Assembly: GCA_022226955.1 (NCBI GenBank)
Contig: CP092079.1
Location: 2,755,043-2,819,042 of the forward strand
DNA from: Nitrospira sp.
GTDB taxonomy: Bacteria; Nitrospirota; Nitrospiria; Nitrospirales; Nitrospiraceae
DNA: 64,000 nucleotides
Direction of reading: 5' to 3'
The notes below the pieces were generated by a model, which was not told the origin of the DNA, ran no database searches, and saw nothing but the letters and a program-made list of their open reading frames with translations. The position numbers and the translations under genes are program-made. Positions 1 to 64,000 of the stretch are shown piece by piece; the stretch's first letter is position 1, and every line of letters begins with the position of its first letter.

Positions 1-1
1 G

Positions 2-217
2 CGCCGCATCCCGTCTGGCGCGCCGCCTGAATTGGTAACCGAATCCTTTCAGGGCAATGCCGATGAGCCGCTCAAGCTTCAGTTGGAGTCTTTTGTTCAG
101 GCTATTCGAAGCGGATCGCAGCCTGAGGTCTCGGGAGAGAATGGCACCGCCGCGCTGGAGGTGGCGCACCAGGTGTTGGCCGCTATTGCAGAACATGCCG
201 CGCGCCAATCCTTCTAG
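2..217 (+). CDS. Gfo/Idh/MocA-type oxidoreductase, C-terminal fragment
   Basis: Only the last 71 codons are inside the window; the frame is open from base 2 and stops at TAG 215-217. The end of the protein contains LKLQLESFVQAIRSGSQPEV followed by a helix ending in AIAEHAARQSF, which is the usual C-terminus of NAD(P)-dependent Gfo/Idh/MocA sugar dehydrogenases. The gene lies 71 bp upstream of lpxB. In several Gram-negative groups a gene of this family sits between lpxA and lpxB; in some it is gnnA, which oxidises UDP-GlcNAc at C3 for 2,3-diamino lipid A. Family assignment is fairly safe, but the specific substrate cannot be read from this fragment. Confidence 0.7.
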   Translation, partial: RRIPSGAPPELVTESFQGNADEPLKLQLESFVQAIRSGSQPEVSGENGTAALEVAHQVLAAIAEHAARQSF

Positions 218-288
218 CCCGGCTGTGCCGATTGTTTCGCGATCCGTGCGATTCCGCATAACGCGCTGTTCACTGTGAGAGACTCTCG

Positions 289-1422
289 ATGTCGAAGATT
301 TTGATCGTAGCCGGAGAAGCCTCCGGCGATCTTCATGGGGCGAATCTGGCCCGGGCGCTTCGCGAGCTCGATCCCTCCGTCCAGTTAGTGGGCGTCGGCG
401 GGGTGGCAATGAAGGCTGCCGGTGTGCAGCTGGTGGAAGGCTTCGGGCATCTCGATGTCATGGGGATTGTCGGGTTCTCGGCCTTGCGCGCGATCATCCG
501 CCGGTTTGCCGCCATGCGCCGGCTGCTTCGATCTGAACGATGGGATGCCGTAGTCTTTATCGACAACCCCGGACTCAATCTGCGCTATGCCTGGTTTGCC
601 AAGTCGGCCGGGCTGCGGGTGATCTATTATATTGCGCCGCAGATCTGGGCCTGGCGTCCAGGCCGCATGAAATATATTCAACAGCGTGTCGATCAAGTCC
701 TTGTGATTTTGCCGTTCGAAGCCGAGCTGTATCGCAAGGTCGGCTTGCCCTGTACTTTTGTCGGCCATCCGCTGCTCGATGCCGTGGCCCCGCATTATGA
801 TCGGGCGAAGTTGCGCGAACGATTCGGGTTGCAGTCGTCCGGCCGGATCATTGCGTTGTTGCCAGGAAGCCGGTCGGCGGAAGTGCGGCTGCATCTCCCG
901 ATTCTGCTGGAGGCGGCGGAGCGATTGCTGCGCGACGATCCGACGATGCAGTTTCTGATGCCGCAAGCCTCGACGATTGCCGACGCTCTGATCCGGCCGT
1001 TGCTGGACAAGAGTTCGGCGCCAGTCACGGTGGTCCCGGAGCAGGCGAGCGAGGTGATGGCGGCCGCGGACCTCATCTGCGTGGCCTCGGGGACGGCGAC
1101 GTTGCAGGCGGCGGTTGTGGGGACCCCGATGGTGCTGTTCTATCAGGCGCATTCCCAGTTGACCTATCGGCTGGCCCGGCTGTTGATCCGGGTGAAGTGG
1201 ATCGGATTGGTGAATCTGGTAGCCGGCCGGACCGTGGTGACGGAATTAATTCAGCATGAAGCCACGGGTGAGAGGGTGTATCATGAAGTTCGCCGGTTGT
1301 TAGACGACCGTGCGGCATACGATGAGATGAAGCGCAGTCTGCAAGCGGTGAAAGCCAGTCTCGGACAGCCCGGCGCTTCGCGCAGAGCCGCCCAGGTGAT
1401 ATTAGACGCATGTCGAGCGTAG
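289..1422 (+). CDS. lpxB: Lipid-A-disaccharide synthase LpxB
   Basis: A 377-residue GT19 glycosyltransferase of normal length. It joins UDP-2,3-diacylglucosamine to lipid X to make the lipid A disaccharide at the cytoplasmic membrane. Family marks are the N-terminal GEASGDLHGANLARAL, the central YYIAPQIWAWRPGR and the LPGSRSAEVRLHLP nucleotide-binding segment near residue 190, then an SGTATLQA motif near residue 265. The ATG follows a GAGAG ribosome-binding stretch. The end overlaps the start of the msbA-like gene by 13 bp, so the two are probably translationally coupled in the lipid A operon. Confidence 0.95.
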   Translation: MSKILIVAGEASGDLHGANLARALRELDPSVQLVGVGGVAMKAAGVQLVEGFGHLDVMGIVGFSALRAIIRRFAAMRRLLRSERWDAVVFIDNPGLNLRYAWFAKSAGLRVIYYIAPQIWAWRPGRMKYIQQRVDQVLVILPFEAELYRKVGLPCTFVGHPLLDAVAPHYDRAKLRERFGLQSSGRIIALLPGSRSAEVRLHLPILLEAAERLLRDDPTMQFLMPQASTIADALIRPLLDKSSAPVTVVPEQASEVMAAADLICVASGTATLQAAVVGTPMVLFYQAHSQLTYRLARLLIRVKWIGLVNLVAGRTVVTELIQHEATGERVYHEVRRLLDDRAAYDEMKRSLQAVKASLGQPGASRRAAQVILDACRA

Positions 1423-3155
1423 AGCGATTCTTTCGGTTACTGCGGTATGTCCGGCCCTATCGAGGCCGGTTCGTCGCGGCCATTGTCTGCTCCGGCATGG
1501 TGGCGGCGCTGTCCGGCGTCTATGCCTGGCTGGTGAAGCCGGTGCTGGATGGGATTTTCATCGAGAAGAACGAATCGTTGCTCTGGGTCCTTCCGCTCGC
1601 GCTCTTGGCGGTGTCGATCGTCAAGGCCTTCTTCAGCTACGGGCAAACCTATCTTATGAACTATGTCGGCAACCGGGTGATTGCCGATATTCGCCAGGCG
1701 TTGTTCCTTCATCTGATGCGGCTGCCGGTCGGCTATCACGATGCCAATACGTCCGGACGGCTGGTGTCCCGTGTCGTGAACGATGTGGGATTGATGGCGA
1801 ACGCCGTCTCCAATGTCCTCAAGGACATGTTTCAGCATGCCCTGACGTTTATCGTGATGCTCGGCGTCATCGTGTATCAGAACTGGCAGCTGGCGGGGCT
1901 GTCGATCATCGTCATCCCGCTTGCCGTGGTGACGATGTCCCGCATGGGTCGGCGCCTTCGCGCACTGGCCACCAGCGGGCAAGAGCGGATGGGAGACATG
2001 TCCTCGACGGTGCAGGAGACGCTGTCGGGGATTCGGATGGTCAAAGCATTCCGCCGCGAAGAGGCGGAGGCGGCCCGATTCGAGCAGAGCAACCGGGCCT
2101 TTTTGAGCACGACGCTGAAGGCCAATCAGGTGTGGTCGATCGGGTCGTCGCACATGGAAGTGATCGGGGTAGTCGGGGTCGCGGTGATTATTTGGTACGG
2201 CGGTTATCTGGTGTTGCATGGCAGCATGACGCCGGGCGCGTTCTTCTCATTTCTAACCGCGATGTTCATGGCCTACACACCCATTCGAAAGCTGGCCGGG
2301 GTGAACAATCTGATTCAGCAGGCGATGGCCGCTTCAGAGCGGGTCTTTGAAGTGCTGGATCTTGCGACAGAGCAGGCACAAGACAAGGGCACGCTGGTGT
2401 GCCAGGGAATCGCCGACCGGATCGAATTGCGCGGGGTGTCGCTCAGCTACAGCGGCCAGACGGCACCGGCTTTGGCGGGAGTCGATCTCGTCATTCGCGC
2501 CGGTGAAATGGTTGCGCTGGTCGGGAGCAGCGGCAGCGGCAAGTCCACGCTGGTGAGTCTGTTGCCGAGATTTTACCAGCCGACCGGCGGACAGATGCTG
2601 CTCGACGGCGCGCCGTTAGAATCGTATACCTTGGCGTCGCTGCGCACGCAGATCGGCATTGTGTCGCAGGAGGTGGTGTTGTTCGACGATACCGTCGCCA
2701 GTAACATCGCGTTTGGGCGACCGGGGGCGACTGCGAACGACATCGAACAGGCTGCCAAGCAGGCCTATGCGCATGATTTTATTTCCCGGTTGCCTGAAGG
2801 CTATCAGACGACGATTGGCGAACGAGGGATAAAGCTGTCGGGTGGCGAGCGCCAGCGCATTGCCATCGCTCGGGCGATTTTACGCGATCCTCCGTTGCTG
2901 ATTTTGGACGAGGCGACCTCCGCGCTTGACACGGAGTCCGAACGCATCGTGCAGCTGGCGCTGGCGAATTTGATGAAGAATCGCACGACGGTGGTGATTG
3001 CTCATCGGCTCTCGACGGTGCAGAATGCCACCAGAATTGTGGTGCTGGACCGTGGCCGGGTGGCCGAGATCGGTACGCACGACGAACTCTTGAGACACAA
3101 CGGCTTGTACCAGCGGTTGCATGCCATGCAATTCCAAGACGTAACGAATGTATGA
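1410..3155 (+). CDS. msbA: Lipid A export ABC transporter, MsbA-like
   Basis: A 581-residue half-transporter with an N-terminal six-helix membrane domain (about residues 15-310) and a C-terminal ATPase. The Walker A motif GSSGSGKST lies near residue 373, the signature LSGGERQRIAIARAIL near 475 and Walker B LLILDEATSALD near 497, followed by an H-loop in VVIAHRLS. In the family the homodimer flips core-lipid A across the inner membrane. Its position between lpxB and the acyltransferase/waaA genes supports a lipid A role rather than drug export. The ATG at 1410 lies inside the end of lpxB. Confidence 0.92.
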   Translation: MSSVERFFRLLRYVRPYRGRFVAAIVCSGMVAALSGVYAWLVKPVLDGIFIEKNESLLWVLPLALLAVSIVKAFFSYGQTYLMNYVGNRVIADIRQALFLHLMRLPVGYHDANTSGRLVSRVVNDVGLMANAVSNVLKDMFQHALTFIVMLGVIVYQNWQLAGLSIIVIPLAVVTMSRMGRRLRALATSGQERMGDMSSTVQETLSGIRMVKAFRREEAEAARFEQSNRAFLSTTLKANQVWSIGSSHMEVIGVVGVAVIIWYGGYLVLHGSMTPGAFFSFLTAMFMAYTPIRKLAGVNNLIQQAMAASERVFEVLDLATEQAQDKGTLVCQGIADRIELRGVSLSYSGQTAPALAGVDLVIRAGEMVALVGSSGSGKSTLVSLLPRFYQPTGGQMLLDGAPLESYTLASLRTQIGIVSQEVVLFDDTVASNIAFGRPGATANDIEQAAKQAYAHDFISRLPEGYQTTIGERGIKLSGGERQRIAIARAILRDPPLLILDEATSALDTESERIVQLALANLMKNRTTVVIAHRLSTVQNATRIVVLDRGRVAEIGTHDELLRHNGLYQRLHAMQFQDVTNV

Positions 3156-3160
3156 ACACC

Positions 3161-3188
3161 GTGTGACAGGTGATATGTGACAGGTGAT
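3161..3188 (+). repeat. 14-bp tandem repeat upstream of and across the acyltransferase start
   Basis: Two adjacent 14-bp units, 3161-3174 and 3175-3188, share 13 bases (TGTGACAGGTGAT) and differ only in the first base. The second copy overlaps the GTG start at 3177 of the acyltransferase gene. The unit resembles a segment at 13211-13223 (CGTGTGACGGGCG against CGTGTGACAGGTG here). This may be a small dispersed intergenic element. Confidence 0.7.
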
Positions 3189-3871
3189 GCGATTCAGCAA
3201 AAAGTCAGCCTGAAGAAGCGGATGGAGCGATGGATCAAGTTTTCCCTGCTGCCGCCGCTTGGAGCGCTGGTGATTCGTGGGATCAAGGGCAGTATGCGGC
3301 TGGAGCAGCGCGGCTTTGAGCCGGTGGATGCGCTGTACCGCGAGAAGCGGTCCATCATTCTGGCGTTCTGGCATGCCCAACAATTGATGATTCCGTTCGG
3401 GTATCGCGGGCCGGGATCGCATGTGCTGATCAGCCAGCATGGCGATGGCGAAATTATCGCCCGCATCATTGCCCGGTTTGGCCATGAGGCCGTTCGTGGA
3501 TCGAGTACCCGTGGCGGCGCCGGGGCGCTGCGGTCGCTCATTAAGCTGGGGCGGTCGGGCAAAGATGTCGTCGTGACACCGGATGGCCCCAAAGGCCCGC
3601 GGCAAGTGGCAAAGCTGGGCGTCATTCAACTGGCGAAGGCCACGGGGTTGCCGATTGTCCCGCTCGGCTTCGCCTGCTCAAAAAAAAACTCTTCTCGAGC
3701 TGGGATCGCTTCATGGTGCCGTATCCATTTTCCCGCGGAGTCTTTCTCTGGGGCGCTCCGATCTGGGTCTCGCGCGAAGCGGATGACGCCGCGCTTGAGG
3801 CCGCCCGTGTCGAATTGGAATCGACCTTAAACCGGCTGACGGATCAAGCTGAAGCGGAGGTCGTGTCCTAG
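3177..3871 (+). pseudogene. lpxJ: DUF374 lipid A acyltransferase (LpxJ-like), frame interrupted at a poly-A run
   Basis: The N-terminal frame (GTG 3177) encodes a DUF374 lysophospholipid-acyltransferase-fold protein: ILAFWHAQQLMIPFG holds the catalytic His region, followed by SQHGDGEII, RGSSTRGGAGALR and VVTPDGPKGPRQVAKLG. After residue 170 the read frame turns to nonsense and stops at 3830. Moving one base back at the A9 run 3680-3688 restores KKLFSSWDRFMVPYPFSRG and continues to TAG 3869-3871, giving a normal protein of about 231 residues. LpxJ, a DUF374 protein, is the known Kdo-lipid A secondary acyltransferase in Campylobacter. Position between msbA and waaA fits that role. The break could be a sequencing error, a true mutation, phase variation or productive slippage. 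An alternative start is ATG 3222. Confidence 0.8.
3680..3688 (+). other. A9 homopolymer, possible slippage or frameshift site
   Basis: Nine consecutive A residues in the zero frame read TCA AAA AAA AAC. A -1 slip on the A-AAA-AAC heptamer, or one extra A in DNA or mRNA, joins the two conserved halves of the acyltransferase exactly. I see no clear downstream stem-loop that would favour programmed ribosomal frameshifting. Confidence 0.6.
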
Positions 3872-3878
3872 CCAACCC

Positions 3879-5219
3879 ATGTGGCGACTGCTCTACAATA
3901 CGCTGTTCATTCTGGCTACGCCGATCATCCTCTGTATTTTGCTCGCCAAGAAACGGTGCCGGAGAGGCTTGCTCGACCGGTTGGGGTTGCGTGTCAAGCC
4001 GGTTCTGGAGCCATCCGGAGCGCGCCGCCCGTTGATCTGGATTCATGCCGTGTCGCTCGGGGAAGTCGTGGCGGTCACGCCGCTGGTGAAAGCGCTGCAT
4101 CGCAACCATCCCGATCACCGGTTTATTGTCTCGACGGTGACGGAAACAGGCCGCGAAGCGGTTGAACAACGACTGGCGGGAGTTGCGGAACATCGCTATG
4201 CCCCGCTCGATGTTCCCTGGGCCGTATCCCGCGCTATCGCGCAGTGGCAGCCGGTGCTCTATGCGTTTGTCGAGACCGAACTCTGGCCGAATCTCTTATG
4301 GACGCTGCGGGATCGGCGAGTGCCGGCCATCATGGTAAATGGACGGCTGTCGTCGCGGTCGTTCGCCCGGCAGCATGTCCCCGGACTCATCTCATTCTAT
4401 CGATCGGTGCTGCGGTCGCTCACGCTCTGCCTGATGCAGTCGGAGCGCGATGTGCAGCGCATTGTGGCGCTCGGGGCCGACCCTGCCAGGGTCCAGCGGA
4501 CCGGCAATATCAAGTTCGATCAGCCGCTGCCAGTAAAGCCGGTGGATGCGTCCTTTCGGGCCAGCTTCGGCATCGGCGAGGGCGACCAGCTTCTCTTGGC
4601 CGGAAGCACGCATGCCGGCGAAGAGGAGATGATCGTTGTGGCCTATCGAACGGTGGTGCAACAGCATCCCTCAGCCGTCCTGATGCTGGCGCCTCGGCAC
4701 ATCGAGCGGGTAGACGAAGTGATCGCGCTAGTCACGGCCGCCGGTTTTTCGGCGCAGCGCAAGAGCCGTCTCGATTCCGTTCGATCCGGCGCGCGTGTCA
4801 TCATCCTGGATACGAGGGGAGAATTGGCGCGGGCCTATCATGAGGCGGCGGTGGCATTTGTCGGCGGCACCTTGGTCCCGGTGGGCGGACATAATTTGCT
4901 GGAGCCGGCTGTTTTAGGCAAGCCGGTGTTGTTTGGCCCCTACACAGACCATTGTGCGGAAATTGCGACGCTCCTCTTGGAATCCGGCGGCGCGGTCCGG
5001 GTGTCCGATGCGGAGGCGGTTGCGCGAATGGTGAGTGCCTGGCTGGAGGATGCGTCTTCCCGCCTTCAGGTCGGAGAGGCGGCCCGCCAAACAGTCTTGG
5101 ATAACCAGGGCGCGCTGCAGCGGAGCCTGGATTCAATCGAAGCTTGTTTGCCTCACGGGCCGTCGTCTTCCTCTAGGCCTGCCGGTCAGATGCCGCAGCC
5201 GGCGATTGCGAGGTCGTGA
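3879..5219 (+). CDS. waaA: 3-deoxy-D-manno-octulosonic acid transferase WaaA (KdtA)
   Basis: A 446-residue GT30 enzyme, slightly longer than the usual 420-430. It transfers Kdo from CMP-Kdo to lipid IVA at the inner face of the cytoplasmic membrane. It has an N-terminal membrane anchor (residues 2-22), then GLLDRLGLRVKP, IHAVSLGEVVAVTPLVKAL with the catalytic Glu, ETELWPNLLW near residue 130, and GGHNLLEPAVLGKPVLFGP near 340. It begins 7 bp after the true end of the acyltransferase and overlaps lpxK by 4 bp. Whether it adds one or two Kdo residues cannot be read from the sequence. Confidence 0.94.
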   Translation: MWRLLYNTLFILATPIILCILLAKKRCRRGLLDRLGLRVKPVLEPSGARRPLIWIHAVSLGEVVAVTPLVKALHRNHPDHRFIVSTVTETGREAVEQRLAGVAEHRYAPLDVPWAVSRAIAQWQPVLYAFVETELWPNLLWTLRDRRVPAIMVNGRLSSRSFARQHVPGLISFYRSVLRSLTLCLMQSERDVQRIVALGADPARVQRTGNIKFDQPLPVKPVDASFRASFGIGEGDQLLLAGSTHAGEEEMIVVAYRTVVQQHPSAVLMLAPRHIERVDEVIALVTAAGFSAQRKSRLDSVRSGARVIILDTRGELARAYHEAAVAFVGGTLVPVGGHNLLEPAVLGKPVLFGPYTDHCAEIATLLLESGGAVRVSDAEAVARMVSAWLEDASSRLQVGEAARQTVLDNQGALQRSLDSIEACLPHGPSSSSRPAGQMPQPAIARS

Positions 5220-6313
5220 TCGTGGCGTTGTTGCGGCCTGGCGATCCGGTTCGTCCCTGGCTGAGCGGTGTGGCCGCTCTCTATGGAGTGGCGGTTCGCG
5301 TCAGCATGTGGGCCTATGACCGCGGATGGAAGCGGCCGGCGCGATTGCCTTGCCGCGTGGTGAGCGTCGGGAATCTGACCGTCGGCGGAACGGGGAAAAC
5401 CCCGATGGTCATTCTGTTGACGGAGTGGTTACAGTCACAGGGGCAGCGGGTTGCGGTGCTCAGTCGTGGCTATAAGCGGACATCGACGGCGGCGCATGTG
5501 CTGGTGTCGGATGGTCAGCAGGTTTTGGCCGGTCCGGCGGAAGCCGGTGACGAACCGTATTTGATTGCGACGCGTTGCCCCACAGCGATTGTCGCGGTCG
5601 GCGCGGATCGCGCAGCGGTCGGACGCTGGGTGCTTGAGCAATGGCCGGTCGATTGGATCGTCCTCGACGATGGGTTTCAGCATCGCGCGTTGTTTCGCGA
5701 TCTCGATATTGTCTTGGTCGATGCGATGGATGCGACAGGATTGGACGGCTTGTTGCCGGCCGGGCGGCTCCGTGAACCGCTGGCCGGGCTCAGGCGCGCG
5801 GCGGCGGTTGTCATCACTCGTGCCGACTCTGAGCGGGATGTGGCCGCGGTGCGAAGCCGATTGCAGGCGGTCACGACAGAAAATCCCGTCCATGCGGAAG
5901 TAGTGTTCCGATCCGATGAAGTGGTCTCGGTTACCACAGGGGATCGGCAGGCCGTGGACTGGTGTGTGGGCAAGAAAGCCTGGCTGGTCAGCGGAATCGG
6001 AAACAGCGAATCGTTCCGCCGGTTGGCGATGGACAATGGCATACAGGTCTTGGGGGAAACGGCGTTCGCCGATCATTACGCATACCGAGGTGAAGATCTC
6101 GAGCGGATACGGACGCAGGTGAGGCGGTCCAACGCGGAGATGGTATTCACCACCGAAAAGGATGCCGGGAAGCTGGCGCCATTGTTACGATCTGACGAGT
6201 CCTGGTGGGCCTTGCGGCTGCGAGCCGATGTCCGGCGCGGGCAGGATGCGCTCTATCGCCTGCTGCACGATCTCTCCAGCAAGCCTAAGCCGCAGAGAGA
6301 TGTCCGTGCGTAA
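5216..6313 (+). CDS. lpxK: Tetraacyldisaccharide 4'-kinase LpxK
   Basis: A 365-residue membrane-associated kinase that phosphorylates the 4' position of the lipid A disaccharide. The P-loop is in SVGNLTVGGTGKTPMVILL (residues 50-68), followed by LSRGYKR and the DDGFQHRALFRDLDIVLVDA segment typical of LpxK. The GTG start at 5216 overlaps the waaA stop (GTGA), which argues for coupling. The 3' end overlaps the following waaF-gmhB gene by 14 bp. The kinase acts before Kdo transfer in the pathway, although the gene lies after waaA here. Confidence 0.93.
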   Translation: MIVALLRPGDPVRPWLSGVAALYGVAVRVSMWAYDRGWKRPARLPCRVVSVGNLTVGGTGKTPMVILLTEWLQSQGQRVAVLSRGYKRTSTAAHVLVSDGQQVLAGPAEAGDEPYLIATRCPTAIVAVGADRAAVGRWVLEQWPVDWIVLDDGFQHRALFRDLDIVLVDAMDATGLDGLLPAGRLREPLAGLRRAAAVVITRADSERDVAAVRSRLQAVTTENPVHAEVVFRSDEVVSVTTGDRQAVDWCVGKKAWLVSGIGNSESFRRLAMDNGIQVLGETAFADHYAYRGEDLERIRTQVRRSNAEMVFTTEKDAGKLAPLLRSDESWWALRLRADVRRGQDALYRLLHDLSSKPKPQRDVRA

Positions 6314-7997
6314 CGAATCGCCTGCGCGGATTGTGGTCCGAGCGCCGAATTGGATCGGCGATGCCGTGATGTGCGAGCCCGCGCTGCGCGGGCTGCGCGC
6401 GCTGTTCCCCAAGGCGGAGATTACTCTACTCGCCAAGCCGGCGATTGCTGAGCTCTTCATCGCCTATCCAGGCATCGATCGCCGGCTGGTCTACAATGAT
6501 CGCGGCATTCACGCGGGGCTGTCTGGAAAATGGGCGTTGGCGGGTCTGCTGCGCCGGCATCAGTTCGATCTGGCCGTGCTGTTTCAAAATGCATTCGAGG
6601 CGGCGCTGATCGCGTGGCTTGCCGGCATTCGCCGCCGGTACGGCTATGTCACCGACGGGCGCGCGTTCCTGCTGACCGATCCGGTCGCGCGACCCGATCG
6701 CGCGACGCTCGTGCACCAAGTTCACTACTATTGGGACCTGTTGAAGCCGCTCGGTTTGACCGGCGCGCCGCCGGTTCCGGCGCTTGCTGTCTCCGTCGAT
6801 GAAGTTAATGCCATGAACGACCGTTTGGCTGAGGCCGGAGTGGGACGCGAGGACTTGCTTGTTGGCATCAATCCAGGGTCGACGTACGGTGGGGCTAAGC
6901 GATGGCTGCCTGAACGGTATGCGGAGGCGGCGCTGCGGGTCTGCCGCCGGATCGAGCAGCAACAGGGACGACCGGTCTCCGTTGTGATTCTCGGCGCCAA
7001 GGGAGAAGAGGAGCTCGGCTACTCGGTGGCTGAGCGGCTTACGGTGCGGTCAACGGTATTGTCGGGGCGGACGAATATCCGAGAGCTGATGGCTGTGACA
7101 AAGCGCTGCACCATTTTGCTGACCAACGACACCGGGCCGATGCACATGGCGGCGGCGTTCGCGGTGCCGGTTGTGGCGGTATTCGGTCCTACCGATTGGA
7201 AGACGACGGCGCCCTATCGGCAGGAGGCCTCGATTGTCCGGCAGCCGGTCGACTGCGCGCCTTGCCTGTTGCGGGAATGTCCGATCGACCATCGTTGTAT
7301 GACCGGCGTGACGGTTGATATGGTGTATGACGCGGCAGCGAAGCAGTTGGGGCAGGGCGATCAGCCTTCGGCGATCGGACGTCAGCCGACGAAGCCTCAT
7401 CCTCATGGGCTGTTGCAGGGCGTGACGATCTTTCTCGACCGTGACGGGACGCTGAATCCGGATCCCGGGTATATCGGCTCTCCGGACCAGTTCGAATTAT
7501 TCCCTGGTGTTGCCGATGCGCTCGCCAAGCTGACGCGCGCGGGAGCTCGATTAGTGGTGGTCACGAATCAATCGGGTGTTGGACGAGGATTATTTTCTTC
7601 CGGCGACCTGGACCGGATTCACGAGAAGCTCCGGCGATTGGTGGGTGAAGCCGGCGCGTCGCTGGCCGGTATTTATGTGTGCCCGCATCGCCCGGACGAG
7701 CAGTGCCACTGCCGGAAGCCTGAGATCGGCCTGGTTGAACAGGCGGTGCGCGAGCTGGGTGTCGATTTGTCCCGCTCGTATCTCATCGGCGACCATGCCA
7801 AAGATATCGAGCTGGCTAGGCGAGTGGGCGCGAAGTCTGTCTGGCTGACGACCAGTGAGCATGGCGCGGGCGCTCGAATGGGTTCGCACAACTCCGCAGC
7901 TGCGGTGGCGGCGTCGTTCGATGAGGCGGCGGCATGGATTCTGGCCGATGCCAAGGTGCACGAACAGGGGAAATCCGATGGGCGGGGACATTCATAG
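6300..7997 (+). CDS. waaF-gmhB: WaaF-GmhB fusion: heptosyltransferase II plus heptose-bisphosphate phosphatase
   Basis: One 565-residue frame carries two enzymes. Residues 10-350 are a GT9 heptosyltransferase II: VVRAPNWIGDAVMCEPALRG at the N-terminus and LLTNDTGPMHMAAAFAVPVV near 272. After a short linker, residues 375-555 are a HAD-IIIA phosphatase: FLDRDGTLNPDPGYIG (nucleophile Asp), VVVTNQSGVGRG, and a zinc-type cysteine/histidine cluster in CPHRPDEQCHCRKPEIG. GmhB removes the 7-phosphate of heptose-1,7-bisphosphate during ADP-heptose synthesis; WaaF uses ADP-heptose on the inner core. I chose ATG 6300; upstream in-frame Met codons overlap lpxK heavily and encode no family sequence. The fusion joins non-consecutive steps of one pathway. 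Confidence 0.9.
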   Translation: MSVRNESPARIVVRAPNWIGDAVMCEPALRGLRALFPKAEITLLAKPAIAELFIAYPGIDRRLVYNDRGIHAGLSGKWALAGLLRRHQFDLAVLFQNAFEAALIAWLAGIRRRYGYVTDGRAFLLTDPVARPDRATLVHQVHYYWDLLKPLGLTGAPPVPALAVSVDEVNAMNDRLAEAGVGREDLLVGINPGSTYGGAKRWLPERYAEAALRVCRRIEQQQGRPVSVVILGAKGEEELGYSVAERLTVRSTVLSGRTNIRELMAVTKRCTILLTNDTGPMHMAAAFAVPVVAVFGPTDWKTTAPYRQEASIVRQPVDCAPCLLRECPIDHRCMTGVTVDMVYDAAAKQLGQGDQPSAIGRQPTKPHPHGLLQGVTIFLDRDGTLNPDPGYIGSPDQFELFPGVADALAKLTRAGARLVVVTNQSGVGRGLFSSGDLDRIHEKLRRLVGEAGASLAGIYVCPHRPDEQCHCRKPEIGLVEQAVRELGVDLSRSYLIGDHAKDIELARRVGAKSVWLTTSEHGAGARMGSHNSAAAVAASFDEAAAWILADAKVHEQGKSDGRGHS

Positions 7998-9041
7998 ATG
8001 ACCTCGATGGTTGAGCCTCGACGAATTCTTCTCATCAAGCCGAGTTCGCTGGGCGACATTGTGCACGCGATGCCGGTAGTGGCCGCGTTCAAGCAGCGCT
8101 GGCCGTCGGCGCATCTGACCTGGCTAGTAAAGCGCCAATGGGCGGAGATCGTGCAGCGAATAGACGGCGTCGATAGGGTGTGGCCGGTCGATCCCACTCT
8201 GGCGTCGTGGGTCGGACAGGCGCTGAAGCTTCGGGCGCAACGGTTCGATCTGGTCGTCGATCTTCAGGGGCTGCTGCGGAGCGCGCTGGTGGCCCGGATG
8301 ACCGGATGCGCGCAGCGGGTGGGGTTTGCCAATGGGCGTGAAGGGAGCTCCTGGTTCTATTCGCAGCGAGTGCCGGTTCTCACCGCTGAGATGCATGCGG
8401 TGGACCGGTATCTGTCGGTTGCGAAGGCGCTGGGTGCGCCTGCTGGCGTGGAGCCGCAATTTCGATTCAGACTGCCGTCGCAGGATGTGACGACCTTGCG
8501 CGATCTGTTCCGGCGCAAGGACATCGATATGGACGCGCCCTGGGTGGCCATGAATGTGTCCGCGCGCTGGCCGACCAAACGCTGGCCGGCCGTCTCGTTT
8601 GCCGCCGTGGCGACGCAGTTGGCGGCTCGCGGCATTGGACCGCTGGTCGTGATCGGCGGTCCGGACGAACGGGAGGCGAGTGGTCTCGTACGAAGTCTGA
8701 CGACTTGCCCGGTGGTCGATCTGGCCGGAGAGACTCCGATTGGGTTGCTGCCGGCCTTGTTGTCGAAAGCCTGCGCTTTGATCACGAACGATTCCGGGCC
8801 GATGCATGTCGCGGCTGCCGTGGGGACGCCGGTGGTGTCTCTGTTTGGACCGACCAGTGCGGTGCGGACCGGGCCCTACGGAGCAGGGCATACGGTCTTG
8901 ACCCATGATCTTTCTTGCCGGCCCTGTTTCAGTCGAGCCTGCCGCCATGCGGTCCCCATGGAATGTCTCACGGCAATCTCTCCGGAGCAGGTTGTGGCGG
9001 CCGTGGTGGCGCAGCAGTCCTGCCGCGCGGTCTCACGATGA
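7998..9041 (+). CDS. waaC: Heptosyltransferase I, WaaC-like (GT9)
   Basis: A 347-residue GT9 protein starting directly after the stop of the fusion gene. The N-terminus has ILLIKPSSLGDIVHAMPVV, where the Asp acts as general base in GT9 enzymes, and the C-terminal half has LITNDSGPMHVAAAVGTPVV with the ADP-heptose-binding region. Length and the SLGD motif match heptosyltransferase I, which adds the first heptose to Kdo. Assignment to WaaC rather than a further heptosyltransferase rests on this similarity and on the neighbouring WaaF domain. It ends with an ATGA overlap into the next GT9 gene. Confidence 0.85.
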   Translation: MTSMVEPRRILLIKPSSLGDIVHAMPVVAAFKQRWPSAHLTWLVKRQWAEIVQRIDGVDRVWPVDPTLASWVGQALKLRAQRFDLVVDLQGLLRSALVARMTGCAQRVGFANGREGSSWFYSQRVPVLTAEMHAVDRYLSVAKALGAPAGVEPQFRFRLPSQDVTTLRDLFRRKDIDMDAPWVAMNVSARWPTKRWPAVSFAAVATQLAARGIGPLVVIGGPDEREASGLVRSLTTCPVVDLAGETPIGLLPALLSKACALITNDSGPMHVAAAVGTPVVSLFGPTSAVRTGPYGAGHTVLTHDLSCRPCFSRACRHAVPMECLTAISPEQVVAAVVAQQSCRAVSR

Positions 9042-10057
9042 ATGTGTTGATCGTGCGTCCGGATGGGATCGGCGATTTGGTGCTCTCGCTGCCGGTGGCG
9101 GCGCAACTGCGGCAATTGGTGCCTGGCGTCCGTATCGGTGTGCTCGCGAATCCCGTGGCCGCGCCCATCTTAGAGCATCATCCCGACGTGGACTATGTGC
9201 GAACGGTCTCGTTGCATGCGTCGATTCCTGACATGATGCAGGCATTTGCGGGTGGGATCGATGCGGTGATTTTTCTCAAGCCGTTTCGCCGTCTGATGTG
9301 GGCCGCGTGGCGGATGGGCATTCCACGGCGTGTCGCGACGGGATTTCGGTGGCAGAGCGTGCTGGCGAATCGCTGGATTTATGAACATCGGAGCAGTTTT
9401 CAGAAGCATGAGTCTGATTGCAATGTGGAGATGCTCAAGGGGCTTCGGCTGACGCCGTTGCCCGTGATCGCACCGACGCTATACCTCACCGACGCCGAGC
9501 GGAATGATGGCGAGCGGCGGTGGAATGGGTCTGCGCTACCGCGGGTCGTGATTCATCCTGGCGGCGTCTCGGCCCGGCACTGGCGGCCGGCGCATTATCG
9601 GGATCTCGCCCAGCTATTGGCGCGGCAGGGATATGCGGTGGGATTAACAGGCAGCCCGGTCGAGCGCGATCAATTCCAGCGCGAGGCGCTGGATGGTGTG
9701 GTGCTTCATCCAGGAATCGACAATCTCATGGGGCAGCTTTCTGTCCGGGAATTAATGGGCGTGATCGGCGCTGCGCGAGTGGTGGTGTCCGGTGCAACCG
9801 GTCCGGCTCATCTGGCTGCTGCTCTTGCGGTGCCGACGGTGAGTTTGTTCGATCCGCGCCGAAACAATTTGCCGATTCGCTGGAAGCCGCTGGGGCGGGG
9901 CGTGCTGCTTCGCCCGGATGTGCCGACTTGTGAAAAATGCATCGGCGAGGCCTGTGCATTTTGGGATTGTTTGGATAGGATGGCCGTCAATCGGGTCCTG
10001 ATGACGGTGGATTCCGTCATCCACGAGGCATCGTCTCTGAAAATTCAGCATGTCTAA
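9038..10057 (+). CDS. Glycosyltransferase family 9 protein (third heptosyltransferase-like gene)
   Basis: A 339-residue GT9 protein. It opens with VLIVRPDGIGDLVLSLPVAA and carries VVSGATGPAHLAAALAVPTV in the second half, where the family normally has the nucleotide-sugar site. The Cys-rich tail has CEKCIGEACAFWDC, as in heptosyltransferase-type GT9 proteins. The ATG at 9038 overlaps the waaC stop (ATGA), so I prefer it over upstream in-frame starts that lie within waaC. It probably adds a third heptose or related core sugar, but the acceptor is unknown. Confidence 0.82.
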   Translation: MNVLIVRPDGIGDLVLSLPVAAQLRQLVPGVRIGVLANPVAAPILEHHPDVDYVRTVSLHASIPDMMQAFAGGIDAVIFLKPFRRLMWAAWRMGIPRRVATGFRWQSVLANRWIYEHRSSFQKHESDCNVEMLKGLRLTPLPVIAPTLYLTDAERNDGERRWNGSALPRVVIHPGGVSARHWRPAHYRDLAQLLARQGYAVGLTGSPVERDQFQREALDGVVLHPGIDNLMGQLSVRELMGVIGAARVVVSGATGPAHLAAALAVPTVSLFDPRRNNLPIRWKPLGRGVLLRPDVPTCEKCIGEACAFWDCLDRMAVNRVLMTVDSVIHEASSLKIQHV

Positions 10058-12287
10058 GATGATCTCCGCACTCATTCTTCCAGACTGGTCCCTCAGACGA
10101 GTGCTCTTGTTTTGGTGGGGCGTTTTTCTCGTCATTCAACAAGCCGAACGGATTTTTCTGATGCATGAGGCTTGGTCGGTTGAAGTTCCGACGGGAAGCC
10201 TCTTATTGAAGACGCTCTGGACTGGTCTGCGAGCGGATTTGATTTCCTCGACGGTGGCTCTTTTAATCGTTGCAATCTTTGGCCTGTCCATTGGGGTAAT
10301 GCTGCGAGTTGTGTCGAGGTTGTGGAGAAGTCACGATACAATCGCTGCGCGGGTAAGATTCGGAATCATTATGGCATCCTGGTTCATGACGGTCTTTGTG
10401 ATGACCTGCCTTACCATCGACATGGGGTACTATCATTTCAATAAGCAGCATCTGGATTTTGTTTTTTTCGAGTACATAGGCGATTTGATAACGCAATCGA
10501 ATGAAATCGGCCTCGACGGCGCTCAGGCTGCCCAGCAAACTAATGCCGAGCTTCAGGCCGGAGCACGATGGGGGCCGCGTCTTGCGGCATTCTTTTCTCT
10601 TGAGTTCCTTGTGATATTCGCGTGGGGGGTAGGATTTTCCCGAGTCATCCTTCCGCGACTCGACTCTTGGAGACGGCCATCCTGGCTTTCAAATGCCGTG
10701 TTTTCGGTGGGACTTATTTTCTGTGTAATGGGGTTTCATCTGAAAGGTCCGGAAGCGATTAGGACTGCATCGATCAGTAGCGGAACCTATTACACGCTTG
10801 CTCAGAACCCCATTCTCTACGCCGCCGAGGGGCTGCGAGCTACGATTGAATCTCAGTGGAAGGAAGGGACTCGACTACAGGAGGGCCGAGGGTTGGATAA
10901 TGACTGGGAGGCCCTCCCTCAGCTTCCCGGAAGAGTGAATTTGCAAGACCAATTCTCCGCAGTTCAGGCAATGTCGCCTGACGAAACGCTTCGCGTCGCG
11001 CAGGAAGTCCTCGCCAGGGGGCAAACTTTTCTCTTTCAAAAGTATCCTTTCGTGCGCACCTCCGCCGAGACGTCTGGAGTCAAACTCGACAAGCCGGCGA
11101 ACGTTCTACTCATCTTTGTTGAAGCGTTGGATCGTCGTTATGTCGGACGAACGGTCGACGGGATTTCGTTGACCCCTTTCATGGACCGCCTGAGAAACGA
11201 CAGTGTCTATATTGAGAACTTCTTTGCCAATGGAGCCCAGACGGCCAGGGGCTTGTTCTCGACGTTCTGTTCGTACTACCCCAGGCGCGGCGTGTCGGCG
11301 ATGAAAACCCGCTATACTCATGACTACCTCTGTTTGCCTGAGGTGCTCAAACAGGCCGGGTACCACACTGAAATGGTCATCAGCTCACAGCGTGATATCG
11401 ATCGACTCCATCTATTTTTCACTCGGAACGGGATGGAGCGCATACTGGACGAGACCGATTTTCCCGCAGGAGTCGAGCGGATCGGGTCGGCTTCAAGCCT
11501 TGGCAAACCGGACGGTGCGTTGTTCGACCTCTTGCGAGGCCGTATTGAAGAGTTGCAGCAGGCCGGACAACCCTTTCTTCTTGCGACGAAGACGCTCACC
11601 ACGCATCATCCGTTTCATGTTCCGAGCGGGAATTCCGATGTCGAATCCTTGCGAGCCAACCCCGACGGCTATCTGGCAGCGCTTCGATATCTCGACGGAG
11701 AATTGGAGCGTTTCTTTTCTCGCCTTTGGGACCAGGGACTGCTGCGGAATACTGTTGTGTATATCCTGGGGGATCATGGCCGGCATGAGCACGTGGGCGA
11801 TACGGCAGTCGAAAAACAGGTGGGCCACTTCATGACCCCCTTGTATATCTGGATGGATAACTCTTTGCGGACTCCAGCCACATATCGCCCGCGAACGGTG
11901 TCATCGGTGGCGAGTCAAGTCGACGTGACGCCGACTATCTTGGCGATGAATGGCTTGATGCCTTCAATAGTGCCATTCTTGGGCCAGGACGTGAGTTGCC
12001 TCCTTGTGCAGGACTGCTTGTCGGATAATTTTGCCTATCTGATTAGCCCGTACGGAGACGAAGTGGTTGGGCTTGCTGACAGAGACGGGGTTTTGCTCTA
12101 CGGCCTTCGGACCAAGATGCTGACACATGTGGATCTTAGGTTGGGGGTTTCAGACCTGACCTCGCCGCAGGAGGGTTCCTGGGTGGAGGATCGATATCGG
12201 AAACTTCGAAGTTTGTATGCGAGTAGCAATGCCGTGCTCAATCGCAATCAGATTTGGTCAAGGAAAGACCTGGGGGTGCTGCCGTAA
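10050..12287 (+). CDS. Membrane sulfatase-fold phosphoglycerol/phosphoethanolamine transferase
   Basis: A 745-residue inner-membrane protein with about five N-terminal membrane helices (residues 15-230) and a periplasmic alkaline-phosphatase/sulfatase domain from about 345. The domain shows NVLLIFVEALDRRYVGR with the metal-binding Glu, ANGAQTARGLFSTFCSYY with the likely catalytic Thr near 397, and ILGDHGRHE near 572. Length and layout resemble LtaS and OpgB, which move phosphoglycerol, and EptA-type LPS phosphoethanolamine transferases. As it closes the core operon (8 bp overlap with the GT9 gene), it probably decorates LPS core or another envelope glycan. The exact group transferred is not known. 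Confidence 0.82.
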   Translation: MSKMISALILPDWSLRRVLLFWWGVFLVIQQAERIFLMHEAWSVEVPTGSLLLKTLWTGLRADLISSTVALLIVAIFGLSIGVMLRVVSRLWRSHDTIAARVRFGIIMASWFMTVFVMTCLTIDMGYYHFNKQHLDFVFFEYIGDLITQSNEIGLDGAQAAQQTNAELQAGARWGPRLAAFFSLEFLVIFAWGVGFSRVILPRLDSWRRPSWLSNAVFSVGLIFCVMGFHLKGPEAIRTASISSGTYYTLAQNPILYAAEGLRATIESQWKEGTRLQEGRGLDNDWEALPQLPGRVNLQDQFSAVQAMSPDETLRVAQEVLARGQTFLFQKYPFVRTSAETSGVKLDKPANVLLIFVEALDRRYVGRTVDGISLTPFMDRLRNDSVYIENFFANGAQTARGLFSTFCSYYPRRGVSAMKTRYTHDYLCLPEVLKQAGYHTEMVISSQRDIDRLHLFFTRNGMERILDETDFPAGVERIGSASSLGKPDGALFDLLRGRIEELQQAGQPFLLATKTLTTHHPFHVPSGNSDVESLRANPDGYLAALRYLDGELERFFSRLWDQGLLRNTVVYILGDHGRHEHVGDTAVEKQVGHFMTPLYIWMDNSLRTPATYRPRTVSSVASQVDVTPTILAMNGLMPSIVPFLGQDVSCLLVQDCLSDNFAYLISPYGDEVVGLADRDGVLLYGLRTKMLTHVDLRLGVSDLTSPQEGSWVEDRYRKLRSLYASSNAVLNRNQIWSRKDLGVLP

Positions 12288-12493
12288 TGCTGTCGCTTGA
12301 CGTGGTTCTTAGCGTGAGGAAAATGGGTCCATACTTCCACAAGTGCGCAGAGCAAGAACCTGAGTAAAGCCGAGTCTTCTCTGCCGACCGCATGGAGTCG
12401 TGCGCTTCTGTCGGACATCAATTGAATGCGTCTTTCGTTCCTTCGAGAGGATGTCTTAAATCCCTATATCCCCACCTATTGTGGAATTCGTTC

Positions 12494-12522
12494 TTGACTC
12501 CCTCTGCTAATTGTGTTCATAT
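12494..12522 (+). promoter_or_regulatory. Candidate sigma-70 promoter of the glycan regulator
   Basis: TTGACT at 12494-12499, a 17-bp spacer and TCATAT at 12517-12522 lie 32 bp before the regulator ATG at 12555. The -35 is good and the -10 is weak. The rest of the 267-bp gap from 12288 holds no gene that I can support; it contains a 7-bp inverted repeat (GGTTCTT 12304-12310, AAGAACC 12354-12360) of doubtful meaning. The leader before the ATG is A-rich without a clear Shine-Dalgarno sequence. Confidence 0.45.
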
Positions 12523-12554
12523 CCTGAACGCTTCCGGAACTCTTTGAAAAAAAT

Positions 12555-13142
12555 ATGAATCTTCAAGGCCAACGCAACCTGATTCTGCTCACGGAGTTAG
12601 AGCGGGACAGCGCGGTTACGCAACGTTCTCTCGCGATGAAGTTGGGTGTGGCGCTTGGCTTGACGAATCTGTACCTCAAGCGTCTCGCGAGGAAGGGATA
12701 CGTTAAGGCGACAACTATTCCATCTCACCGGATTCGTTATCTGCTCACACCGCAAGGGTTTGCCGAGAAGTCCCGGCTCACATATCTCTACATGCAGTAT
12801 TCCCTGTCTCACTATCGCGATATGCGCGCGCGATTGCGTGACACGCTGTCCCGAGCGACTGAGAGCGGCCTGCAGCGTGTCGTGATTTTTGGGACGAGCG
12901 AATTCGCTGAAATGGCCTATCTTTCTTTGCGGGAGATGGACATGGAATTAGTCGGGTTTGTCAGTGATGAGATGGTTGGAACGTTTCTTTCTTACCCCGT
13001 CTCGCATCCGAGTGTGTTGAAAGACTGGGATTTCGATGCTGTGGTGCTTGCCGATCTCGATCGGTCGCACGAACATGGTGAATTGCTGTCGCAGTATCGG
13101 GTTCCGAACGGCAAAGTGCTTGCGCTCGGGCCAACGGTCTGA
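12555..13142 (+). CDS. Winged-helix transcriptional regulator with Rossmann-like C-terminal domain
   Basis: A 195-residue protein. Residues 1-75 form a MarR-like winged helix: LTELERDSAVTQRSLAMKLG, then the recognition-helix stretch LGLTNLYLKRLARKGYVKA and a wing ending in RYLLTPQGF. After a linker helix, residues 105-190 look like a small nucleotide- or sugar-binding Rossmann unit, with VVIFGTSEFAEMAYLSL and GFVSDEMVG, similar to N-terminal domains of PglD-type acyltransferases. Proteins of this form are often found beside NusG-like genes in exopolysaccharide clusters. It probably senses a metabolite and controls the cluster downstream. Ligand and operator are unknown. Confidence 0.72.
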   Translation: MNLQGQRNLILLTELERDSAVTQRSLAMKLGVALGLTNLYLKRLARKGYVKATTIPSHRIRYLLTPQGFAEKSRLTYLYMQYSLSHYRDMRARLRDTLSRATESGLQRVVIFGTSEFAEMAYLSLREMDMELVGFVSDEMVGTFLSYPVSHPSVLKDWDFDAVVLADLDRSHEHGELLSQYRVPNGKVLALGPTV

Positions 13143-13229
13143 GACGCGGGCATGTTGAGGCGGTGTTTTCTGTTCACTGTAAGTGAGAGGGCGAAGCTGT
13201 GTCCGAGGGGCGTGTGACGGGCGTGACTT

Positions 13230-13686
13230 GCGAGAAAGGCGAGAAGAGCGAAATACAGATGCTAAGTGCATGACGGTCACACGATTTGAAGACCTCACGG
13301 TGTGGCAGGAGGCGGCTTCGTTAGCCGTAGAGATATACCGCGTTTCAAAGCACGAAGGTTTAGTCAAGGATTTCGGTTTGAGAGACCAGCTACAGAGGGC
13401 GGCGGTATCGATCGCGTCCAATATCGCAGAAGGCAAGGAACGGGAGACCATCGCTGAATTTATTCGCTATCTGTATATCGCAAAGGGGTCTTCAGGCGAA
13501 CTCAAGACGCAGCTCATCATCGCTCAACGGATAGGATGCCTCGGTGAGGGGAATGCACAGAGTCTGATTCTGAGCGTTGAGCAAATATCCGCGAAGCTCG
13601 GTGCGTTGATACGAACTCTCAAAAGAAAGTAATGTTGGGTTCATGCTTGTGCAATTGACCAGTCGTTCCAGTCGCGCCTGTCTCGC
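13230..13686. repeat. Short imperfect inverted repeat flanking the S23-type gene
   Basis: GCGAGAAAGGCG at 13230-13241 and CGCCTGTCTCGC at 13675-13686 match as inverted copies at 11 of 12 positions. They enclose the four-helix-bundle gene 13270-13632 with little else. This may mark the ends of a small inserted unit; chance is also possible for a 12-mer at this distance. The part before the gene, 13143-13269, holds no other gene that I can support. Confidence 0.45.
13270..13632 (+). CDS. Four-helix-bundle protein (S23/23S rRNA intervening-sequence family)
   Basis: A 120-residue protein with the family hallmarks TRFEDLTVWQEAASLAVEIY at the N-terminus and LQRAAVSIASNIAEGKERET in the middle, then helices ending in IRTLKRK. 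S23 proteins were first seen in intervening sequences of 23S rRNA genes but occur mostly alone in intergenic sites; their function is not settled. ATG 13270 starts the conserved part, so I prefer it over an in-frame start at 13183. It interrupts the otherwise expected regulator-NusG pair and is flanked by a short inverted repeat. It also resembles Avd of diversity-generating retroelements, but no reverse transcriptase is nearby. Confidence 0.85.
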   Translation: MTVTRFEDLTVWQEAASLAVEIYRVSKHEGLVKDFGLRDQLQRAAVSIASNIAEGKERETIAEFIRYLYIAKGSSGELKTQLIIAQRIGCLGEGNAQSLILSVEQISAKLGALIRTLKRK

Positions 13687-13707
13687 TCGGCATGCACGGG
13701 GCCGCGC

Positions 13708-14214
13708 ATGAGCGAAGTCATGCACGAGCCCCGCTGGTATGCGCTTCGTACGAAATCACGTCATGAGAAATTGGTGCGAGATCAGCTGGAAAAGCAGGGG
13801 ATCGAACCGTTGCTGCCGACGGTGAAGCGGCTGAGCCAGTGGAAGGATCGGAAGAAGGAAATCGAAGTCCCGCTCTTTTCTGGGTATTGCTTCGTTCGAT
13901 TTTCACAGGAGTCCAGGCTGCCGGTGCAGAAAGTGTCAGGGGTCGTTGAGATTGTCGGGGGCGGGAGCCGTCACGAGCCGATACCGGACGGAGAGATCGA
14001 CGCATTAAAGACGCTTATGACCAGTGTGTTGCCATACGATCCGCATCCGTATCTCCATGAGGGGATGCGGGTGGAAGTGGTGCGAGGACCGTTGCGAGGT
14101 GTGCAGGGTATTCTGTTGCGGAAAGAAAAACGCCATCGCCTGGTCATCGGGGTCCAGCTGATACAGCAGGCGGCGGCAGTGGAGATCGATGTGCGGGATG
14201 TGGTGGCGAGTTAG
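13708..14214 (+). CDS. NusG-like transcription antiterminator (RfaH/UpxY type)
   Basis: A 168-residue protein with the NusG N-terminal domain (WYALRTKSRHEKLVRDQLEK, PLFSGYCFVRFS, VVEIVGGG) and a C-terminal KOW domain (GMRVEVVRGPLRGVQGILL). Specialised NusG paralogues bind elongating RNA polymerase and allow long polysaccharide operons to be read through. The gene lies just ahead of a 27-kb run of same-strand glycan genes, the typical place for such a factor. Two in-frame ATG codons, 13708 and 13720, could start it. It is distinct from housekeeping NusG, which normally sits with secE and ribosomal protein genes. Confidence 0.88.
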   Translation: MSEVMHEPRWYALRTKSRHEKLVRDQLEKQGIEPLLPTVKRLSQWKDRKKEIEVPLFSGYCFVRFSQESRLPVQKVSGVVEIVGGGSRHEPIPDGEIDALKTLMTSVLPYDPHPYLHEGMRVEVVRGPLRGVQGILLRKEKRHRLVIGVQLIQQAAAVEIDVRDVVAS

Positions 14215-14472
14215 TGCGATGTTGAGCACCTGCAGCCAATATCCTAATTGTATAGTTACGTGTCAGAGAGGCACGTTTGTTCCAACCTCTCCGATTATTT
14301 TGAGCCGAAAAGGGAATGTTGTGTGAAGTAGGTATGGATTGCAGGACAGGGTAAGGCCTAACTGGCCGGTCGTATTTTCAAATGCTGAGACAGGAAGGGG
14401 CAGAGCGTTTATGGGTTTGACAAAAATGTTGGATGAGGTTGTTGGCTATCCTAGTTGGTTAGATATGTAGTT
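14215..14472 (+). promoter_or_regulatory. 258-bp leader ahead of the O-antigen cluster
   Basis: No gene can be supported here. The stretch is more AT-rich than its surroundings and contains TTGACA at 14417-14422 without a convincing -10 box at normal spacing. I found no JUMPstart/ops-like GGCGGTAG element. By position it is the most likely site for the promoter of the cluster and for loading of the NusG-like factor encoded just upstream; that is inference. Confidence 0.35.
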
Positions 14473-15819
14473 ATGGATTCATGGTGGGTGAAGTTATTGC
14501 CAACGGTATTACGGCATCGTTTTGAGGGCCGGATCTCCGTACAGCAAGTAATGACAAATGCCTTTTGGCTTTCCTCTGATCATGTCTATCGATTGGGTAT
14601 CAGTGTGGTCGTCAGTGTATGGATGATGCGGTATCTTGGGCCTCAGCAATTCGGGCAAATAAGTTTCGCATTAGCTTTTGTTGCTTTGTTTTCTGGTTTC
14701 TCCAATCTGGGGCTTGATGGTGTGATAGTTCGTGATCTTGTTAAGACGCCTCACGCTGTGGACGAAATTCTAGGTAGCGCGTGGGTTCTCAAATTTATTG
14801 GTTCGGGTGCGGCGCTTGTGTTGGCCGTAGTGGCGATATCATGGTTGCGGCCTGATGATATCCTTGGTATTTGGCTCGTGCTTCTATTTGCCGGCGTATT
14901 TCTATTCCAAAGTCTCGACGTCATCGACATGTGGTTTCGTTCTTCTCTTAGGTCTCGGCTCTCTGTGATCCCTAAAACGATCGCAATCACTGTTGCAGCG
15001 TTAGGCAAATCTGGGCTTATTCTTGCCGGTGCCCCGCTCATCGTATTTGCATGGATGGGACTTGCCGAAGCCCTGCTAGGTGGTGTTGCTCTGCTGGCAA
15101 TGTTCATGTGGCTAGGAGGGAATCTAGGAACATGGCGGATCAAAGCCGATCGAATGCGTGCATTAATGAAGGAGGGCTTACCTCTGGCACTGTCCTCCAT
15201 GGTGGTCATTCTCTACATGAGAGTCGATCAAGTCATGCTCGGAGAAATGCTCGATGACAAGGCTGTCGGGATGTTCACTGCCGCTATCAGAATCTCGGAG
15301 ATTTTTTATTTCATCCCGAATGCGCTGGTGATGTCGCTTACTCCAGCTCTTGTGCAAGCCAGGGAATCTGGAGGACCAGTTTATTTGGTACGGGTTGAAC
15401 AGATGTTCTCAAGCATCGCAATTTCCGCGATCTTGATAGCAATATTCATGTCGATGATTGCGAGACCTTTGATCTCCCTCATCCTGGGGGCTGATTTTAT
15501 ATCAGCTGTTCCGATCTTACAGGTGCATATCTGGGGGTTGTTGTTTGTGGCTCTGGGTATTGCGAGTGGTCAATATCTCTTACTGGAGGGGCAAAATAGC
15601 ATTTCGTTGCAGAGGACTGCCATGGGGGCGGTAGTCAATGTCGGACTCAATTTATTGTGGATACCCCGTTATGGCGCCCTTGGCGCTGCGTGGGCCTCAT
15701 TAATCGCCTATGGGGTAGCCACGTTTTTTCTGTTTCAGAATGTGGTCTCGCGGAGGTGCTTATATCTGATGCTTAGATCATTGATGTGGCCAAAAACAGT
15801 TGCGGTATTGTGGCGATGA
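14473..15819 (+). CDS. wzx: Oligosaccharide flippase, Wzx-type (first copy)
   Basis: A 448-residue polytopic membrane protein of the polysaccharide biosynthesis/MATE-like family. It starts with an N-terminal FWLSSDHVYRLGISVVVSVW helix, followed by RYLGPQQFGQISFALAFVAL and about twelve predicted membrane helices up to RYGALGAAWASLIAYGVATF near the end. Wzx proteins move undecaprenyl-linked oligosaccharide units to the periplasm. I use ATG 14473; a TTG at 14455 would add six residues and neither has a strong ribosome-binding site. The gene ends with an ATGA overlap into a methyltransferase gene. A second flippase-like gene lies at 26190. Confidence 0.86.
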   Translation: MDSWWVKLLPTVLRHRFEGRISVQQVMTNAFWLSSDHVYRLGISVVVSVWMMRYLGPQQFGQISFALAFVALFSGFSNLGLDGVIVRDLVKTPHAVDEILGSAWVLKFIGSGAALVLAVVAISWLRPDDILGIWLVLLFAGVFLFQSLDVIDMWFRSSLRSRLSVIPKTIAITVAALGKSGLILAGAPLIVFAWMGLAEALLGGVALLAMFMWLGGNLGTWRIKADRMRALMKEGLPLALSSMVVILYMRVDQVMLGEMLDDKAVGMFTAAIRISEIFYFIPNALVMSLTPALVQARESGGPVYLVRVEQMFSSIAISAILIAIFMSMIARPLISLILGADFISAVPILQVHIWGLLFVALGIASGQYLLLEGQNSISLQRTAMGAVVNVGLNLLWIPRYGALGAAWASLIAYGVATFFLFQNVVSRRCLYLMLRSLMWPKTVAVLWR

Positions 15820-16499
15820 AGTCGATAAAGTTCTTTCTTGATAAGGCGTTTCCGTTCCCCGCTCGACTCTCACAGAACTTGAAAATACTTAGTGAGAAAT
15901 TGGGTCAGCGAAGGAGTATCGGGTATGGGCGTCCGGTTGACGGCGAGGGAAGCTCGATTCCCTGGTATACCTATCCGGCAATTGAATTCTTAAGGCAATT
16001 TGATTTTAATGCGTGCTCGGTTTTTGAGTTCGGGGCTGGTAACTCAAGCCGGTTTTGGGCTGGCAGGACCAAGCAAGTCGTGTCAGTAGAAAGTGATCCT
16101 GGTTGGTTCGACTCGCTCAAGGGAGATATCGGTTCAAACCAGACACTTATCTTGAGAACCGAAAAAGAGAAGTATGCCCATGCCATTGTTGAGCAAGAAG
16201 GGTTATTTGAAATCATCGTGATAGACGGGTTGTGGAGATATGCCTGTGCTGCACAAGCTCGGCCGCTACTGGCTCCAGGAGGGCTCCTGATTCTGGACAA
16301 CTCTGATTGGTATCCCAACACATCACGATTTCTTCGCGAATCGCAGCTGTTTCAAATCGACTTCAGTGGATTCGGCCCGATCAACGGGTACACGTGGACG
16401 ACATCAATTTTTTTGTCGGCAGATACGCGCTTGCAGAATCGCTATGGAAATCCATCCCCTGTTGGCGGAATAGGGCAGGTCGCAGATGATGACCGGTAA
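15816..16499 (+). CDS. Putative SAM-dependent methyltransferase
   Basis: A 227-residue soluble protein with a class I methyltransferase-like core: SVFEFGAGNSSRFWAGRTK as glycine-rich motif I near residue 78, VVSVESDPGWFDSL as the acidic motif that binds SAM ribose, and IIVIDGLWRYACAAQARPLL followed by APGGLLILDNSDWYP. The last part resembles proteins of glycan clusters that methylate a sugar or act on a linked acceptor. The ATG at 15816 overlaps the flippase stop. Substrate is unknown; the SAM fold is likely but no catalytic residue is diagnostic. Confidence 0.65.
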   Translation: MKSIKFFLDKAFPFPARLSQNLKILSEKLGQRRSIGYGRPVDGEGSSIPWYTYPAIEFLRQFDFNACSVFEFGAGNSSRFWAGRTKQVVSVESDPGWFDSLKGDIGSNQTLILRTEKEKYAHAIVEQEGLFEIIVIDGLWRYACAAQARPLLAPGGLLILDNSDWYPNTSRFLRESQLFQIDFSGFGPINGYTWTTSIFLSADTRLQNRYGNPSPVGGIGQVADDDR

Positions 16500-17187
16500 A
16501 GAGAGATTGCGTGCAGGCATTCCTCGTTGGATCCACAAGTCTGTGGCGCGTCTGGATCAGCTCCTGGACCCTTATTTCGTACGGTCGTATTCCCAGGAAG
16601 GTGAAGACTTGCTTCTCCGAAGAGTTTTGAACGGACAAACAACTGGATTTTATGTAGATATCGGCGCTCATCACCCGATGAGATTTTCCAATACATACCT
16701 CTTTTATAAGCTTGGTTGGCATGGCATCAATGTCGATGCGATGCCTGGCAGCATGGAGCTTTTCCAGAAAGCCCGGCCTAGAGATATAAACATCGAAGCG
16801 GCCATATCAGAGACGGAGCAGGTGCTCGAGTATTATATGATGGATGATCCTGCGCTGAATGGGTTCGTCTCTGCCGTTAATCTGGGAATCTACATGAAGT
16901 CCGGCCGCAAGCTGCTCGAAACCCGACCGATTCGGACGCAAACCATGCGGACGCTCCTAGAATCGTACCTTCAAGGAGTTCAAGAGATTGATTTTCTATC
17001 TGTAGATGTAGAGGGGCTTGACCTGCAAGTGCTTCGGTCTAATGATTGGAATCGATTTCGTCCGAGGTTTATCTTAACCGAGGCGTTTCCGCCTTCGGCG
17101 TCCGAGGCACTTCGTCAGTTTCTCGGTGAGCAGGGCTACCGGTGCATTGCAAATACCGTAACCACTTTTCTGTTTTCATCGACATAA
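16486..17187 (+). CDS. FkbM family methyltransferase
   Basis: A 233-residue protein with the FkbM pattern: SQEGEDLLLRRVL at residues 36-48, GFYVDIGAHHPMRFSNTYLF as SAM-binding motif I, GWHGINVDAMPGSMELF, and IDFLSVDVEGLDLQVLRSND near residue 168. FkbM enzymes are O-methyltransferases common in LPS and secondary metabolite clusters. The start overlaps the previous gene by 14 bp; ATG 16489 directly follows and is an equal alternative. It likely methylates a hydroxyl of an O-unit sugar. Confidence 0.85.
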   Translation: MMTGKERLRAGIPRWIHKSVARLDQLLDPYFVRSYSQEGEDLLLRRVLNGQTTGFYVDIGAHHPMRFSNTYLFYKLGWHGINVDAMPGSMELFQKARPRDINIEAAISETEQVLEYYMMDDPALNGFVSAVNLGIYMKSGRKLLETRPIRTQTMRTLLESYLQGVQEIDFLSVDVEGLDLQVLRSNDWNRFRPRFILTEAFPPSASEALRQFLGEQGYRCIANTVTTFLFSST

Positions 17188-17244
17188 GAAAGCGCCTTTT
17201 CGGAATCCCATCAAGAAGTTAGTGCAGGCGTAGGGGGGAGGAAT

Positions 17245-19107
17245 ATGTGTGGGATTCTAGGGGTCGTCGGAAGGATAGATACTGACTTGGCGCATCGGTG
17301 CTTGGCTACAATCCGTCATCGGGGACCTGATGGGGAAGGTCTTTGGCAGGACGCTGGTATCACATTGGGTCATCGGCGCCTTGCGATTCTTGATACTTCA
17401 GAAGCGGGTCGGCAACCTATGTCGTATGGAAACCGGCGGTATTGGATTACCTTTAACGGGGAAATCTACAATTTTATAGAGATACGAGCAGAACTCGAGG
17501 GGAAAGGGCATCGATTTGGAACAGGGACTGATACCGAAGTGTTACTTGCGGCATTTGTCGAATGGGGTGAATCTTGCTTGACCAGGCTGAACGGCATGTG
17601 GGCGTTCGCCATTTGGGATGTCCACCATCAACGCTTGTTTCTGAGTAGAGATCGACTCGGAAAGAAGCCGTTGTTCTATGCTGAAACGCCATTTGGGTTC
17701 GCCTTTGCTTCAGAGATGAAGGCGCTGTTCCCGCTGCTCGGGACGGTTGAGGCCAATTCTGATCTCATCCGAGACCGCGCGCGTCTCTTCACCTATGAGA
17801 CAACCTCCGAGTGCGTCATTCGTGGCATCAGCCGTTTTCCTGCTGGATCGTATGGATGGTTTGAAAAAGGTCGCCTAAGGACCTCCAGATGGTGGTGCAC
17901 ACTGGATTCTCTTCCGCGAGTGCCTGCTCGGTATGAAGACCAAGTCGATTGCCTTCGCGAACTTCTCATTGACTCTTGCCGGATCCGCATGCGCAGCGAT
18001 GTGCCGATTGGGACTGCTCTCAGCGGGGGGCTCGACTCTAGTTCCGTTATCGCGACAATGAAGGAGGTTGCAAGACGCGGTGGTGGACAACGTGGGGGAA
18101 AAGACTGGCAACATGCGTTTGTAGCCTCATTCCCTGGTACCCCTCTTGATGAATCTCACTATGCCAAGGACGTGGCTGAGCACCTGGGTGTCCCGGCAAC
18201 GTTCATAAAGATGGATCCGGTGGGAGCGATGGGGCGATTGGAGGAGTTCTTTTACCTGTTCGAGGATTTGTACATCACCAGCCCTATCCCGTTCATGCTC
18301 ACATATGGGGCTGTGAAAAAAGCCGGTATTTCGGTCACACTCGACGGCCATGGTGCTGATGAACTGTTTGGAGGGTACAGTTTCGACTACTTGTTTGCCT
18401 TACGGGATGCTGGAGTGTCGGTAGGGCAGGCGCTCGGTATTATTCGCACTTTCTATGATTCATGGCCTAAAAAAACGCAGCAATTTCCTGCTTTGCCTCA
18501 CCCTCTCCTGTACCTGGGGCGCTGGCATCTCGCTTATCTGAAATCCAAGCTGATCGGGCGTCCAACGGAAGATAGTTCGTCCGATGCTGCGCATGAAAAA
18601 TGGGACCAGTTAGACCATTTATCGCGGCAGCTTTATCGGTCTACTCACGAAACTGTATTGCCGACCTTGCTGCGGAATTATGATCGATACAGTATGGCCA
18701 ATGGAGTGGAAATCAGAATGCCATTCTTGGACCATCGTATTCTCACATTCGCATTTGCGCTTCGATGGCAGGCAAAGTTACGCGGGGGGTATTCGAAGGC
18801 CATCATACGCGATGCCGTGAAGCCGTTTCTACCGCCTAACATTGTTTGGCGGAAGAGCAAGCTCGGGTTCAACTCCCCGGTCGTCGATTGGTTCAAGGGG
18901 CCGCTCCGGGCTATATTTCTGGACATGATTGCCGATAAAGCGTTTCGACAATGTGACCTGATCGATCCGATTGCGGCTTCAGAGGCGGTTCATCATGTCA
19001 TTGAGTCTCCACTTGCGTCGTTTCAAGACGGGGAACGGGCCTGGACCCTTCTCATGCCGTATCTTTGGGAGCGGGCCGTTGTAAAAAGGAGCGAGGCGGC
19101 AGCTTGA
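17245..19107 (+). CDS. asnB: Asparagine synthetase-like amidotransferase (first copy)
   Basis: A 620-residue two-domain enzyme. MCGILGVV gives the N-terminal Cys2 nucleophile of class II glutamine amidotransferases, with RHRGPDGEGLW and FNGEIYNFIE. The synthetase domain has the ATP-pyrophosphatase loop LSGGLDSSSVIA near residue 258 and DGHGADELFGGY near 370. All these motifs look intact. A strong GGGGGAGG ribosome-binding site precedes ATG 17245. In glycan clusters such enzymes can amidate uronic acids (WbpS-like) rather than make free asparagine; its place among methyltransferases and glycosyltransferases favours this. A second, different copy lies at 31146. Confidence 0.85.
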   Translation: MCGILGVVGRIDTDLAHRCLATIRHRGPDGEGLWQDAGITLGHRRLAILDTSEAGRQPMSYGNRRYWITFNGEIYNFIEIRAELEGKGHRFGTGTDTEVLLAAFVEWGESCLTRLNGMWAFAIWDVHHQRLFLSRDRLGKKPLFYAETPFGFAFASEMKALFPLLGTVEANSDLIRDRARLFTYETTSECVIRGISRFPAGSYGWFEKGRLRTSRWWCTLDSLPRVPARYEDQVDCLRELLIDSCRIRMRSDVPIGTALSGGLDSSSVIATMKEVARRGGGQRGGKDWQHAFVASFPGTPLDESHYAKDVAEHLGVPATFIKMDPVGAMGRLEEFFYLFEDLYITSPIPFMLTYGAVKKAGISVTLDGHGADELFGGYSFDYLFALRDAGVSVGQALGIIRTFYDSWPKKTQQFPALPHPLLYLGRWHLAYLKSKLIGRPTEDSSSDAAHEKWDQLDHLSRQLYRSTHETVLPTLLRNYDRYSMANGVEIRMPFLDHRILTFAFALRWQAKLRGGYSKAIIRDAVKPFLPPNIVWRKSKLGFNSPVVDWFKGPLRAIFLDMIADKAFRQCDLIDPIAASEAVHHVIESPLASFQDGERAWTLLMPYLWERAVVKRSEAAA

Positions 19108-20024
19108 ACCTCGCACCGATCGCTCTCTTTGCGTACCGGAGGCCGACGCACTTGCAGCGAACGGTAGAGGCGCTTCGTCGTAATCCCCAGGTATCTTCAA
19201 GTCAACTCTTCGTTTTTTCAGACGGTCCGAAACAGCCGTCGGATGAAACAGCCGTGAGACAGGTGCGGGAGTATCTGCGAACGCTTTCGGGATTCGGATC
19301 TGTGGAAATTGTTGAACGCAATAGGAACTGGGGGCTAGCGAACTCCATCATCGACGGCGTTTCACAAATCTGTCAGAAGTATGGCCGAGTTATCGTCCTG
19401 GAAGACGATCTATCGGTATCGCCTCATTTCCTGGAATATATGAACACCGCACTCGATCTATACGAACATGACAATCGAGTCATGCAAATCTCTGGTTATA
19501 TGTTTCCTCTTGCGGCTGAGCTCGAAGAAGATGCGATCTTCCTTCCGTTCATCACTTCGTGGGGTTGGGCAACGTGGGTGCGCGCTTGGCGTCACTTCGA
19601 TTCACATTGTGCTGCTTGGCCCGATATCAAGAATGAGAGTGAAGCCTTGAAAGCGTTTGACCTAGGAGGTGCCTATCCTTATTCATCGATGGTCGAAGCC
19701 CAGTTTCGCGGGGAGATCGATTCGTGGGCTATCAGGTGGTATGTGAGTGTGTTTGCACACAAAGGATTGGTTCTTTTCCCACGTCAAACATTGGTCAACA
19801 ATTCTGGCTTGGAGGGAAGCGGTACGCATGGCAAGGGGCCGAGCATATGGAGACTGAATCATCCCTCCGATGACTTCGCTGTGCGAGTATTTCCGAAAAA
19901 TGTGTTTCCCAGCCAAGCGGTTAAACTCATTACGGCGGCCATAGGTCAGGGGCGCGCAAGTTACTTCAACCGGGCGTGCGGGTGGATACATGGAATTCTG
20001 GCGAGAATTCAAAGCAGAGATTAA
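19104..20024 (+). CDS. Glycosyltransferase, GT-A-like
   Basis: A protein of about 306 residues opening with IALFAYRRPTHLQRTVEALR, a form seen in GT2-like sugar transferases, followed by QLFVFSDGPKQ, NWGLANSIIDGVSQI and VIVLEDDLSVSPHFLEYM, where the EDD acts as a DXD-type metal site. FITSWGWATWVRAWRHFD near residue 155 is also typical of this group. I propose TTG 19104, which overlaps the asnB stop (TTGA) and follows AAAGGAG; ATG 19065 would add 13 residues overlapping asnB. Donor and acceptor are unknown. Confidence 0.75.
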   Translation: MNLAPIALFAYRRPTHLQRTVEALRRNPQVSSSQLFVFSDGPKQPSDETAVRQVREYLRTLSGFGSVEIVERNRNWGLANSIIDGVSQICQKYGRVIVLEDDLSVSPHFLEYMNTALDLYEHDNRVMQISGYMFPLAAELEEDAIFLPFITSWGWATWVRAWRHFDSHCAAWPDIKNESEALKAFDLGGAYPYSSMVEAQFRGEIDSWAIRWYVSVFAHKGLVLFPRQTLVNNSGLEGSGTHGKGPSIWRLNHPSDDFAVRVFPKNVFPSQAVKLITAAIGQGRASYFNRACGWIHGILARIQSRD

Positions 20025-20826
20025 TCGACAGGTATACATTCGTACCGGCCGACGGCCTTGGTCTCGAGGGTATGGCGAACACCGGCAAATGGAAATTCTT
20101 CGAGTTTTGGATCAGGGCCAGTTTCACGCTGAGCGGCTTCCTCCTGGCTATGGGTTCCGCCTCGACGAACGTGTGGTGGAATATCCTTGGTTATTTGATC
20201 GTCTTCCGGCTGGCGACGAGTCACTTTTGGATGCGGGATCTGTTCTGAATCATCGTTTCCTGCTCGAACGCGCGCAGTTACGAGAGAAGCGCGTGTTCGT
20301 TTCCACTCTTGCGCCGGAACCGGTCTCGTTCAATGAGTTGGGCGTATCCTATGTGTACGAGGATCTTCGGGCCAGTTGTTTTCGAAACAATCATTTCGAT
20401 CGCATCGTCAGTCTCTCCACCTTGGAGCATGTTGGTATGGATAACACGATGCTGTATACCGGCGATGCGTCCAAACGTGAAGATGTACCTCGCGCCTATC
20501 TAGATGCGGTACGAGAACTCAAGCGCATCCTGAAGCCTGGCGGGCATTTGTATGTTAGCGTCCCATTCGGGCAGGCCAAGAGCTATGGATGGTTCCAGAT
20601 ATTCGATGCGCCGATGGTCGATGCTCTGATAGGAGAGTTTGTTCCGTCTTCCTACAAAGAATGTCATTATCGATATATGCCGGATGGATGGGTCGTGTCG
20701 AATCGAGAGCAGTCCTCGGGAGCGACCTATTTCGATATTCATAAAACGAAGGAATATGATCCTGATTTCGCCGCCGCTTCTCGAGCGGTCGTGTGCCTGG
20801 ATCTCCAGAAGTCGCTCGAAAAGTAA
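19990..20826 (+). CDS. SAM-dependent methyltransferase
   Basis: A 278-residue protein whose middle reads like a class I methyltransferase: GDESLLDAGSVLNHRFLLER, where motif I is degenerate, then NHFDRIVSLSTLEHVGMDN and LKRILKPGGHLYVSVPFG. These last two segments match the usual motifs before and within strand 5 of the fold. It overlaps the glycosyltransferase gene by 35 bp. The weak glycine motif means SAM binding should not be taken for granted. A role in glycan tailoring is inferred from position. Confidence 0.68.
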   Translation: MEFWREFKAEINRQVYIRTGRRPWSRGYGEHRQMEILRVLDQGQFHAERLPPGYGFRLDERVVEYPWLFDRLPAGDESLLDAGSVLNHRFLLERAQLREKRVFVSTLAPEPVSFNELGVSYVYEDLRASCFRNNHFDRIVSLSTLEHVGMDNTMLYTGDASKREDVPRAYLDAVRELKRILKPGGHLYVSVPFGQAKSYGWFQIFDAPMVDALIGEFVPSSYKECHYRYMPDGWVVSNREQSSGATYFDIHKTKEYDPDFAAASRAVVCLDLQKSLEK

Positions 20827-20875
20827 GAGCACTGTTGGGACATGAAGTTCGTCGACTCAAAGAACGCCTGAGCGG

Positions 20876-21748
20876 ATGGATCTTCAACAAATAAGTCGTC
20901 CGGATGAAGTGACCAGGGCAGCCGAAAAGCGAGACTCTGATTTGACGTGGGAAGAGGCTGTGTTATGGCTTCGAGATCAGCCAGACCAAGGGCCGTTGGT
21001 ATTGGCCTGCTTCTACGACGACCCGTTGCTCGAGGCTGCGAAACGCTATGCCTCGAGTACTGAATGGCAAGCGATACGGTCGTATCTTCCGGCCGTGCGA
21101 GGCCGCGCTCTGGACCTTGGCGCGGGACGTGGTATCGCATCGTTCGCATTGGCTCGCGATGGCTGGGCAGTTACGGCAGTAGAGCCCGACCCGAGTGCGA
21201 TTGTCGGCACCGGCGCGATTCGGCGGCTGGCCGAGGAAGGCGGATTTTCAATCGACGTCGTTGATCAACGAGGAGAGGAGCTTCCGTTTCAAGACGAGTT
21301 CTTCGACCTCGTTCATTGTCGTGCGGTCCTGCATCATGCCCGTGATCTGGCTGCGTTGTGTCGAGAGGTTGGCAGAGTCCTGAAGCCAGGCGGAATACTC
21401 ATTGCGACACGAGAACATGTCATTTCGCGAAAAGAAGATCTAGAGCTGTTTCTGGAGGCGCATCCTCTTCATCGATTATATGGAGGAGAATATGCGTACC
21501 TGCTTGCCGAATATCGCGTGGCGATCGAACGCGCAGGGTTGACAATCATGACGGTACTGAATCCGTATGCGTCCGATATCAATCTGTTTCCAGATTCACG
21601 CGCGGGCTTGAGGCAGCGGATCGCGACACGATTCCAACTCCCTTCACCAGCATTCGTACCTGGTGTTCTTCTTGACTGGGTCGGTGCATGGTCATCGCAA
21701 CCGGGGCGACTATATTCCTTCATTGCCGGCAAACTGCTGCATGCCTGA
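20876..21748 (+). CDS. Class I SAM-dependent methyltransferase
   Basis: A 290-residue protein with a clear methyltransferase core: ALDLGAGRGIASFALARDGW (motif I, near residue 80), VTAVEPDPSAIVGTGAIRR (ribose-binding Asp), FFDLVHCRAVLHHARDLAAL and VLKPGGILIATREHVIS. The C-terminal 90 residues may recognise the acceptor. It starts 49 bp after the previous methyltransferase gene and overlaps the following epimerase gene by 8 bp. It is the third clear SAM enzyme in this part of the cluster; substrate unknown. Confidence 0.82.
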   Translation: MDLQQISRPDEVTRAAEKRDSDLTWEEAVLWLRDQPDQGPLVLACFYDDPLLEAAKRYASSTEWQAIRSYLPAVRGRALDLGAGRGIASFALARDGWAVTAVEPDPSAIVGTGAIRRLAEEGGFSIDVVDQRGEELPFQDEFFDLVHCRAVLHHARDLAALCREVGRVLKPGGILIATREHVISRKEDLELFLEAHPLHRLYGGEYAYLLAEYRVAIERAGLTIMTVLNPYASDINLFPDSRAGLRQRIATRFQLPSPAFVPGVLLDWVGAWSSQPGRLYSFIAGKLLHA

Positions 21749-22661
21749 TCGCGTTATCATCACAGGAGCCTGCGGGTTCATCGGCCGCCACGTCGCGCGA
21801 CGGTTTGCCGAGGCCGGCTACTTCGTGGTGGGGGTCGGCCATGGAACCTGGTCTGCAGAGGAGGCTAGTTCCTGGGGTATATCTGAATGGCATGCGATGG
21901 ATATCTCGTTTGATGCGTTGACGAACTGCGGACCTTCGGTTGACGTCATTGTCCATTGTGCGGGGAGTGGATCGGTCGGATACTCGTTGACGCATCCTTT
22001 TCAGGACTTTCAGCGAAGCGCAGGAACGATCGCTGCGACATTGGAGTATATGCGTCTGAGGGCTCCCCATGCGCGCCTCGTCTATCTCTCTAGCGCGGCC
22101 GTCTATGGACAGCGTTCAGGGGATATCCTCATTTCTGAGCAAATGCCTATTGAGCCAATGTCTCCCTACGGGCTTCATAAGATGATCGGAGAATCGTTGT
22201 GCCGGATGTATGGCGCCCAGTATGGGGTGTCTTCTGTGGTTGTTCGGTTCTTTTCGGTCTATGGATGCGGGCTCAGGAAGCAGCTTCTCTGGGATGCGTG
22301 CATAAAAGCATCACGGGGAGAGGTTGAGTTCGGTGGCACAGGGGAGGAGACTCGCGACTGGTTGGATGTGACCGATGCGGCTGAGTTGGTGCTGCAGTCG
22401 GTCGAACAGGCCTCTTCCGGCCGGCCTGTGGCTAACGGCGGAACGGGGCAATCGGTATCGATCCGGGCTGTGCTCGAAGAATTGTTCCGTGGCCTGGGGA
22501 GGCAAGCGAATCCGGCATTTTCGGGCATCGTGCGAGTCGGTGATCCCAAGCATTACCGAGCCGATATTTCCACGGCGCAGCAGTGGGGCTGGCTGCCAAA
22601 GGTTGGATGGCGCGAAGGGGTTCGCGCGTATGCTGAATGGTTTCGGAGGCACGCTCTGTGA
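21741..22661 (+). CDS. NAD-dependent epimerase/dehydratase (extended SDR)
   Basis: A 306-residue extended short-chain dehydrogenase. RVIITGACGFIGRHVARRFA at the N-terminus is the NAD-binding loop; VYLSSAAVYGQRSGD supplies the catalytic Ser and SPYGLHKMIGESLCRMYG the Tyr-x3-Lys pair. RDWLDVTDAAELVLQ is the substrate-side motif of nucleotide-sugar epimerases. I chose ATG 21741 because upstream in-frame codons encode no family sequence and lie in the previous gene. It likely interconverts or dehydrates an NDP-sugar used by the nearby transferases. Confidence 0.83.
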   Translation: MPDRVIITGACGFIGRHVARRFAEAGYFVVGVGHGTWSAEEASSWGISEWHAMDISFDALTNCGPSVDVIVHCAGSGSVGYSLTHPFQDFQRSAGTIAATLEYMRLRAPHARLVYLSSAAVYGQRSGDILISEQMPIEPMSPYGLHKMIGESLCRMYGAQYGVSSVVVRFFSVYGCGLRKQLLWDACIKASRGEVEFGGTGEETRDWLDVTDAAELVLQSVEQASSGRPVANGGTGQSVSIRAVLEELFRGLGRQANPAFSGIVRVGDPKHYRADISTAQQWGWLPKVGWREGVRAYAEWFRRHAL

Positions 22662-23818
22662 TTCGGGTTGGATTTGTACTGACTTTCGATGCCACGGGTT
22701 GGCTTGGCGGGGTCAGTTATTTCCGGAATCTGCTGAGTGCGCTGGCGTCTCTCCCAAAGCCTCGCATTGCGCCAGTTGTTTTTGCGGGGCAACGCACTGA
22801 CTCGGGTGTTCTTGCGCAGTTCCCGTCCGTACAGCTCGTCCGCTCCTCGCTGCTTGATTCGGGAAGCGTGCCCTGGCTATTGCGCCGGGCCGTCGCGAAG
22901 GTGCTTGGGAGAGATGTTGGACTCGAGCTTTTGCTCAAGAGACACCAAGTTCATGCCCTTTCGCACCAAGGTTTTTTGGGCGGGCTTGGACACATTCCTA
23001 TCCTTGGCTGGATTCCCGACTTCCAAGAGTGCCATCTGCCGGAATTCTTTTCCCCTGAGGAAATCGCCGCGCGTACTCGCAAACGATGTCTTTTTTGCCG
23101 AGCCTGTTCGGTTGTAATCCTGTCGAGCCGTGATGCCACAGAGGATCTGGAGCGTCTGGATGGCTCCTGTGCAAAGCATGCGAAGACGCTCCAGTTTGTG
23201 GCGGATGTTGCGATGCCTGCTCAGCTTGACGTCATGGACGTTCTTCGCCGACTGGGCGTGGAGCCACCGTATTTTCATCTGCCCAACCAGTTCTGGCGGC
23301 ATAAGAATCACGGTGTTGTCGTTGAGGCGCTTCGCGTCCTCAAGGCGCGCGGAGTGATGGCCCGTGTGGTTGCCTCAGGGAACACGGCAGATCATCGGCA
23401 GCCTGGATATTTCCAGGCGCTCATGCGCCAGGCCGAAGAGGCTGGCGTCAAGGATCGATTTCTCTCGGTCGGCACCGTGCCCTATGCCGATCTTGTGGCG
23501 TTGATGGCAGGCTCTGTGGCGGTGATCAATCCATCGCGTTTCGAAGGATGGAGCACCACCGTGGAAGAAGCCAAATCGTTGGGTAAAACTGTTGTGTTGT
23601 CCGATCTTCGCGTCCATCGGGAGCAAGCTCCTCCACGAGGGCAGTATTTTGCCCCCGATGATGTCGATGGGCTTGCAACGGCAATGGAGAACACGCTGCG
23701 CGAGTATGATCCGCTTGTTGATCGAACACGCATGCGAGAAGCCCAGGAAGCTCTGCCGAACCGCCGCCAGACATTTGCGAGAACATTTGAAGATATCGTG
23801 GTGGAGGCGGTTCCATGA
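22658..23818 (+). CDS. Glycosyltransferase, GT-B (GT1/GT4-like)
   Basis: A 386-residue GT-B protein. The N-terminal part has VGFVLTFDATGWLGGVSYFR, and the C-terminal donor domain has YFHLPNQFWRHKNHGVVVEA near residue 205 and VAVINPSRFEGWSTTVEEAK near residue 285, containing the conserved EGWSTTVEE motif. The GTG at 22658 overlaps the epimerase stop (GTGA), and the gene ends with an ATGA overlap into the next. It resembles mannosyl- or rhamnosyl-type transferases of O-antigen clusters, but specificity is unknown. Confidence 0.83.
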   Translation: MIRVGFVLTFDATGWLGGVSYFRNLLSALASLPKPRIAPVVFAGQRTDSGVLAQFPSVQLVRSSLLDSGSVPWLLRRAVAKVLGRDVGLELLLKRHQVHALSHQGFLGGLGHIPILGWIPDFQECHLPEFFSPEEIAARTRKRCLFCRACSVVILSSRDATEDLERLDGSCAKHAKTLQFVADVAMPAQLDVMDVLRRLGVEPPYFHLPNQFWRHKNHGVVVEALRVLKARGVMARVVASGNTADHRQPGYFQALMRQAEEAGVKDRFLSVGTVPYADLVALMAGSVAVINPSRFEGWSTTVEEAKSLGKTVVLSDLRVHREQAPPRGQYFAPDDVDGLATAMENTLREYDPLVDRTRMREAQEALPNRRQTFARTFEDIVVEAVP

Positions 23819-24675
23819 GCGGCGTGGGTGCGGCAACTATTTCGATTGTGACGCCCACGATGAATATGGAGCGCTGGCTTCCCCTGACGATCGAGTCGGT
23901 TGTTTCCAACATGCGGCAGGGTGATGAATATTTTGTCATTGATGGGGGATCGACGGATACGAGCGCTGCCATTATCAAACGTTACGAGCGGCACCTTGCC
24001 GGCTGGGTAAGCGAGCCGGATAAGGGTTACGCCGATGCTTTGGCCAAGGGATTCGCGCGAGCAACGGGCGACATTTTTTGTTGGATCAATGCTGGAGATG
24101 TATTGTTGCCTGGAGCGTTGGATGCGGCGCGCGCGGAGCTGGCGAATACCGATGCGGACATGATTTTTGGCGACGACTTCTACATTGATGAAGATCATCG
24201 CGTCATCTTTTTCAGTCGTGGCTACGTGAAGAATTTGCAGCAGGCCATGCTCTATGGCGGGTGGACGCCGTTACAGGATGCCTGTTTCTGGCGGCGTGAA
24301 TTGTATGAGAAGATTGGAGGGATGAATCGCGATCTGAAATACGCGGCTGATTTCGAGCTGTTTCTTCGGATGGCGCTCCATGGAACCTGCCGATATGTTC
24401 CCCTGGCATTCAGTGCGTTTCGACGGCATGCCGGACAGAAGTCGATCTCGGGGTCCGAGGCATATCGGAATGAGCGTGCGGAGGTTCGCCGCCGTGAGTT
24501 GGTTTCTGCGGTAGGGGCTTCTCTCTGGAAATCCCTACGACTCCTGTGGAGTTTTCTCACGATTCGGTGGCGTGTCTATGTAATGCAGCGTCAGTGGCGT
24601 CGTGCTGATCTTGTGGGGCGTCAAGTCAACGAACTCCGTTGCGGGCAGTATTGGCCTCCTGCCGGCACGGTATGA
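23815..24675 (+). CDS. Glycosyltransferase family 2
   Basis: A 286-residue GT-A enzyme: ISIVTPTMNMERWLPLTIES at the start, EYFVIDGGSTDTSAAIIKRY, DKGYADALAKGFARATGDIF and then WINAGD in place of the canonical DXD. This DKGYADA...WINAGD form is the WcaA-like subgroup that uses activated hexoses. FWRRELYEKIGGMNRDLKYA follows near residue 160. It is linked by 4-bp overlaps to the genes on both sides. The C-terminal 50 residues may be an amphipathic membrane-associating tail. Confidence 0.86.
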   Translation: MSGVGAATISIVTPTMNMERWLPLTIESVVSNMRQGDEYFVIDGGSTDTSAAIIKRYERHLAGWVSEPDKGYADALAKGFARATGDIFCWINAGDVLLPGALDAARAELANTDADMIFGDDFYIDEDHRVIFFSRGYVKNLQQAMLYGGWTPLQDACFWRRELYEKIGGMNRDLKYAADFELFLRMALHGTCRYVPLAFSAFRRHAGQKSISGSEAYRNERAEVRRRELVSAVGASLWKSLRLLWSFLTIRWRVYVMQRQWRRADLVGRQVNELRCGQYWPPAGTV

Positions 24676-25433
24676 CCGTTCGTCTGAAAGATTTTTTGCG
24701 CCGCTGGGTTCTTCCGTTTGTCGATCCTCGCCAACTCGCTTCCCTTGCGTTGCTTCCTCAATATTTCCTGGAGATGAAACGATTCCGGGGATTAGCCCAA
24801 GACGAGGCCGTTGCGTTAAGTGAAACCTATCCGTGTCTTTCCGATCGCCTGACCAGAACGCCGTTTGACCCGCACTATTTGTATCAAGGCGCCTGGCTTG
24901 CGCGACGCCTTTCGGCAACGAAACCCCAACTTCATGTGGATGTTGGCTCCAGCGTGATGATGCTGAGCGTGCTTTCCGCGAGTGTCCCCATCGCATTTTT
25001 GGATTACCGTCCGCTCGCGGTGGAATTGTCTGGATTACATTGCGTGGCGGGGACTGGCACAAGGTTGCCATTTCTCGATGATTCGATTGCCTCTCTTTCT
25101 TGTCTGCATGTGATCGAGCATATCGGATTGGGCCGGTATGGCGACCCCCTCGATCCCCAAGGCAGTCGGCAGGCAGCCGGCGAGCTGGCGCGTGTGTTGC
25201 GTCCTGGCGGTCGGCTGTTTCTGTCAGTGCCGGTTGGTCGTGAGCGCGTATGTTTTAATGCGCATCGTGTGTTCAGTCCCTCGACTATTCAATCGTTCCT
25301 TCCCGAACTACGACTAGAGACATTTTCGCTTGTGAATGATGGCGGGCAATTTAGGGATCGTGCAGCGGTTGAGACTGCAGCAGCTCTTGAATATGGGTGT
25401 GGCATGTTTGAGTTTGTGAAGACTCGTGAATAG
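24672..25433 (+). CDS. DUF268 domain protein, methyltransferase-like
   Basis: A 253-residue protein matching the DUF268 pattern: LHVDVGSSVMMLSVLSASVP, FLDYRPLAVELSGLHCVAGT, SLSCLHVIEHIGLGRYGDPL, then ELARVLRPGGRLFLSVPVGR and FNAHRVFSPSTIQSFLPELR. These segments line up with a class I methyltransferase fold (HVIEH and RPGG motifs), with a changed glycine loop. DUF268 was named from nematode proteins, and bacterial members often sit in polysaccharide clusters. Start ATG 24672 overlaps the previous stop. Function is unproven. Confidence 0.75.
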   Translation: MTVRLKDFLRRWVLPFVDPRQLASLALLPQYFLEMKRFRGLAQDEAVALSETYPCLSDRLTRTPFDPHYLYQGAWLARRLSATKPQLHVDVGSSVMMLSVLSASVPIAFLDYRPLAVELSGLHCVAGTGTRLPFLDDSIASLSCLHVIEHIGLGRYGDPLDPQGSRQAAGELARVLRPGGRLFLSVPVGRERVCFNAHRVFSPSTIQSFLPELRLETFSLVNDGGQFRDRAAVETAAALEYGCGMFEFVKTRE

Positions 25434-26163
25434 CCGCTTGCGTAGGCTGCTGGCCGGGAGCGAACTCTTCTCTTTCAACGTAGTCCGGCGCGATCGATGG
25501 ATTGCGCGGCAGGCAGAGCAGCTGTCGGCTGGGACGAAAGTGTTAGATGTCGGCGCTGGGTCTTGTCCGTATCGCGCACTGTTCTCGCATTGCGAATATC
25601 TCACTCAGGACTTGGCGCCGTTGCGTGGGGACCAGCTGCGACACGGCGGCTATGGCCAGCTGGACTATGTGTCGGACCTCGCTGCGATTCCAGTTCCCGA
25701 TGGGAGCTTCGGCGCGGTGCTATGCACGGAAGTGCTCGAACATCACCCCGAACCCATCAAAGTCGTGCATGAGCTTGCAAGAATTCTTGCGCCAGGGGGG
25801 ACCTTGATCCTTACCGCGCCTCTTGGATCGGGGATTCATCAAGAGCCTTATCATTACTATGGAGGGTATACGCCCTGGTGGTATCAGCGATTTCTTGGCG
25901 AGGCGGGGTTTGACAAGGTCACGGTTGAACCTAACGAAGGATCCCTCCGCTGTTTCGCGCAAGAATCTTTACGGTTCATCCAAACGACAAGGCCGTTTAA
26001 ATTGCCTCTTCCCTGGTTGGGCCAGTGTGTTTGGATTCCAATGTGGTTGGGGCTCGCGCCCATACTTGGCGGCATGATCCCATGGGCCTGCAAGTATTTG
26101 GATCGATTTGATTTTGAGCGGCGATTTACAGTGGGGTATCACGTGACTGCGCGGCGGCGGTAA
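25426..26163 (+). CDS. Class I SAM-dependent methyltransferase
   Basis: A 245-residue methyltransferase with VLDVGAGSCPYRALFSHCEY (motif I), LTQDLAPLRGDQLRHGGYG, FGAVLCTEVLEHHPEPIKVV and ILAPGGTLILTAPLGSGIHQ. The segment HQEPYHYYGGYTPWWYQRFL near residue 130 is common to glycan-linked members of the Methyltransf_11 family. GTG 25426 overlaps the DUF268 gene by 8 bp. Two hydrophobic stretches near the C-terminus (about residues 195-225) may bring it to the membrane. It is the last of six methyltransferase-like genes between 15.8 and 26.2 kb. Confidence 0.82.
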   Translation: MNSRLRRLLAGSELFSFNVVRRDRWIARQAEQLSAGTKVLDVGAGSCPYRALFSHCEYLTQDLAPLRGDQLRHGGYGQLDYVSDLAAIPVPDGSFGAVLCTEVLEHHPEPIKVVHELARILAPGGTLILTAPLGSGIHQEPYHYYGGYTPWWYQRFLGEAGFDKVTVEPNEGSLRCFAQESLRFIQTTRPFKLPLPWLGQCVWIPMWLGLAPILGGMIPWACKYLDRFDFERRFTVGYHVTARRR

Positions 26164-26189
26164 GCGATGTGTCGTGAATTAATGACTGC

Positions 26190-27554
26190 ATGCTGAAATC
26201 GGCCTGGCAAGACATCCTCAAGCAGATCGTTAATCGCGGCTGGGGATTGAGTTGGACCATCTTCGGTCAATTGGCGTATTTCTTGGGTGTGGCAGTGGGA
26301 GTCAAGCTGCTGACCTCCTATCTTGGACCGCGGGCATTTGGAGTGATGGCGTTAGGGCTGACTGTGGCTGGGATCGGGAATCTTGTGTTCTACGGCCCTT
26401 TCGCACAAGCAGCATTACGATTTTATACAGTTTGTGAAAAAGATGGATGGTTGGACAGGTATTTCTCGACTATTGTTCGATACCTGAGAGTGTCGACTGT
26501 CAGCGTTGTTGCTCTGGCTGCAGGTCTCAGTGCGGGAGTCTTCTTACTAATGGGGGAGGAAGGAGCGGGGATTCTGTTCTTTTCGTTGATCTTCCTGGCC
26601 GCCAGCGGAGTCAGTGTTGTGCAAGTAGCCATCCACAATGCCTCCGGCAACCATCGTACCGTCGCAGTTATACAGGGAACTGAAGCATGGGCGCGAGTCG
26701 TTTTTGCGATGACGGGAATCCTTCTTGTCGGGCCAACAGCAACAGTAGCATTGGCGGGATACGCCACGGCGAGTGTGTGTGTGGCGGTATTTCTTTGGAG
26801 GCGGCTGCGTCAAAGCGTTCGAGAGGTTGGGAAAGTTCTCGAAGCGCATGGGGCGGCCAATCAGGTGATAACCCGTCAAATGGTCGGGTATGCGGTTCCA
26901 TTCATGGCATTTTCGGTTTTCGGAGTTATTACATCGTTCGGTGATCGTTGGATGATTAAACTGTGTTGCGGATTGGTGGAGGTCGGAGTGTATGCCGCGC
27001 TCTATCAAGTCGCGTACGCGCCCTTAGTGATCTTGTCAAATGCGATTACTCAGGTTTTTCTTCCCTTAGTCTATAGGCACGCCGGAGATGGCTCTGAGGC
27101 AGTGAATTTGCGGAGAGCGCGAAACGCTCATTGGAAAGTGCTAGCGGCGGCTGGATTCTGTCTCCTTGGGTGGGTCGTCGTCACCTATGTCTTGGGTGAA
27201 CCGCTGCTGAGACTGATCACGACTCCGGAATTTGCGCAAAGCTATGGCCTATTATGGGTGGTGGCAAGCGGAGGCGCGATTTTTTACTTCGGGCAGTTTT
27301 TGATTTTTGAAGGTTTATATAAACTGCAGCCTCAACGGTACGTGTTTTCTAAGGCACTGCACGCATGTGTATTTTTTTTGACGTCATGGTGGCTATTGAG
27401 CGGAGGGCAAGGAGTGTATGGTGTCGCGATTGCTTCGATTGGGGGAGGGGGGGCGTATGTCGGTGCGATTTTGTACGCAAATGCCTCCTCTCAGACCAGG
27501 GATGTTCGATTGCGATTTCCCATTCCCTCACGCTTTGAATCAGGCAAGCAATGA
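26190..27554 (+). CDS. wzx: Oligosaccharide flippase-like membrane protein (second copy)
   Basis: A 454-residue polytopic protein of the MATE-like polysaccharide export family. The N-terminus has GWGLSWTIFGQLAYFLGVAV and TSYLGPRAFGVMALGLTVAG, matching the start of Wzx proteins, and about twelve hydrophobic helices follow. It differs clearly from the first flippase at 14473. It begins 26 bp after a methyltransferase gene and overlaps the Wzy candidate by 4 bp (ATGA). It likely flips a second lipid-linked repeat unit or a longer intermediate, but two copies may also be partly redundant. Confidence 0.82.
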   Translation: MLKSAWQDILKQIVNRGWGLSWTIFGQLAYFLGVAVGVKLLTSYLGPRAFGVMALGLTVAGIGNLVFYGPFAQAALRFYTVCEKDGWLDRYFSTIVRYLRVSTVSVVALAAGLSAGVFLLMGEEGAGILFFSLIFLAASGVSVVQVAIHNASGNHRTVAVIQGTEAWARVVFAMTGILLVGPTATVALAGYATASVCVAVFLWRRLRQSVREVGKVLEAHGAANQVITRQMVGYAVPFMAFSVFGVITSFGDRWMIKLCCGLVEVGVYAALYQVAYAPLVILSNAITQVFLPLVYRHAGDGSEAVNLRRARNAHWKVLAAAGFCLLGWVVVTYVLGEPLLRLITTPEFAQSYGLLWVVASGGAIFYFGQFLIFEGLYKLQPQRYVFSKALHACVFFLTSWWLLSGGQGVYGVAIASIGGGGAYVGAILYANASSQTRDVRLRFPIPSRFESGKQ

Positions 27555-29029
27555 GCCGGTGGAATAGTGGTTTCGTAATCATTGCGTTGGCTGCGTGGAT
27601 CTTGATTTTTCTGGCAGGGGTGAATTCATATAATGGATCGAAGGGAATGTATTGTGTGTTCTCTCTGATTTTTCTAATGGTGATCAGCTCAGCCTTCCTC
27701 GGCGTCGTGTCCTACAGTTATATCTTTACCTGTTGTTTCCTCTTTGTTGGACTTTGGTTCAAGATGAGCCTGCACGCATGGGAAGAGCAGTCCTACGCGG
27801 AACCTGTCGGATACTTTGACGGATCGGGTCATGCCTGGGATACCGTGTTGCTTGTCTGTAGTATTGGAGGGGTAGGAGTAATTGGTGCAAGAATACTCTA
27901 TCAAAGATTCGATTTTATGCTTGCGCGGAGGGTCCGGCCCGAGGTCTCGGGTATGCCTAATGTCCCTGAAGGCTATCGTGTCTGGCGGTTAAGGTTTTGG
28001 ATGGGGTTAGGGGGCATTGTTATCTTAAGCCTTGCGGCGAACGAGATGTTTGGCTTGCTCAAGCTGGGGCATACCCCTCAATGGTATCTGCCGTGGCCTC
28101 TGCATGGAATATATGGATGGCTAATGAGCGTCGGGCTTTCGCTGGTCATTGGCACATTGATGTGGTGGGATGTTTGTGCTGGTTTCGGTGTCCAAGTTGG
28201 TGCCCTCTGTCTTTTCTTTGAATCTGTTCTTGTAAGTGTCTCTGCGTTCAGTCGGGGCCTGTATTTCCTTCAGACCCTTCCGTTCTTGGTATTGGTCCTG
28301 GCCAATGGACCGAGACTCATTGGGCATGGCTGGAAGCGGCTCGCTGGGTTTGCCGCAGTATGGTTGTTGGGCTTGTTGATTACAATTGCGAGCGCGAACT
28401 ACTTTCGTCATTACACCGCTGAATCGATCCAGCCGCATTGGCTCAGTCAAGGAAAACCATTGACCACTCAGGGTATCGAGTCCATTGCGGAAGCCGGAGA
28501 GCATCTTTTGACAAGGTGGGCAAGGCATCTTGCCGTAGATCGCTGGCCTGGTCTCGAGGGAGTGATGGCAGTGTCCTCATATCCCGAAAAGGGGCTGCGA
28601 TTGCTATTGCAAGTCGCAACTGTTCGGCGTCATGTAAACAAAGCGGATTTCTATACAGCTGAAGTCGCACGCTCTGGCTTGACGGATGAAGACGCCAAGA
28701 AATTCCATTACGCCAGCGTGGCAGGTCCTATTGCGTTTCTTTTCTATTCTGGGTCTCTGTGGTGCGTGTGTATCGGCATGTGCATCCTGACATTTGTTGT
28801 CATGGCGTGCGAGCGGGGCCTTGCTGGCCTCACCGGAAATTCTGTTATGTGCGCAGTCTTTGGCGCCTATGCCGCGTTTCTCTTAGTTCAAATTAGTGGT
28901 GGGTTGAGCCAGCCCGCCGCGTCGCTTCTCTTTACCATAATGGTTGTCCTGGCCCTGCATTATTGGCGCGTGATTGCTTACGCGAGGCAGTGCATCGCTG
29001 CTTGGTCAAATCCCTCCCCGCGAGCATGA
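27551..29029 (+). CDS. Polytopic membrane protein, candidate O-antigen polymerase Wzy
   Basis: A 492-residue protein with about ten to twelve hydrophobic helices and a larger hydrophilic loop near residues 285-400 containing YFRHYTAESIQPHWLSQGKP. There is no strongly conserved family motif, as is usual for Wzy polymerases. The position directly after a flippase (4 bp overlap) and before a glycosyltransferase is the standard context for wzy. The call is therefore from topology and context, not from sequence identity. Confidence 0.55.
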   Translation: MSRWNSGFVIIALAAWILIFLAGVNSYNGSKGMYCVFSLIFLMVISSAFLGVVSYSYIFTCCFLFVGLWFKMSLHAWEEQSYAEPVGYFDGSGHAWDTVLLVCSIGGVGVIGARILYQRFDFMLARRVRPEVSGMPNVPEGYRVWRLRFWMGLGGIVILSLAANEMFGLLKLGHTPQWYLPWPLHGIYGWLMSVGLSLVIGTLMWWDVCAGFGVQVGALCLFFESVLVSVSAFSRGLYFLQTLPFLVLVLANGPRLIGHGWKRLAGFAAVWLLGLLITIASANYFRHYTAESIQPHWLSQGKPLTTQGIESIAEAGEHLLTRWARHLAVDRWPGLEGVMAVSSYPEKGLRLLLQVATVRRHVNKADFYTAEVARSGLTDEDAKKFHYASVAGPIAFLFYSGSLWCVCIGMCILTFVVMACERGLAGLTGNSVMCAVFGAYAAFLLVQISGGLSQPAASLLFTIMVVLALHYWRVIAYARQCIAAWSNPSPRA

Positions 29030-30231
29030 ATATCCTCTGCGTCTTCGGACAGCACGCCTACGGTGATCCTGCGAGGGGTGAAGGGTATGAGTATGCGAAC
29101 TTTCTGCCGGCGTTTCGCCGTCTGGGCCACAAGGTCAGTTTCTTTGAATCTTTTGCTCGCGAACCGTATGCGGACTTTGCGGCGCTGAATCGGGAGCTCT
29201 TGCGTCGGGTGGAAGAGTTTTCTCCGGACATCGTCTTCTGTGTGTTGATGCAGTACGAGGTTTGGGTCGAATCCATGCGCCTGATTCGCAGGACGGGCGC
29301 CCTTTTAGTGAATTGGTCGACGGATGACTCTTGGAAATACTCGATGTTCTCTCGGCTGATCGGAGCGGAGTTCGATCTCTATGTGACGACCTATCCGCAT
29401 CTGGTTGAGCGGTACCGGAAAGATGGTATTGCAGGTGTATGCCTTTCTCAATGGGCCGCGAATGCGGAAGCCCTTGTCACTCCAGTTTCTGCGGTTGACT
29501 GCCGGTATGCCGTGAGTTTCGTTGGCGCTGCATACGGGCATCGGCAGGCCATGGTCGAAGCCTTGCGCCATGCTGGGATCGATGTGGCTTGCTTTGGGCA
29601 TGGATGGCCTGCAGGGCCGATTGAAACGCAGGAGATTGCCACGATTGTCCGGTCGTCGCAGGTCAGCCTCAACTTTAGCGAGGATTCTCAACAGGGGGTG
29701 AAGGGGCCAGCAGGCCGTCAAATCAAGGCACGAGTGTTTGAAGTCCCGGGATATGGCGGGTGTTTGCTCACGGAGGAAGCTCCAAGCCTAGAGCGTTTTT
29801 TTATCAAAGGAGAGGAGATTCTGACGTTCGAAGGGCGCAGTGAGTTACTGCGTACCGTTCACTCGCTACTGGTTGACTCTGCGCGGCGAGATGCCATTGC
29901 GCGACAGGGTTTCGATCGGGTGAGCAAGGAGCATACTTATGATCGGCGCTTTGCCGATATCTTTGGAAAATTGATAAAGCGGGTTGAGCCGCGTGAACGC
30001 CGACCTATCGATTGGCCGGTGTTTGATGCTGTGGCACGCCAGCATGCTTTGGGGATAATGCTTCGCGCACTTAGAACGGTGTTACTGTTCTTCGCCCGAC
30101 TGGTGTGGGGGAGGCGTCGGGGGGCTCGTGCGGCGCGCCGAATGATATTTGAACTATCTTGGCGCCTTTGCGGAACGCACACTTATTCTGCCGCGGGATG
30201 GCCTGGCCGCATGTTCTACAAGGAAAGTTGA
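29026..30231 (+). CDS. CgeB-like glycosyltransferase (GT-B)
   Basis: A 401-residue protein. It opens with MNILCVFGQHAYGDPARGEG and YEYANFLPAFRRLGHKVSFF, and the C-terminal half has VSLNFSEDSQQGVKGPAGRQ, KARVFEVPGYGGCLLTEEAP and ILTFEGRSELLRTVHSLL. The latter match the CgeB/Glyco_trans_1_2 C-terminal domain, including the Glu after a hydrophobic strand. ATG 29026 overlaps the Wzy candidate by 4 bp and starts the conserved part. The N-terminal WSTDDSWKYSMFSRLIGAEF also fits this group. Donor sugar is unknown. Confidence 0.75.
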   Translation: MNILCVFGQHAYGDPARGEGYEYANFLPAFRRLGHKVSFFESFAREPYADFAALNRELLRRVEEFSPDIVFCVLMQYEVWVESMRLIRRTGALLVNWSTDDSWKYSMFSRLIGAEFDLYVTTYPHLVERYRKDGIAGVCLSQWAANAEALVTPVSAVDCRYAVSFVGAAYGHRQAMVEALRHAGIDVACFGHGWPAGPIETQEIATIVRSSQVSLNFSEDSQQGVKGPAGRQIKARVFEVPGYGGCLLTEEAPSLERFFIKGEEILTFEGRSELLRTVHSLLVDSARRDAIARQGFDRVSKEHTYDRRFADIFGKLIKRVEPRERRPIDWPVFDAVARQHALGIMLRALRTVLLFFARLVWGRRRGARAARRMIFELSWRLCGTHTYSAAGWPGRMFYKES

Positions 30232-30234
30232 TTC

Positions 30235-31143
30235 GTGGCGGATACACTCATCACGGTTGCGATGTCGGTGCATAATGGGGCTAAGACTGTGAAAGCCGCA
30301 ATCCATTCGGTGCTCTGGCAAACCTATCCTGACTGGGAATTGCTTGTAGTGAACGATGCCTCCACCGATGCTACCGGGCGTATTCTCCGCCAGTTCCAAG
30401 ACCCCAGGATTCAGGTGATCGATGAACAGCAGCAGAAAGGCCTGGCGGTCAGGCTTAACCACTGTGTCATGCAAGCCCGCGGCCGGTATATTGCCAGGAT
30501 GGATGCGGACGACATTGCCTATCCCGATCGGTTCGAGCGGCAATTTCGATATCTTGAGTCTCATCCCGAAGTCGATGTGCTCGGTCATGGAGCGGTGTTG
30601 TTCACGGACGCAGGGCGGGTGCTCGGAGTTTATCCCACAGCATGCACTCATGAGGAGATTTGTCGGCGCCCATGGTGGGGGTTCCCGCTTGCGCATCCGA
30701 CGTGGATGGGCAAGCGGCTGTGGTTTACACACTATCGTTACGATGACGCGCTGACGAAAGGACAGGATCAGGACGTACTGCTCCGAAGCTACCGCACCAG
30801 CCGATTTGCCGCGCTTTCCGATCCGTTGCTGGGCTATCGAATAGAAGGTATCTCCGCAAGCAAATCATGGCGAGGACGTGTGAACTATTGCCGCCAGCTC
30901 GCCAGGCAGACCCACGATGCGTCCTCGGCATTTACGGCCATGCGAGGCATGCTGACGCATAGTCTTGCGTTGGGGCGTGATGTTTTATTGGAGACAACGG
31001 GATCATTGAGTCAACGATCTCGGCAATCGTTTCAGCCTGCGAACGACCAGGTGAGGAACCAGTGGCAGGAGATCTGGCGCCGTGCTACTTCCGAGGAGTT
31101 GTTGTCGAGTGAGTTGTCTTCTGCGTTAGGCCTGGAATCGTAA
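30235..31143 (+). CDS. Glycosyltransferase family 2
   Basis: A 302-residue GT-A enzyme with ITVAMSVHNGAKTVKAAIHS, WELLVVNDASTDATGRILRQ, IARMDADDIAYPDRFERQF (the DADD metal site near residue 87) and QDQDVLLRSYRTSRF near 177. These are the usual GT2 landmarks of O-antigen transferases. It starts at GTG 30235 after AAGGAAAG and lies 2 bp before the second asparagine-synthetase-like gene. The C-terminal 70 residues have no feature that I recognise. Confidence 0.86.
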   Translation: MADTLITVAMSVHNGAKTVKAAIHSVLWQTYPDWELLVVNDASTDATGRILRQFQDPRIQVIDEQQQKGLAVRLNHCVMQARGRYIARMDADDIAYPDRFERQFRYLESHPEVDVLGHGAVLFTDAGRVLGVYPTACTHEEICRRPWWGFPLAHPTWMGKRLWFTHYRYDDALTKGQDQDVLLRSYRTSRFAALSDPLLGYRIEGISASKSWRGRVNYCRQLARQTHDASSAFTAMRGMLTHSLALGRDVLLETTGSLSQRSRQSFQPANDQVRNQWQEIWRRATSEELLSSELSSALGLES

Positions 31144-31145
31144 GT

Positions 31146-33116
31146 ATGTGCGGGATTGCCGGTGTATTGAATGCTCGAACCGCTGAGCCGAATCGTCTCG
31201 TCTCTGAGATGATCGAGGCGATGCGGTATCGGGGGCCGGACGACTCGGGAGCCTGGAGTGAGGCCGCTGTTGGATTAGGGCTCGGCCATGCCCGCTTATC
31301 GATTCTCGATCTATCGCCGGAAGGACATCAACCGATGGTGTCGGCCAGCGGGCGATATGTGATGACCTATAACGGCGAGGTCTATAATTTCGCCGAGGTG
31401 CGGCACGATCTTGAATCGCACGGATGTCGCTTCCGCGGCCATTCCGATACGGAGGTGATGCTGGCGGCGATCGAACAGTGGGGTCTTCAGGACGCGGTGC
31501 CTCGGTTCGTCGGCATGTTCGCGTTTGGATTATGGGATCGGGAAACGCGGCAGCTGAGTTTGGTGCGGGATCGGCTGGGAATCAAGCCGCTCTATTTCGG
31601 CTGGGCCGGCGATGCCTTCGTCTTCGCCTCAGAGCTAAAGGGAATTCGATGTGTCAAAGAATTTGATCCTCAGCTAAATCGCGGGTCCTTGGCGTTGTTC
31701 CTGCGTCTGGCCTATGTGCCTGCTCCCTTCTCGATATTCCAGCAGGTCTATAAGCTGATGCCGGGCTGCATCCTCACGGTCACGCCGGAGCTGGCGCGTT
31801 CGAGAGAAGGATTTTCTCCCTCTCCGGATGACACGAATGCCCGCTGGAAACCTGTTCGCTATTGGTCCGCTGCGGAGGCCGCGGAGCGCGGCGTCGCGTC
31901 CCCGTTTCAGGGAACGGAGCGCGAGGCCATTGAGCAGCTCGATGGTTTGCTGCGTCAGGCGATTGGCCTGCGGATGATTGCGGACGTGCCGCTGGGGGCG
32001 TTCTTATCTGGAGGCATCGACTCCTCGGTGGTGGTGGCGTTGATGCAGGCGCAGAGTGCCGCGCCGGTCAGGACGTTTTCCATCGGTTTTCAGGAGGCAG
32101 GCTACGACGAAGCTGTGCATGCGCAACGAGTGGCTCGGCACCTTGGAACGGACCATACGGAACTCTATGTGACACCGGAAGAAGCCCGGGCGGTCATTCC
32201 CAAACTGCCGGGGATGTATGACGAGCCATTCGGCGATTCTTCTCAGATTCCCACCTTCCTGGTGTCCAAACTCGCCAGGCAATACGTAACAGTGGCGCTC
32301 TCGGGCGATGGCGGCGACGAGTTGTTCGGCGGGTACAACCGCTATTTTTGGAGCCGCCGGTTGTGGCGCCGATTCGCGCCGATTCCGTATTGGATGCGGG
32401 CCGCTGTTGGTTCCTTGACGCAGGCGATCTCTCCGGATCGGTGGGAAACGCTCTATCGAACATTCTCCTTCGCGCTGCCGGCTATTCAACGTCCTGGAGA
32501 CCAAATCCACAAATTGGCCGGCTTGCTTGGAGCGAAGGATCCTGATGCCATGTACCGGGATATGATCTCACTCTGGAAACAGCCGCTGAACGCGGTTGTC
32601 GGCGCAGTCGAGCCGCAGACGACCGTGACCGACCGGTCCTCGTGGGCCAGACTTCCTGAATTCACGATGCGCATGATGTATCTCGATCTGGTGACGTATT
32701 TGCCTGACGATATTCTGACAAAAGTGGATCGGGCGAGCATGGTGGTCAGTCTTGAAGCGCGAGTCCCGCTCCTGGATCATCGGTTGGTGGAGTTTGCGTG
32801 GACGGTGCCGCTCTCGATGAAAATCAAGGCGGATGGAGAAGGGAAGTGGCTGCTGCGCCGGGTGCTTGATCGTTATGTGCCAAGGGAATTGATCGAGCGG
32901 CCGAAAATGGGGTTTGGCGTTCCACTCGATTCCTGGCTCCGCGGCCCGCTTCGAGAGTGGGCCGAATCGCTGCTGGATGCGCGCCGGCTCGATCGAGAGG
33001 GATACTTTCATTCCGGCCCGATCCGGCAGCGTTGGGCGGAACATCTGTCGGGCAAGCGGAATTGGCAGCATGCGCTGTGGAATGTGCTGATGTTTCAGGC
33101 TTGGAATGAGCGGTAA
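31146..33116 (+). CDS. asnB: Asparagine synthase (glutamine-hydrolysing)-like, second copy
   Basis: A 656-residue AsnB-type enzyme: MCGIAGVL with Cys2, MRYRGPDDSGAW, YNGEVYNFAEVRHDL, the pyrophosphatase loop FLSGGIDSSVVVALM near residue 285 and ALSGDGGDELFGGYNRYFWS near residue 385. It is closer to the standard exosortase/O-antigen-type asparagine synthase than the copy at 17245. The gene overlaps the next glycosyltransferase by 11 bp. It may supply amide groups to uronic acid residues of the glycan or make asparagine; context favours the former, but sequence alone does not decide. Confidence 0.88.
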   Translation: MCGIAGVLNARTAEPNRLVSEMIEAMRYRGPDDSGAWSEAAVGLGLGHARLSILDLSPEGHQPMVSASGRYVMTYNGEVYNFAEVRHDLESHGCRFRGHSDTEVMLAAIEQWGLQDAVPRFVGMFAFGLWDRETRQLSLVRDRLGIKPLYFGWAGDAFVFASELKGIRCVKEFDPQLNRGSLALFLRLAYVPAPFSIFQQVYKLMPGCILTVTPELARSREGFSPSPDDTNARWKPVRYWSAAEAAERGVASPFQGTEREAIEQLDGLLRQAIGLRMIADVPLGAFLSGGIDSSVVVALMQAQSAAPVRTFSIGFQEAGYDEAVHAQRVARHLGTDHTELYVTPEEARAVIPKLPGMYDEPFGDSSQIPTFLVSKLARQYVTVALSGDGGDELFGGYNRYFWSRRLWRRFAPIPYWMRAAVGSLTQAISPDRWETLYRTFSFALPAIQRPGDQIHKLAGLLGAKDPDAMYRDMISLWKQPLNAVVGAVEPQTTVTDRSSWARLPEFTMRMMYLDLVTYLPDDILTKVDRASMVVSLEARVPLLDHRLVEFAWTVPLSMKIKADGEGKWLLRRVLDRYVPRELIERPKMGFGVPLDSWLRGPLREWAESLLDARRLDREGYFHSGPIRQRWAEHLSGKRNWQHALWNVLMFQAWNER

Positions 33117-34290
33117 GGAGATGCGGCCCCGCTTATTATTCCTCGTGACGGAAGACTGGACGTTTTGGGAGATCCGGCGAGACCTCGCGCGCATCGCGCT
33201 CGAATCCGGCTATGACGTGATGATTGCCACGCGGGTCAGTGCGTATGCCGAGCGTATTCGGCAGGCGGGATTCACCCTGGTTCCTATCGCCTTGCAGCGG
33301 GAGAGCCGGAATCCCCTGAAAGAACTGCGGGCATTCGTGGAGCTGGTCCGGCTCTATCGCCGGGTCCGTCCGCAGATTGTTCAGCAGGTCGCGATGAAAC
33401 CGGTCCTCTATGGATCGTTCGCGGCCTGGGTGGCACGGATTCCCACGGTCGTCAATGTGTTTGGCGGGCTGGGCTATGCATTTACCGACCGGCCTGAAGA
33501 GACCTCCGTTCTTCGCGCGTGGCTTCAGCGAGGGCTCCGGTTGGCGATTGCGCTTAGCCGGTCTGTCGTCGTGGTGCAAAATGCCGACGATCGCGACATG
33601 TTGGTTCGGGCGAAGATCGCCGCTCCAGCAAGAATTCGGTTGATTCCTGGATCTGGTGTCGATGTGCAGCGGTTTGTGCCAGTCGATCCGCCAGCTGGCG
33701 ATCCCATCGTGATGCTAGTGGGGCGAATGCTGTGGGATAAGGGAGTGGGGGAGTTTGTCGAGACGGTGATTCGTTTGAAACAGCAAGGGGTGCGTGCGCG
33801 GTTTGTGCTGGTGGGACGGTGCGATCGGGGGAATCCGACGGCGATTGCAGAAGAGCAGCTGCATCAGTGGACTCAGGAGCACGGGATTGAGTGGTGGGGG
33901 CATCGCGAAGACTTGCCCGCGGTTCTTGGATCCGCAACGGTCGTGGCGCTTCCGTCTTACCGTGAAGGGCTGCCGAAAGTGTTGCTGGAGGCCGCCGCCT
34001 GCGGAAAAGCGATGGTGGCCACCGATGTGCCGGGCTGCCGCGAAGTCGTCCGGCACCGGGAAACGGGCCTCTTAGTGCCGGTGCGGGATGCCCAGGCATT
34101 GATCGATGCCATTACCGAATTGCTGAACAACCCAGGGCTGCGCTCAACCTTGGGCGCGCAAGCGCGCGCGCTTGCAGTACAGCAGTATGCCACGGTGCAG
34201 ATCGGCGAGGCCTTTCTTGCGCTTTACCGAGATCTCGCGGGGACGCCGGCGCAGCAGCCTTCGCGAGCATCGACGCGCGTGACGTCGTGA
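33106..34290 (+). CDS. Glycosyltransferase family 4
   Basis: A 394-residue GT-B enzyme. LLFLVTEDWTFWEIRRDLAR and VPIALQRESRNPLKELRAFV in the N-terminal half match WbnK/CapM-like transferases acting on undecaprenyl-PP sugars, and VNVFGGLGYAFTD follows. The donor domain has IPGSGVDVQRFVP, VMLVGRMLWDKGVGEFVE and ALPSYREGLPKVLLEAAACG with the Glu-x7-Glu-type motif. It precedes the WecA/MraY-type gene and may add the second sugar of the repeat unit. ATG 33121 is an alternative start. Confidence 0.87.
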   Translation: MSGKEMRPRLLFLVTEDWTFWEIRRDLARIALESGYDVMIATRVSAYAERIRQAGFTLVPIALQRESRNPLKELRAFVELVRLYRRVRPQIVQQVAMKPVLYGSFAAWVARIPTVVNVFGGLGYAFTDRPEETSVLRAWLQRGLRLAIALSRSVVVVQNADDRDMLVRAKIAAPARIRLIPGSGVDVQRFVPVDPPAGDPIVMLVGRMLWDKGVGEFVETVIRLKQQGVRARFVLVGRCDRGNPTAIAEEQLHQWTQEHGIEWWGHREDLPAVLGSATVVALPSYREGLPKVLLEAAACGKAMVATDVPGCREVVRHRETGLLVPVRDAQALIDAITELLNNPGLRSTLGAQARALAVQQYATVQIGEAFLALYRDLAGTPAQQPSRASTRVTS

Positions 34291-34309
34291 GAAGGGTTCT
34301 TCCCGCGCG

Positions 34310-35383
34310 ATGACAGCCATTTGGATAGTCGCACTTGTGGCCGGAGTACTGGCCTGGTGGTTCACAGGCCAGCTGGCCCGGGATCGATTGGTTCCAGCGG
34401 TTCTGGATCGCCCCAATGAACGGTCGCTGCATGTGAAGCCGACACCTCGAACCGGCGGAATTGGTATCTTCACGGGGCTTCTGTTTGTATTCATCCTTGC
34501 CGAGTGGTTAGGGTTTTCTCTTGGCAGCTTAAATGGAAAGACTCTTTTCGAATCATCGCTCGCATGGGAAATCGTCTTCCTGACTTATGGGCTCGCACTG
34601 GTGTCATTTGTCGATGATCGTGGCGGTATTCCTGTGCCGATTCGATTCGCCGCGCATCTCATGGCGGCCTCGATTCTTGTGATTGGCGGGGGGCTTCAAC
34701 TGTCGGCGCTGTCGTTTCCTCTGTTGGGCGCGATGGATCTTGGGTGGCTCTCTGTGCCGGTCTCAATCGGATGGCTTGTCTGGATGACGAATCTCTACAA
34801 CTTTATGGATGGGATGGATGGATTTGCAGGAGGGATGGCGGTTGCAGGGGGAATCGCTCTTGCCGGGTTTGGATGGGGGATGGGTCATACGGTCATGTTT
34901 TTAGCAGGGGGAGGGATTGCCGTCTCCTCAGCGGGGTTTCTATTGCACAACTTTCCTCCCGCGAAGATCTTTATGGGAGATGTGGGGAGTGTGCCATTGG
35001 GTTTTCTCTTTGGATCGTTGATGCTTCTGGGCGTGCAGGATCGCGTGTTCGATGGATGGGTTCCGCTCATGTTATTTTCCCCGTTTATTGTGGATGCCAC
35101 GGTGACGCTTGTGCGCCGCCTGGTTCGCGGGGAGCGCATCTGGCAAGCCCATCGGACGCATTACTATCAACGTCTCGTATTGCTGGGCTGGGGGCATACA
35201 AGGACGGTGCTTGCGGAGTACGGGTTGATGGCGGTCTGTGGCGCCTTGGCCTGGGGATTTCAGGCGGCCGACGAACGCACGCGCTGCGTCATTCTTGGCT
35301 GCTGGGGACTGCTCATGGTTGCGGCCATGAGGGGAGTGTATCTGGCGGAGCGTGCGGTGGCGCCTGGTGAGAGCCAGATGTGA
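34310..35383 (+). CDS. Undecaprenyl-phosphate sugar-1-phosphate transferase (WecA/MraY family)
   Basis: A 357-residue inner-membrane enzyme with about eleven helices. Family marks are RPNERSLHVKPTPRTGGIGI near residue 40, the metal-binding FVDDRGGIPVP near 100, NLYNFMDGMDGFAGG near 162, KIFMGDVGSVPLGFLFG near 220 and AHRTHYYQRLVLLG near 279. The enzyme joins a HexNAc-1-phosphate to undecaprenyl phosphate and so starts lipid-linked repeat-unit synthesis. It supports a Wzx/Wzy-type pathway for this cluster. The amino-sugar donor (UDP-GlcNAc, QuiNAc or FucNAc) cannot be told from sequence alone. Confidence 0.88.
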   Translation: MTAIWIVALVAGVLAWWFTGQLARDRLVPAVLDRPNERSLHVKPTPRTGGIGIFTGLLFVFILAEWLGFSLGSLNGKTLFESSLAWEIVFLTYGLALVSFVDDRGGIPVPIRFAAHLMAASILVIGGGLQLSALSFPLLGAMDLGWLSVPVSIGWLVWMTNLYNFMDGMDGFAGGMAVAGGIALAGFGWGMGHTVMFLAGGGIAVSSAGFLLHNFPPAKIFMGDVGSVPLGFLFGSLMLLGVQDRVFDGWVPLMLFSPFIVDATVTLVRRLVRGERIWQAHRTHYYQRLVLLGWGHTRTVLAEYGLMAVCGALAWGFQAADERTRCVILGCWGLLMVAAMRGVYLAERAVAPGESQM

Positions 35384-35410
35384 ACGTATGGTAATGCGGG
35401 CCTGACGCTT

Positions 35411-36142
35411 ATGCAGAACGTATCAACCGATCAAGCCAGAACGACGATGCTCGACGGTATTCTCGTTATCAATCCAAGGAACTTTGTGGAGCGGCGGGAG
35501 AGTATGGAACGGCAGCTTCGGCCGCTTGGTCTCCCCTATGAATATGTGCATGCGTTCGACATCGGCGATCTCACAGCGGATGTGACGAACAGGTATTTCG
35601 GGAACAGGCTGCTGCATCCTGGGCAGCAATCTTGTGCGCTCAAGCATGTGCAGGCGCTCCGGTTGATGTGTGAGAGGAATTGGCGGCAGGCGCTTATCTT
35701 GGAGGATGACGCATTGCTCGATGCTCGATTTACTGAGGGGCTTCGTGCTGCGTTGGCGGAGGCGGCGGAGTTTCCGCAGCCGTATGTCTTGTTTGTTGGG
35801 AGCGGGGGGAATCAATATACTCCTCGCCGGATGCGCCGTCCTGGCCAGTGTCTCTATAAAGCTGAGCGGGGACGGCTGGCAGAAGCGTATGTGATTGGCC
35901 GTCAGGCCGCCCAGTTGCGGCTTGAATGGATTGACGCGCATGGCATTCCATCGCCGATCGATAATCTCTTTGAGCAAATTGACCGGGAACTCGGCATTGC
36001 CATGTACTGGCTGGAACCTCCGATTGTGGAACAGGGCAGCAAGAACGGACGATTCCGGTCGGTGCTGGAGGCCTCGCCTCCAAATGTCATCCGGCGAGTG
36101 ACCGCCACAATGCAGAAGTTGCGGCGAAAGTACTTGTACTAG
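35411..36142 (+). CDS. Glycosyltransferase family 25 (LPS biosynthesis)
   Basis: A 243-residue GT25 protein: ILVINPRNFVERRESMERQL near residue 17, YEYVHAFDIGDL, GQQSCALKHVQALRLM with the conserved acceptor-side Ser/His, ALILEDDALLDARF with the EDD metal site near residue 97, and GRLAEAYVIGRQAAQLRL. GT25 enzymes are typical galactosyltransferases of LPS outer core in Neisseria and Haemophilus. The ATG follows a short 27-bp gap after the WecA-like gene. Confidence 0.84.
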   Translation: MQNVSTDQARTTMLDGILVINPRNFVERRESMERQLRPLGLPYEYVHAFDIGDLTADVTNRYFGNRLLHPGQQSCALKHVQALRLMCERNWRQALILEDDALLDARFTEGLRAALAEAAEFPQPYVLFVGSGGNQYTPRRMRRPGQCLYKAERGRLAEAYVIGRQAAQLRLEWIDAHGIPSPIDNLFEQIDRELGIAMYWLEPPIVEQGSKNGRFRSVLEASPPNVIRRVTATMQKLRRKYLY

Positions 36143-36155
36143 TTTCATCGAACCT

Positions 36156-37391
36156 ATGACACCCATGATGTCTCGACAGTTACTCGATGTGGCAAGGATC
36201 GCAGCTATCGTGGCTTGCGTTGGGCTTCTCTATTCCCCTTCGGTCGGGACAATCGGTTTGGTCACTGCCTATGTGGCGTTCTTTGCCAGCGGGACAGAGG
36301 CGGTGGCTCGTTTCAAGGCCGTCCTCGCGCGGCCACTGGGCTATTGGGGGCTGATCTTTCTCGGCGCGGTGTCTATTGGAATGCTCTATGCTTCGGTGCC
36401 ATGGCACGATCGATGGATGGACCTGTATAAGTGGCGCACGATATTGTGGCTGCTTGTGATGCTTGCCCTCTTTGATGAGGCGCTCTGGAAAGAACGGTTT
36501 CTGGCGGTGTTTCTTGTCGGAACCGGGGTCGCGGTCGTGGCGTCTTCCTTCTCCGTGGTTGCAGGGGTTCCCATTTGGCGTGGCGCGCATGAAGTGCTGC
36601 GGAATTCTGGCACGCAGGGCATGGCGTTCGCGTGTGCCGCGCTGGTCTGTGTGTGGATGATCCTCCAGAAATCGCATCGTCGGTATCGATGGGCGGTGTC
36701 GGTGCTGGCGGCGCTCTATGTGCTCAATATTGTGTTTATTACCAATTCGAGAAGTGGGTATGCGGTGCTGGGATGTGGCCTCGCGAGTCTGCTGCTGTGG
36801 CAGTCGTCATGGAAGCAAGGGTTGGCTATCTCGCTGGCTTTATTTGTGGCAGGCGGACTCGCGTATGCCGCGTCTCCTCGGATGCAGGAGATTGTCATGG
36901 CCGGCGTGACGCAGTGGACCACTGCGTCAGAATCGGAAGTCCTGACGAACTTCGGGAGCCGGCGAATCTTCTATCAGAATAGTGTGGAACTTTTACAAAA
37001 TAGTTGGCTCCTGGGTGTCGGGACCGGAGGCTTCGCACAGGCGTACGGCGATCATGTGTCGAAGAAATACGGCGCATCGGATTGGCGCGCGCTCCATACA
37101 ACGGATCCGCATAATCAATACTTGTCGGTCTGGATTCAGCAAGGGATCGGAGGCCTGGCGCTCTTTCTTGCGTGGATCGTGGCGATCGTACGTGAGCGGG
37201 AGTCGTTCCGGAGCGATCATCGGCTGGCCGTCGCCATTTTGATCGGGTGGTGTGTGTCGAGTCTCTTTAGCTCGCACTTTAGGACGTTTGCCGAGGGGCA
37301 TATGCTGGCGATGTTTCTGGGGGTGCTTCTGGCTGTCGCCGCTTCGTCTGAAGCGGCGCGGCCGGTGTCGGTGACGTCAACGGAAGCCTAA
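36156..37391 (+). CDS. waaL: O-antigen ligase family protein (WaaL-like)
   Basis: A 411-residue polytopic protein with about ten helices. A long periplasmic loop near residues 270-325 carries SRRIFYQNSVELLQNSWLLG, GTGGFAQAYGDH and THDPHNQYL-like TTDPHNQYLSVWIQQGIGG; the DPHNQ His is the usual catalytic signature of WaaL and Wzy_C proteins. It either ligates O-antigen to core-lipid A or polymerises repeats. Position among outer-core transferases (GT25, GT2) favours the ligase role, while the candidate Wzy is at 27551. Confidence 0.8.
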   Translation: MTPMMSRQLLDVARIAAIVACVGLLYSPSVGTIGLVTAYVAFFASGTEAVARFKAVLARPLGYWGLIFLGAVSIGMLYASVPWHDRWMDLYKWRTILWLLVMLALFDEALWKERFLAVFLVGTGVAVVASSFSVVAGVPIWRGAHEVLRNSGTQGMAFACAALVCVWMILQKSHRRYRWAVSVLAALYVLNIVFITNSRSGYAVLGCGLASLLLWQSSWKQGLAISLALFVAGGLAYAASPRMQEIVMAGVTQWTTASESEVLTNFGSRRIFYQNSVELLQNSWLLGVGTGGFAQAYGDHVSKKYGASDWRALHTTDPHNQYLSVWIQQGIGGLALFLAWIVAIVRERESFRSDHRLAVAILIGWCVSSLFSSHFRTFAEGHMLAMFLGVLLAVAASSEAARPVSVTSTEA

Positions 37392-37399
37392 GGCGCGAT

Positions 37400-38203
37400 A
37401 TGCAAAAAATATCCGTGTACATCATTGCATTTAACGAGGCCGGAAAAATCGCCACTGCGATCAACAGTGTCTTGTGGGCCGATGAGATCGTATTGGCGGA
37501 TTCGTCCAGCACGGACGGAACGGACCGGATTGCGGCCGACATGGGCGCGCGCGTGGTCCAGATTCCGTTCGAGGGGTTCGGCCATTTGCGGAATCGGGCC
37601 ATCGCCGCCTGCACGCATGAATGGATTCTGAGCATCGATACCGATGAACAATGCACCCCGGAGGTCCGGGATGAAGTGTTGTCGTTGCTGGCAGGGAATC
37701 CTGCGCATGACGCCTATCTTGTGCCTCGGCGGAATTACTTCATGGGGCAGTGGGTGACGCATTCCGGTTGGTATCCAAATTTCCGGCAGCCGCAGCTGTT
37801 TCGGAAGAGCGCGATGAAATATATCGAATCTCCTGTCCATGAAGGGTATGAGTTGCTGACGCCGAAACCGGTGGGGCGTTTGGAGCATGCCATTTGGCAG
37901 GTGCCATTCAAAAATTTTGAGGAAGTCGTCAAGAAGGCGAACCGCTATTCCACGCTGGGTGTGCTCAAGCTCGCCGACAAGCGCGTGTCGATGAGCCAGG
38001 CCCTGGCGCACGGGGTGTGGTCCTTCATCAAGCATTATGTCTTCAAAAAGGGATTCCTGGATGGCTGGCCGGGGTTTGTGATTGCCTTGGGAAATTTCGA
38101 AGGCACCTTCTATCGATACGCGAAGCGCTACGAATCCCAAGAGGCCTGGCCGTTTCCCACGCAGCCGCCCTTGCGCCGACCCGATGGAGTTCCGCTGCCA
38201 TGA
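37400..38203 (+). CDS. Glycosyltransferase family 2, WaaE/KdtX-like
   Basis: A 267-residue GT2 enzyme starting with ISVYIIAFNEAGKIATAINS, then EIVLADSSSTDGTDRIAADM, FEGFGHLRNRAIAACTHEWI and LSIDTDEQCTPEVRDEV, where the DTDE is the metal site. VPRRNYFMGQWVTHSGWYPN near residue 112 is highly typical of WaaE/KdtX, a beta-1,4-glucosyltransferase acting on inner-core heptose. It is coupled by a 4-bp overlap to the next GT2 gene. Confidence 0.88.
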   Translation: MQKISVYIIAFNEAGKIATAINSVLWADEIVLADSSSTDGTDRIAADMGARVVQIPFEGFGHLRNRAIAACTHEWILSIDTDEQCTPEVRDEVLSLLAGNPAHDAYLVPRRNYFMGQWVTHSGWYPNFRQPQLFRKSAMKYIESPVHEGYELLTPKPVGRLEHAIWQVPFKNFEEVVKKANRYSTLGVLKLADKRVSMSQALAHGVWSFIKHYVFKKGFLDGWPGFVIALGNFEGTFYRYAKRYESQEAWPFPTQPPLRRPDGVPLP

Positions 38204-39021
38204 AGACGGCCGTGATCGTCACGACCTATAATCGCCCCGATGCGCTGGCCGCCGTGCTGGCTGGGTATCAGGCCCAGACGGATCAGGATTTTGAGCTGGT
38301 GGTCGCCGATGACGGATCGACGAGCGAAACGCTGGCGGTGGTGCAGGAGCATCAGCGCCAGAGCCGATATGCAGTCCGGCACGTGTGGCAGGAGGACCGG
38401 GGATTCCGAGCTGCGGCAATCCGCAATCGGGCTATCGCGACGACGACGGCAGAGTATCTCATATTGACCGATGGCGACTGCATTCCGTCCCGGCAGTTCG
38501 TGCAGCGGCACAAGCAGCTGGCCGAGCCTGGCTATTTTCTGGGAGCCAATCGGGTGCTGCTGTCGCCGGATGGGACGACACGAGTATTGCAGGAACGAGT
38601 GCCGGTTCACGAATGGCGCTGGCCGCAATGGGCTCGGTTGTGGATCAGGCGGGACGTCAACCGGCTTCTGCCCTTATTGACGCTGCCCGACGGAACGTTT
38701 CGCACATGGGCATCGGATCAGTGGAAAGGTATCAAGACCTGCAACCTCTCTCTCTGGCGGAGCGACCTTATTCGTGTGAACGGCCTTGACGAGTCCTACG
38801 AGGGATGGGGATTGGAGGATTCGGATTTGATCATTCGACTCTTGCGGTCAGGCGTGAAACACAAGACCGCGCGGTACGCGGCGCCGGTATTTCATTTGTG
38901 GCACCGAGAACATGATCGAAGTCGGTTGCAGACGAACCGCCAGCGATTAGAGGAGTTGGTGCACTCTCAGCACATCCGCGCAGTGCTTGGGCTGGACCGG
39001 CATCTGCCGGGGCTGGCATGA
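38200..39021 (+). CDS. Glycosyltransferase family 2 with galactosyltransferase-type C-terminus
   Basis: A 273-residue GT2 enzyme: KTAVIVTTYNRPDALAAVLA, FELVVADDGSTSETLAVVQE, RAAAIRNRAIATTTAEYLIL and TDGDCIPSRQFV (DGD metal site near residue 90). The later segment LDESYEGWGLEDSDLIIRLL near residue 195 with its WGxED motif is the Glyco_transf_7C type seen in beta-1,4-galactosyl- and chondroitin-type transferases. I chose ATG 38200 because it overlaps the previous stop (ATGA) and starts the conserved strand. Confidence 0.85.
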   Translation: MKTAVIVTTYNRPDALAAVLAGYQAQTDQDFELVVADDGSTSETLAVVQEHQRQSRYAVRHVWQEDRGFRAAAIRNRAIATTTAEYLILTDGDCIPSRQFVQRHKQLAEPGYFLGANRVLLSPDGTTRVLQERVPVHEWRWPQWARLWIRRDVNRLLPLLTLPDGTFRTWASDQWKGIKTCNLSLWRSDLIRVNGLDESYEGWGLEDSDLIIRLLRSGVKHKTARYAAPVFHLWHREHDRSRLQTNRQRLEELVHSQHIRAVLGLDRHLPGLA

Positions 39022-39127
39022 GCAGAGATAAGATCATTTGGAGTGAGGCTGCTGGCGTGACCGGCTTGATGGTGCGGGGAAAGGGCATGACATGCTCGTC
39101 TTTCTGAGAAAGGCTTCGGCCTAATCG

Positions 39128-40351
39128 ATGACACAGGGTGCGTCGGGCTCACGCCTGAAAATAGCGGTGTTGATTAAACGGTTTCTCCGCACGGGTGGCG
39201 CAGAGAAGTACGCGATGGAGGTCGTTCGGCGATTGGCCATGCATCATGAGGTGCATGTGTTTGCGCATGAGTGGGTATTCGATGGCCCTGAACCCATGAC
39301 GTTTCACAAGATCCCCAGGATCTGCCACAAACCCGCCTGGCTGAATCAACTCTTCTTTTCCTACTTCTGCCGCCATGCGGTCGCGACGGGATTCGATGTG
39401 GTGCATTCTTTTGAAAAGGTCTCGACCTTCGATGTGATGACGGTTCAATCGCCCTGTTTTAAATCTCCCGATCTCAACCGCGCGGGGCGTTGGGCGAAGC
39501 GGCTGAGCTGGGCGCGCGCGGCGCTCAGCCCTCGAAAGCTGGCCTGGCGGTGGCTTGAGGCCAAACAGTTTGCCCAGGATGGCGCGCGGGTGATTATTGC
39601 CGTGGCTGAAAAAGTGAAACGAAATGTCCAAGATTGCTACGGACTGTCCGATGACTATTTTCGGCTGGCCTATACAGGCGTTGAAGCGTCGACAGTGGAG
39701 CGAGAGCCTGCACCGAAGGAGTCGGACGGGATTCGTGCGCAGTTGGGACTGTCTGCTGGCGATGTGGTGATACTCTTTGTCGGAACGGAGTTTAAGCGAA
39801 AAGGGTTGGATGCGCTGTTGGAGGGATTCGCGTTGCTTCCGCGCGGAAAGTTCAAGCTGCTCATTGCCGGTGGCGGCGGCGGGAGGCTGGACCATTACAA
39901 GAGCCTCGCGGACAAGATGGGGCTAGGGGCGGAGGTGCGGTTTCTCGGTTTGGTGCAGGATATCGAACGGATTTATCCGGTCGCCGACATGTATATTTTG
40001 CCTACGCTAGCGGATCCCTGTCCCTTGGCTCCACTGGAGGCAATGGCAGCGGGAGTGGCCACGATCATGAGCGGTGCTGAATTTAATGGAAGCGCCGAAT
40101 TGGTCAGAGACGGAGAAGCGGTGCTCTTATCAGATCCCCGCAATCCACAGGAAATTGCCGCCGCGCTTATGCATCTTGCAGATAGCCGGGTTCGCCGGGA
40201 GCTAGCAGAAAAGGGGCGTCAGTTAGTGCGCCAGTTCACGTGGAATAAAACGGCCGAGGAAACGCTGTCGGCCTATCGAGTGGCGATTGAGCGGAAGCCT
40301 GCGCCGCAACAGGAGCATCGCACGCAGCCAGGAGTGTCATGCGAGGGCTAG
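39128..40351 (+). CDS. waaG: Glycosyltransferase family 4, WaaG-like
   Basis: A 407-residue GT4 enzyme: LKIAVLIKRFLRTGGAEKYA at residue 10, VHVFAHEWVFDGPEPMTFHK, then VVHSFEKVSTFDVMTVQSPC. The donor domain has LFVGTEFKRKGLDALLEGFA near residue 218 and ILPTLADPCPLAPLEAMAAG near 293. These features fit WaaG (RfaG), the UDP-glucose:heptose glucosyltransferase that begins the outer core. It follows the WaaE-like and GT2 genes, supporting an outer-core set. A 13-bp overlap joins it to the dehydratase gene. Confidence 0.83.
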   Translation: MTQGASGSRLKIAVLIKRFLRTGGAEKYAMEVVRRLAMHHEVHVFAHEWVFDGPEPMTFHKIPRICHKPAWLNQLFFSYFCRHAVATGFDVVHSFEKVSTFDVMTVQSPCFKSPDLNRAGRWAKRLSWARAALSPRKLAWRWLEAKQFAQDGARVIIAVAEKVKRNVQDCYGLSDDYFRLAYTGVEASTVEREPAPKESDGIRAQLGLSAGDVVILFVGTEFKRKGLDALLEGFALLPRGKFKLLIAGGGGGRLDHYKSLADKMGLGAEVRFLGLVQDIERIYPVADMYILPTLADPCPLAPLEAMAAGVATIMSGAEFNGSAELVRDGEAVLLSDPRNPQEIAAALMHLADSRVRRELAEKGRQLVRQFTWNKTAEETLSAYRVAIERKPAPQQEHRTQPGVSCEG

Positions 40352-42231
40352 TCAGCCAACTCTTTCACACGATGGTGGGGAAGTACGGGCAGCTGGTGTT
40401 GCGCTTCCGTGCGGGGCTTGTCGTGGCGACGCATCTGGCCCTGATCGTGGCCGCCCATCTGACGGCGTTTGTGTTGCGCTTCGAGGGCGATATCCAGCCG
40501 CCGTTCGACCAGATTATGTGGCGGTATATGCCGCTGGTCTTATTGATGTATTGGGGCGGATTATGGGCGTTTGGCATTCAACGCGGGCTGTGGCGTTATG
40601 TCGGGCTGCACGATATCAGGCGAATCTTTTGGGCCTCGACGGCTAGTGCGGCGGCGTTTTACGGTCTGGTGCATCTGGCGCTTGGCTGGAGGGAGTATCC
40701 TCGTTCCATCATCATTCTGACCGGTCTTTTAAGCGGGTTTTACATTGTCGGCATTCGCCTTGCGGTCCGCTGGTTTCGCGAGTGGCTGCATATCCTCGCG
40801 CCGACGGCTCGGCGGGTGCTCATTGTCGGCGCCGGTCATACTGGGGAACTGCTCGCAAGAGACATGCTGTCGGACCCCAGTTTCAACAGCCGCCCGGTGG
40901 GATTCATCGACGACGATCCCGTGAAGCGAAAGATGAAGATTCATGGGATTCCCGTGGTTGGAACGATTGCCGACATCAAGCGTGCGGCAGATCGACTGGA
41001 GGTTCACGAGATTATTGTGGCTTTGCCGTCTGCCGGGACCGGTACCAAACAGAAGATTCTAGTCGCGTCTGAAGGTTGTACGGCACCGATCAAAATTTTG
41101 CCGAATATGAAGCAGCTGCTCGGCGATCCGGTATCCCTTCAGCAAGTGCGGCCGATGAGTCTGGAAGACTTGCTGCAGCGGGAACCGATCCAGACCGACC
41201 GGCAGGAGTTACACCCTCTGGTCGAGGGGAAGACGGTCTTGGTCACAGGAGCCGGCGGATCGATCGGATCGGAGCTATGCCGCCAGATTGCAGCCTACCG
41301 GCCGGAGTCATTGGTCTTGTTCGAACGGTATGAAAATTCGCTTCATGCGTTGTTGTTAGAGTTGCGCGCGACATTTCCCGCGGTTGGGGTGCTTCCAATC
41401 ATCGGCGACGTCACGGTTCCGGAACGGGTGGCCGAAGTGTTTTGTCAAACGGGTCCCGATCTCGTCTTTCATGCGGCCGCCCATAAGCATGTGCCGCTAA
41501 TGGAGCTGAATCCGAAGGAGGCCGTCCGGAACAATGTGCTGGGGACTCGTATCGTCGCCGAAGCGGCCTTGGCGGCGGGTGTCGATCGGTTCGTGTTGAT
41601 CTCGACGGATAAAGCCGTCAATCCCACGAGTGTCATGGGCGTGACCAAACGCATCGCGGAGCAGGTCATTCAGGGCTTTAATCACCGGGGACAGACGAAA
41701 TATACCGTGGTGCGCTTTGGGAATGTCTTGGGAAGCAACGGCAGTGTTGTCCCGCTGTTTACGGAGCAGATTCGCAAAGGCGGCCCGGTCACGGTAACGG
41801 ATCCGGAGATCAAACGGTTCTTTATGACGATTCCCGAAGCCGTTCAGCTGGTCTTGCAGGCGAGCGTGATCGGTCAAGGCGGGGACGTGTTTGTGCTCGA
41901 TATGGGGGAACAGATCAAGATTGTAGATTTAGCTCGAAACATGATCGTGCTGTCCGGTTTGGTGCCGGGGAAGGACATCGATATTCAGTTCACCGGGTTG
42001 CGCCCTGGCGAGAAGCTCTACGAGGAGCTGTTTGACGAAAGCGAACAGACCGAATCCACGGCACATGAAAAAATCAATCGTGCGCTCAGTCCGCTTGCGC
42101 AGGCCGGTTTCGACGAGTGGTTAGATCGGCTGGGGACAAATCTCCCGCAGTGGAGTGACGACGATCTCCTGCTGCAACTTCGGCAGCGGATTCCAAGCTT
42201 CACTCCGACGGGCCCTCAACGGGTCTCCTGA
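40339..42231 (+). CDS. Polysaccharide biosynthesis NDP-sugar dehydratase/epimerase, FlaA1/WbpM-type
   Basis: A 630-residue membrane protein. Four N-terminal helices (residues 25-145) precede a first nucleotide-binding unit (RRVLIVGAGHTGELLARDML near 155) and a second SDR domain (KTVLVTGAGGSIGSELCRQI near 300). The active site has LISTDKAVNPTSVMGVTKRI, the Ser-Met-Lys form typical of large UDP-HexNAc 4,6-dehydratases, in which Met takes the place of Tyr. The usual product is a 4-keto-6-deoxy-HexNAc, precursor of QuiNAc, FucNAc or bacillosamine-type sugars. This would provide the initiating sugar for the WecA-like transferase. Confidence 0.88.
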   Translation: MRGLVSQLFHTMVGKYGQLVLRFRAGLVVATHLALIVAAHLTAFVLRFEGDIQPPFDQIMWRYMPLVLLMYWGGLWAFGIQRGLWRYVGLHDIRRIFWASTASAAAFYGLVHLALGWREYPRSIIILTGLLSGFYIVGIRLAVRWFREWLHILAPTARRVLIVGAGHTGELLARDMLSDPSFNSRPVGFIDDDPVKRKMKIHGIPVVGTIADIKRAADRLEVHEIIVALPSAGTGTKQKILVASEGCTAPIKILPNMKQLLGDPVSLQQVRPMSLEDLLQREPIQTDRQELHPLVEGKTVLVTGAGGSIGSELCRQIAAYRPESLVLFERYENSLHALLLELRATFPAVGVLPIIGDVTVPERVAEVFCQTGPDLVFHAAAHKHVPLMELNPKEAVRNNVLGTRIVAEAALAAGVDRFVLISTDKAVNPTSVMGVTKRIAEQVIQGFNHRGQTKYTVVRFGNVLGSNGSVVPLFTEQIRKGGPVTVTDPEIKRFFMTIPEAVQLVLQASVIGQGGDVFVLDMGEQIKIVDLARNMIVLSGLVPGKDIDIQFTGLRPGEKLYEELFDESEQTESTAHEKINRALSPLAQAGFDEWLDRLGTNLPQWSDDDLLLQLRQRIPSFTPTGPQRVS

Positions 42232-42371
42232 CCAGGTGTCCGTCCCCTCTCCATCGGTGAAATGAAACCAGGTAGGAAAAGCCGCCGCGTCCCTCTATAG
42301 TTTAAACGGATAGCAACCGATATAAATGAGGCAGGGGCGGCGAAGATGGCTCAGATTGGGAGGCGCTGGTT
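42232..42371 (+). promoter_or_regulatory. Intergenic region before the sugar-nucleotide operon
   Basis: A 140-bp gap with no gene. It has AT-rich segments with -10-like TATAGT at 42296-42301 and TATAAAT at 42321-42327, but no good -35 at the right distance for either. It probably contains the promoter of the rmlA-like operon. Confidence 0.3.
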
Positions 42372-43106
42372 GTGAAAGGTGTTGTGCTTGCCGGCGGGCT
42401 GGGTACCAGGCTCATGCCCCTCACGAAAGTCACGAATAAGCATCTGCTGCCGATTTACGATCGGCCCATGATCTATTATCCGATCCAGGCCTTGGTCAAT
42501 GCCGGAATTCGAGACATTATGCTGGTCACCGGTGGGAATAATGCTGGAGATTTTCTCAAATTGTTGGGGAACGGCAGGGAATTCGGACTGAGGCATCTGC
42601 ACTATACCTATCAGGAAGGGGAGGGCGGCATTGCCGATGCGCTTCGGCTGGCGGAACATTTTGCCGACGGTGAGGCGATCTGCGTGATCTTGGGCGATAA
42701 TATTATTGAAGGTCATATCGCCAGTGCTGCCGAGGCGTTTCGGCGGCAGAAGATCGGGGCGAAGATTCTCCTGAAGGAAGTGAAAGATCCGCAGCGATTC
42801 GGTGTGCCGGTGTTGGAGGGCGAGCGGGTGCTGAAGATCGAGGAAAAGCCGGCCCGTCCACGGTCGGCCTATGCGGTGACGGGATTATATTTTTATGATG
42901 CGCAGGTGTTCGACATTATCAAAACATTGAAGCCGTCCGGGCGAGGCGAATTGGAAATTACCGATGTCAATAATGCTTATATCGAAGCAGGGACGCTGAC
43001 CTGGGAGTTGCTTGAAGGATGGTGGACTGATGCCGGCACCATTGAGTCGCTGCACCTCGCCAATCAATTGGTCAGTCAAACTGGGGCGAACAAGCTTGAG
43101 GCTTGA
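42372..43106 (+). CDS. rmlA: Glucose-1-phosphate nucleotidyltransferase, RmlA-like (short form)
   Basis: A 244-residue nucleotidyltransferase: GVVLAGGLGTRLMPLTKVTN, KHLLPIYDRPMIYYPIQAL, CVILGDNIIEG with the metal Asp near residue 112, and IEEKPARPRSAYAVTGLYFY near 157, ending with WWTDAGTIESLHLANQLV. The common RmlA is about 290 residues; this is the shorter type without the C-terminal helical allosteric part. It makes dTDP-glucose from glucose-1-phosphate and dTTP. It starts at GTG 42372 and directly abuts rmlB. Confidence 0.86.
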   Translation: MKGVVLAGGLGTRLMPLTKVTNKHLLPIYDRPMIYYPIQALVNAGIRDIMLVTGGNNAGDFLKLLGNGREFGLRHLHYTYQEGEGGIADALRLAEHFADGEAICVILGDNIIEGHIASAAEAFRRQKIGAKILLKEVKDPQRFGVPVLEGERVLKIEEKPARPRSAYAVTGLYFYDAQVFDIIKTLKPSGRGELEITDVNNAYIEAGTLTWELLEGWWTDAGTIESLHLANQLVSQTGANKLEA

Positions 43107-44135
43107 ATGAAGATCCTCCTCACCGGCGGCGCCGGATTTATCGGATCTCATCTCGTTCGGCGATTGCTGGCCAGGTCGGAGCATCATGTTGTCAATTTCG
43201 ACGCCCTTCGGTACTCCGGCAATCTCGCCAACCTCGAATCGGTGCAACAGCATCCCCGCTATCGGTTTATCCAGGGAGATATCTGCGATCAACCGCTCGT
43301 GGAATCGGTGATCCGAGACTATCAGATCGACGGGGTCATCAATTGCGCGGCGGAAACGCACGTCGATCGTTCGATTCTCGATCCGGGAAGCTTTGCGCGG
43401 ACCGATGTGGTCGGGACAGGCGTGTTATTGGAAGCGGCTCGCCAGGCAAGGGTTCGCCGGTTTCTCCAAGTCAGTACCGATGAAGTCTATGGCAGCGTTG
43501 AAACCGGGACATCGAGCGAGACCGATCGGCTAGCGCCTCGCAGTCCCTATTCCGCGAGCAAGGCGGGCGGGGAGTTGCTGGCGCTCAGCTATTGGACGAC
43601 TTATCGGTTCCCCGTCGTTGTGACCAGGGGTAGCAACACCTACGGGTCTCATCAGTATCCAGAGAAATTCATTCCGCTCTTTGTCACCAATGCCATCGAT
43701 GCGCAGTTGCTTCCACTCTATGGCGATGGCCGCCAGTGCCGCGACTGGCTTGCGGTCGAGGACCATTGTGCGGGGATCGAGCACGCATTCCTCCATGGAG
43801 AGCCCGGGACGGCCTACAACATCGGCGGAGGAAATGAGCACGAGAATCTCACCGTGGCTGAGATGATTCTCGACTTTCTTGGGCAACCGAAAAGTTTATT
43901 GCGGTATGTCAGTGATCGTCCTGGCCATGACCGCCGCTATGCAGTCGACTGCAGCCGCTTACGGGCGTTAGGCTGGGAGCCGGTCGTGTCGTTTGCCGAT
44001 GGGCTTTGCGAAACGGTTCGGTGGTATCGAGCGCACGAATCCTGGTGGCGGCCGATCAAGTCGGGCGAGTTCAAACGCTATTACGAAGAGCAGTATCGGC
44101 GCCGATTGGAAGAAGGGACGGCATGCGGATCCTGA
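43107..44135 (+). CDS. rmlB: dTDP-glucose 4,6-dehydratase RmlB
   Basis: A 342-residue extended SDR. MKILLTGGAGFIGSHLVRRL binds NAD; NCAAETHVDRSILDPGSF, QVSTDEVYGSVETG (catalytic Thr-Asp-Glu) and SPYSASKAGGELL (Tyr-x3-Lys) are all intact, followed by RGSNTYGSHQYPEKFIPLFV. It converts dTDP-glucose to dTDP-4-keto-6-deoxyglucose. The start follows the rmlA-like stop without a gap and the end overlaps rmlD by 13 bp, forming an rmlABD-like operon. Confidence 0.93.
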   Translation: MKILLTGGAGFIGSHLVRRLLARSEHHVVNFDALRYSGNLANLESVQQHPRYRFIQGDICDQPLVESVIRDYQIDGVINCAAETHVDRSILDPGSFARTDVVGTGVLLEAARQARVRRFLQVSTDEVYGSVETGTSSETDRLAPRSPYSASKAGGELLALSYWTTYRFPVVVTRGSNTYGSHQYPEKFIPLFVTNAIDAQLLPLYGDGRQCRDWLAVEDHCAGIEHAFLHGEPGTAYNIGGGNEHENLTVAEMILDFLGQPKSLLRYVSDRPGHDRRYAVDCSRLRALGWEPVVSFADGLCETVRWYRAHESWWRPIKSGEFKRYYEEQYRRRLEEGTACGS

Positions 44136-44974
44136 TCACCGGCGCCACCGGACAATTGGGGTGTGAACTGCGCCGCGTCTTCGCTTCCGAGACGCTCATT
44201 CTTAAGGATTTGCCTGATTTCGATCTCGCCGGATCGCAGGTGGAAGAGGATGTTGTTGGGGCGCAGCCGGATCTCATTATTCACACCGGCGCCTATACCG
44301 ATGTCGATGGAGCCGAGCGTGAGTCTGGCCGAGCGATGGCGGTCAATGCATTCGGAACTGCGCGGGTGGCGCGGGCGGCTGTGCGAGCCGGCGCTCGGTT
44401 ACTGTACATCTCGACCGACTATGTCTTTCCCGGCACGCAGCGACACCCCTACAGCGAAGACGATGTCCCGGCTCCCGTCAATGCGTACGGGTTATCCAAA
44501 TGGAAAGGCGAACTGGCGGTGACGGAGTCCGGGGCGGATGCCTTGATCGTTCGTACGGCCTGGTTATACGGCTCGATGGGAAAAAACTTCGTCAAGTCGA
44601 TCATGCGCGCCGCCCAGGCACAGCCCTCTCTTCGAGTGGTCGACGATCAACGGGGGTCTCCTACCTCTGTCGAGGATCTTGCCGCGGTCATCAAGGCTGT
44701 CGCGACGGGATCGGCGCAAGGCATTCTGCATGCGACTAATCGAGGAGATTGCACCTGGTGCGAATTTGCCCGGGCGATTGTGGAGGAGATGAACCTCAAT
44801 ATCCCGGTTCTTCCCATCTCGACGGCGGAAGCAGGACGGCTTGCCCCCCGCCCGCCTTATTCGGTGCTTGGGCAGCAGCGGTTAGCGCGGCTGAATCTGG
44901 CACCCCGTGGCTGGCGTGAGGCTCTGGCCTTGTTTATCAAGGCTGAACGGGCATTGGTGTCGGTCCATCCATAG
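44123..44974 (+). CDS. rmlD: dTDP-4-dehydrorhamnose reductase RmlD
   Basis: A 283-residue reductase of the RmlD family: MRILITGATGQLGCELRRVF at the start, TGAYTDVDGAERESGRAMAV, YISTDYVFPGTQRHPYSEDD, NAYGLSKWKGELAV with the catalytic Tyr-x3-Lys, and RTAWLYGSMGKNFVKSIMRA. It makes the last reduction to dTDP-L-rhamnose. ATG 44123 is the natural start; an in-frame Met at 44006 lies deep in rmlB. No rmlC (3,5-epimerase) is in the window, so that step must be elsewhere or replaced. Confidence 0.9.
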   Translation: MRILITGATGQLGCELRRVFASETLILKDLPDFDLAGSQVEEDVVGAQPDLIIHTGAYTDVDGAERESGRAMAVNAFGTARVARAAVRAGARLLYISTDYVFPGTQRHPYSEDDVPAPVNAYGLSKWKGELAVTESGADALIVRTAWLYGSMGKNFVKSIMRAAQAQPSLRVVDDQRGSPTSVEDLAAVIKAVATGSAQGILHATNRGDCTWCEFARAIVEEMNLNIPVLPISTAEAGRLAPRPPYSVLGQQRLARLNLAPRGWREALALFIKAERALVSVHP

Positions 44975-44976
44975 CG

Positions 44977-45016
44977 TCGGCGGCGATCCTTCTTTTCGCC
45001 GATCAAATCATTTTTC
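44977..45016 (+). terminator. Weak candidate terminator after rmlD
   Basis: A 6-bp stem TCGGCG (44977-44982) / CGCCGA (44997-45002) with a 14-nt loop is followed by an AT-rich stretch with five T at about 45011-45015. The stem is short and the T-run distant, so this is only a suggestion. Confidence 0.25.
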
Positions 45017-45018
45017 CT

Positions 45019-45046
45019 TTGTGTCGAGCAGATGAATCGGTAAGAT
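45019..45046 (+). promoter_or_regulatory. Candidate promoter ahead of the KdsC-like gene
   Basis: TTGTGT (45019-45024), a 16-bp spacer and TAAGAT (45041-45046) lie about 50 bp before the KdsC-like start. The -10 matches four of six consensus bases and the -35 only three. Confidence 0.3.
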
Positions 45047-45097
45047 AGCGCGTACGGTTTCTGCCATCCGTAGCTTTTGCTAGGTGAGAGAACATTC

Positions 45098-45628
45098 ATG
45101 TCTGGGAACGGGAACATCATGAAAGAGCAGGCTCCTGAGCGAAGCCGGCTGAGCGACGTTCGCTTGTTTGCGACGGATGTCGATGGGGTGCTGACGGATG
45201 CGGGTATGTACTATTCCGAATCGGGCGATGAGTGGAAGAAGTTCAATACGCGCGATGGAATGGGGATCAAGCTGTTGCAAAAGGCCGGCTACGTGACGGC
45301 GATTGTCACGCAGGAACGAACGCGAATAGTGGCGCGGCGCGCCGAGAAGCTTGCGATTCCAGAGCTGCATCAGGGAGTGATGGACAAGCTCACGGTGATT
45401 CGCGAAATGGCCGGCCGCCACGGGTTGTCATTGAGCCAGGTGGCCTATATTGGCGACGATGTGAATGATCTTGAGGCGCTGCGCGCGGTCGGGTTCTCGG
45501 CTGCTCCGGCTGATGGTATGCCTATCGTCTGCGACGCGGTGCATTATGTGTGTCGGAAAAAAGGCGGCGAAGGGGCCGTGCGGGAGATTGCAGAGATGTT
45601 ACTGAGCGCTCGCGAGGATCGAGCGTAG
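45098..45628 (+). CDS. kdsC: HAD-IIIA phosphatase, KdsC-like
   Basis: A 176-residue HAD phosphatase without a cap domain: LFATDVDGVLTDAGMYYSES (nucleophile Asp near residue 25), NTRDGMGIKLLQKAGYVTAI, VTQERTRIVARRAEKL and VAYIGDDVNDLEALRAVGFS. KdsC removes phosphate from Kdo-8-phosphate; close relatives act on other keto-sugar acid phosphates, such as KDN-9-phosphate. ATG 45098 follows AGGTGAGAG; ATG 45119 is an alternative. No kdsA or kdsB is in the window. Confidence 0.84.
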   Translation: MSGNGNIMKEQAPERSRLSDVRLFATDVDGVLTDAGMYYSESGDEWKKFNTRDGMGIKLLQKAGYVTAIVTQERTRIVARRAEKLAIPELHQGVMDKLTVIREMAGRHGLSLSQVAYIGDDVNDLEALRAVGFSAAPADGMPIVCDAVHYVCRKKGGEGAVREIAEMLLSAREDRA

Positions 45629-45660
45629 AATATGCTGCGGCGAGAGGGAGGAGAATAGGC

Positions 45661-47115
45661 ATGAGAGCAGGAAAGCAGAATCTGTATCCGGTGATTATGG
45701 CCGGTGGAAGCGGGACCAGGTTTTGGCCGTTGAGCCGGCAATTGTTTCCTAAGCAATTGCTGAAAATCGGAGGAGACCAGACGCTGATTCAACAGACGAT
45801 GCAGCGGGTGCTGGGGTGTGCGCCGTCGTCTCAGGTGCTCATTTCGACGAATGCGGCTCAGGCGGAGTTGATTCGAGGGCAGTTGGGCGAGTGGAAGAGT
45901 GAACTGAAGGATGGGTTTGTTTTGGAGCCGGAGGGGCGTAATACGGCGCCGGCTATCGCATTGGCGGCGCTCGAAGTCCTGCGGCGCGATCCGAACGGAC
46001 TCATGTTGGTGGTGCCGGCCGATCATGTGGTGTCCGGGCAGCGAGAATTTTCCGCTGCCGTGGCGCTGGCGTCGCAACTGGCCGATGAAGGCTACCTCGT
46101 TACATTCGGAATTAAGCCGATCAGGCCGGAGACCGGCTATGGCTATATCAAGCCGAATGGACGAAAGCCGTTGGGTGCGCGGGGAACGCTCAAAGGATAT
46201 CGTGTCGATAAATTCGTGGAGAAGCCGAATGCCGCCAAGGCCGCGCAGTACCTCAAGGCGGGACAGTATTATTGGAACAGTGGAATGTTTGTCTGGCGCG
46301 CCGCGACGATCCTCGAGGAAATTCGGACGCACCAGCCTGCGCTCGGGAAAGTCGTAGATCGCATCGCCCAATTGCAGGCCTCAGGCGCTCCCAAGCAGAC
46401 GCTCGACGAAGTCTACCGATGGGCGACATCGGTCTCCATCGATAACGGTGTCATGGAGCTCTCGTCCAAGGCGGCTGTCGTTCCGGTGAAATTCCGCTGG
46501 TCCGATGTGGGTAGCTGGGGCAGCTTGGATGAAGTGGCTGAGAAGGATAAGACTGGCAATGTGCTGGTTGGGCGGGTAATCGACCTCGAAAGCACCCGCT
46601 CGATTGTGTATGCCGACCGGCGGGTGGTGGCGACAATCGGCCTGGAGGACATGGTGGTGGTGGATACGCCCGATGCCACGCTGGTCTGTCCGAAGTCTCG
46701 TGCGCAGGACGTTAAAAAGGTGGTGGAGATCCTCAAGCAGCAGAAGGCGCCGGAACACCTGGAGCATTTGACGGTCCATCGTCCCTGGGGCTCCTACACG
46801 ATTCTCGAAGAAGGCGCCGGGTTCAAGGTGAAACGAGTGACCGTGAATCCCGGTGGACGCCTCTCGCTTCAGCTGCACCACAAGCGGAGCGAGCATTGGG
46901 TGGTTATTGCCGGCATCGCGCGGGTCACGAGAGGCGAAGAAGTGTTCGATCTCCAGGTCGGTCAGAGCACCGCTATTCCAGTCGAGACCAAACACCGGCT
47001 GGAGAATCACGGGAAAGAGACGGTGCATATTATCGAGGTCCAGAATGGTCCGTACCTTGGGGAAGACGATATCGTGCGATTCAAAGACGATTACGGACGA
47101 ACCGCTAACGCATAG
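45661..47115 (+). CDS. manC: Mannose-1-phosphate guanylyltransferase/mannose-6-phosphate isomerase ManC
   Basis: A 484-residue bifunctional enzyme. The N-terminal part has YPVIMAGGSGTRFWPLSRQL, FPKQLLKIGG, EPEGRNTAPAIALAALEVLR, VVPADHVV and FVEKPNAAKAAQYL. The C-terminal cupin (from about 375) has VHRPWGSYTILEEGAGFKVK, SLQLHHKRSEHWVVIAG and VETKHRLENHG, the phosphomannose isomerase type II domain. Together they give GDP-mannose from fructose-6-phosphate with ManB. The strong GGGAGGAG at 45646-45653 fixes ATG 45661; in-frame codons upstream overlap the KdsC-like gene and encode nothing conserved. Confidence 0.94.
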   Translation: MRAGKQNLYPVIMAGGSGTRFWPLSRQLFPKQLLKIGGDQTLIQQTMQRVLGCAPSSQVLISTNAAQAELIRGQLGEWKSELKDGFVLEPEGRNTAPAIALAALEVLRRDPNGLMLVVPADHVVSGQREFSAAVALASQLADEGYLVTFGIKPIRPETGYGYIKPNGRKPLGARGTLKGYRVDKFVEKPNAAKAAQYLKAGQYYWNSGMFVWRAATILEEIRTHQPALGKVVDRIAQLQASGAPKQTLDEVYRWATSVSIDNGVMELSSKAAVVPVKFRWSDVGSWGSLDEVAEKDKTGNVLVGRVIDLESTRSIVYADRRVVATIGLEDMVVVDTPDATLVCPKSRAQDVKKVVEILKQQKAPEHLEHLTVHRPWGSYTILEEGAGFKVKRVTVNPGGRLSLQLHHKRSEHWVVIAGIARVTRGEEVFDLQVGQSTAIPVETKHRLENHGKETVHIIEVQNGPYLGEDDIVRFKDDYGRTANA

Positions 47116-47132
47116 AAGATAGAGGAGCGGCT

Positions 47133-48533
47133 ATGGGATTGTTTCGCGAATACGACTTGCGCGGCATCGTTGGAAACGAGTTGACCGCAGACATTGCCGA
47201 GCTGGTGGGGCGGGCCTATTGTACGCATGTGCGCGGGCGCGGCGCGAAGACGGTCACGGTGGGGCGCGATGGCCGGCTCAGTTCTCCGGAGTTGTATCGC
47301 GCGCTGGTCAAGGGGTTGCTTGCCGGCGGCCTCAATGTGATCGATATCGGGATTTGTCCTTCCCCGCTGGTTTATTTTTCGTTGCACACGTTGCCGGTCG
47401 ATGGCGGGATCATGATTACCGGGAGCCATAATGCCGCCGAGTACAATGGATTCAAGATTTGTGTCGGGAAAGAAGCGATTCACGGCGATGAGATTCAGGC
47501 ATTGCGGCGAGTGATGGAGCAGGGGCAGTTTGTTTCCGGCCAGGGAACGCTGACGGAGCACCCCATCATTCCCGACTATCTGGCCTATATTAAGAAGAGC
47601 TTCGCCGGTGTCGACGCCAAGCGGTTGCACGTCGTCATCGATTGCGGCAGCGGGGTGGCGGCGTTGGTCGCGAAAGATGCGCTGGAACTATTGGGCTGCA
47701 AGGTGACGGGTCTGTATTGCGAGTTGGACGGCCGATTCCCGCATCATCACCCGGATCCCACGGTGCTGGAGAATCTTGCAGACTTGATGCAAGCGGTCAA
47801 AGCACACAAGGCGGATGTGGGGATTGGCTACGATGGCGACGCGGATCGGATCGGAGCCGTGGATGAGCAGGGGCAGGTGTTGTGGGGCGATCGATTGCTG
47901 GTGATCTATTCTCGCGATATTCTGACGGTCAAGCCGGGCAGCACTATCATCTCCGAAGTGAAAGCCTCGCAGAGCTTCTACGACGATATTGCCAAGCGTG
48001 GCGGTCGGCCGGTGATGTGGAAGACGGGCCACTCGCTGATCAAGGCAAAGATGAAAGAAGAGAAGGCCGTCTTAGCGGGTGAGATGTCTGGGCATATGTT
48101 CTTTGCCGATCGCTATTTTGGCTATGACGATGCGGTCTATGCCTCTTGCCGGCTCGTGGAAATCCTCGCCAAGGGTGTGAAGCCGCTCTCTGCATTAGTT
48201 GCCGATCTTCCGGATACGACGGTGACGCCGGAAATTCGCGTAGATCTTCCCGATGCGATTAAGTTCGATGTTGTGAAGCGGGTGCGCGATCGGTTCGAAA
48301 CGTATGCCCAAACCAAACAGGGGCTCGGCCAGGAACAACGCCGGGTTCGCGAGCTGGTGACGATCGATGGCGTGCGCGCAATTTTCGAAGACGGGTGGGG
48401 CTTGATTCGGGCGTCGAATACACAGCCGGCGTTGGTGCTCAGATTTGAAGCCGCGACCCCTGCGAAACTCGATGCGATTCGGGCGATTGTGGAAGGCGAG
48501 TTAACCGCTGTCCGTGGGGAACTCGAGCGATAG
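47133..48533 (+). CDS. manB: Phosphomannomutase/phosphoglucomutase ManB
   Basis: A 466-residue phosphohexomutase. FREYDLRGIVGNELT at the start, MITGSHNAAEYNGFKI with the phospho-Ser near residue 96 (most relatives have SHNP), YDGDADRIGAVDEQGQVLWG as metal loop near 234, GEMSGHMFFADRYFGYDDAV as sugar loop near 315, and GLIRASNTQPALVLRFEA as phosphate loop are all present. It converts mannose- or glucose-6-phosphate to the 1-phosphate for manC and possibly the RmlA-like enzyme. The stop overlaps the next GTG start by one base. Confidence 0.93.
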   Translation: MGLFREYDLRGIVGNELTADIAELVGRAYCTHVRGRGAKTVTVGRDGRLSSPELYRALVKGLLAGGLNVIDIGICPSPLVYFSLHTLPVDGGIMITGSHNAAEYNGFKICVGKEAIHGDEIQALRRVMEQGQFVSGQGTLTEHPIIPDYLAYIKKSFAGVDAKRLHVVIDCGSGVAALVAKDALELLGCKVTGLYCELDGRFPHHHPDPTVLENLADLMQAVKAHKADVGIGYDGDADRIGAVDEQGQVLWGDRLLVIYSRDILTVKPGSTIISEVKASQSFYDDIAKRGGRPVMWKTGHSLIKAKMKEEKAVLAGEMSGHMFFADRYFGYDDAVYASCRLVEILAKGVKPLSALVADLPDTTVTPEIRVDLPDAIKFDVVKRVRDRFETYAQTKQGLGQEQRRVRELVTIDGVRAIFEDGWGLIRASNTQPALVLRFEAATPAKLDAIRAIVEGELTAVRGELER

Positions 48534-49354
48534 TGTCAGGGGTACGCGATGCACCTCGACGAACGTTCTTTCCCAAGGTCGCGCATGGTTTAGCTTGGAT
48601 GCTGTGCTTGTTTGCAGCTGGAGTTCCTTGCCTGGTCCATGCCGATGCGAGCGCACTTTCTCCAGCTCGCCCATTCAGCGTGGGCGAGCGGCTCACCTAC
48701 GATATTACTTTTTTGAATATTAGCGCGGGAACGGCTGTAATGGAGGTTGGACCAGGCGAGACTGGGAGTGATCGCCCGTTGGGGAAATTTATTACGACGG
48801 CCGTGTCGAGCCCAAAGGTCACCAGATTTTTCCCCGTTGATAATCGTGTCGAATCCCTGACGGATTTGACGACGCTGTTGCCGGAACACATGACGTTCCG
48901 GAGGCGAGAGGGGAAGAAGAAGGAAGATATCGAGTATGTCTTTCATCGGAAAGATAACACCGTTTCAGCCATCCGAGGCGGGAGCACGGAAGTGCTTCCG
49001 ATCCCAGCCGATACCCAGGATTTGATTTCCTGTCTGTATTATGTGCGCAGCCTGTTGCCGTTGAAGCAAGGCGCATCCCAGGCGTTGGCGGTCTACCACG
49101 ATAAGAAGATCCGCCAGATTGAAGTGCGGGTTGAGAAGCTTGAGAGGTTGGAGGGGCCTTGGGGCAATCTTGAAACGGCGCAAGTGTTGGTGATCATGCC
49201 GTTCCAGGGGATTTTTCTGAACCAGGGAAATATTCGTGTGTGGTTTACAACCGACGAACGACGGATTCCGTTGCGGATGAAAGCCAAAGTGATCATCGGG
49301 TCGATTGTGGCCGATTTGGTGAACGGGATTCCAGAGGTTACCCGCTCGAAGTAA
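48533..49354 (+). CDS. DUF3108 domain envelope protein
   Basis: A 273-residue exported protein. A signal-peptide-like segment at residues 15-37 (VAHGLAWMLCLFAAGVPCLV, then HADA) precedes the DUF3108 domain: FSVGERLTYDITFLNISAGT, FPVDNRVESLTDLTTLLPEH, EYVFHRKDNTVSAIRGGSTE and IRVWFTTDERRIPLRMKAKV near the end. The family is a beta-rich periplasmic or outer-membrane protein of unknown function, often near cell-envelope genes. GTG 48533 overlaps the manB stop, suggesting the same operon. Confidence 0.8.
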   Translation: MSGVRDAPRRTFFPKVAHGLAWMLCLFAAGVPCLVHADASALSPARPFSVGERLTYDITFLNISAGTAVMEVGPGETGSDRPLGKFITTAVSSPKVTRFFPVDNRVESLTDLTTLLPEHMTFRRREGKKKEDIEYVFHRKDNTVSAIRGGSTEVLPIPADTQDLISCLYYVRSLLPLKQGASQALAVYHDKKIRQIEVRVEKLERLEGPWGNLETAQVLVIMPFQGIFLNQGNIRVWFTTDERRIPLRMKAKVIIGSIVADLVNGIPEVTRSK

Positions 49355-49369
49355 GAGAGCAAACTTTCA

Positions 49370-49398
49370 TTGCCGGGATCGGGCAAACCCGCTATACT
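49370..49398 (+). promoter_or_regulatory. Sigma-70-like promoter of fbp
   Basis: TTGCCG (49370-49375), a 17-bp spacer and TATACT (49393-49398) form a good promoter. The expected transcript start is near 49405, only about 3 bases before the ATG at 49408, so the message would be nearly leaderless. Confidence 0.6.
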
Positions 49399-49407
49399 GC
49401 CTCCACT

Positions 49408-50412
49408 ATGGGCCAATTTCCCCTTACATTAAGCCGCTTTATCATTCGCAGTCAGGCCAGTCACCCGGGAGCGACCGGTGAATTTTCCAGCTTGCTGAGT
49501 CAGATCGGACTCGTCGGGAAAATCATCGCGCAGGATCTGCGGCGCGCCGGCCTGATCAATATCCTCGGCACAACTGGCCAAACCAATGTGCAAGGTGAAA
49601 CCGTCAAGAAGTTGGACGAGATTGCCAATGACACCTTCCTTCGCGCGTTTCAGGGCAACGGTTTGGTCTGTGCGTTAGGTTCCGAAGAAATGGCGCAGAT
49701 GGTGTTGCTGCCTGAGAATTGGCCTCAGGGGAAGTACATGCTGCTCTTCGATCCTCTTGATGGCTCATCCAATACCGATTGCAATATGCCCCTGGGCTCG
49801 GTTTTCTCCGTGCTGAAGCACACGCGGACCGATCGCCCTCCAATGGAGAGCGATTTGCTGAAAAAAGGGACCGAGCAAGTTGCGGCTGGATATCTATTGT
49901 TCGGATCCAGTACGATGTTAGTCTATACCACCGGACATGGTGTGCATGGGTTTACGCTCGATCCCGGCATCGGGGAATACTTGCTCTCGCATGAAGGCAT
50001 TCGGATTCCCGAGCGAGGGAAAGTCTATGCGGTGAATGAGGGTAACAGCCATAAATGGACCTCTGGGGTGCAGAAGTATGTCGAGTTTCTGAAGACTCCA
50101 GACAAGGCGGCTGGCCGACCGTATAGCGGCCGTTATTCAGGGTGCCTTGTCGCAGATGTGCATCGCATCCTGCTGGAGGGGGGCGTCTACCTCTATCCGG
50201 ACGAAGTGGCCAAGCCGGAAGGAAAGCTGCGGCTGCTCTATGAGGCCAATCCCTTGGGCATGGTGGTGGAACAGGCCGGAGGGCGGATCTCTACCGGTGC
50301 AACGCGAATTCTTGATATCGAGCCGAAAGAGCTTCACCAGCGGGTCCCCGTGATTATCGGCAGTCGGGATGATGTCGAAACGGCCGAGGCCTTTATTCAG
50401 GGCCGGGCGTAA
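49408..50412 (+). CDS. fbp: Class I fructose-1,6-bisphosphatase
   Basis: A 334-residue FBPase I of usual length. It opens with TLSRFIIRSQASHPGATGEF, and the metal-binding LLFDPLDGSSNTDCNMPLGS lies near residue 112, followed by GSSTMLVYTTGHGVHGFTLD and GGVYLYPDEVAKPEGKLRLL, then LYEANPLGMVVEQAGGRIST. It removes the 1-phosphate from fructose-1,6-bisphosphate in gluconeogenesis. I chose ATG 49408 by homology; frame-open codons further upstream lie in the DUF3108 gene. It is followed closely by the aldolase gene, giving the two steps from triose phosphates to fructose-6-phosphate, the input for manC. Confidence 0.95.
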   Translation: MGQFPLTLSRFIIRSQASHPGATGEFSSLLSQIGLVGKIIAQDLRRAGLINILGTTGQTNVQGETVKKLDEIANDTFLRAFQGNGLVCALGSEEMAQMVLLPENWPQGKYMLLFDPLDGSSNTDCNMPLGSVFSVLKHTRTDRPPMESDLLKKGTEQVAAGYLLFGSSTMLVYTTGHGVHGFTLDPGIGEYLLSHEGIRIPERGKVYAVNEGNSHKWTSGVQKYVEFLKTPDKAAGRPYSGRYSGCLVADVHRILLEGGVYLYPDEVAKPEGKLRLLYEANPLGMVVEQAGGRISTGATRILDIEPKELHQRVPVIIGSRDDVETAEAFIQGRA

Positions 50413-50450
50413 CGCGAATTTTTCACGTCATTTTCTCCGGGAGGATTGTG

Positions 50451-51374
50451 ATGGCAGATCGTGTACAGGAAATTCTCAGTTGGTATGAAAGTGATAATGC
50501 AGGTACGAAGGCGAATTTGGCGCGCATGTTGCGCCATGGCAAATTGGCCGGGACAGGGAAGCTCGTGATTCTTCCGGTCGATCAGGGATTCGAGCATGGG
50601 CCGGCCCGCAGCTTTGCTCCTAACCCCGCCGGGTATAATCCCCACTATCATTTTCAGCTGGGCATCGACGCGGGCTGTAATGCCTATGCCGCGCCCTTGG
50701 GGTTTCTGGAAGCGGGCGCCAGCCACTTTGCAGGCCAGATTCCATTAATCCTCAAGTTGAATAATCACGATGTGTTGCACGATGAGAAAGATCCGTTGCC
50801 GTCTGTGACGAGCAGCGTCAGAGATGCCTTGCGGTTAGGCTGTGCGGCTGTGGGATTTACGATTTATCCTGGATCGGCTCATTGCAATACCATGTATGAG
50901 CAATTGCGCGGCATTACGGAAGAAGCCAAGGCTTCCGGCCTGGCGGTTGTCGTCTGGTCCTATCCGCGCGGCTCCTCGCTCAGCAAAGAGGGGGAAACGG
51001 CGATGGATGTCGGCGCCTACGCGGCGCAGATTGCCGCGCAGCTTGGCGCTCATATCATCAAGGTCAAGTTGCCGACGGCCCATCTCGAACAGGCGGCGGC
51101 TAAGAAGGTTTATGAATCGACGCAAATCCCGATCAAAACGCTGGCAGAGCGCGTGAGACATGTGGTGCAGTGCTCGTTCGACGGCCGCCGCATCGTCATT
51201 TTCTCCGGCGGCGCCAAGAGCGAGGACAAGAACGTGTTCGATGAAGCGCGGGCCATCCGGGACGGCGGCGGGTTCGGCAGCATCATCGGACGGAACTCTT
51301 TCCAGCGTCCGAAGGCAGAGGCGGTGAAATTCCTCCACACGATTATGGGAATCTATTCGGGAGAGATTCAGTAA
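50451..51374 (+). CDS. fbaB: Class I fructose-bisphosphate aldolase (DhnA/FbaB type)
   Basis: A 307-residue Schiff-base aldolase of the archaeal/DhnA type: KLVILPVDQGFEHGPARSFA, GCNAYAAPLGFLEAGASHFA, LRLGCAAVGFTIYPGSAHCN, VVVWSYPRGSSLSKEG and HIIKVKLPTAHLEQAAAKKV, where the Lys in IKVKLP is the likely Schiff-base residue. Then VIFSGGAKSEDKNVFDEARA and GGFGSIIGRNSFQRPKAEAV bind phosphate. GGGAGG at 50439-50444 fits ATG 50451 better than GTG 50448. It pairs with fbp for gluconeogenesis. Confidence 0.93.
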   Translation: MADRVQEILSWYESDNAGTKANLARMLRHGKLAGTGKLVILPVDQGFEHGPARSFAPNPAGYNPHYHFQLGIDAGCNAYAAPLGFLEAGASHFAGQIPLILKLNNHDVLHDEKDPLPSVTSSVRDALRLGCAAVGFTIYPGSAHCNTMYEQLRGITEEAKASGLAVVVWSYPRGSSLSKEGETAMDVGAYAAQIAAQLGAHIIKVKLPTAHLEQAAAKKVYESTQIPIKTLAERVRHVVQCSFDGRRIVIFSGGAKSEDKNVFDEARAIRDGGGFGSIIGRNSFQRPKAEAVKFLHTIMGIYSGEIQ

Positions 51375-51413
51375 CGGCTCTGGTGCGATTTATCGGACGA
51401 AAGTAGACGTATC

Positions 51414-52952
51414 ATGGAAACATACAATCAGAGGCCTGGATCGAGCCGCAGCTGGATGGTTGCTGCGGTACTGCTTACGGCTGGGATCATCATCGGGTTT
51501 GTGGTGGCCTCCGATCTCGGCTGGTTGTCGAACGGGCATGCCGTTCCGGATAACGGGACGCCGCCACTGGCGCAGCCGGTCTCGACCGCCCCGCAACCTG
51601 TGCTGCCGGGAATGGGGAATCAGACGTTCGTCGAGATTGCCAAAGCAGTCAAACCGGCGGTCGTTAACATTTATGCGATCAAAAGCGGCAAAGGGGACGG
51701 GGCTCATGCAACACCGTTCGAAGATCCGTTTTTCCGCAAGTTTTTCGGAGATGAATTCTTCCGCCGGTTTGAGCCGCAACAGCCGAAAGAGAAGAAGGAG
51801 CGCGGGTTAGGCTCAGGCGTGATCGTCGAGTCGGATGGGTTGATCATCACGAACAATCATGTGGTCGGCAAGGCTGATGAGATTCGAGTGACGCTGTCGG
51901 ATAAGCGAGAGTTCAAGGCGAAGTTGATCGGGACCGATCCCAAAACCGACATTGCGGTCGTGAAGATCGACGCGGCGAATTTGCCGACGGTCGCGTGGGC
52001 CGATTCCGATCAATTGGAGGTCGGCGAGTTTGTGCTGGCGGTGGGCAATCCGTTCGGCCTCACGCAAACGGTCACGCTGGGTATTGTCAGTGCGTTAGGG
52101 CGGGCGGCGGGCATCGCCGAGTACGAAGACTTTATTCAAACCGATGCGGCCATCAATCCGGGGAATTCCGGCGGAGCGCTCGTCAATGTGCGCGGCGAGC
52201 TGGCGGGGATCAATACCGCGATCTTCAGCCAAAGCGGCGGCAACATGGGAATCGGGTTTTCGGTGCCGAGTAATATGGCCCGCTCCATCATGGAGCAGCT
52301 GGTTAAAACTGGGAAGGTGGTCCGCGGCTGGCTGGGGGTCTCGATTCAGGAGTTGACGCCTGAACTCGCGAAGCAGTTCGGCGTCAGCGATACCAAGGGC
52401 GTGCTGGTGAGCGATGTCATGGATGACAGTCCGGCCAAGAAGGCTGGGATCGAACGCGCCGATGTCATCACCGAGTACGACGGAAAGCCGATGGACTCTC
52501 CCACGCATCTGCGGAATGCGGTCGCGCAGACGCCGGTTGGGAAGAAGGTTTCGGTCAAATTGATCCGTGAGAAGAAGCCGAAAACAATCGATCTGTCCAT
52601 CGCAGAGCAGCCGAAATCCATGGCGCAATCGGGAGAGGAAGAGTCGGCTGAAGCAGCGGCGCCGACCGGAATTCTGTCGGATTTGGATGTGCGGGAATTG
52701 ACCGATGAAGTGGCCGGCCGATATGGCATGAAGCCCAGTGAGCGCGGTGTCGTGGTGGTGCGGGTGAAGCCCGGCAGCACCGCCGAGGAGACGGGTGTGC
52801 GAGAAGGCGATATGATCATTGAGATCAACCGGCAATCGGTGACATCGATGAAAACATATGAGCGCATCGCGGCCAAGCTGCCGAAAGACGAGGCGGTGCT
52901 CATGCTGTTGAAGCGGCAGGGACGGACGATTTATCTGACACTCCGTCCATGA
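51414..52952 (+). CDS. degQ: Do/DegQ-family periplasmic serine protease (HtrA)
   Basis: A 512-residue protease. An N-terminal hydrophobic segment (residues 13-33) serves as signal or membrane anchor. The trypsin-like domain has the triad His in LIITNNHVVGKADEI near 147, Asp in DPKTDIAVVKID near 179 and Ser in INPGNSGGALVNVRG near 251. Two PDZ domains follow (about 305-395 and 415-505), including VRGWLGVSIQELTPELAKQF and VVVVRVKPGSTAEETGVREG. It degrades or refolds damaged envelope proteins. It stands in its own transcription unit between fba and the PIN-TRAM gene. Confidence 0.94.
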   Translation: METYNQRPGSSRSWMVAAVLLTAGIIIGFVVASDLGWLSNGHAVPDNGTPPLAQPVSTAPQPVLPGMGNQTFVEIAKAVKPAVVNIYAIKSGKGDGAHATPFEDPFFRKFFGDEFFRRFEPQQPKEKKERGLGSGVIVESDGLIITNNHVVGKADEIRVTLSDKREFKAKLIGTDPKTDIAVVKIDAANLPTVAWADSDQLEVGEFVLAVGNPFGLTQTVTLGIVSALGRAAGIAEYEDFIQTDAAINPGNSGGALVNVRGELAGINTAIFSQSGGNMGIGFSVPSNMARSIMEQLVKTGKVVRGWLGVSIQELTPELAKQFGVSDTKGVLVSDVMDDSPAKKAGIERADVITEYDGKPMDSPTHLRNAVAQTPVGKKVSVKLIREKKPKTIDLSIAEQPKSMAQSGEEESAEAAAPTGILSDLDVRELTDEVAGRYGMKPSERGVVVVRVKPGSTAEETGVREGDMIIEINRQSVTSMKTYERIAAKLPKDEAVLMLLKRQGRTIYLTLRP

Positions 52953-53096
52953 CGGCGTGAGCGAGGTCCTCTGCCTTGCCAGTGTTAGTGTGAAAATGGT
53001 TGATGAGATAGGGGCGGACGATGCCTCGCACATTCCCGCCCATAAACCGGTGAAAGGGCGCCCGGAGGGGCTCCATGAGGGAGAGGAGGTTCCGGT

Positions 53097-54122
53097 ATGA
53101 TATCGCGAGCCCTATTCATCCTTCTCAGTGCGCTGGCAGGCATGGTCCTATTCCTACGGGCCGAAAATGCCAGCGGTTCGTTCTGGTTATACGGGTTTGG
53201 AATCGGGATGGTCACCGGCGGGTTGATCGTCATGGGCGAATATGCGTTACGAACGTTGTCATTCGGTATCATTGTCGGTGCGACGGCGGGGCTGGCAGTT
53301 GGGCTGGTGATGACCGGCCTGGTCGAGTGGGTCGGCGGTGAGATCTTCGATGTCCAGACATTCCTGTTTCATATCGGTGGGCTCGTGTTTCTGCTCGGGT
53401 TTCCTTATCTTGGGCTGGTGCTAGGGGCGCGGTTCGGGCGGGAGAGGTTTCCGATGCCTCCGGCGCGGCCGTCCGATCTCTCCGCCGGTTCGAATAGTCT
53501 CAAAGTGCTCGATACGAGTGTCATTATCGATGGCCGTGTCGCGGATTTGTGTGAGACGGGATTTCTGGAAGGCACCATGTTCGTTCCGCAGTTTATCCTC
53601 CATGAGCTGCAGCATATCGCCGATTCGTCGGATTCCTTGAAGCGCGCCCGCGGCCGGCGCGGACTCGATGTGCTCAATAAGATCCAGAAAATGGCGGACA
53701 TCGATGTGCAGGTTGTAGAAGAGGATTTTCCGAATGTGAAGGAAGTCGATGCGAAGCTGGTCGTCTTTGCCAAGAAGAAGGGCGCGCGCATCATGACGAA
53801 CGATTTGAATTTGAATAAAGTGGCTGAGTTGCAGGGTGTGCGGGTGCTCAACATCAACGAGTTGTGCAACGCCCTGCGGCCTGTTGTATTACCGGGAGAG
53901 ACCATCCGCGTCTTTGTCTTGAAGGAAGGCAAAGAGGCCGGTCAGGGGGTCGCCTATCTCGACGACGGGACCATGATTGTCGTGGACAATGCCCGACGGT
54001 GCATCGGCCGGAACGTCGATGTGATCGTCACCAGCGTTCTACAGACGACCGCTGGGCGGATGATTTTTACCAGGCTGAAAGAAGAGGCCGAGCGAGAGGA
54101 GCTGCAAGTCGCTCGTGGATAG
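53097..54122 (+). CDS. PIN-TRAM domain membrane protein (YacL-like)
   Basis: A 341-residue protein with four N-terminal membrane helices (residues 1-115), a PIN nuclease-fold domain ([20 protein letters not shown] near 135, [40 protein letters not shown] near 230) and a C-terminal TRAM domain ([20 protein letters not shown] near 290). Acidic PIN residues look intact, so it may cut RNA at the membrane, although activity in this family is not well shown. GAGGAGG precedes ATG 53097. It overlaps ispD by 8 bp, an arrangement often seen with this family. Confidence 0.9.
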
Positions 54123-54834
54123 ACGTGTGGTCGCGGTCGTGCCCGCCGCCGGCAAAGGGTTGCGGATGGGCGGCTCAGTGCCGAAGCAGTTTCTCGCGTT
54201 AGGCGGTGAGCCGCTCGTTGTGCATTCCCTGCGTGTGCTGCAATCCTCGCCTTGCATCGATCAGATCATCCTCGCGGTTCCGCAAGCCGATCTCGACTAC
54301 TGTCTGAACGATCTGGCGGTGCGGTACGGATTCACGAAAATCACCAAAGTGGTTACGGGTGGGCGCGAACGGCAGGACTCCGTTCGGCATGCGCTCGAAC
54401 ATGTGCCGGATGAAACGGATATCGTTGTCGTACACGATGCGGTTCGGCCGTTTCTGACGGAGAAAATGGTCGCGGAGGTAGTGGCGGCGGCGCGCCAGCA
54501 TGGCGGCGCCATCATCGCGCTGCCGATGCGCGATACTGTCAAGCAGGTTGGGGCCGAGCATCGCATTGAGCGCACCGTCGATCGTCAGCCCCTATGGCTG
54601 GCGCAAACCCCGCAGGCCTTTGAGCGAGTCCGGTTGCAAGCGGCTCACCGCAAGGCTCATGCGGAAGCCGTTCATGCGACGGACGATGCCTTTCTCTTCG
54701 AATGGGCCGGGCATCCGGTGGTCGTGGTGGAAGGCAGCGGAGAAAATATCAAAGTCACGCGGCCGGAAGATATGGTGATCGGGGAAGCGATTCTAGGTTC
54801 CCGTGCCGCTGCGCGTTCGGGAGGATCGTCATGA
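54115..54834 (+). CDS. ispD: 2-C-methyl-D-erythritol 4-phosphate cytidylyltransferase IspD
   Basis: A 239-residue cytidylyltransferase: [20 protein letters not shown] and [20 protein letters not shown] at the start, [17 protein letters not shown] near 82, [12 protein letters not shown] near 105 and [20 protein letters not shown] near 160. It carries out the CTP step of the MEP isoprenoid pathway, which also feeds undecaprenyl phosphate used by the glycan cluster. GTG 54115 lies in the end of the PIN-TRAM gene, and the stop overlaps ispF (ATGA). Confidence 0.94.
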
Positions 54835-55316
54835 CAACGAAGATTCGCGTGGGTTGTGGGTACGATGTGCATCCTCTCGGGGCCGGGAGAAAATTGATTC
54901 TTGGCGGAATCGAGGTGCCACATACCAAAGGGTTGCTGGGCCATTCCGATTCCGACGTCCTTGTTCATGCGGTGTGCGATGCGCTGTTGGGCGCGATGGG
55001 CGAAGGAGATTTGGGGCGCCACTATCCGAGTTCCGATCAGAAGTACAAAGGAATCTCCAGCCTCAAGCTCCTGGAAGACGTGATGGGAAAGTTGACGAAG
55101 AAGGGCTATCGGGTCGTCAATGTCGATACCATTATTGTGGCGCAGGCGCCGAAGTTAAGCGCCTTTCTTTCGGCGATGCAGAAACAGATAGCGCAGGCGA
55201 TGGGAATCGACGCCGATCAGGTAAACGTAAAGGTGAAAAGCGGCGAAGGGCTCGACGCAGTGGGACGGGAAGAGGGGATGCATGCCCATGCCGTCTGTTT
55301 GATTGAAGCGGTCTGA
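54831..55316 (+). CDS. ispF: 2-C-methyl-D-erythritol 2,4-cyclodiphosphate synthase IspF
   Basis: A 161-residue enzyme of normal size: RVGCGYDVHPLGAGRKLILG with the metal Asp and His, GLLGHSDSDVLVHAVCDALL, GAMGEGDLGRHYPSSDQKYK and VNVKVKSGEGLDAVGREEGM with the C-terminal loop. It closes the cyclodiphosphate in the MEP pathway. ATG 54831 overlaps the ispD stop by 4 bp; earlier in-frame codons lie inside ispD and encode nothing conserved. Confidence 0.95.
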   Translation: MTTKIRVGCGYDVHPLGAGRKLILGGIEVPHTKGLLGHSDSDVLVHAVCDALLGAMGEGDLGRHYPSSDQKYKGISSLKLLEDVMGKLTKKGYRVVNVDTIIVAQAPKLSAFLSAMQKQIAQAMGIDADQVNVKVKSGEGLDAVGREEGMHAHAVCLIEAV

Positions 55317-55336
55317 CCGTCGTAGGATAGACCACG

Positions 55337-55987
55337 ATGCTGAAAGCGATTCGACAGGATCTCCAGGCTGTCTTCGATCGGGATCCGGCCGCCACCAGCC
55401 GGCTGGAGGTTGTGCTTACCTATGCTGGCTTTCATGCGCTGCTCATCTACCGCATCGCCCATTGGTTGAAATCGTACGGTGTGCCGTTTGTGCCGCGAGC
55501 CTTGTCGCAACTGGCCCGCTGGTTGACCGGCATCGAAATTCATCCGTCCGCCAAGATCGGCAGAGGATTTTTCATCGATCATGGAATGGGTGTTGTGATC
55601 GGCGAAACCGCCGAAGTCGGCGACTCTGTGACGCTGTTCCAGGGTGTCACGCTCGGGGGCACTGGGAAAGAGCGCGGGAAGCGGCATCCGACACTGGGCA
55701 ATCACGTGGTCGTCGGCGCTGGGGCCAAGATTCTCGGCGGCATTAAAATCGGCGACAACGTTAAGATCGGCGCGAACTCCGTTGTCATTAAAAACGTCCC
55801 GCCCAATTCCACCGTCATCGGCGTGCCGGCCCGCGTCATCAAGACGCAGGGCGAACGGTTGCCCGATGTCACGATGGATCAAACCAACCTCCCCGATCCC
55901 ATCAGCGACCGGTTCATCGCGCTTGAACAGGAGTTGATTGAACTCCGCAAGAAACTCGAGGCTCGCGACTCCCAGCTTCCGTTCTAG
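55337..55987 (+). CDS. cysE: Serine O-acetyltransferase CysE
   Basis: A 216-residue hexapeptide-repeat acyltransferase of the short CysE type. The N-terminal helices have [20 protein letters not shown]; the left-handed beta-helix has [20 protein letters not shown] with the catalytic His, then [20 protein letters not shown] and [20 protein letters not shown]. It makes O-acetylserine for cysteine synthesis. The gene starts 20 bp after ispF. The C-terminus ends in a coiled-coil-like [16 protein letters not shown] rather than the long tail involved in cysteine synthase binding in enterobacteria. Confidence 0.93.
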
Positions 55988-56106
55988 ATGTTTCTCGCAG
56001 CGCCTTTTTATTGGTAAAGACCCTTCTGTTGTTTTTCCATTTAATGGAAGGGGAGTGGATGGTTCACTTTTCAGATACAAGGCATGGCAGAGGATCGAGG
56101 GATGCT

Positions 56107-56526
56107 ATGACTAAATTCGTCGGTATGCTTGTGCTGATGGCATTCCTTTCTTTCGCATCGCTGCAATCAGTGAGGGCCGATGAACCGGCTCCTCTGCCTG
56201 TTCGCGCGTTGCTTGACGCTGCATCTGTTCAAAATACCCACACAGTCATGATTCGAGGAACTGTAAGAAAGGTAAAATCCTTTCCACCGTTTATGACCAA
56301 GCTGTGCAATGCTGTGCATGGAAGTTATGAGTTTGTTTTGGAGGACGGAGCAGATGCTATCGCTGTTGAAGTGTTTGGCGTTTGCGGTGCACAGTCTGGA
56401 GGAGATCAGATATTCGATGGGCAGAGGGTTCAGGTAGTCGGAAAGTTTTTGATTAGGTCCAAAGGAAATGAAAGTATGCCGATTGTCTATACGGATATCG
56501 CGTCGGTGAGTCTAGTTCAAAATTAA
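56107..56526 (+). CDS. Small secreted protein, OB-fold-like, function unknown
   Basis: A 139-residue protein with a clear signal peptide (MTKFVGMLVLMAFLSFASLQ, cleaved after SVRA). The mature part has TVMIRGTVRKVKSFPPFMTK, then YEFVLEDGADAIAVEVFGVC and DGQRVQVVGKFLIRSKGN, a strand pattern resembling small exported OB-fold proteins. It has two Cys that could pair. ATG 56107 is preceded by GAGGGA; in-frame Met codons at 56011 and 56044 lack signal-peptide logic. The 119-bp gap before it is AT-rich and may hold its promoter. Confidence 0.6.
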   Translation: MTKFVGMLVLMAFLSFASLQSVRADEPAPLPVRALLDAASVQNTHTVMIRGTVRKVKSFPPFMTKLCNAVHGSYEFVLEDGADAIAVEVFGVCGAQSGGDQIFDGQRVQVVGKFLIRSKGNESMPIVYTDIASVSLVQN

Positions 56527-56604
56527 TTGTGCGATATGACAAGTAAGTAGACACAGTCCTCTGTGCGAAAGAATAAATCATGTATAGATATGAATCAGAT
56601 TGGA

Positions 56605-56632
56605 TTCCGGCGCGGCGGGAGCCGCGCCGGAG
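56605..56632. terminator. Strong hairpin between convergent genes
   Basis: A perfect 10-bp GC stem, CCGGCGCGGC (56607-56616) and GCCGCGCCGG (56621-56630), with loop GGGA; it extends by one A-T and one G-T pair to 56605-56632. It lies between the ends of the + strand secreted protein and the - strand psiF-like gene. Neither strand has a proper T-run, so it is a candidate bidirectional transcription block rather than a classic intrinsic terminator. Confidence 0.6.
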
Positions 56633-56649
56633 AGTTGTTGCTGGTTCTG

Positions 56650-56961
56650 CTAGTTTGAGAGACAGGTGCTCATGAATTTCTTCCGCTCGTCGCCTTTCAG
56701 TGTTTTCTCGCCCGCCTCTTTGTTGCAGGCCTTCATCTTTTCCTGCTGAGCCGCCTTCGCGTTTTTCACCGGCTTGGCGGAGAGACACTCCTTCATAAAG
56801 GCCTTCCGTTCTTCACCCTTCCCTTCACCCAATCCTTTCTCGTTCGCTTCCTTATTGCACGCGGTCATTTTGTTTTGCTGGCCGGCGGCGTCGCTGGGCA
56901 GCGGAGCCAGTATGAGCACGGCCAAAAAGAGCGAGAGAGCTACCAGGCTGGCAATCTTCAT
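56650..56961 (-). CDS. psiF: PsiF-repeat exported protein
   Basis: A 103-residue protein with a signal peptide (MKIASLVALSLFLAVLILAP, cleaved near SDAA) and two PsiF repeats: KMTACNKEANEKGL...ERKAFMKECLS and KMKACNKEAGEKTL...ERKKFMSTCLSN. Each has two conserved Cys that likely form a disulfide. In E. coli psiF is phosphate-starvation inducible, but the molecular role is unknown. It is transcribed opposite to the upstream secreted protein. Confidence 0.87.
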   Translation of the reverse strand: MKIASLVALSLFLAVLILAPLPSDAAGQQNKMTACNKEANEKGLGEGKGEERKAFMKECLSAKPVKNAKAAQQEKMKACNKEAGEKTLKGDERKKFMSTCLSN

Positions 56962-57048
56962 GGCGATTCTCCTTGTGTGGGTGGGTAAGCGAGTGGCTGC
57001 CGCACTATAACAAAGTGCCGCAAAAATTGTCTGTAGGATGCCAACCCA

Positions 57049-57783
57049 TCAGTAATCGACGCGGACGAGGCAGAGCCCCTGTGGTGGAGCGGTTTTACCG
57101 GCCGCGCGGCGATCGCGCGCGGCAAGAATGGCTGGAAAGCCGGCAGGATCGCGTTTGCCCTGGCCGGCTTCGACTAAGGTGCCCACGAGGCTGCGGACCA
57201 TCTGTTTTAAAAAGCGGTCGGCATAGGCATCGATACGGAGTTCGTTGCCCTCGCGAATGACGACGAGGCGTTGGAGGTGGCAGACTGGGTCTTCGTTCTC
57301 GGTCGGCTGTGTTTCGAATGAGGAGAAGTCGTGTGAGCCGATGAGATGCATCGCCGCTTGGTTCATCGCCGCATCGTCCAGCGGCTTATAGACATGCCAG
57401 AGCAGGTGCCGCTCCAGCGCGGGGCGGGGAGAGCGGTTGAGAATTCGGTATCGGTAGAGCTTGCCTTTCGCGTCGTAGCGGGCATGGAACTCGGCCGGAG
57501 GAAGATCGACGGTGCGGACCGAAATGTCTGGGGGAAGATGGGCGTTCAATGCCATGGCCCATTCATAGGCCGTCATCTCCCGGTCGATGCGAAAGCTGAC
57601 GACTTGTCCCTGCGCATGCACGCCGGCGTCGGTGCGCCCCGCAGCGACGACGGAGATCGTTTGTTGCGTCACACGTGCGATTGCGGTTTCGATGGCCTCT
57701 TGGATCGTGGGTCGATTGGGCTGGCGCTGCCAGCCGGCGTACTGCGTCCCTTCATACTCGAGCGTGAGTTTGATAGTCGGCAT
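57049..57783 (-). CDS. truA: tRNA pseudouridine synthase A TruA
   Basis: A 244-residue TruA of usual length: IKLTLEYEGTQYAGWQRQPN, then ISVVAAGRTDAGVHAQGQVV with the catalytic Asp near residue 51, ALNAHLPPDISVRTVDLPPA, KGKLYRYRILNRSPRPALER and FLKQMVRSLVGTLVEAGQGK. It converts U38-U40 in the anticodon stem to pseudouridine. It is encoded 23 bp downstream of the amidase gene on the same strand. Confidence 0.95.
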   Translation of the reverse strand: MPTIKLTLEYEGTQYAGWQRQPNRPTIQEAIETAIARVTQQTISVVAAGRTDAGVHAQGQVVSFRIDREMTAYEWAMALNAHLPPDISVRTVDLPPAEFHARYDAKGKLYRYRILNRSPRPALERHLLWHVYKPLDDAAMNQAAMHLIGSHDFSSFETQPTENEDPVCHLQRLVVIREGNELRIDAYADRFLKQMVRSLVGTLVEAGQGKRDPAGFPAILAARDRRAAGKTAPPQGLCLVRVDY

Positions 57784-57806
57784 AGCATGCCTGAGCGGAT
57801 CGCGCG

Positions 57807-59078
57807 TTATCGCGCGGTCTGTTTGCCGGCGGCCAGGAACGTGGTCACGCCGTTCAGTAGCGAGTCGGCGACATCGCGGATGAACGGGCTCTTTCGCAGT
57901 AAGTCTTCTTCGGACGGATTGGAGATATAGGCAATCTCCGCCAGAATGCTCGGCATGCTGGTGTAGCGGAGGACATAAAACGGCGCGGTCTTCACTCCAT
58001 GGTCGATGATGTGATAACGGCCGCTCATCTGGGTCACCAGAGATTCTTTTGCGGTCCAGGCCAGTTCCATCGACTCTTCGATCTTCTTCGAAGTGAGCAG
58101 GTCCGCGAGCAAGTATTCCACTCCTGCGCCGGTGCTGTTCAACGGCGTTCCGTTCTCGCGCGCCGCCACTTCCAGGGCCCGTTGATCCTTGGCCTCTCCG
58201 AAGTGGTAGATCTCGATGCCTTTGATTGCCCGCGAGGGGTGGGAATTGACATGGATGGAGACGAAGAGATCGGCGCCATGGCTGTTAGCGAATTTTGCTC
58301 GTTCTTCTAATTCGATGAAAACATCCTGATCGCGCGTCATCAGTACCCGCAGGCCCGGTTGTTTACTCAGCAGGTCGCGGAGCCGCAACGCCACTTTCAG
58401 CGTAATGTCCTTTTCCTCCGTGCCGCGCGCACCGCGCGCACCGGGATCTTTCCCGCCGTGGCCTGGGTCGATCACGATCGTCTTGAACGACTTTGCTTGC
58501 GGGATGGTTGGCTGCGGCGGAGGTTCGAAGGTGGCCGGAGAGACCGGAGTTGGGTTCGGTGTAGGGGACTCTGGAATGGCAAGACCCGGAATCACGTCGA
58601 CCACCAGCCGGGCCGGGTTCTCGAGCGAGAACTGTTTATAGCCGCGGATGGCGCGCCCAGGCAAGGTTACGGTGACCGCGCCGTCGGCGGTTTGTGAAAC
58701 CTGAAACGGGGCGGGAATAATGCCACGGTCGAGCCGGTGTTTGGCCGACTGGCTCATGGCCGCATGAGGGAGCCGAATGACGACCGCATCGGAATCCGCC
58801 GATTTGAGCTCGGTGACTTTCGTCTGGCGATCCAGATCGAGCACGAGTCTGGTGCGCTCAGGCGTCGAGAAGATGCGAAAGTTCCTGACCGTGGCCGGCA
58901 TCATCGCGGCGGGAGTGCCTTTCGTTTTGTTTTTGTGAGGGCGGTGAGAGCGGGTGTCAGAGGCGGCGGCAAACGCATGATCGATGCGTGCGGGCAAGAG
59001 ACTCAGGGTGAGCGCTAGCAGGCACAGGGATGCAAGAAAAACATGGGATGGGAAAGCCTGCCAGAATCGTAATCGCAT
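57807..59078 (-). CDS. amiC: N-acetylmuramoyl-L-alanine amidase, AmiC-like with AMIN domain
   Basis: A 423-residue exported amidase. The signal peptide starts at ATG 59078 (RFWQAFPSHVFLASLCLLAL). An AMIN domain (about 60-160, FRIFSTPERTRLVLDLDRQT and QFSLENPARLVVDVIPG) targets it to the cell wall or septum. A Pro-rich linker leads to the Amidase_3 domain (IVIDPGHGGKDPGARGARGT with zinc His, LFVSIHVNSHPSRAIKGIEI with second His, and ILAEIAYISNPSEEDLL with catalytic Glu). It cleaves the amide link of peptidoglycan stem peptides. A GTG at 59126 would add 16 residues before the signal peptide and is less likely. Confidence 0.92.
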   Translation of the reverse strand: MRLRFWQAFPSHVFLASLCLLALTLSLLPARIDHAFAAASDTRSHRPHKNKTKGTPAAMMPATVRNFRIFSTPERTRLVLDLDRQTKVTELKSADSDAVVIRLPHAAMSQSAKHRLDRGIIPAPFQVSQTADGAVTVTLPGRAIRGYKQFSLENPARLVVDVIPGLAIPESPTPNPTPVSPATFEPPPQPTIPQAKSFKTIVIDPGHGGKDPGARGARGTEEKDITLKVALRLRDLLSKQPGLRVLMTRDQDVFIELEERAKFANSHGADLFVSIHVNSHPSRAIKGIEIYHFGEAKDQRALEVAARENGTPLNSTGAGVEYLLADLLTSKKIEESMELAWTAKESLVTQMSGRYHIIDHGVKTAPFYVLRYTSMPSILAEIAYISNPSEEDLLRKSPFIRDVADSLLNGVTTFLAAGKQTAR

Positions 59079-59162
59079 GTGTCCATTGAAATTACAGAGG
59101 ATAAAAACTTTTCTCAGATGTTCCACCGGTTGTCAAGCGCTTGCGCCTGTTCTGCTCCGGCA

Positions 59163-59192
59163 TTGACAGGGGAGAAAGCCCGCCGGTAGCGT
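59163..59192 (+). promoter_or_regulatory. Candidate promoter of the NYN-domain gene
   Basis: A perfect TTGACA at 59163-59168, an 18-bp spacer and weak TAGCGT at 59187-59192. The transcript would start at the ATG 59200, so the gene might be leaderless or use ATG 59206. Confidence 0.35.
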
Positions 59193-59199
59193 AGCTGTT

Positions 59200-59727
59200 A
59201 TGGCGATGCACCTGATCATCGATGGCTATAACCTGCTTGGGGCGCAAGCTGCGGGGTTTGCTTCGGCGAAGTCGGAGATGGCTCGCGAGTCGTTACTGCG
59301 CGATTTGGCGGCCTATCGGCACCGCAAGGGCCATGCCCTGACGGTGGTGTTCGATGGCTGGCAACAGGGGCATTCGGTTGAACATCGCGAGCATCGAGCC
59401 GGTGTTCAGGTAATTTATTCGAGAAAAGGCGAGAAGGCGGATCAAGTCATTCAGCGGCTCGCGCGCGAGTACGGATCGGATTGCGCCGTCGTCAGTTCCG
59501 ATCACGAGATTGTCGCGACGGCCCGGGCGCATGGCGCAACCGTCATGACCGCGCAGTTGTTTATAAGCAAACTGGCATCGATCGGGTTGTCATCAGGCCC
59601 GATCCAGGGCAAAGAACTGGATTTAGGAGAGGATGAGCGGCCCAGCCGAGGACCGGGGAAGAAGGGCAATCCGAAGAAGCTGCCGAAGGCGATGCGGGAA
59701 CGGAACCGTCAGCTCAAGCGATTCTGA
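59200..59727 (+). CDS. NYN-domain protein, YacP/Rae1-like ribonuclease family
   Basis: A 175-residue protein with the YacP pattern: HLIIDGYNLLGAQAAGFASA with the first acidic metal residue, RESLLRDLAAYRHRKGHALT, VVFDGWQQGHSVEHR, GEKADQVIQRLAREYGSDCA and VVSSDHEIVATARAHGATVM. The Bacillus relative Rae1 cuts mRNA in the ribosome A site. A basic tail (PGKKGNPKKLPKAMRERNRQ) may bind RNA. It is the only + strand gene among - strand neighbours here. Confidence 0.85.
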   Translation: MAMHLIIDGYNLLGAQAAGFASAKSEMARESLLRDLAAYRHRKGHALTVVFDGWQQGHSVEHREHRAGVQVIYSRKGEKADQVIQRLAREYGSDCAVVSSDHEIVATARAHGATVMTAQLFISKLASIGLSSGPIQGKELDLGEDERPSRGPGKKGNPKKLPKAMRERNRQLKRF

Positions 59728-59732
59728 CAGGC

Positions 59733-60512
59733 TCACGCCAGATTGAACAGCCGCTTCGCATTGCGAGTGGTGGCGAGAGCGATCTTCTCAAGTGACATGC
59801 CGGGTTCGTCCGTGCGAATCGCTGCTAGCTGTTGCGCGACCTGCGCGACATAGGCCGGTTCATTTCGTTTCCCGCGATAGGGCACCGGTGTCAGATAGGG
59901 ACAGTCGGTCTCGATCAAGAGCCGGTCTAGCGGAACGGTTTTCGCGATGTCCCGCAGCGCCTGCGCTTTGGGGAAGGTTACGATGCCGGAAAACGACAGG
60001 TAGAATCCCAGATCGAGCGCCTCCTTCGCGAGCGCCGCATCTCCGGAAAAGCAGTGAAACACCCCGCCGACCTCTGAGGCCTTCTCTTCTTTCAAAATCG
60101 AGACGGTGTCCGCGTCGGCTTCCCGCGTGTGAATGATCACGGGCAGCCGGAGTTCGTGCGCGAGTTGGATCTGTTCGCGAAACCGGTCCCGCTGTTCTTC
60201 CGGCGAGGAGTGGTTGTAGTGGTAATCCAGCCCGATCTCGCCATAGGCCACGACTTTCCTGTTCTTGGCGAGCCGGCGGAATTCGTCGTACCAGGTGTCT
60301 TGGATGTGTTTCACCTCATGCGGATGCACGCCGATGGCGGCATACACGACATCGTGCCGATCGGCTAGTGCGACGGCGGATTGACTCGTGGCAAGGTCGC
60401 AGCCGATGGTGATGAAGCGGTCCACGCCGGCTTCGCGCGCCCGCGCGATCATCGTCTCGCGGTCATCGTTGTAGCGCGCGTCGTCGAGATGGGTGTGGGT
60501 GTCGATGAGCAT
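59733..60512 (-). CDS. tatD: TatD-family metal-dependent hydrolase
   Basis: A 259-residue TIM-barrel hydrolase: LIDTHTHLDDARYNDDRETM (HxH metal site), IGVHPHEVKHI, VVAYGEIGLDYHYNHSSPEE with the bridging Glu, LPVIIHTREADADTVSIL, GVFHCFSGDAALAKEALDLG and LLIETDCPYLTPVPYRGKRN. TatD proteins are DNA/RNA 3' exonucleases or D-aminoacyl-tRNA deacylase relatives. It ends five bases from the NYN gene, convergently. Confidence 0.93.
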   Translation of the reverse strand: MLIDTHTHLDDARYNDDRETMIARAREAGVDRFITIGCDLATSQSAVALADRHDVVYAAIGVHPHEVKHIQDTWYDEFRRLAKNRKVVAYGEIGLDYHYNHSSPEEQRDRFREQIQLAHELRLPVIIHTREADADTVSILKEEKASEVGGVFHCFSGDAALAKEALDLGFYLSFSGIVTFPKAQALRDIAKTVPLDRLLIETDCPYLTPVPYRGKRNEPAYVAQVAQQLAAIRTDEPGMSLEKIALATTRNAKRLFNLA

Positions 60513-60625
60513 AGGGGGTTCAGATTGGTCAGGAGAATGGGAAAGGGTTCATGGTTGATGAGCAGCGCCAGAGGAACAAGATCGGCCGGATAGATTAGAC
60601 AAACCCGACCGATCATCCCTGCGCG

Positions 60626-61684
60626 CTAGGCCGGTTTCTTCGTAATGGACTCGGCCAGCTCGTTCAGCAGCGCGGCGGTTTCATCCCAGCCGAGGCAGGC
60701 ATCGGTGATGGAGACGCCGTGCGCGAGCGTCACGCCTTGCTTCCAGGACTGTTTGCCCGGGTTGAGATTGCTTTCGAGCATCAACCCCATGATGGACTGG
60801 CGCCCTTCGCGGAACTGGCGGAGCACATCGCGGGCGACGAGGCCCTGGCGCTGGTGATCCTTGTTGGAGTTGTCGTGCGAGCAATCGATCATGATCGGAC
60901 GGGCGATGCCTTCGCCGGCGACCGCCGCTTCGGTCTTGACCACATGCTCCGCTTCATAATTGGTTTTGCCGCCGCCGCCGCGGAGGACGATATGCCGGTC
61001 CGGATTGCCAGCGGTTCGGATAATCGACGTCTGTCCCTCGGCATTGATGCCGACGAAATGGTGGGGCGCGCGGGCCGAGGTCATGGCGTTCACGGCGACT
61101 TGCAAGCTGCCCTCCGTGCCGTTCTTGAACCCGACTGGCATCGACACGCCGCTGGCCAATTCGCGATGGGTCTGGCTTTCGGTGGTGCGGGCGCCGATGG
61201 CGCTCCAGCTGATGAGGTCGGCGATGTATTGCGGGCTGATCGGATCCAGCAGTTCTGTGGCGCAGGGCATCCCGGACTGATTGATCTTCAAGAGAATCGT
61301 GCGGGCCAGTTCCATTCCCGTGGCGATATCATAGGTGCCGTCCAGATGGGGGTCGTTGATGAGGCCCTTCCATCCGACGGTGGTGCGTGGTTTTTCGAAA
61401 TAGGTGCGCATGACGATGAGCAGGCGGTCGCGTAAGGCTTCGGCCAGCCGGTTCAGCTTGGCCGCATACTCGTAGGCGGCTTCAGGGTCGTGAATGGAGC
61501 AGGGGCCGACGATAACGAGGAGCCGTTCGCGATCTTGTCCATGCAGAATCTTCCGGATGGCTTCACGGGTGTCGAGCACGAGGCCGGCAGCCTGATCGGT
61601 AATCGGCAGCTTCGTTTTGATCGTTCGGGGCGAAGGGAGCGCGTTGATTTCTAAAACATGCTGATTGTCGATAGGTCTGTTCAT
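60626..61684 (-). CDS. aroG: 3-deoxy-7-phosphoheptulonate synthase, class I (AroG type)
   Basis: A 352-residue class I DAHP synthase: LLVIVGPCSIHDPEAAYEYA near residue 55, MRTYFEKPRTTVGWKGLIND, AIGARTTESQTHRELASGVS and GFKNGTEGSLQVAVNAMTSA near 185, then MIDCSHDNSNKDHQRQGLVA. It joins PEP and erythrose-4-phosphate in the first shikimate pathway step. The full AroF/G/H form suggests feedback control by an aromatic amino acid, but which one cannot be read. It is divergent from the receptor operon at 61.8 kb. Confidence 0.95.
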   Translation of the reverse strand: MNRPIDNQHVLEINALPSPRTIKTKLPITDQAAGLVLDTREAIRKILHGQDRERLLVIVGPCSIHDPEAAYEYAAKLNRLAEALRDRLLIVMRTYFEKPRTTVGWKGLINDPHLDGTYDIATGMELARTILLKINQSGMPCATELLDPISPQYIADLISWSAIGARTTESQTHRELASGVSMPVGFKNGTEGSLQVAVNAMTSARAPHHFVGINAEGQTSIIRTAGNPDRHIVLRGGGGKTNYEAEHVVKTEAAVAGEGIARPIMIDCSHDNSNKDHQRQGLVARDVLRQFREGRQSIMGLMLESNLNPGKQSWKQGVTLAHGVSITDACLGWDETAALLNELAESITKKPA

Positions 61685-61786
61685 GGTGTCTGCCCGCGAG
61701 CGGATCGCGGCCTTTCCACTCAGGTTAATGGGATCGAGTTGGGATCTATTAGGATATGCGAAAATACAAGGGAAAGTCCATATGGC

Positions 61787-61816
61787 TTGACAAAAGCGAG
61801 AGGCTCTCGCTAGGTT
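61787..61816 (+). promoter_or_regulatory. Promoter with perfect dyad in the spacer (likely regulator-binding site)
   Basis: A perfect TTGACA at 61787-61792 is followed, after an 18-bp spacer, by TAGGTT at 61811-61816. The spacer is filled by a perfect 8-bp inverted repeat with one central base, AGCGAGAG-G-CTCTCGCT (61795-61811). A dyad between -35 and a weak -10 at long spacing is the layout of MerR-family promoters such as those of merT, copA and zntA. A simple repressor operator is the alternative. No regulator gene is adjacent in this window. Confidence 0.6.
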
Positions 61817-61842
61817 GGCGCGGTTTTTCTGTGTCTTTCTCG

Positions 61843-62199
61843 ATGAGCCTCTCGGGGATGCTGCCTTTTATGACGATGTTCCGTTCGGCCCATTCGCGCG
61901 GGTTGCTCCGCCTGGTTGTCTCCTTGGGGATGATCGTCATCCTGCTGGGATTGGCGCCGTTCGCCGTCGCGCAGGATGTCCACCATGAGCTGGCGGCCGC
62001 CGATCACGACGGTCACGAGCATTCCGATACCGACCTTTGTCAGTGGGTTCAGCACCATACGGCCGGGTCACTGGATTTCGATGCCCCTCGATTGGCTTTC
62101 TGCGAGCTGGTCTGGCATCGCGCGATTCCGGCCGAGTCGGTCGTGCGTTCGTTCGATGTTTCTTTCGTCGGCCCTTCCCGCGCTCCTCCACGCCGCTAG
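61843..62199 (+). CDS. Small His-rich exported or membrane-anchored protein
   Basis: A protein of about 118 residues (or 113 from ATG 61858). A hydrophobic N-terminal segment, LLRLVVSLGMIVILLGLAPF, ends in AVAQD, which looks like a signal peptide. The mature part is His-rich (VHHELAAADHDGHEHSDTDL, then CQWVQHH) with a second Cys further on. It resembles the small DUF2946-like proteins found before metal-linked transporters and receptors. In-frame Met at 61756 lies upstream of the predicted promoter, so I reject that start. It is followed by the TonB receptor gene after 93 bp. Function is unknown; metal binding is inferred. Confidence 0.55.
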   Translation: MSLSGMLPFMTMFRSAHSRGLLRLVVSLGMIVILLGLAPFAVAQDVHHELAAADHDGHEHSDTDLCQWVQHHTAGSLDFDAPRLAFCELVWHRAIPAESVVRSFDVSFVGPSRAPPRR

Positions 62200-62292
62200 T
62201 TCTGCTTCAACCGGTTATGCAGTCGATCGGCTCCATCCGGTGCCGGGCGCTGCTCATTGAACGATTCATCCGTTGAACGTGGAGGAGTCTGT

Positions 62293-64000
62293 ATGCAACG
62301 TGCATGGTGTCATGTGTGCGCCGGCCTCATTGCTGGGAGTCTGATCGGGATATGCGTCGAGCCGTCTGCGGTGCGCGCGGCGGAGGAAGAGGCTCGGAAT
62401 ACGATTCGCGGGTCGGTCCAAAATCAAGATCTTCGCCGGGTCGGGCAGGCGGTCGTGGAGGTGAAGGACCAGGAAGGCACGGTCGTCGTCACGGCGGTGT
62501 CGAACAATGCCGGGGAGTTTACCGCGGCAGTCCCGGAGAATGGCACGTATTCGGTCAGCGCCGTGCAGGACACCTATCGAAGCGAATATGTGGTGCTGCA
62601 GATCGGGGGCGAGGCGCCGGGCCCGGTGATGTTGACGCTGGCGAACACCAGAGAGATCGCACTGGAAGTCGTCTCGCCGCTGGCGCCGATTCAATACAAA
62701 GCCTCGAGCGAAACCTATGCGATGAGCCGCAAGGATATCGAAGCCTTGCCGCGTGGGAACAACAACGAGTTGCACGACGTGTTGCTGACGATTCCCGGCG
62801 CGACCTATGGGTCGCTCAAGCAGGTGCATATCCGGCAGGACCATGCCAATCTGCAATTGCGGATCGACGGCGTGCCCATTCCCGAGGCGGTCTCGTCCAC
62901 GTTCTCCGACGTCATTTCGCCGCGGGCGTGGGAACGGGCGGACATCGTGCTCGGCGGCATGGAAGCGAACGTCGGGAACAAAGCGGCGGCGCTGATCGAC
63001 ATCACCACCAAGAGCGGCACGAAGCCCGGCTTCGGCTCGGTGCAGATGTTCGGCGGATCGAACCGGACGGTGAATCCCTCGTTCGAGTACGGCGGGACGG
63101 TCGGCGAGAAGGTCCGCTACTACATCCTGAACAGCTACGTCTCGACGAATCGCGGCATCGAGCCACCCACGCTGGGCCATTCGATCTTTCACGGCCAGAG
63201 CGAGCGGAATCAGACGATGTTCCGAGGCGACTACCAGCACGACAACACGAACAACTTCACGCTGCTCTTCTTGAACTCCGTCGCGAAGTATCAGATCCCC
63301 ACGCTGCCGGGCCAAACCCAGAATGCGACCATTGCGGGACTGCTGCCGGGGGGATTCTCAGCCGTGCCGTCGGAACGGGTGGACGAAAATCAGAAAGAGC
63401 AGAGTCAGTATGCGCATCTCGTATGGCGGCACGATGTGACGTCGAATCAGTTTTTTAGCCTGGCCGGCTACTTTCGCCATAGCCGCGCGACGTTCAAGAC
63501 AGACCCGTTCAATGTGCTGGCCTATGTGCCGGATGAAGCCGAACCGTTTTCCGCCGGCAGCCAGGATCGCACGGCCTATTCGGGCGGGCTGCGCCTGGAC
63601 TACACCTATGTCCATAGTAAGGAACACCTGATCAAGGCGGGGTTTCAATTCGACCGGACGCAAGCGATCAACAAAACCCGGCTCTCGACCTTTCTGGACG
63701 ACGGCGTGGGGAATCCGACCGGCGGAGTCATCGGCCTGAATGCCGACAACCGCCTGATCGGCTACCGTCAGGAATTCTGGGTGCAGGACCAGTGGAGCCC
63801 CAACGACCAATGGACGTTCAATCTCGGGCTGCGGGGGGATGTGATTCAGTATACCCGCGACGAAGCGCAGCTCAGCCCGCGCATTGGGGTAACGTACAAG
63901 GCCAATCGATCGAACGTGTTCCATGCGTTCTACGGACGGATGTTCACGCCGCCGAATCTGGAAGCGATTTCCTTCGCGAAGCTGAACACGGTAGGCACGA
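62293..64000 (+). CDS. TonB-dependent outer-membrane receptor, partial at 3' end
   Basis: At least 569 residues, open to the window edge. A signal peptide (residues 1-29, ending SAVRAAE) is followed by a carboxypeptidase-regulatory-like domain (NTIRGSVQNQDLRRVGQAVV and VSNNAGEFTAAVPENGTYSV), then a plug domain (MSRKDIEALPRGNNNELHDV, LLTIPGATYGSLKQVHIRQD and LRIDGVPIPEAVSSTFSDVI) and the start of the beta-barrel with many aromatic-ended strands. GGAGGAG at 62281-62287 supports ATG 62293. The substrate is unknown; the His-rich protein upstream suggests a metal or metal complex. Confidence 0.9.
   Translation, partial: MQRAWCHVCAGLIAGSLIGICVEPSAVRAAEEEARNTIRGSVQNQDLRRVGQAVVEVKDQEGTVVVTAVSNNAGEFTAAVPENGTYSVSAVQDTYRSEYVVLQIGGEAPGPVMLTLANTREIALEVVSPLAPIQYKASSETYAMSRKDIEALPRGNNNELHDVLLTIPGATYGSLKQVHIRQDHANLQLRIDGVPIPEAVSSTFSDVISPRAWERADIVLGGMEANVGNKAAALIDITTKSGTKPGFGSVQMFGGSNRTVNPSFEYGGTVGEKVRYYILNSYVSTNRGIEPPTLGHSIFHGQSERNQTMFRGDYQHDNTNNFTLLFLNSVAKYQIPTLPGQTQNATIAGLLPGGFSAVPSERVDENQKEQSQYAHLVWRHDVTSNQFFSLAGYFRHSRATFKTDPFNVLAYVPDEAEPFSAGSQDRTAYSGGLRLDYTYVHSKEHLIKAGFQFDRTQAINKTRLSTFLDDGVGNPTGGVIGLNADNRLIGYRQEFWVQDQWSPNDQWTFNLGLRGDVIQYTRDEAQLSPRIGVTYKANRSNVFHAFYGRMFTPPNLEAISFAKLNTVGT

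Follow-up and report, generated by a model that had tools for sequence, protein, structure and literature searches.

The lipid A gene cluster of Nitrospira sp. raises the question of how one enzyme can be made from a gene whose two parts lie in different reading frames. The window considered here is the whole 64,000-nucleotide stretch of contig CP092079.1 that was analyzed. It contains a cluster opening with an ORF that we take, by sequence similarity, to be lpxB, and the gene in question is interrupted at a run of nine A residues (Table 1). When the joined protein of 231 amino acids is compared with the closed genome of 3,635,119 bases by tblastn, it is recovered as two pieces in two frames, which meet at the A9 run. 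The frame 0 ORF consists of 170 conserved N-terminal residues followed by an out-of-frame tail. As described in the initial annotation, the two frames are joined only at the run, with the second part in the −1 frame, and the continuation ends at a normal stop just before waaA. The start codon of the gene is uncertain because a perfect direct repeat, TGTGACAGGTGAT, spans the presumed start (window 3162-3188, two copies 14 nt apart).

Table 1. Features of the lipid A cluster, in coordinates of the window.
Feature	Position	Strand	Evidence or remark
Presumed lpxB (lipid A disaccharide synthase), which opens the local cluster	289..1422	+	ORF
msbA-type lipid A ABC transporter gene, immediately 5′ of lpxJ	1410..3155	+	ORF
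lpxJ frame 0 ORF, 217 aa (start 3177, stop codon 3828-3830)	3177..3830	+	ORF; PF04028 match at residues 76-142, E 7e-28
A9 run at the lpxJ junction; the TCA wobble base is the first A	3680..3688	+	
lpxJ shifted-frame C-terminal part with the essential Trp-Asp pair (CTC at 3689 to TAG at 3869-3871)	3689..3871	+	Protein-type conservation
waaA, Kdo transferase, 3′ neighbor of lpxJ (ATG at 3879)	3879..5219	+	ORF
lpxK, next cluster gene after waaA	5216..6313	+	ORF; control gene in the split count

The sequence of the gene supports its identification as a lipid A acyltransferase and places it in the LpxJ (DUF374) family of late acyltransferases. The initial annotation had located the DUF374 domain on both sides of the run; the LpxJ protein does continue past it, but the Pfam match itself lies wholly 5′ of the run. 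In Rickettsia typhi, LpxJ is a DUF374 enzyme responsible for attaching the 3′ secondary acyl chain to lipid A, and its activity is lost upon change of W60, H61, D86, D132, W172 or D173 (PMC6148475). In the joined Nitrospira protein, W65-H66, D90 and D136 precede the run, while the Trp-Asp pair falls wholly within the shifted part, the correspondence to the R. typhi numbering being made by motif and spacing, not by direct alignment. With one nucleotide added, the distance from the Asp of TPDGP to the Trp of SWD is 40 residues in all 158 frame-gapped sequences described below, which is the distance between D132 and W172 in R. typhi. This spacing is restored by the addition of one A and not by the removal of two. 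The joined protein therefore resembles the R. typhi enzyme in its Pfam family, its critical residues (W-H, D, D, W-D) and its Asp-to-Trp spacing. The two differ in that the report on R. typhi mentions no frameshift (PMC6148475), whereas the Nitrospira gene is frame-gapped.

The fold was modeled on an in-frame relative, L004 (AlphaFold, pLDDT 89). The model places strands and a long helix past the junction, and its fold matches those of PlsC, PatA and LpxM (LPLAT). The model of the frame 0 product, built from a thin alignment, has a low-confidence tail (pLDDT 30-52). As the essential Trp-Asp pair lies only in the shifted part, the frame 0 product alone should be a dead, inactive fragment. Re-initiation at the ATG at 3713 was also considered but seems unlikely, since neither piece would then contain the Trp-Asp pair and many relatives have another residue in place of the Met. 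The genome also contains two LpxL/LpxM-type genes (PF03279), so other late acyltransferases probably exist beside LpxJ.

The gene is present in 75 of the 79 genomes of the genus and, in almost all, it appears as two tblastn pieces meeting at approximately residues 172-174. The same two-piece pattern is seen across the family and across the class. In a comparison of lpxJ DNA from 181 distinct Nitrospirota homologues, the frame gap was found in 158, from ten coded families both within the class (f1, f2, f4, f5, f6, f7 and f8) and outside it (f17, f18 and f21). The broken state is thus conserved over the whole class and beyond. All 158 carry a junction run of at least nine A, with A9 in 144, A10 in 13 and A11 in one. 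In those of the longer runs that were inspected, a base adjacent to the run has mutated to A, leaving the total length, and hence the gap, the same. The run changes its phase relative to the codons but keeps a length of nine or more; runs that begin one base later (TCT, CGC or CGT) still contain at least nine A. This fixed length spans approximately 50 genus labels and includes the complete genome of Nitrospira moscoviensis (L059). The gene order msbA-lpxJ-waaA is likewise conserved, with msbA upstream in 157 of the 158 frame-gapped relatives and waaA downstream in all 154 for which there is enough sequence. Contigs titled Hyphomicrobium (L035), Acidimicrobiia (L089) and Nitrosospira (L090) are probably mis-binned or mislabeled, since a Nitrospira-type lpxJ with the A9 gap is found under those names.

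The other 23 homologues are in frame, and 21 of these lack any run of at least seven A. One exception, L157, has an in-frame A10 and is the sole such case among the homologues compared. The other, L003, was examined as a natural single-ORF gene and proved to be an artefact: in the UBA6493 contig (L003/L033), an NN just after TPDGPKGP, upstream of the A9 run, produces a false single ORF through the run. In-frame genes occur in about five lineages, namely L004/L032 (G043), L066/L156 (G218), L157 (G242), L158 (G180) and L160/L164/L222 (family f3), and the A run has also been lost in all but L157. Labeling the frame state on the tree gave six changes without L003, and five if the divergent in-frame outgroups were also left out. 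This fits one gain of the gap followed by about five re-fusions, on a tree that is insecure at its root and at many of its deep branches.

Codon usage within the run shows synonymous constraint. Across the 158 joined frames, the three Lys codons of the run are AAA in 100% of cases against 57% in these genes at large, where the other 43% of Lys codons are AAG, and the Ser codon is TCA in 97% against 14%. Within TCA AAA AAA AAA, the Lys codons show no synonymous variation and the Ser codon almost none, while elsewhere such variation averages 83-95% of expectation over well-conserved columns. A few less conserved codons next to the run (GCC on its 5′ side, CTC and GCG on its 3′ side) also vary little, without an evident reason; the CTC and GCG (window 3689-3706 and relatives) may form a slippage or pausing context. 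Downstream of the run, base entropy at shifted-frame positions 1, 2 and 3 is 0.66, 0.54 and 1.31 bits, a profile typical of protein-coding sequence read in that frame. Stops in frame 0 are scattered from 1 to 81 codons past the run. The tail of the short product is thus not conserved, and a conserved short product was ruled out on this basis.

Within these loci, such interruptions are rare outside lpxJ. Frame splits affected 6 of the 328 lpxB, msbA, waaA and lpxK genes compared at the same loci, and only three other runs of at least nine A or T were present in 957 kb of these loci, compared with 160 at lpxJ. Counting both strands, the genome of the window has four A9 sites: the lpxJ run, one in the leader of a TPP riboswitch and two that close terminator-like stretches. 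A relative, G003, has three, one of which is lpxJ; such rarity is not general, since another relative, G231, has 82. With only four A9 sites in the genome of the window and a gap that recurs in 158 distinct homologues, the A9 gap of lpxJ is more than chance.

Two related intergenic stretches ending in T9 were also observed on the minus strand (L113:1490-1660 and L114:1490-1660, at approximately C1:2233907 and C1:2250392 of their own genome). Each has a TTGACA/TATAA-like start and hairpins of the types GGGAGACAACGAAGTCTCC and GGACAACGACGTCC. These are candidate small RNAs, for which a comparison with Rfam gave no match.

The frame gap is not a sequencing error and is most likely an old and actively kept decoding signal. 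We consider that the active product of lpxJ depends on programmed transcriptional slippage at the A9 run as its main route, with a probability of roughly 0.78. RNA polymerase would slip on the run, with an efficiency that sets the share of mRNAs that gain an additional A and so carry A10. Translation of the A10 mRNA would yield the full LpxJ of 231 amino acids, complete with the final strands and helix of the fold and the Trp-Asp pair, while the unslipped mRNA would yield only the presumably inactive fragment of 217 amino acids, which ends in a random tail. The gap would have been kept in the class Nitrospiria and in some other Nitrospirota families presumably by holding the level of LpxJ below that of an in-frame gene. 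Consistent with this route, which was among the options of the initial annotation, the run of at least nine A joins two overlapping ORFs of one homologous protein, and both the ORF arrangement and the run are kept in non-identical homologues.

It could instead be the ribosome that changes frame. The mRNA would then be uniformly A9, with ribosomes producing full LpxJ either by a −1 shift at A_AAA_AAC/G or by sliding along the AAA codons; through the classic heptamer, Asn would replace the third Lys of the full-length protein. A slippery heptamer of the form X_XXY_YYZ is indeed in frame in most members, as A_AAA_AAC or A_AAA_AAG (A_AAA_AAC in the window), and ribosomes are able to slide on A runs. 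A magnesium chelatase cassette of nine A gave 40% frameshifting in E. coli, by a route left unsettled in the passage concerned (PMC3711429). The heptamer, however, needs only six or seven A, while the run is never shorter than nine as its phase drifts, and the wobble A of TCA is fixed though it lies outside the heptamer. An upstream Shine–Dalgarno-like 4-mer was present in only one of the 158 frame-gapped homologues, and no conserved RNA structure was found, the consensus fold having an energy of −0.72 kcal/mol and no covariation; such stimulators are usual for programmed −1 frameshifting, but not strictly required. The genome also encodes two Lys tRNAs, TTT and CTT, which serve AAA and AAG separately, a situation linked to slippage in Thermus (PMC1088944, PMC5009743). 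Slippage in bacteria is, in addition, known to become strong at a length of nine A. From these features, we infer that the polymerase rather than the ribosome slips, and ribosomal recoding is judged to be unlikely.

The initial annotation also put forward a phase-variation switch, in which replication slippage between A9 and A10 would turn lpxJ on or off. Genes for surface lipids that contain a homopolymer are typical places for such a switch, but mixed run lengths with on and off states among relatives would be expected and were not seen: the length is fixed, at exactly nine in 144 sequences, and the only relative with ten A and an open frame is L157. Phase variation is hence highly improbable. 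An indel from sequencing or assembly had been named there as the simplest alternative, and a pseudogene was considered together with it. Homopolymers are prone to error and the L003 exception did prove to be an artefact of its contig; nonetheless, the same state is shared by 158 distinct sequences, a complete genome among them, the neighboring genes are intact and coding-type selection continues past the run. This explanation can scarcely be credited.

Transcriptional slippage on nine A has been described for dnaX of Thermus thermophilus (PMC1088944, PMC5009743). This system resembles lpxJ in having a sense-strand A9 in a cellular gene, two Lys tRNAs and mixed products expected from one gene. 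The outcome is reversed, however, as the unslipped Thermus mRNA gives the long product and the slipped mRNA the short one, whereas lpxJ would need slipping for its long active product. Closer in arrangement are mxiE of Shigella flexneri and the Chlorobi-type two-ORF dnaX, where slippage joins two overlapping ORFs into a long protein. These are other genes with other functions, mxiE has a U run, and the conservation of lpxJ spans a class and further families. Baranov et al. (2005) reported conserved genes with nine A, mostly in IS elements; lpxJ shows the same ORF arrangement with a conserved nine A in non-identical homologues, but it is a chromosomal lipid A gene and that set consists mostly of mobile elements. 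Slippage-dependent genes are therefore already known from Thermus dnaX, mxiE, IS elements and endosymbionts. No earlier description of lpxJ recoding in Nitrospirota was found in the searchable literature, and the survey by Antonov et al. (2013) included one Nitrospirae genome. As a gene probably read through polymerase slippage, lpxJ would be a new and unusually deeply conserved case.

The benefit of such an arrangement is a separate matter. The simplest would be level-setting, with LpxJ made from only a fraction of transcripts. Against the gap being indispensable, about five lineages have reverted to an in-frame gene. It may be that there is no benefit, and that the gap arose once and persists as slippage makes enough enzyme. 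This concerns the reason and not the mechanism, so its likelihood is not exclusive of those above. The tolerated re-fusions would agree with it, as would the unconserved frame 0 tails, which suggest that the short product is unused. A single inserted A would, however, restore the frame and allow the run to decay, and this has been rare over some 50 genus labels; we regard such a neutral persistence as possible but on the unlikely side. More doubtful is the proposal that the A9 run acts as a regulated rheostat, with a slippage frequency that shifts with temperature, nucleotide pools or growth rate. If true, Nitrospirota would use the fidelity of RNA polymerase itself to adjust the acylation of lipid A. 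Translational coupling to waaA was rejected as a reason, as the distance from the lpxJ stop to waaA is not conserved, these distances being rough since the waaA start was inferred from tblastn.

The slippage-dependent genes known so far are mostly those of mobile elements, endosymbionts and narrow lineages, whereas lpxJ has been kept across ten families or more in a phylum of nitrifiers of central environmental importance. The pseudogene-like lpxJ of these genomes is, judging from its sequence, almost certainly active, and automated annotation pipelines will have cut it in two or dropped it. It offers a clean system for asking why selection keeps an enzyme dependent on slippage, in which the lineages with re-fused, in-frame genes serve as natural controls for the effect of the gap.
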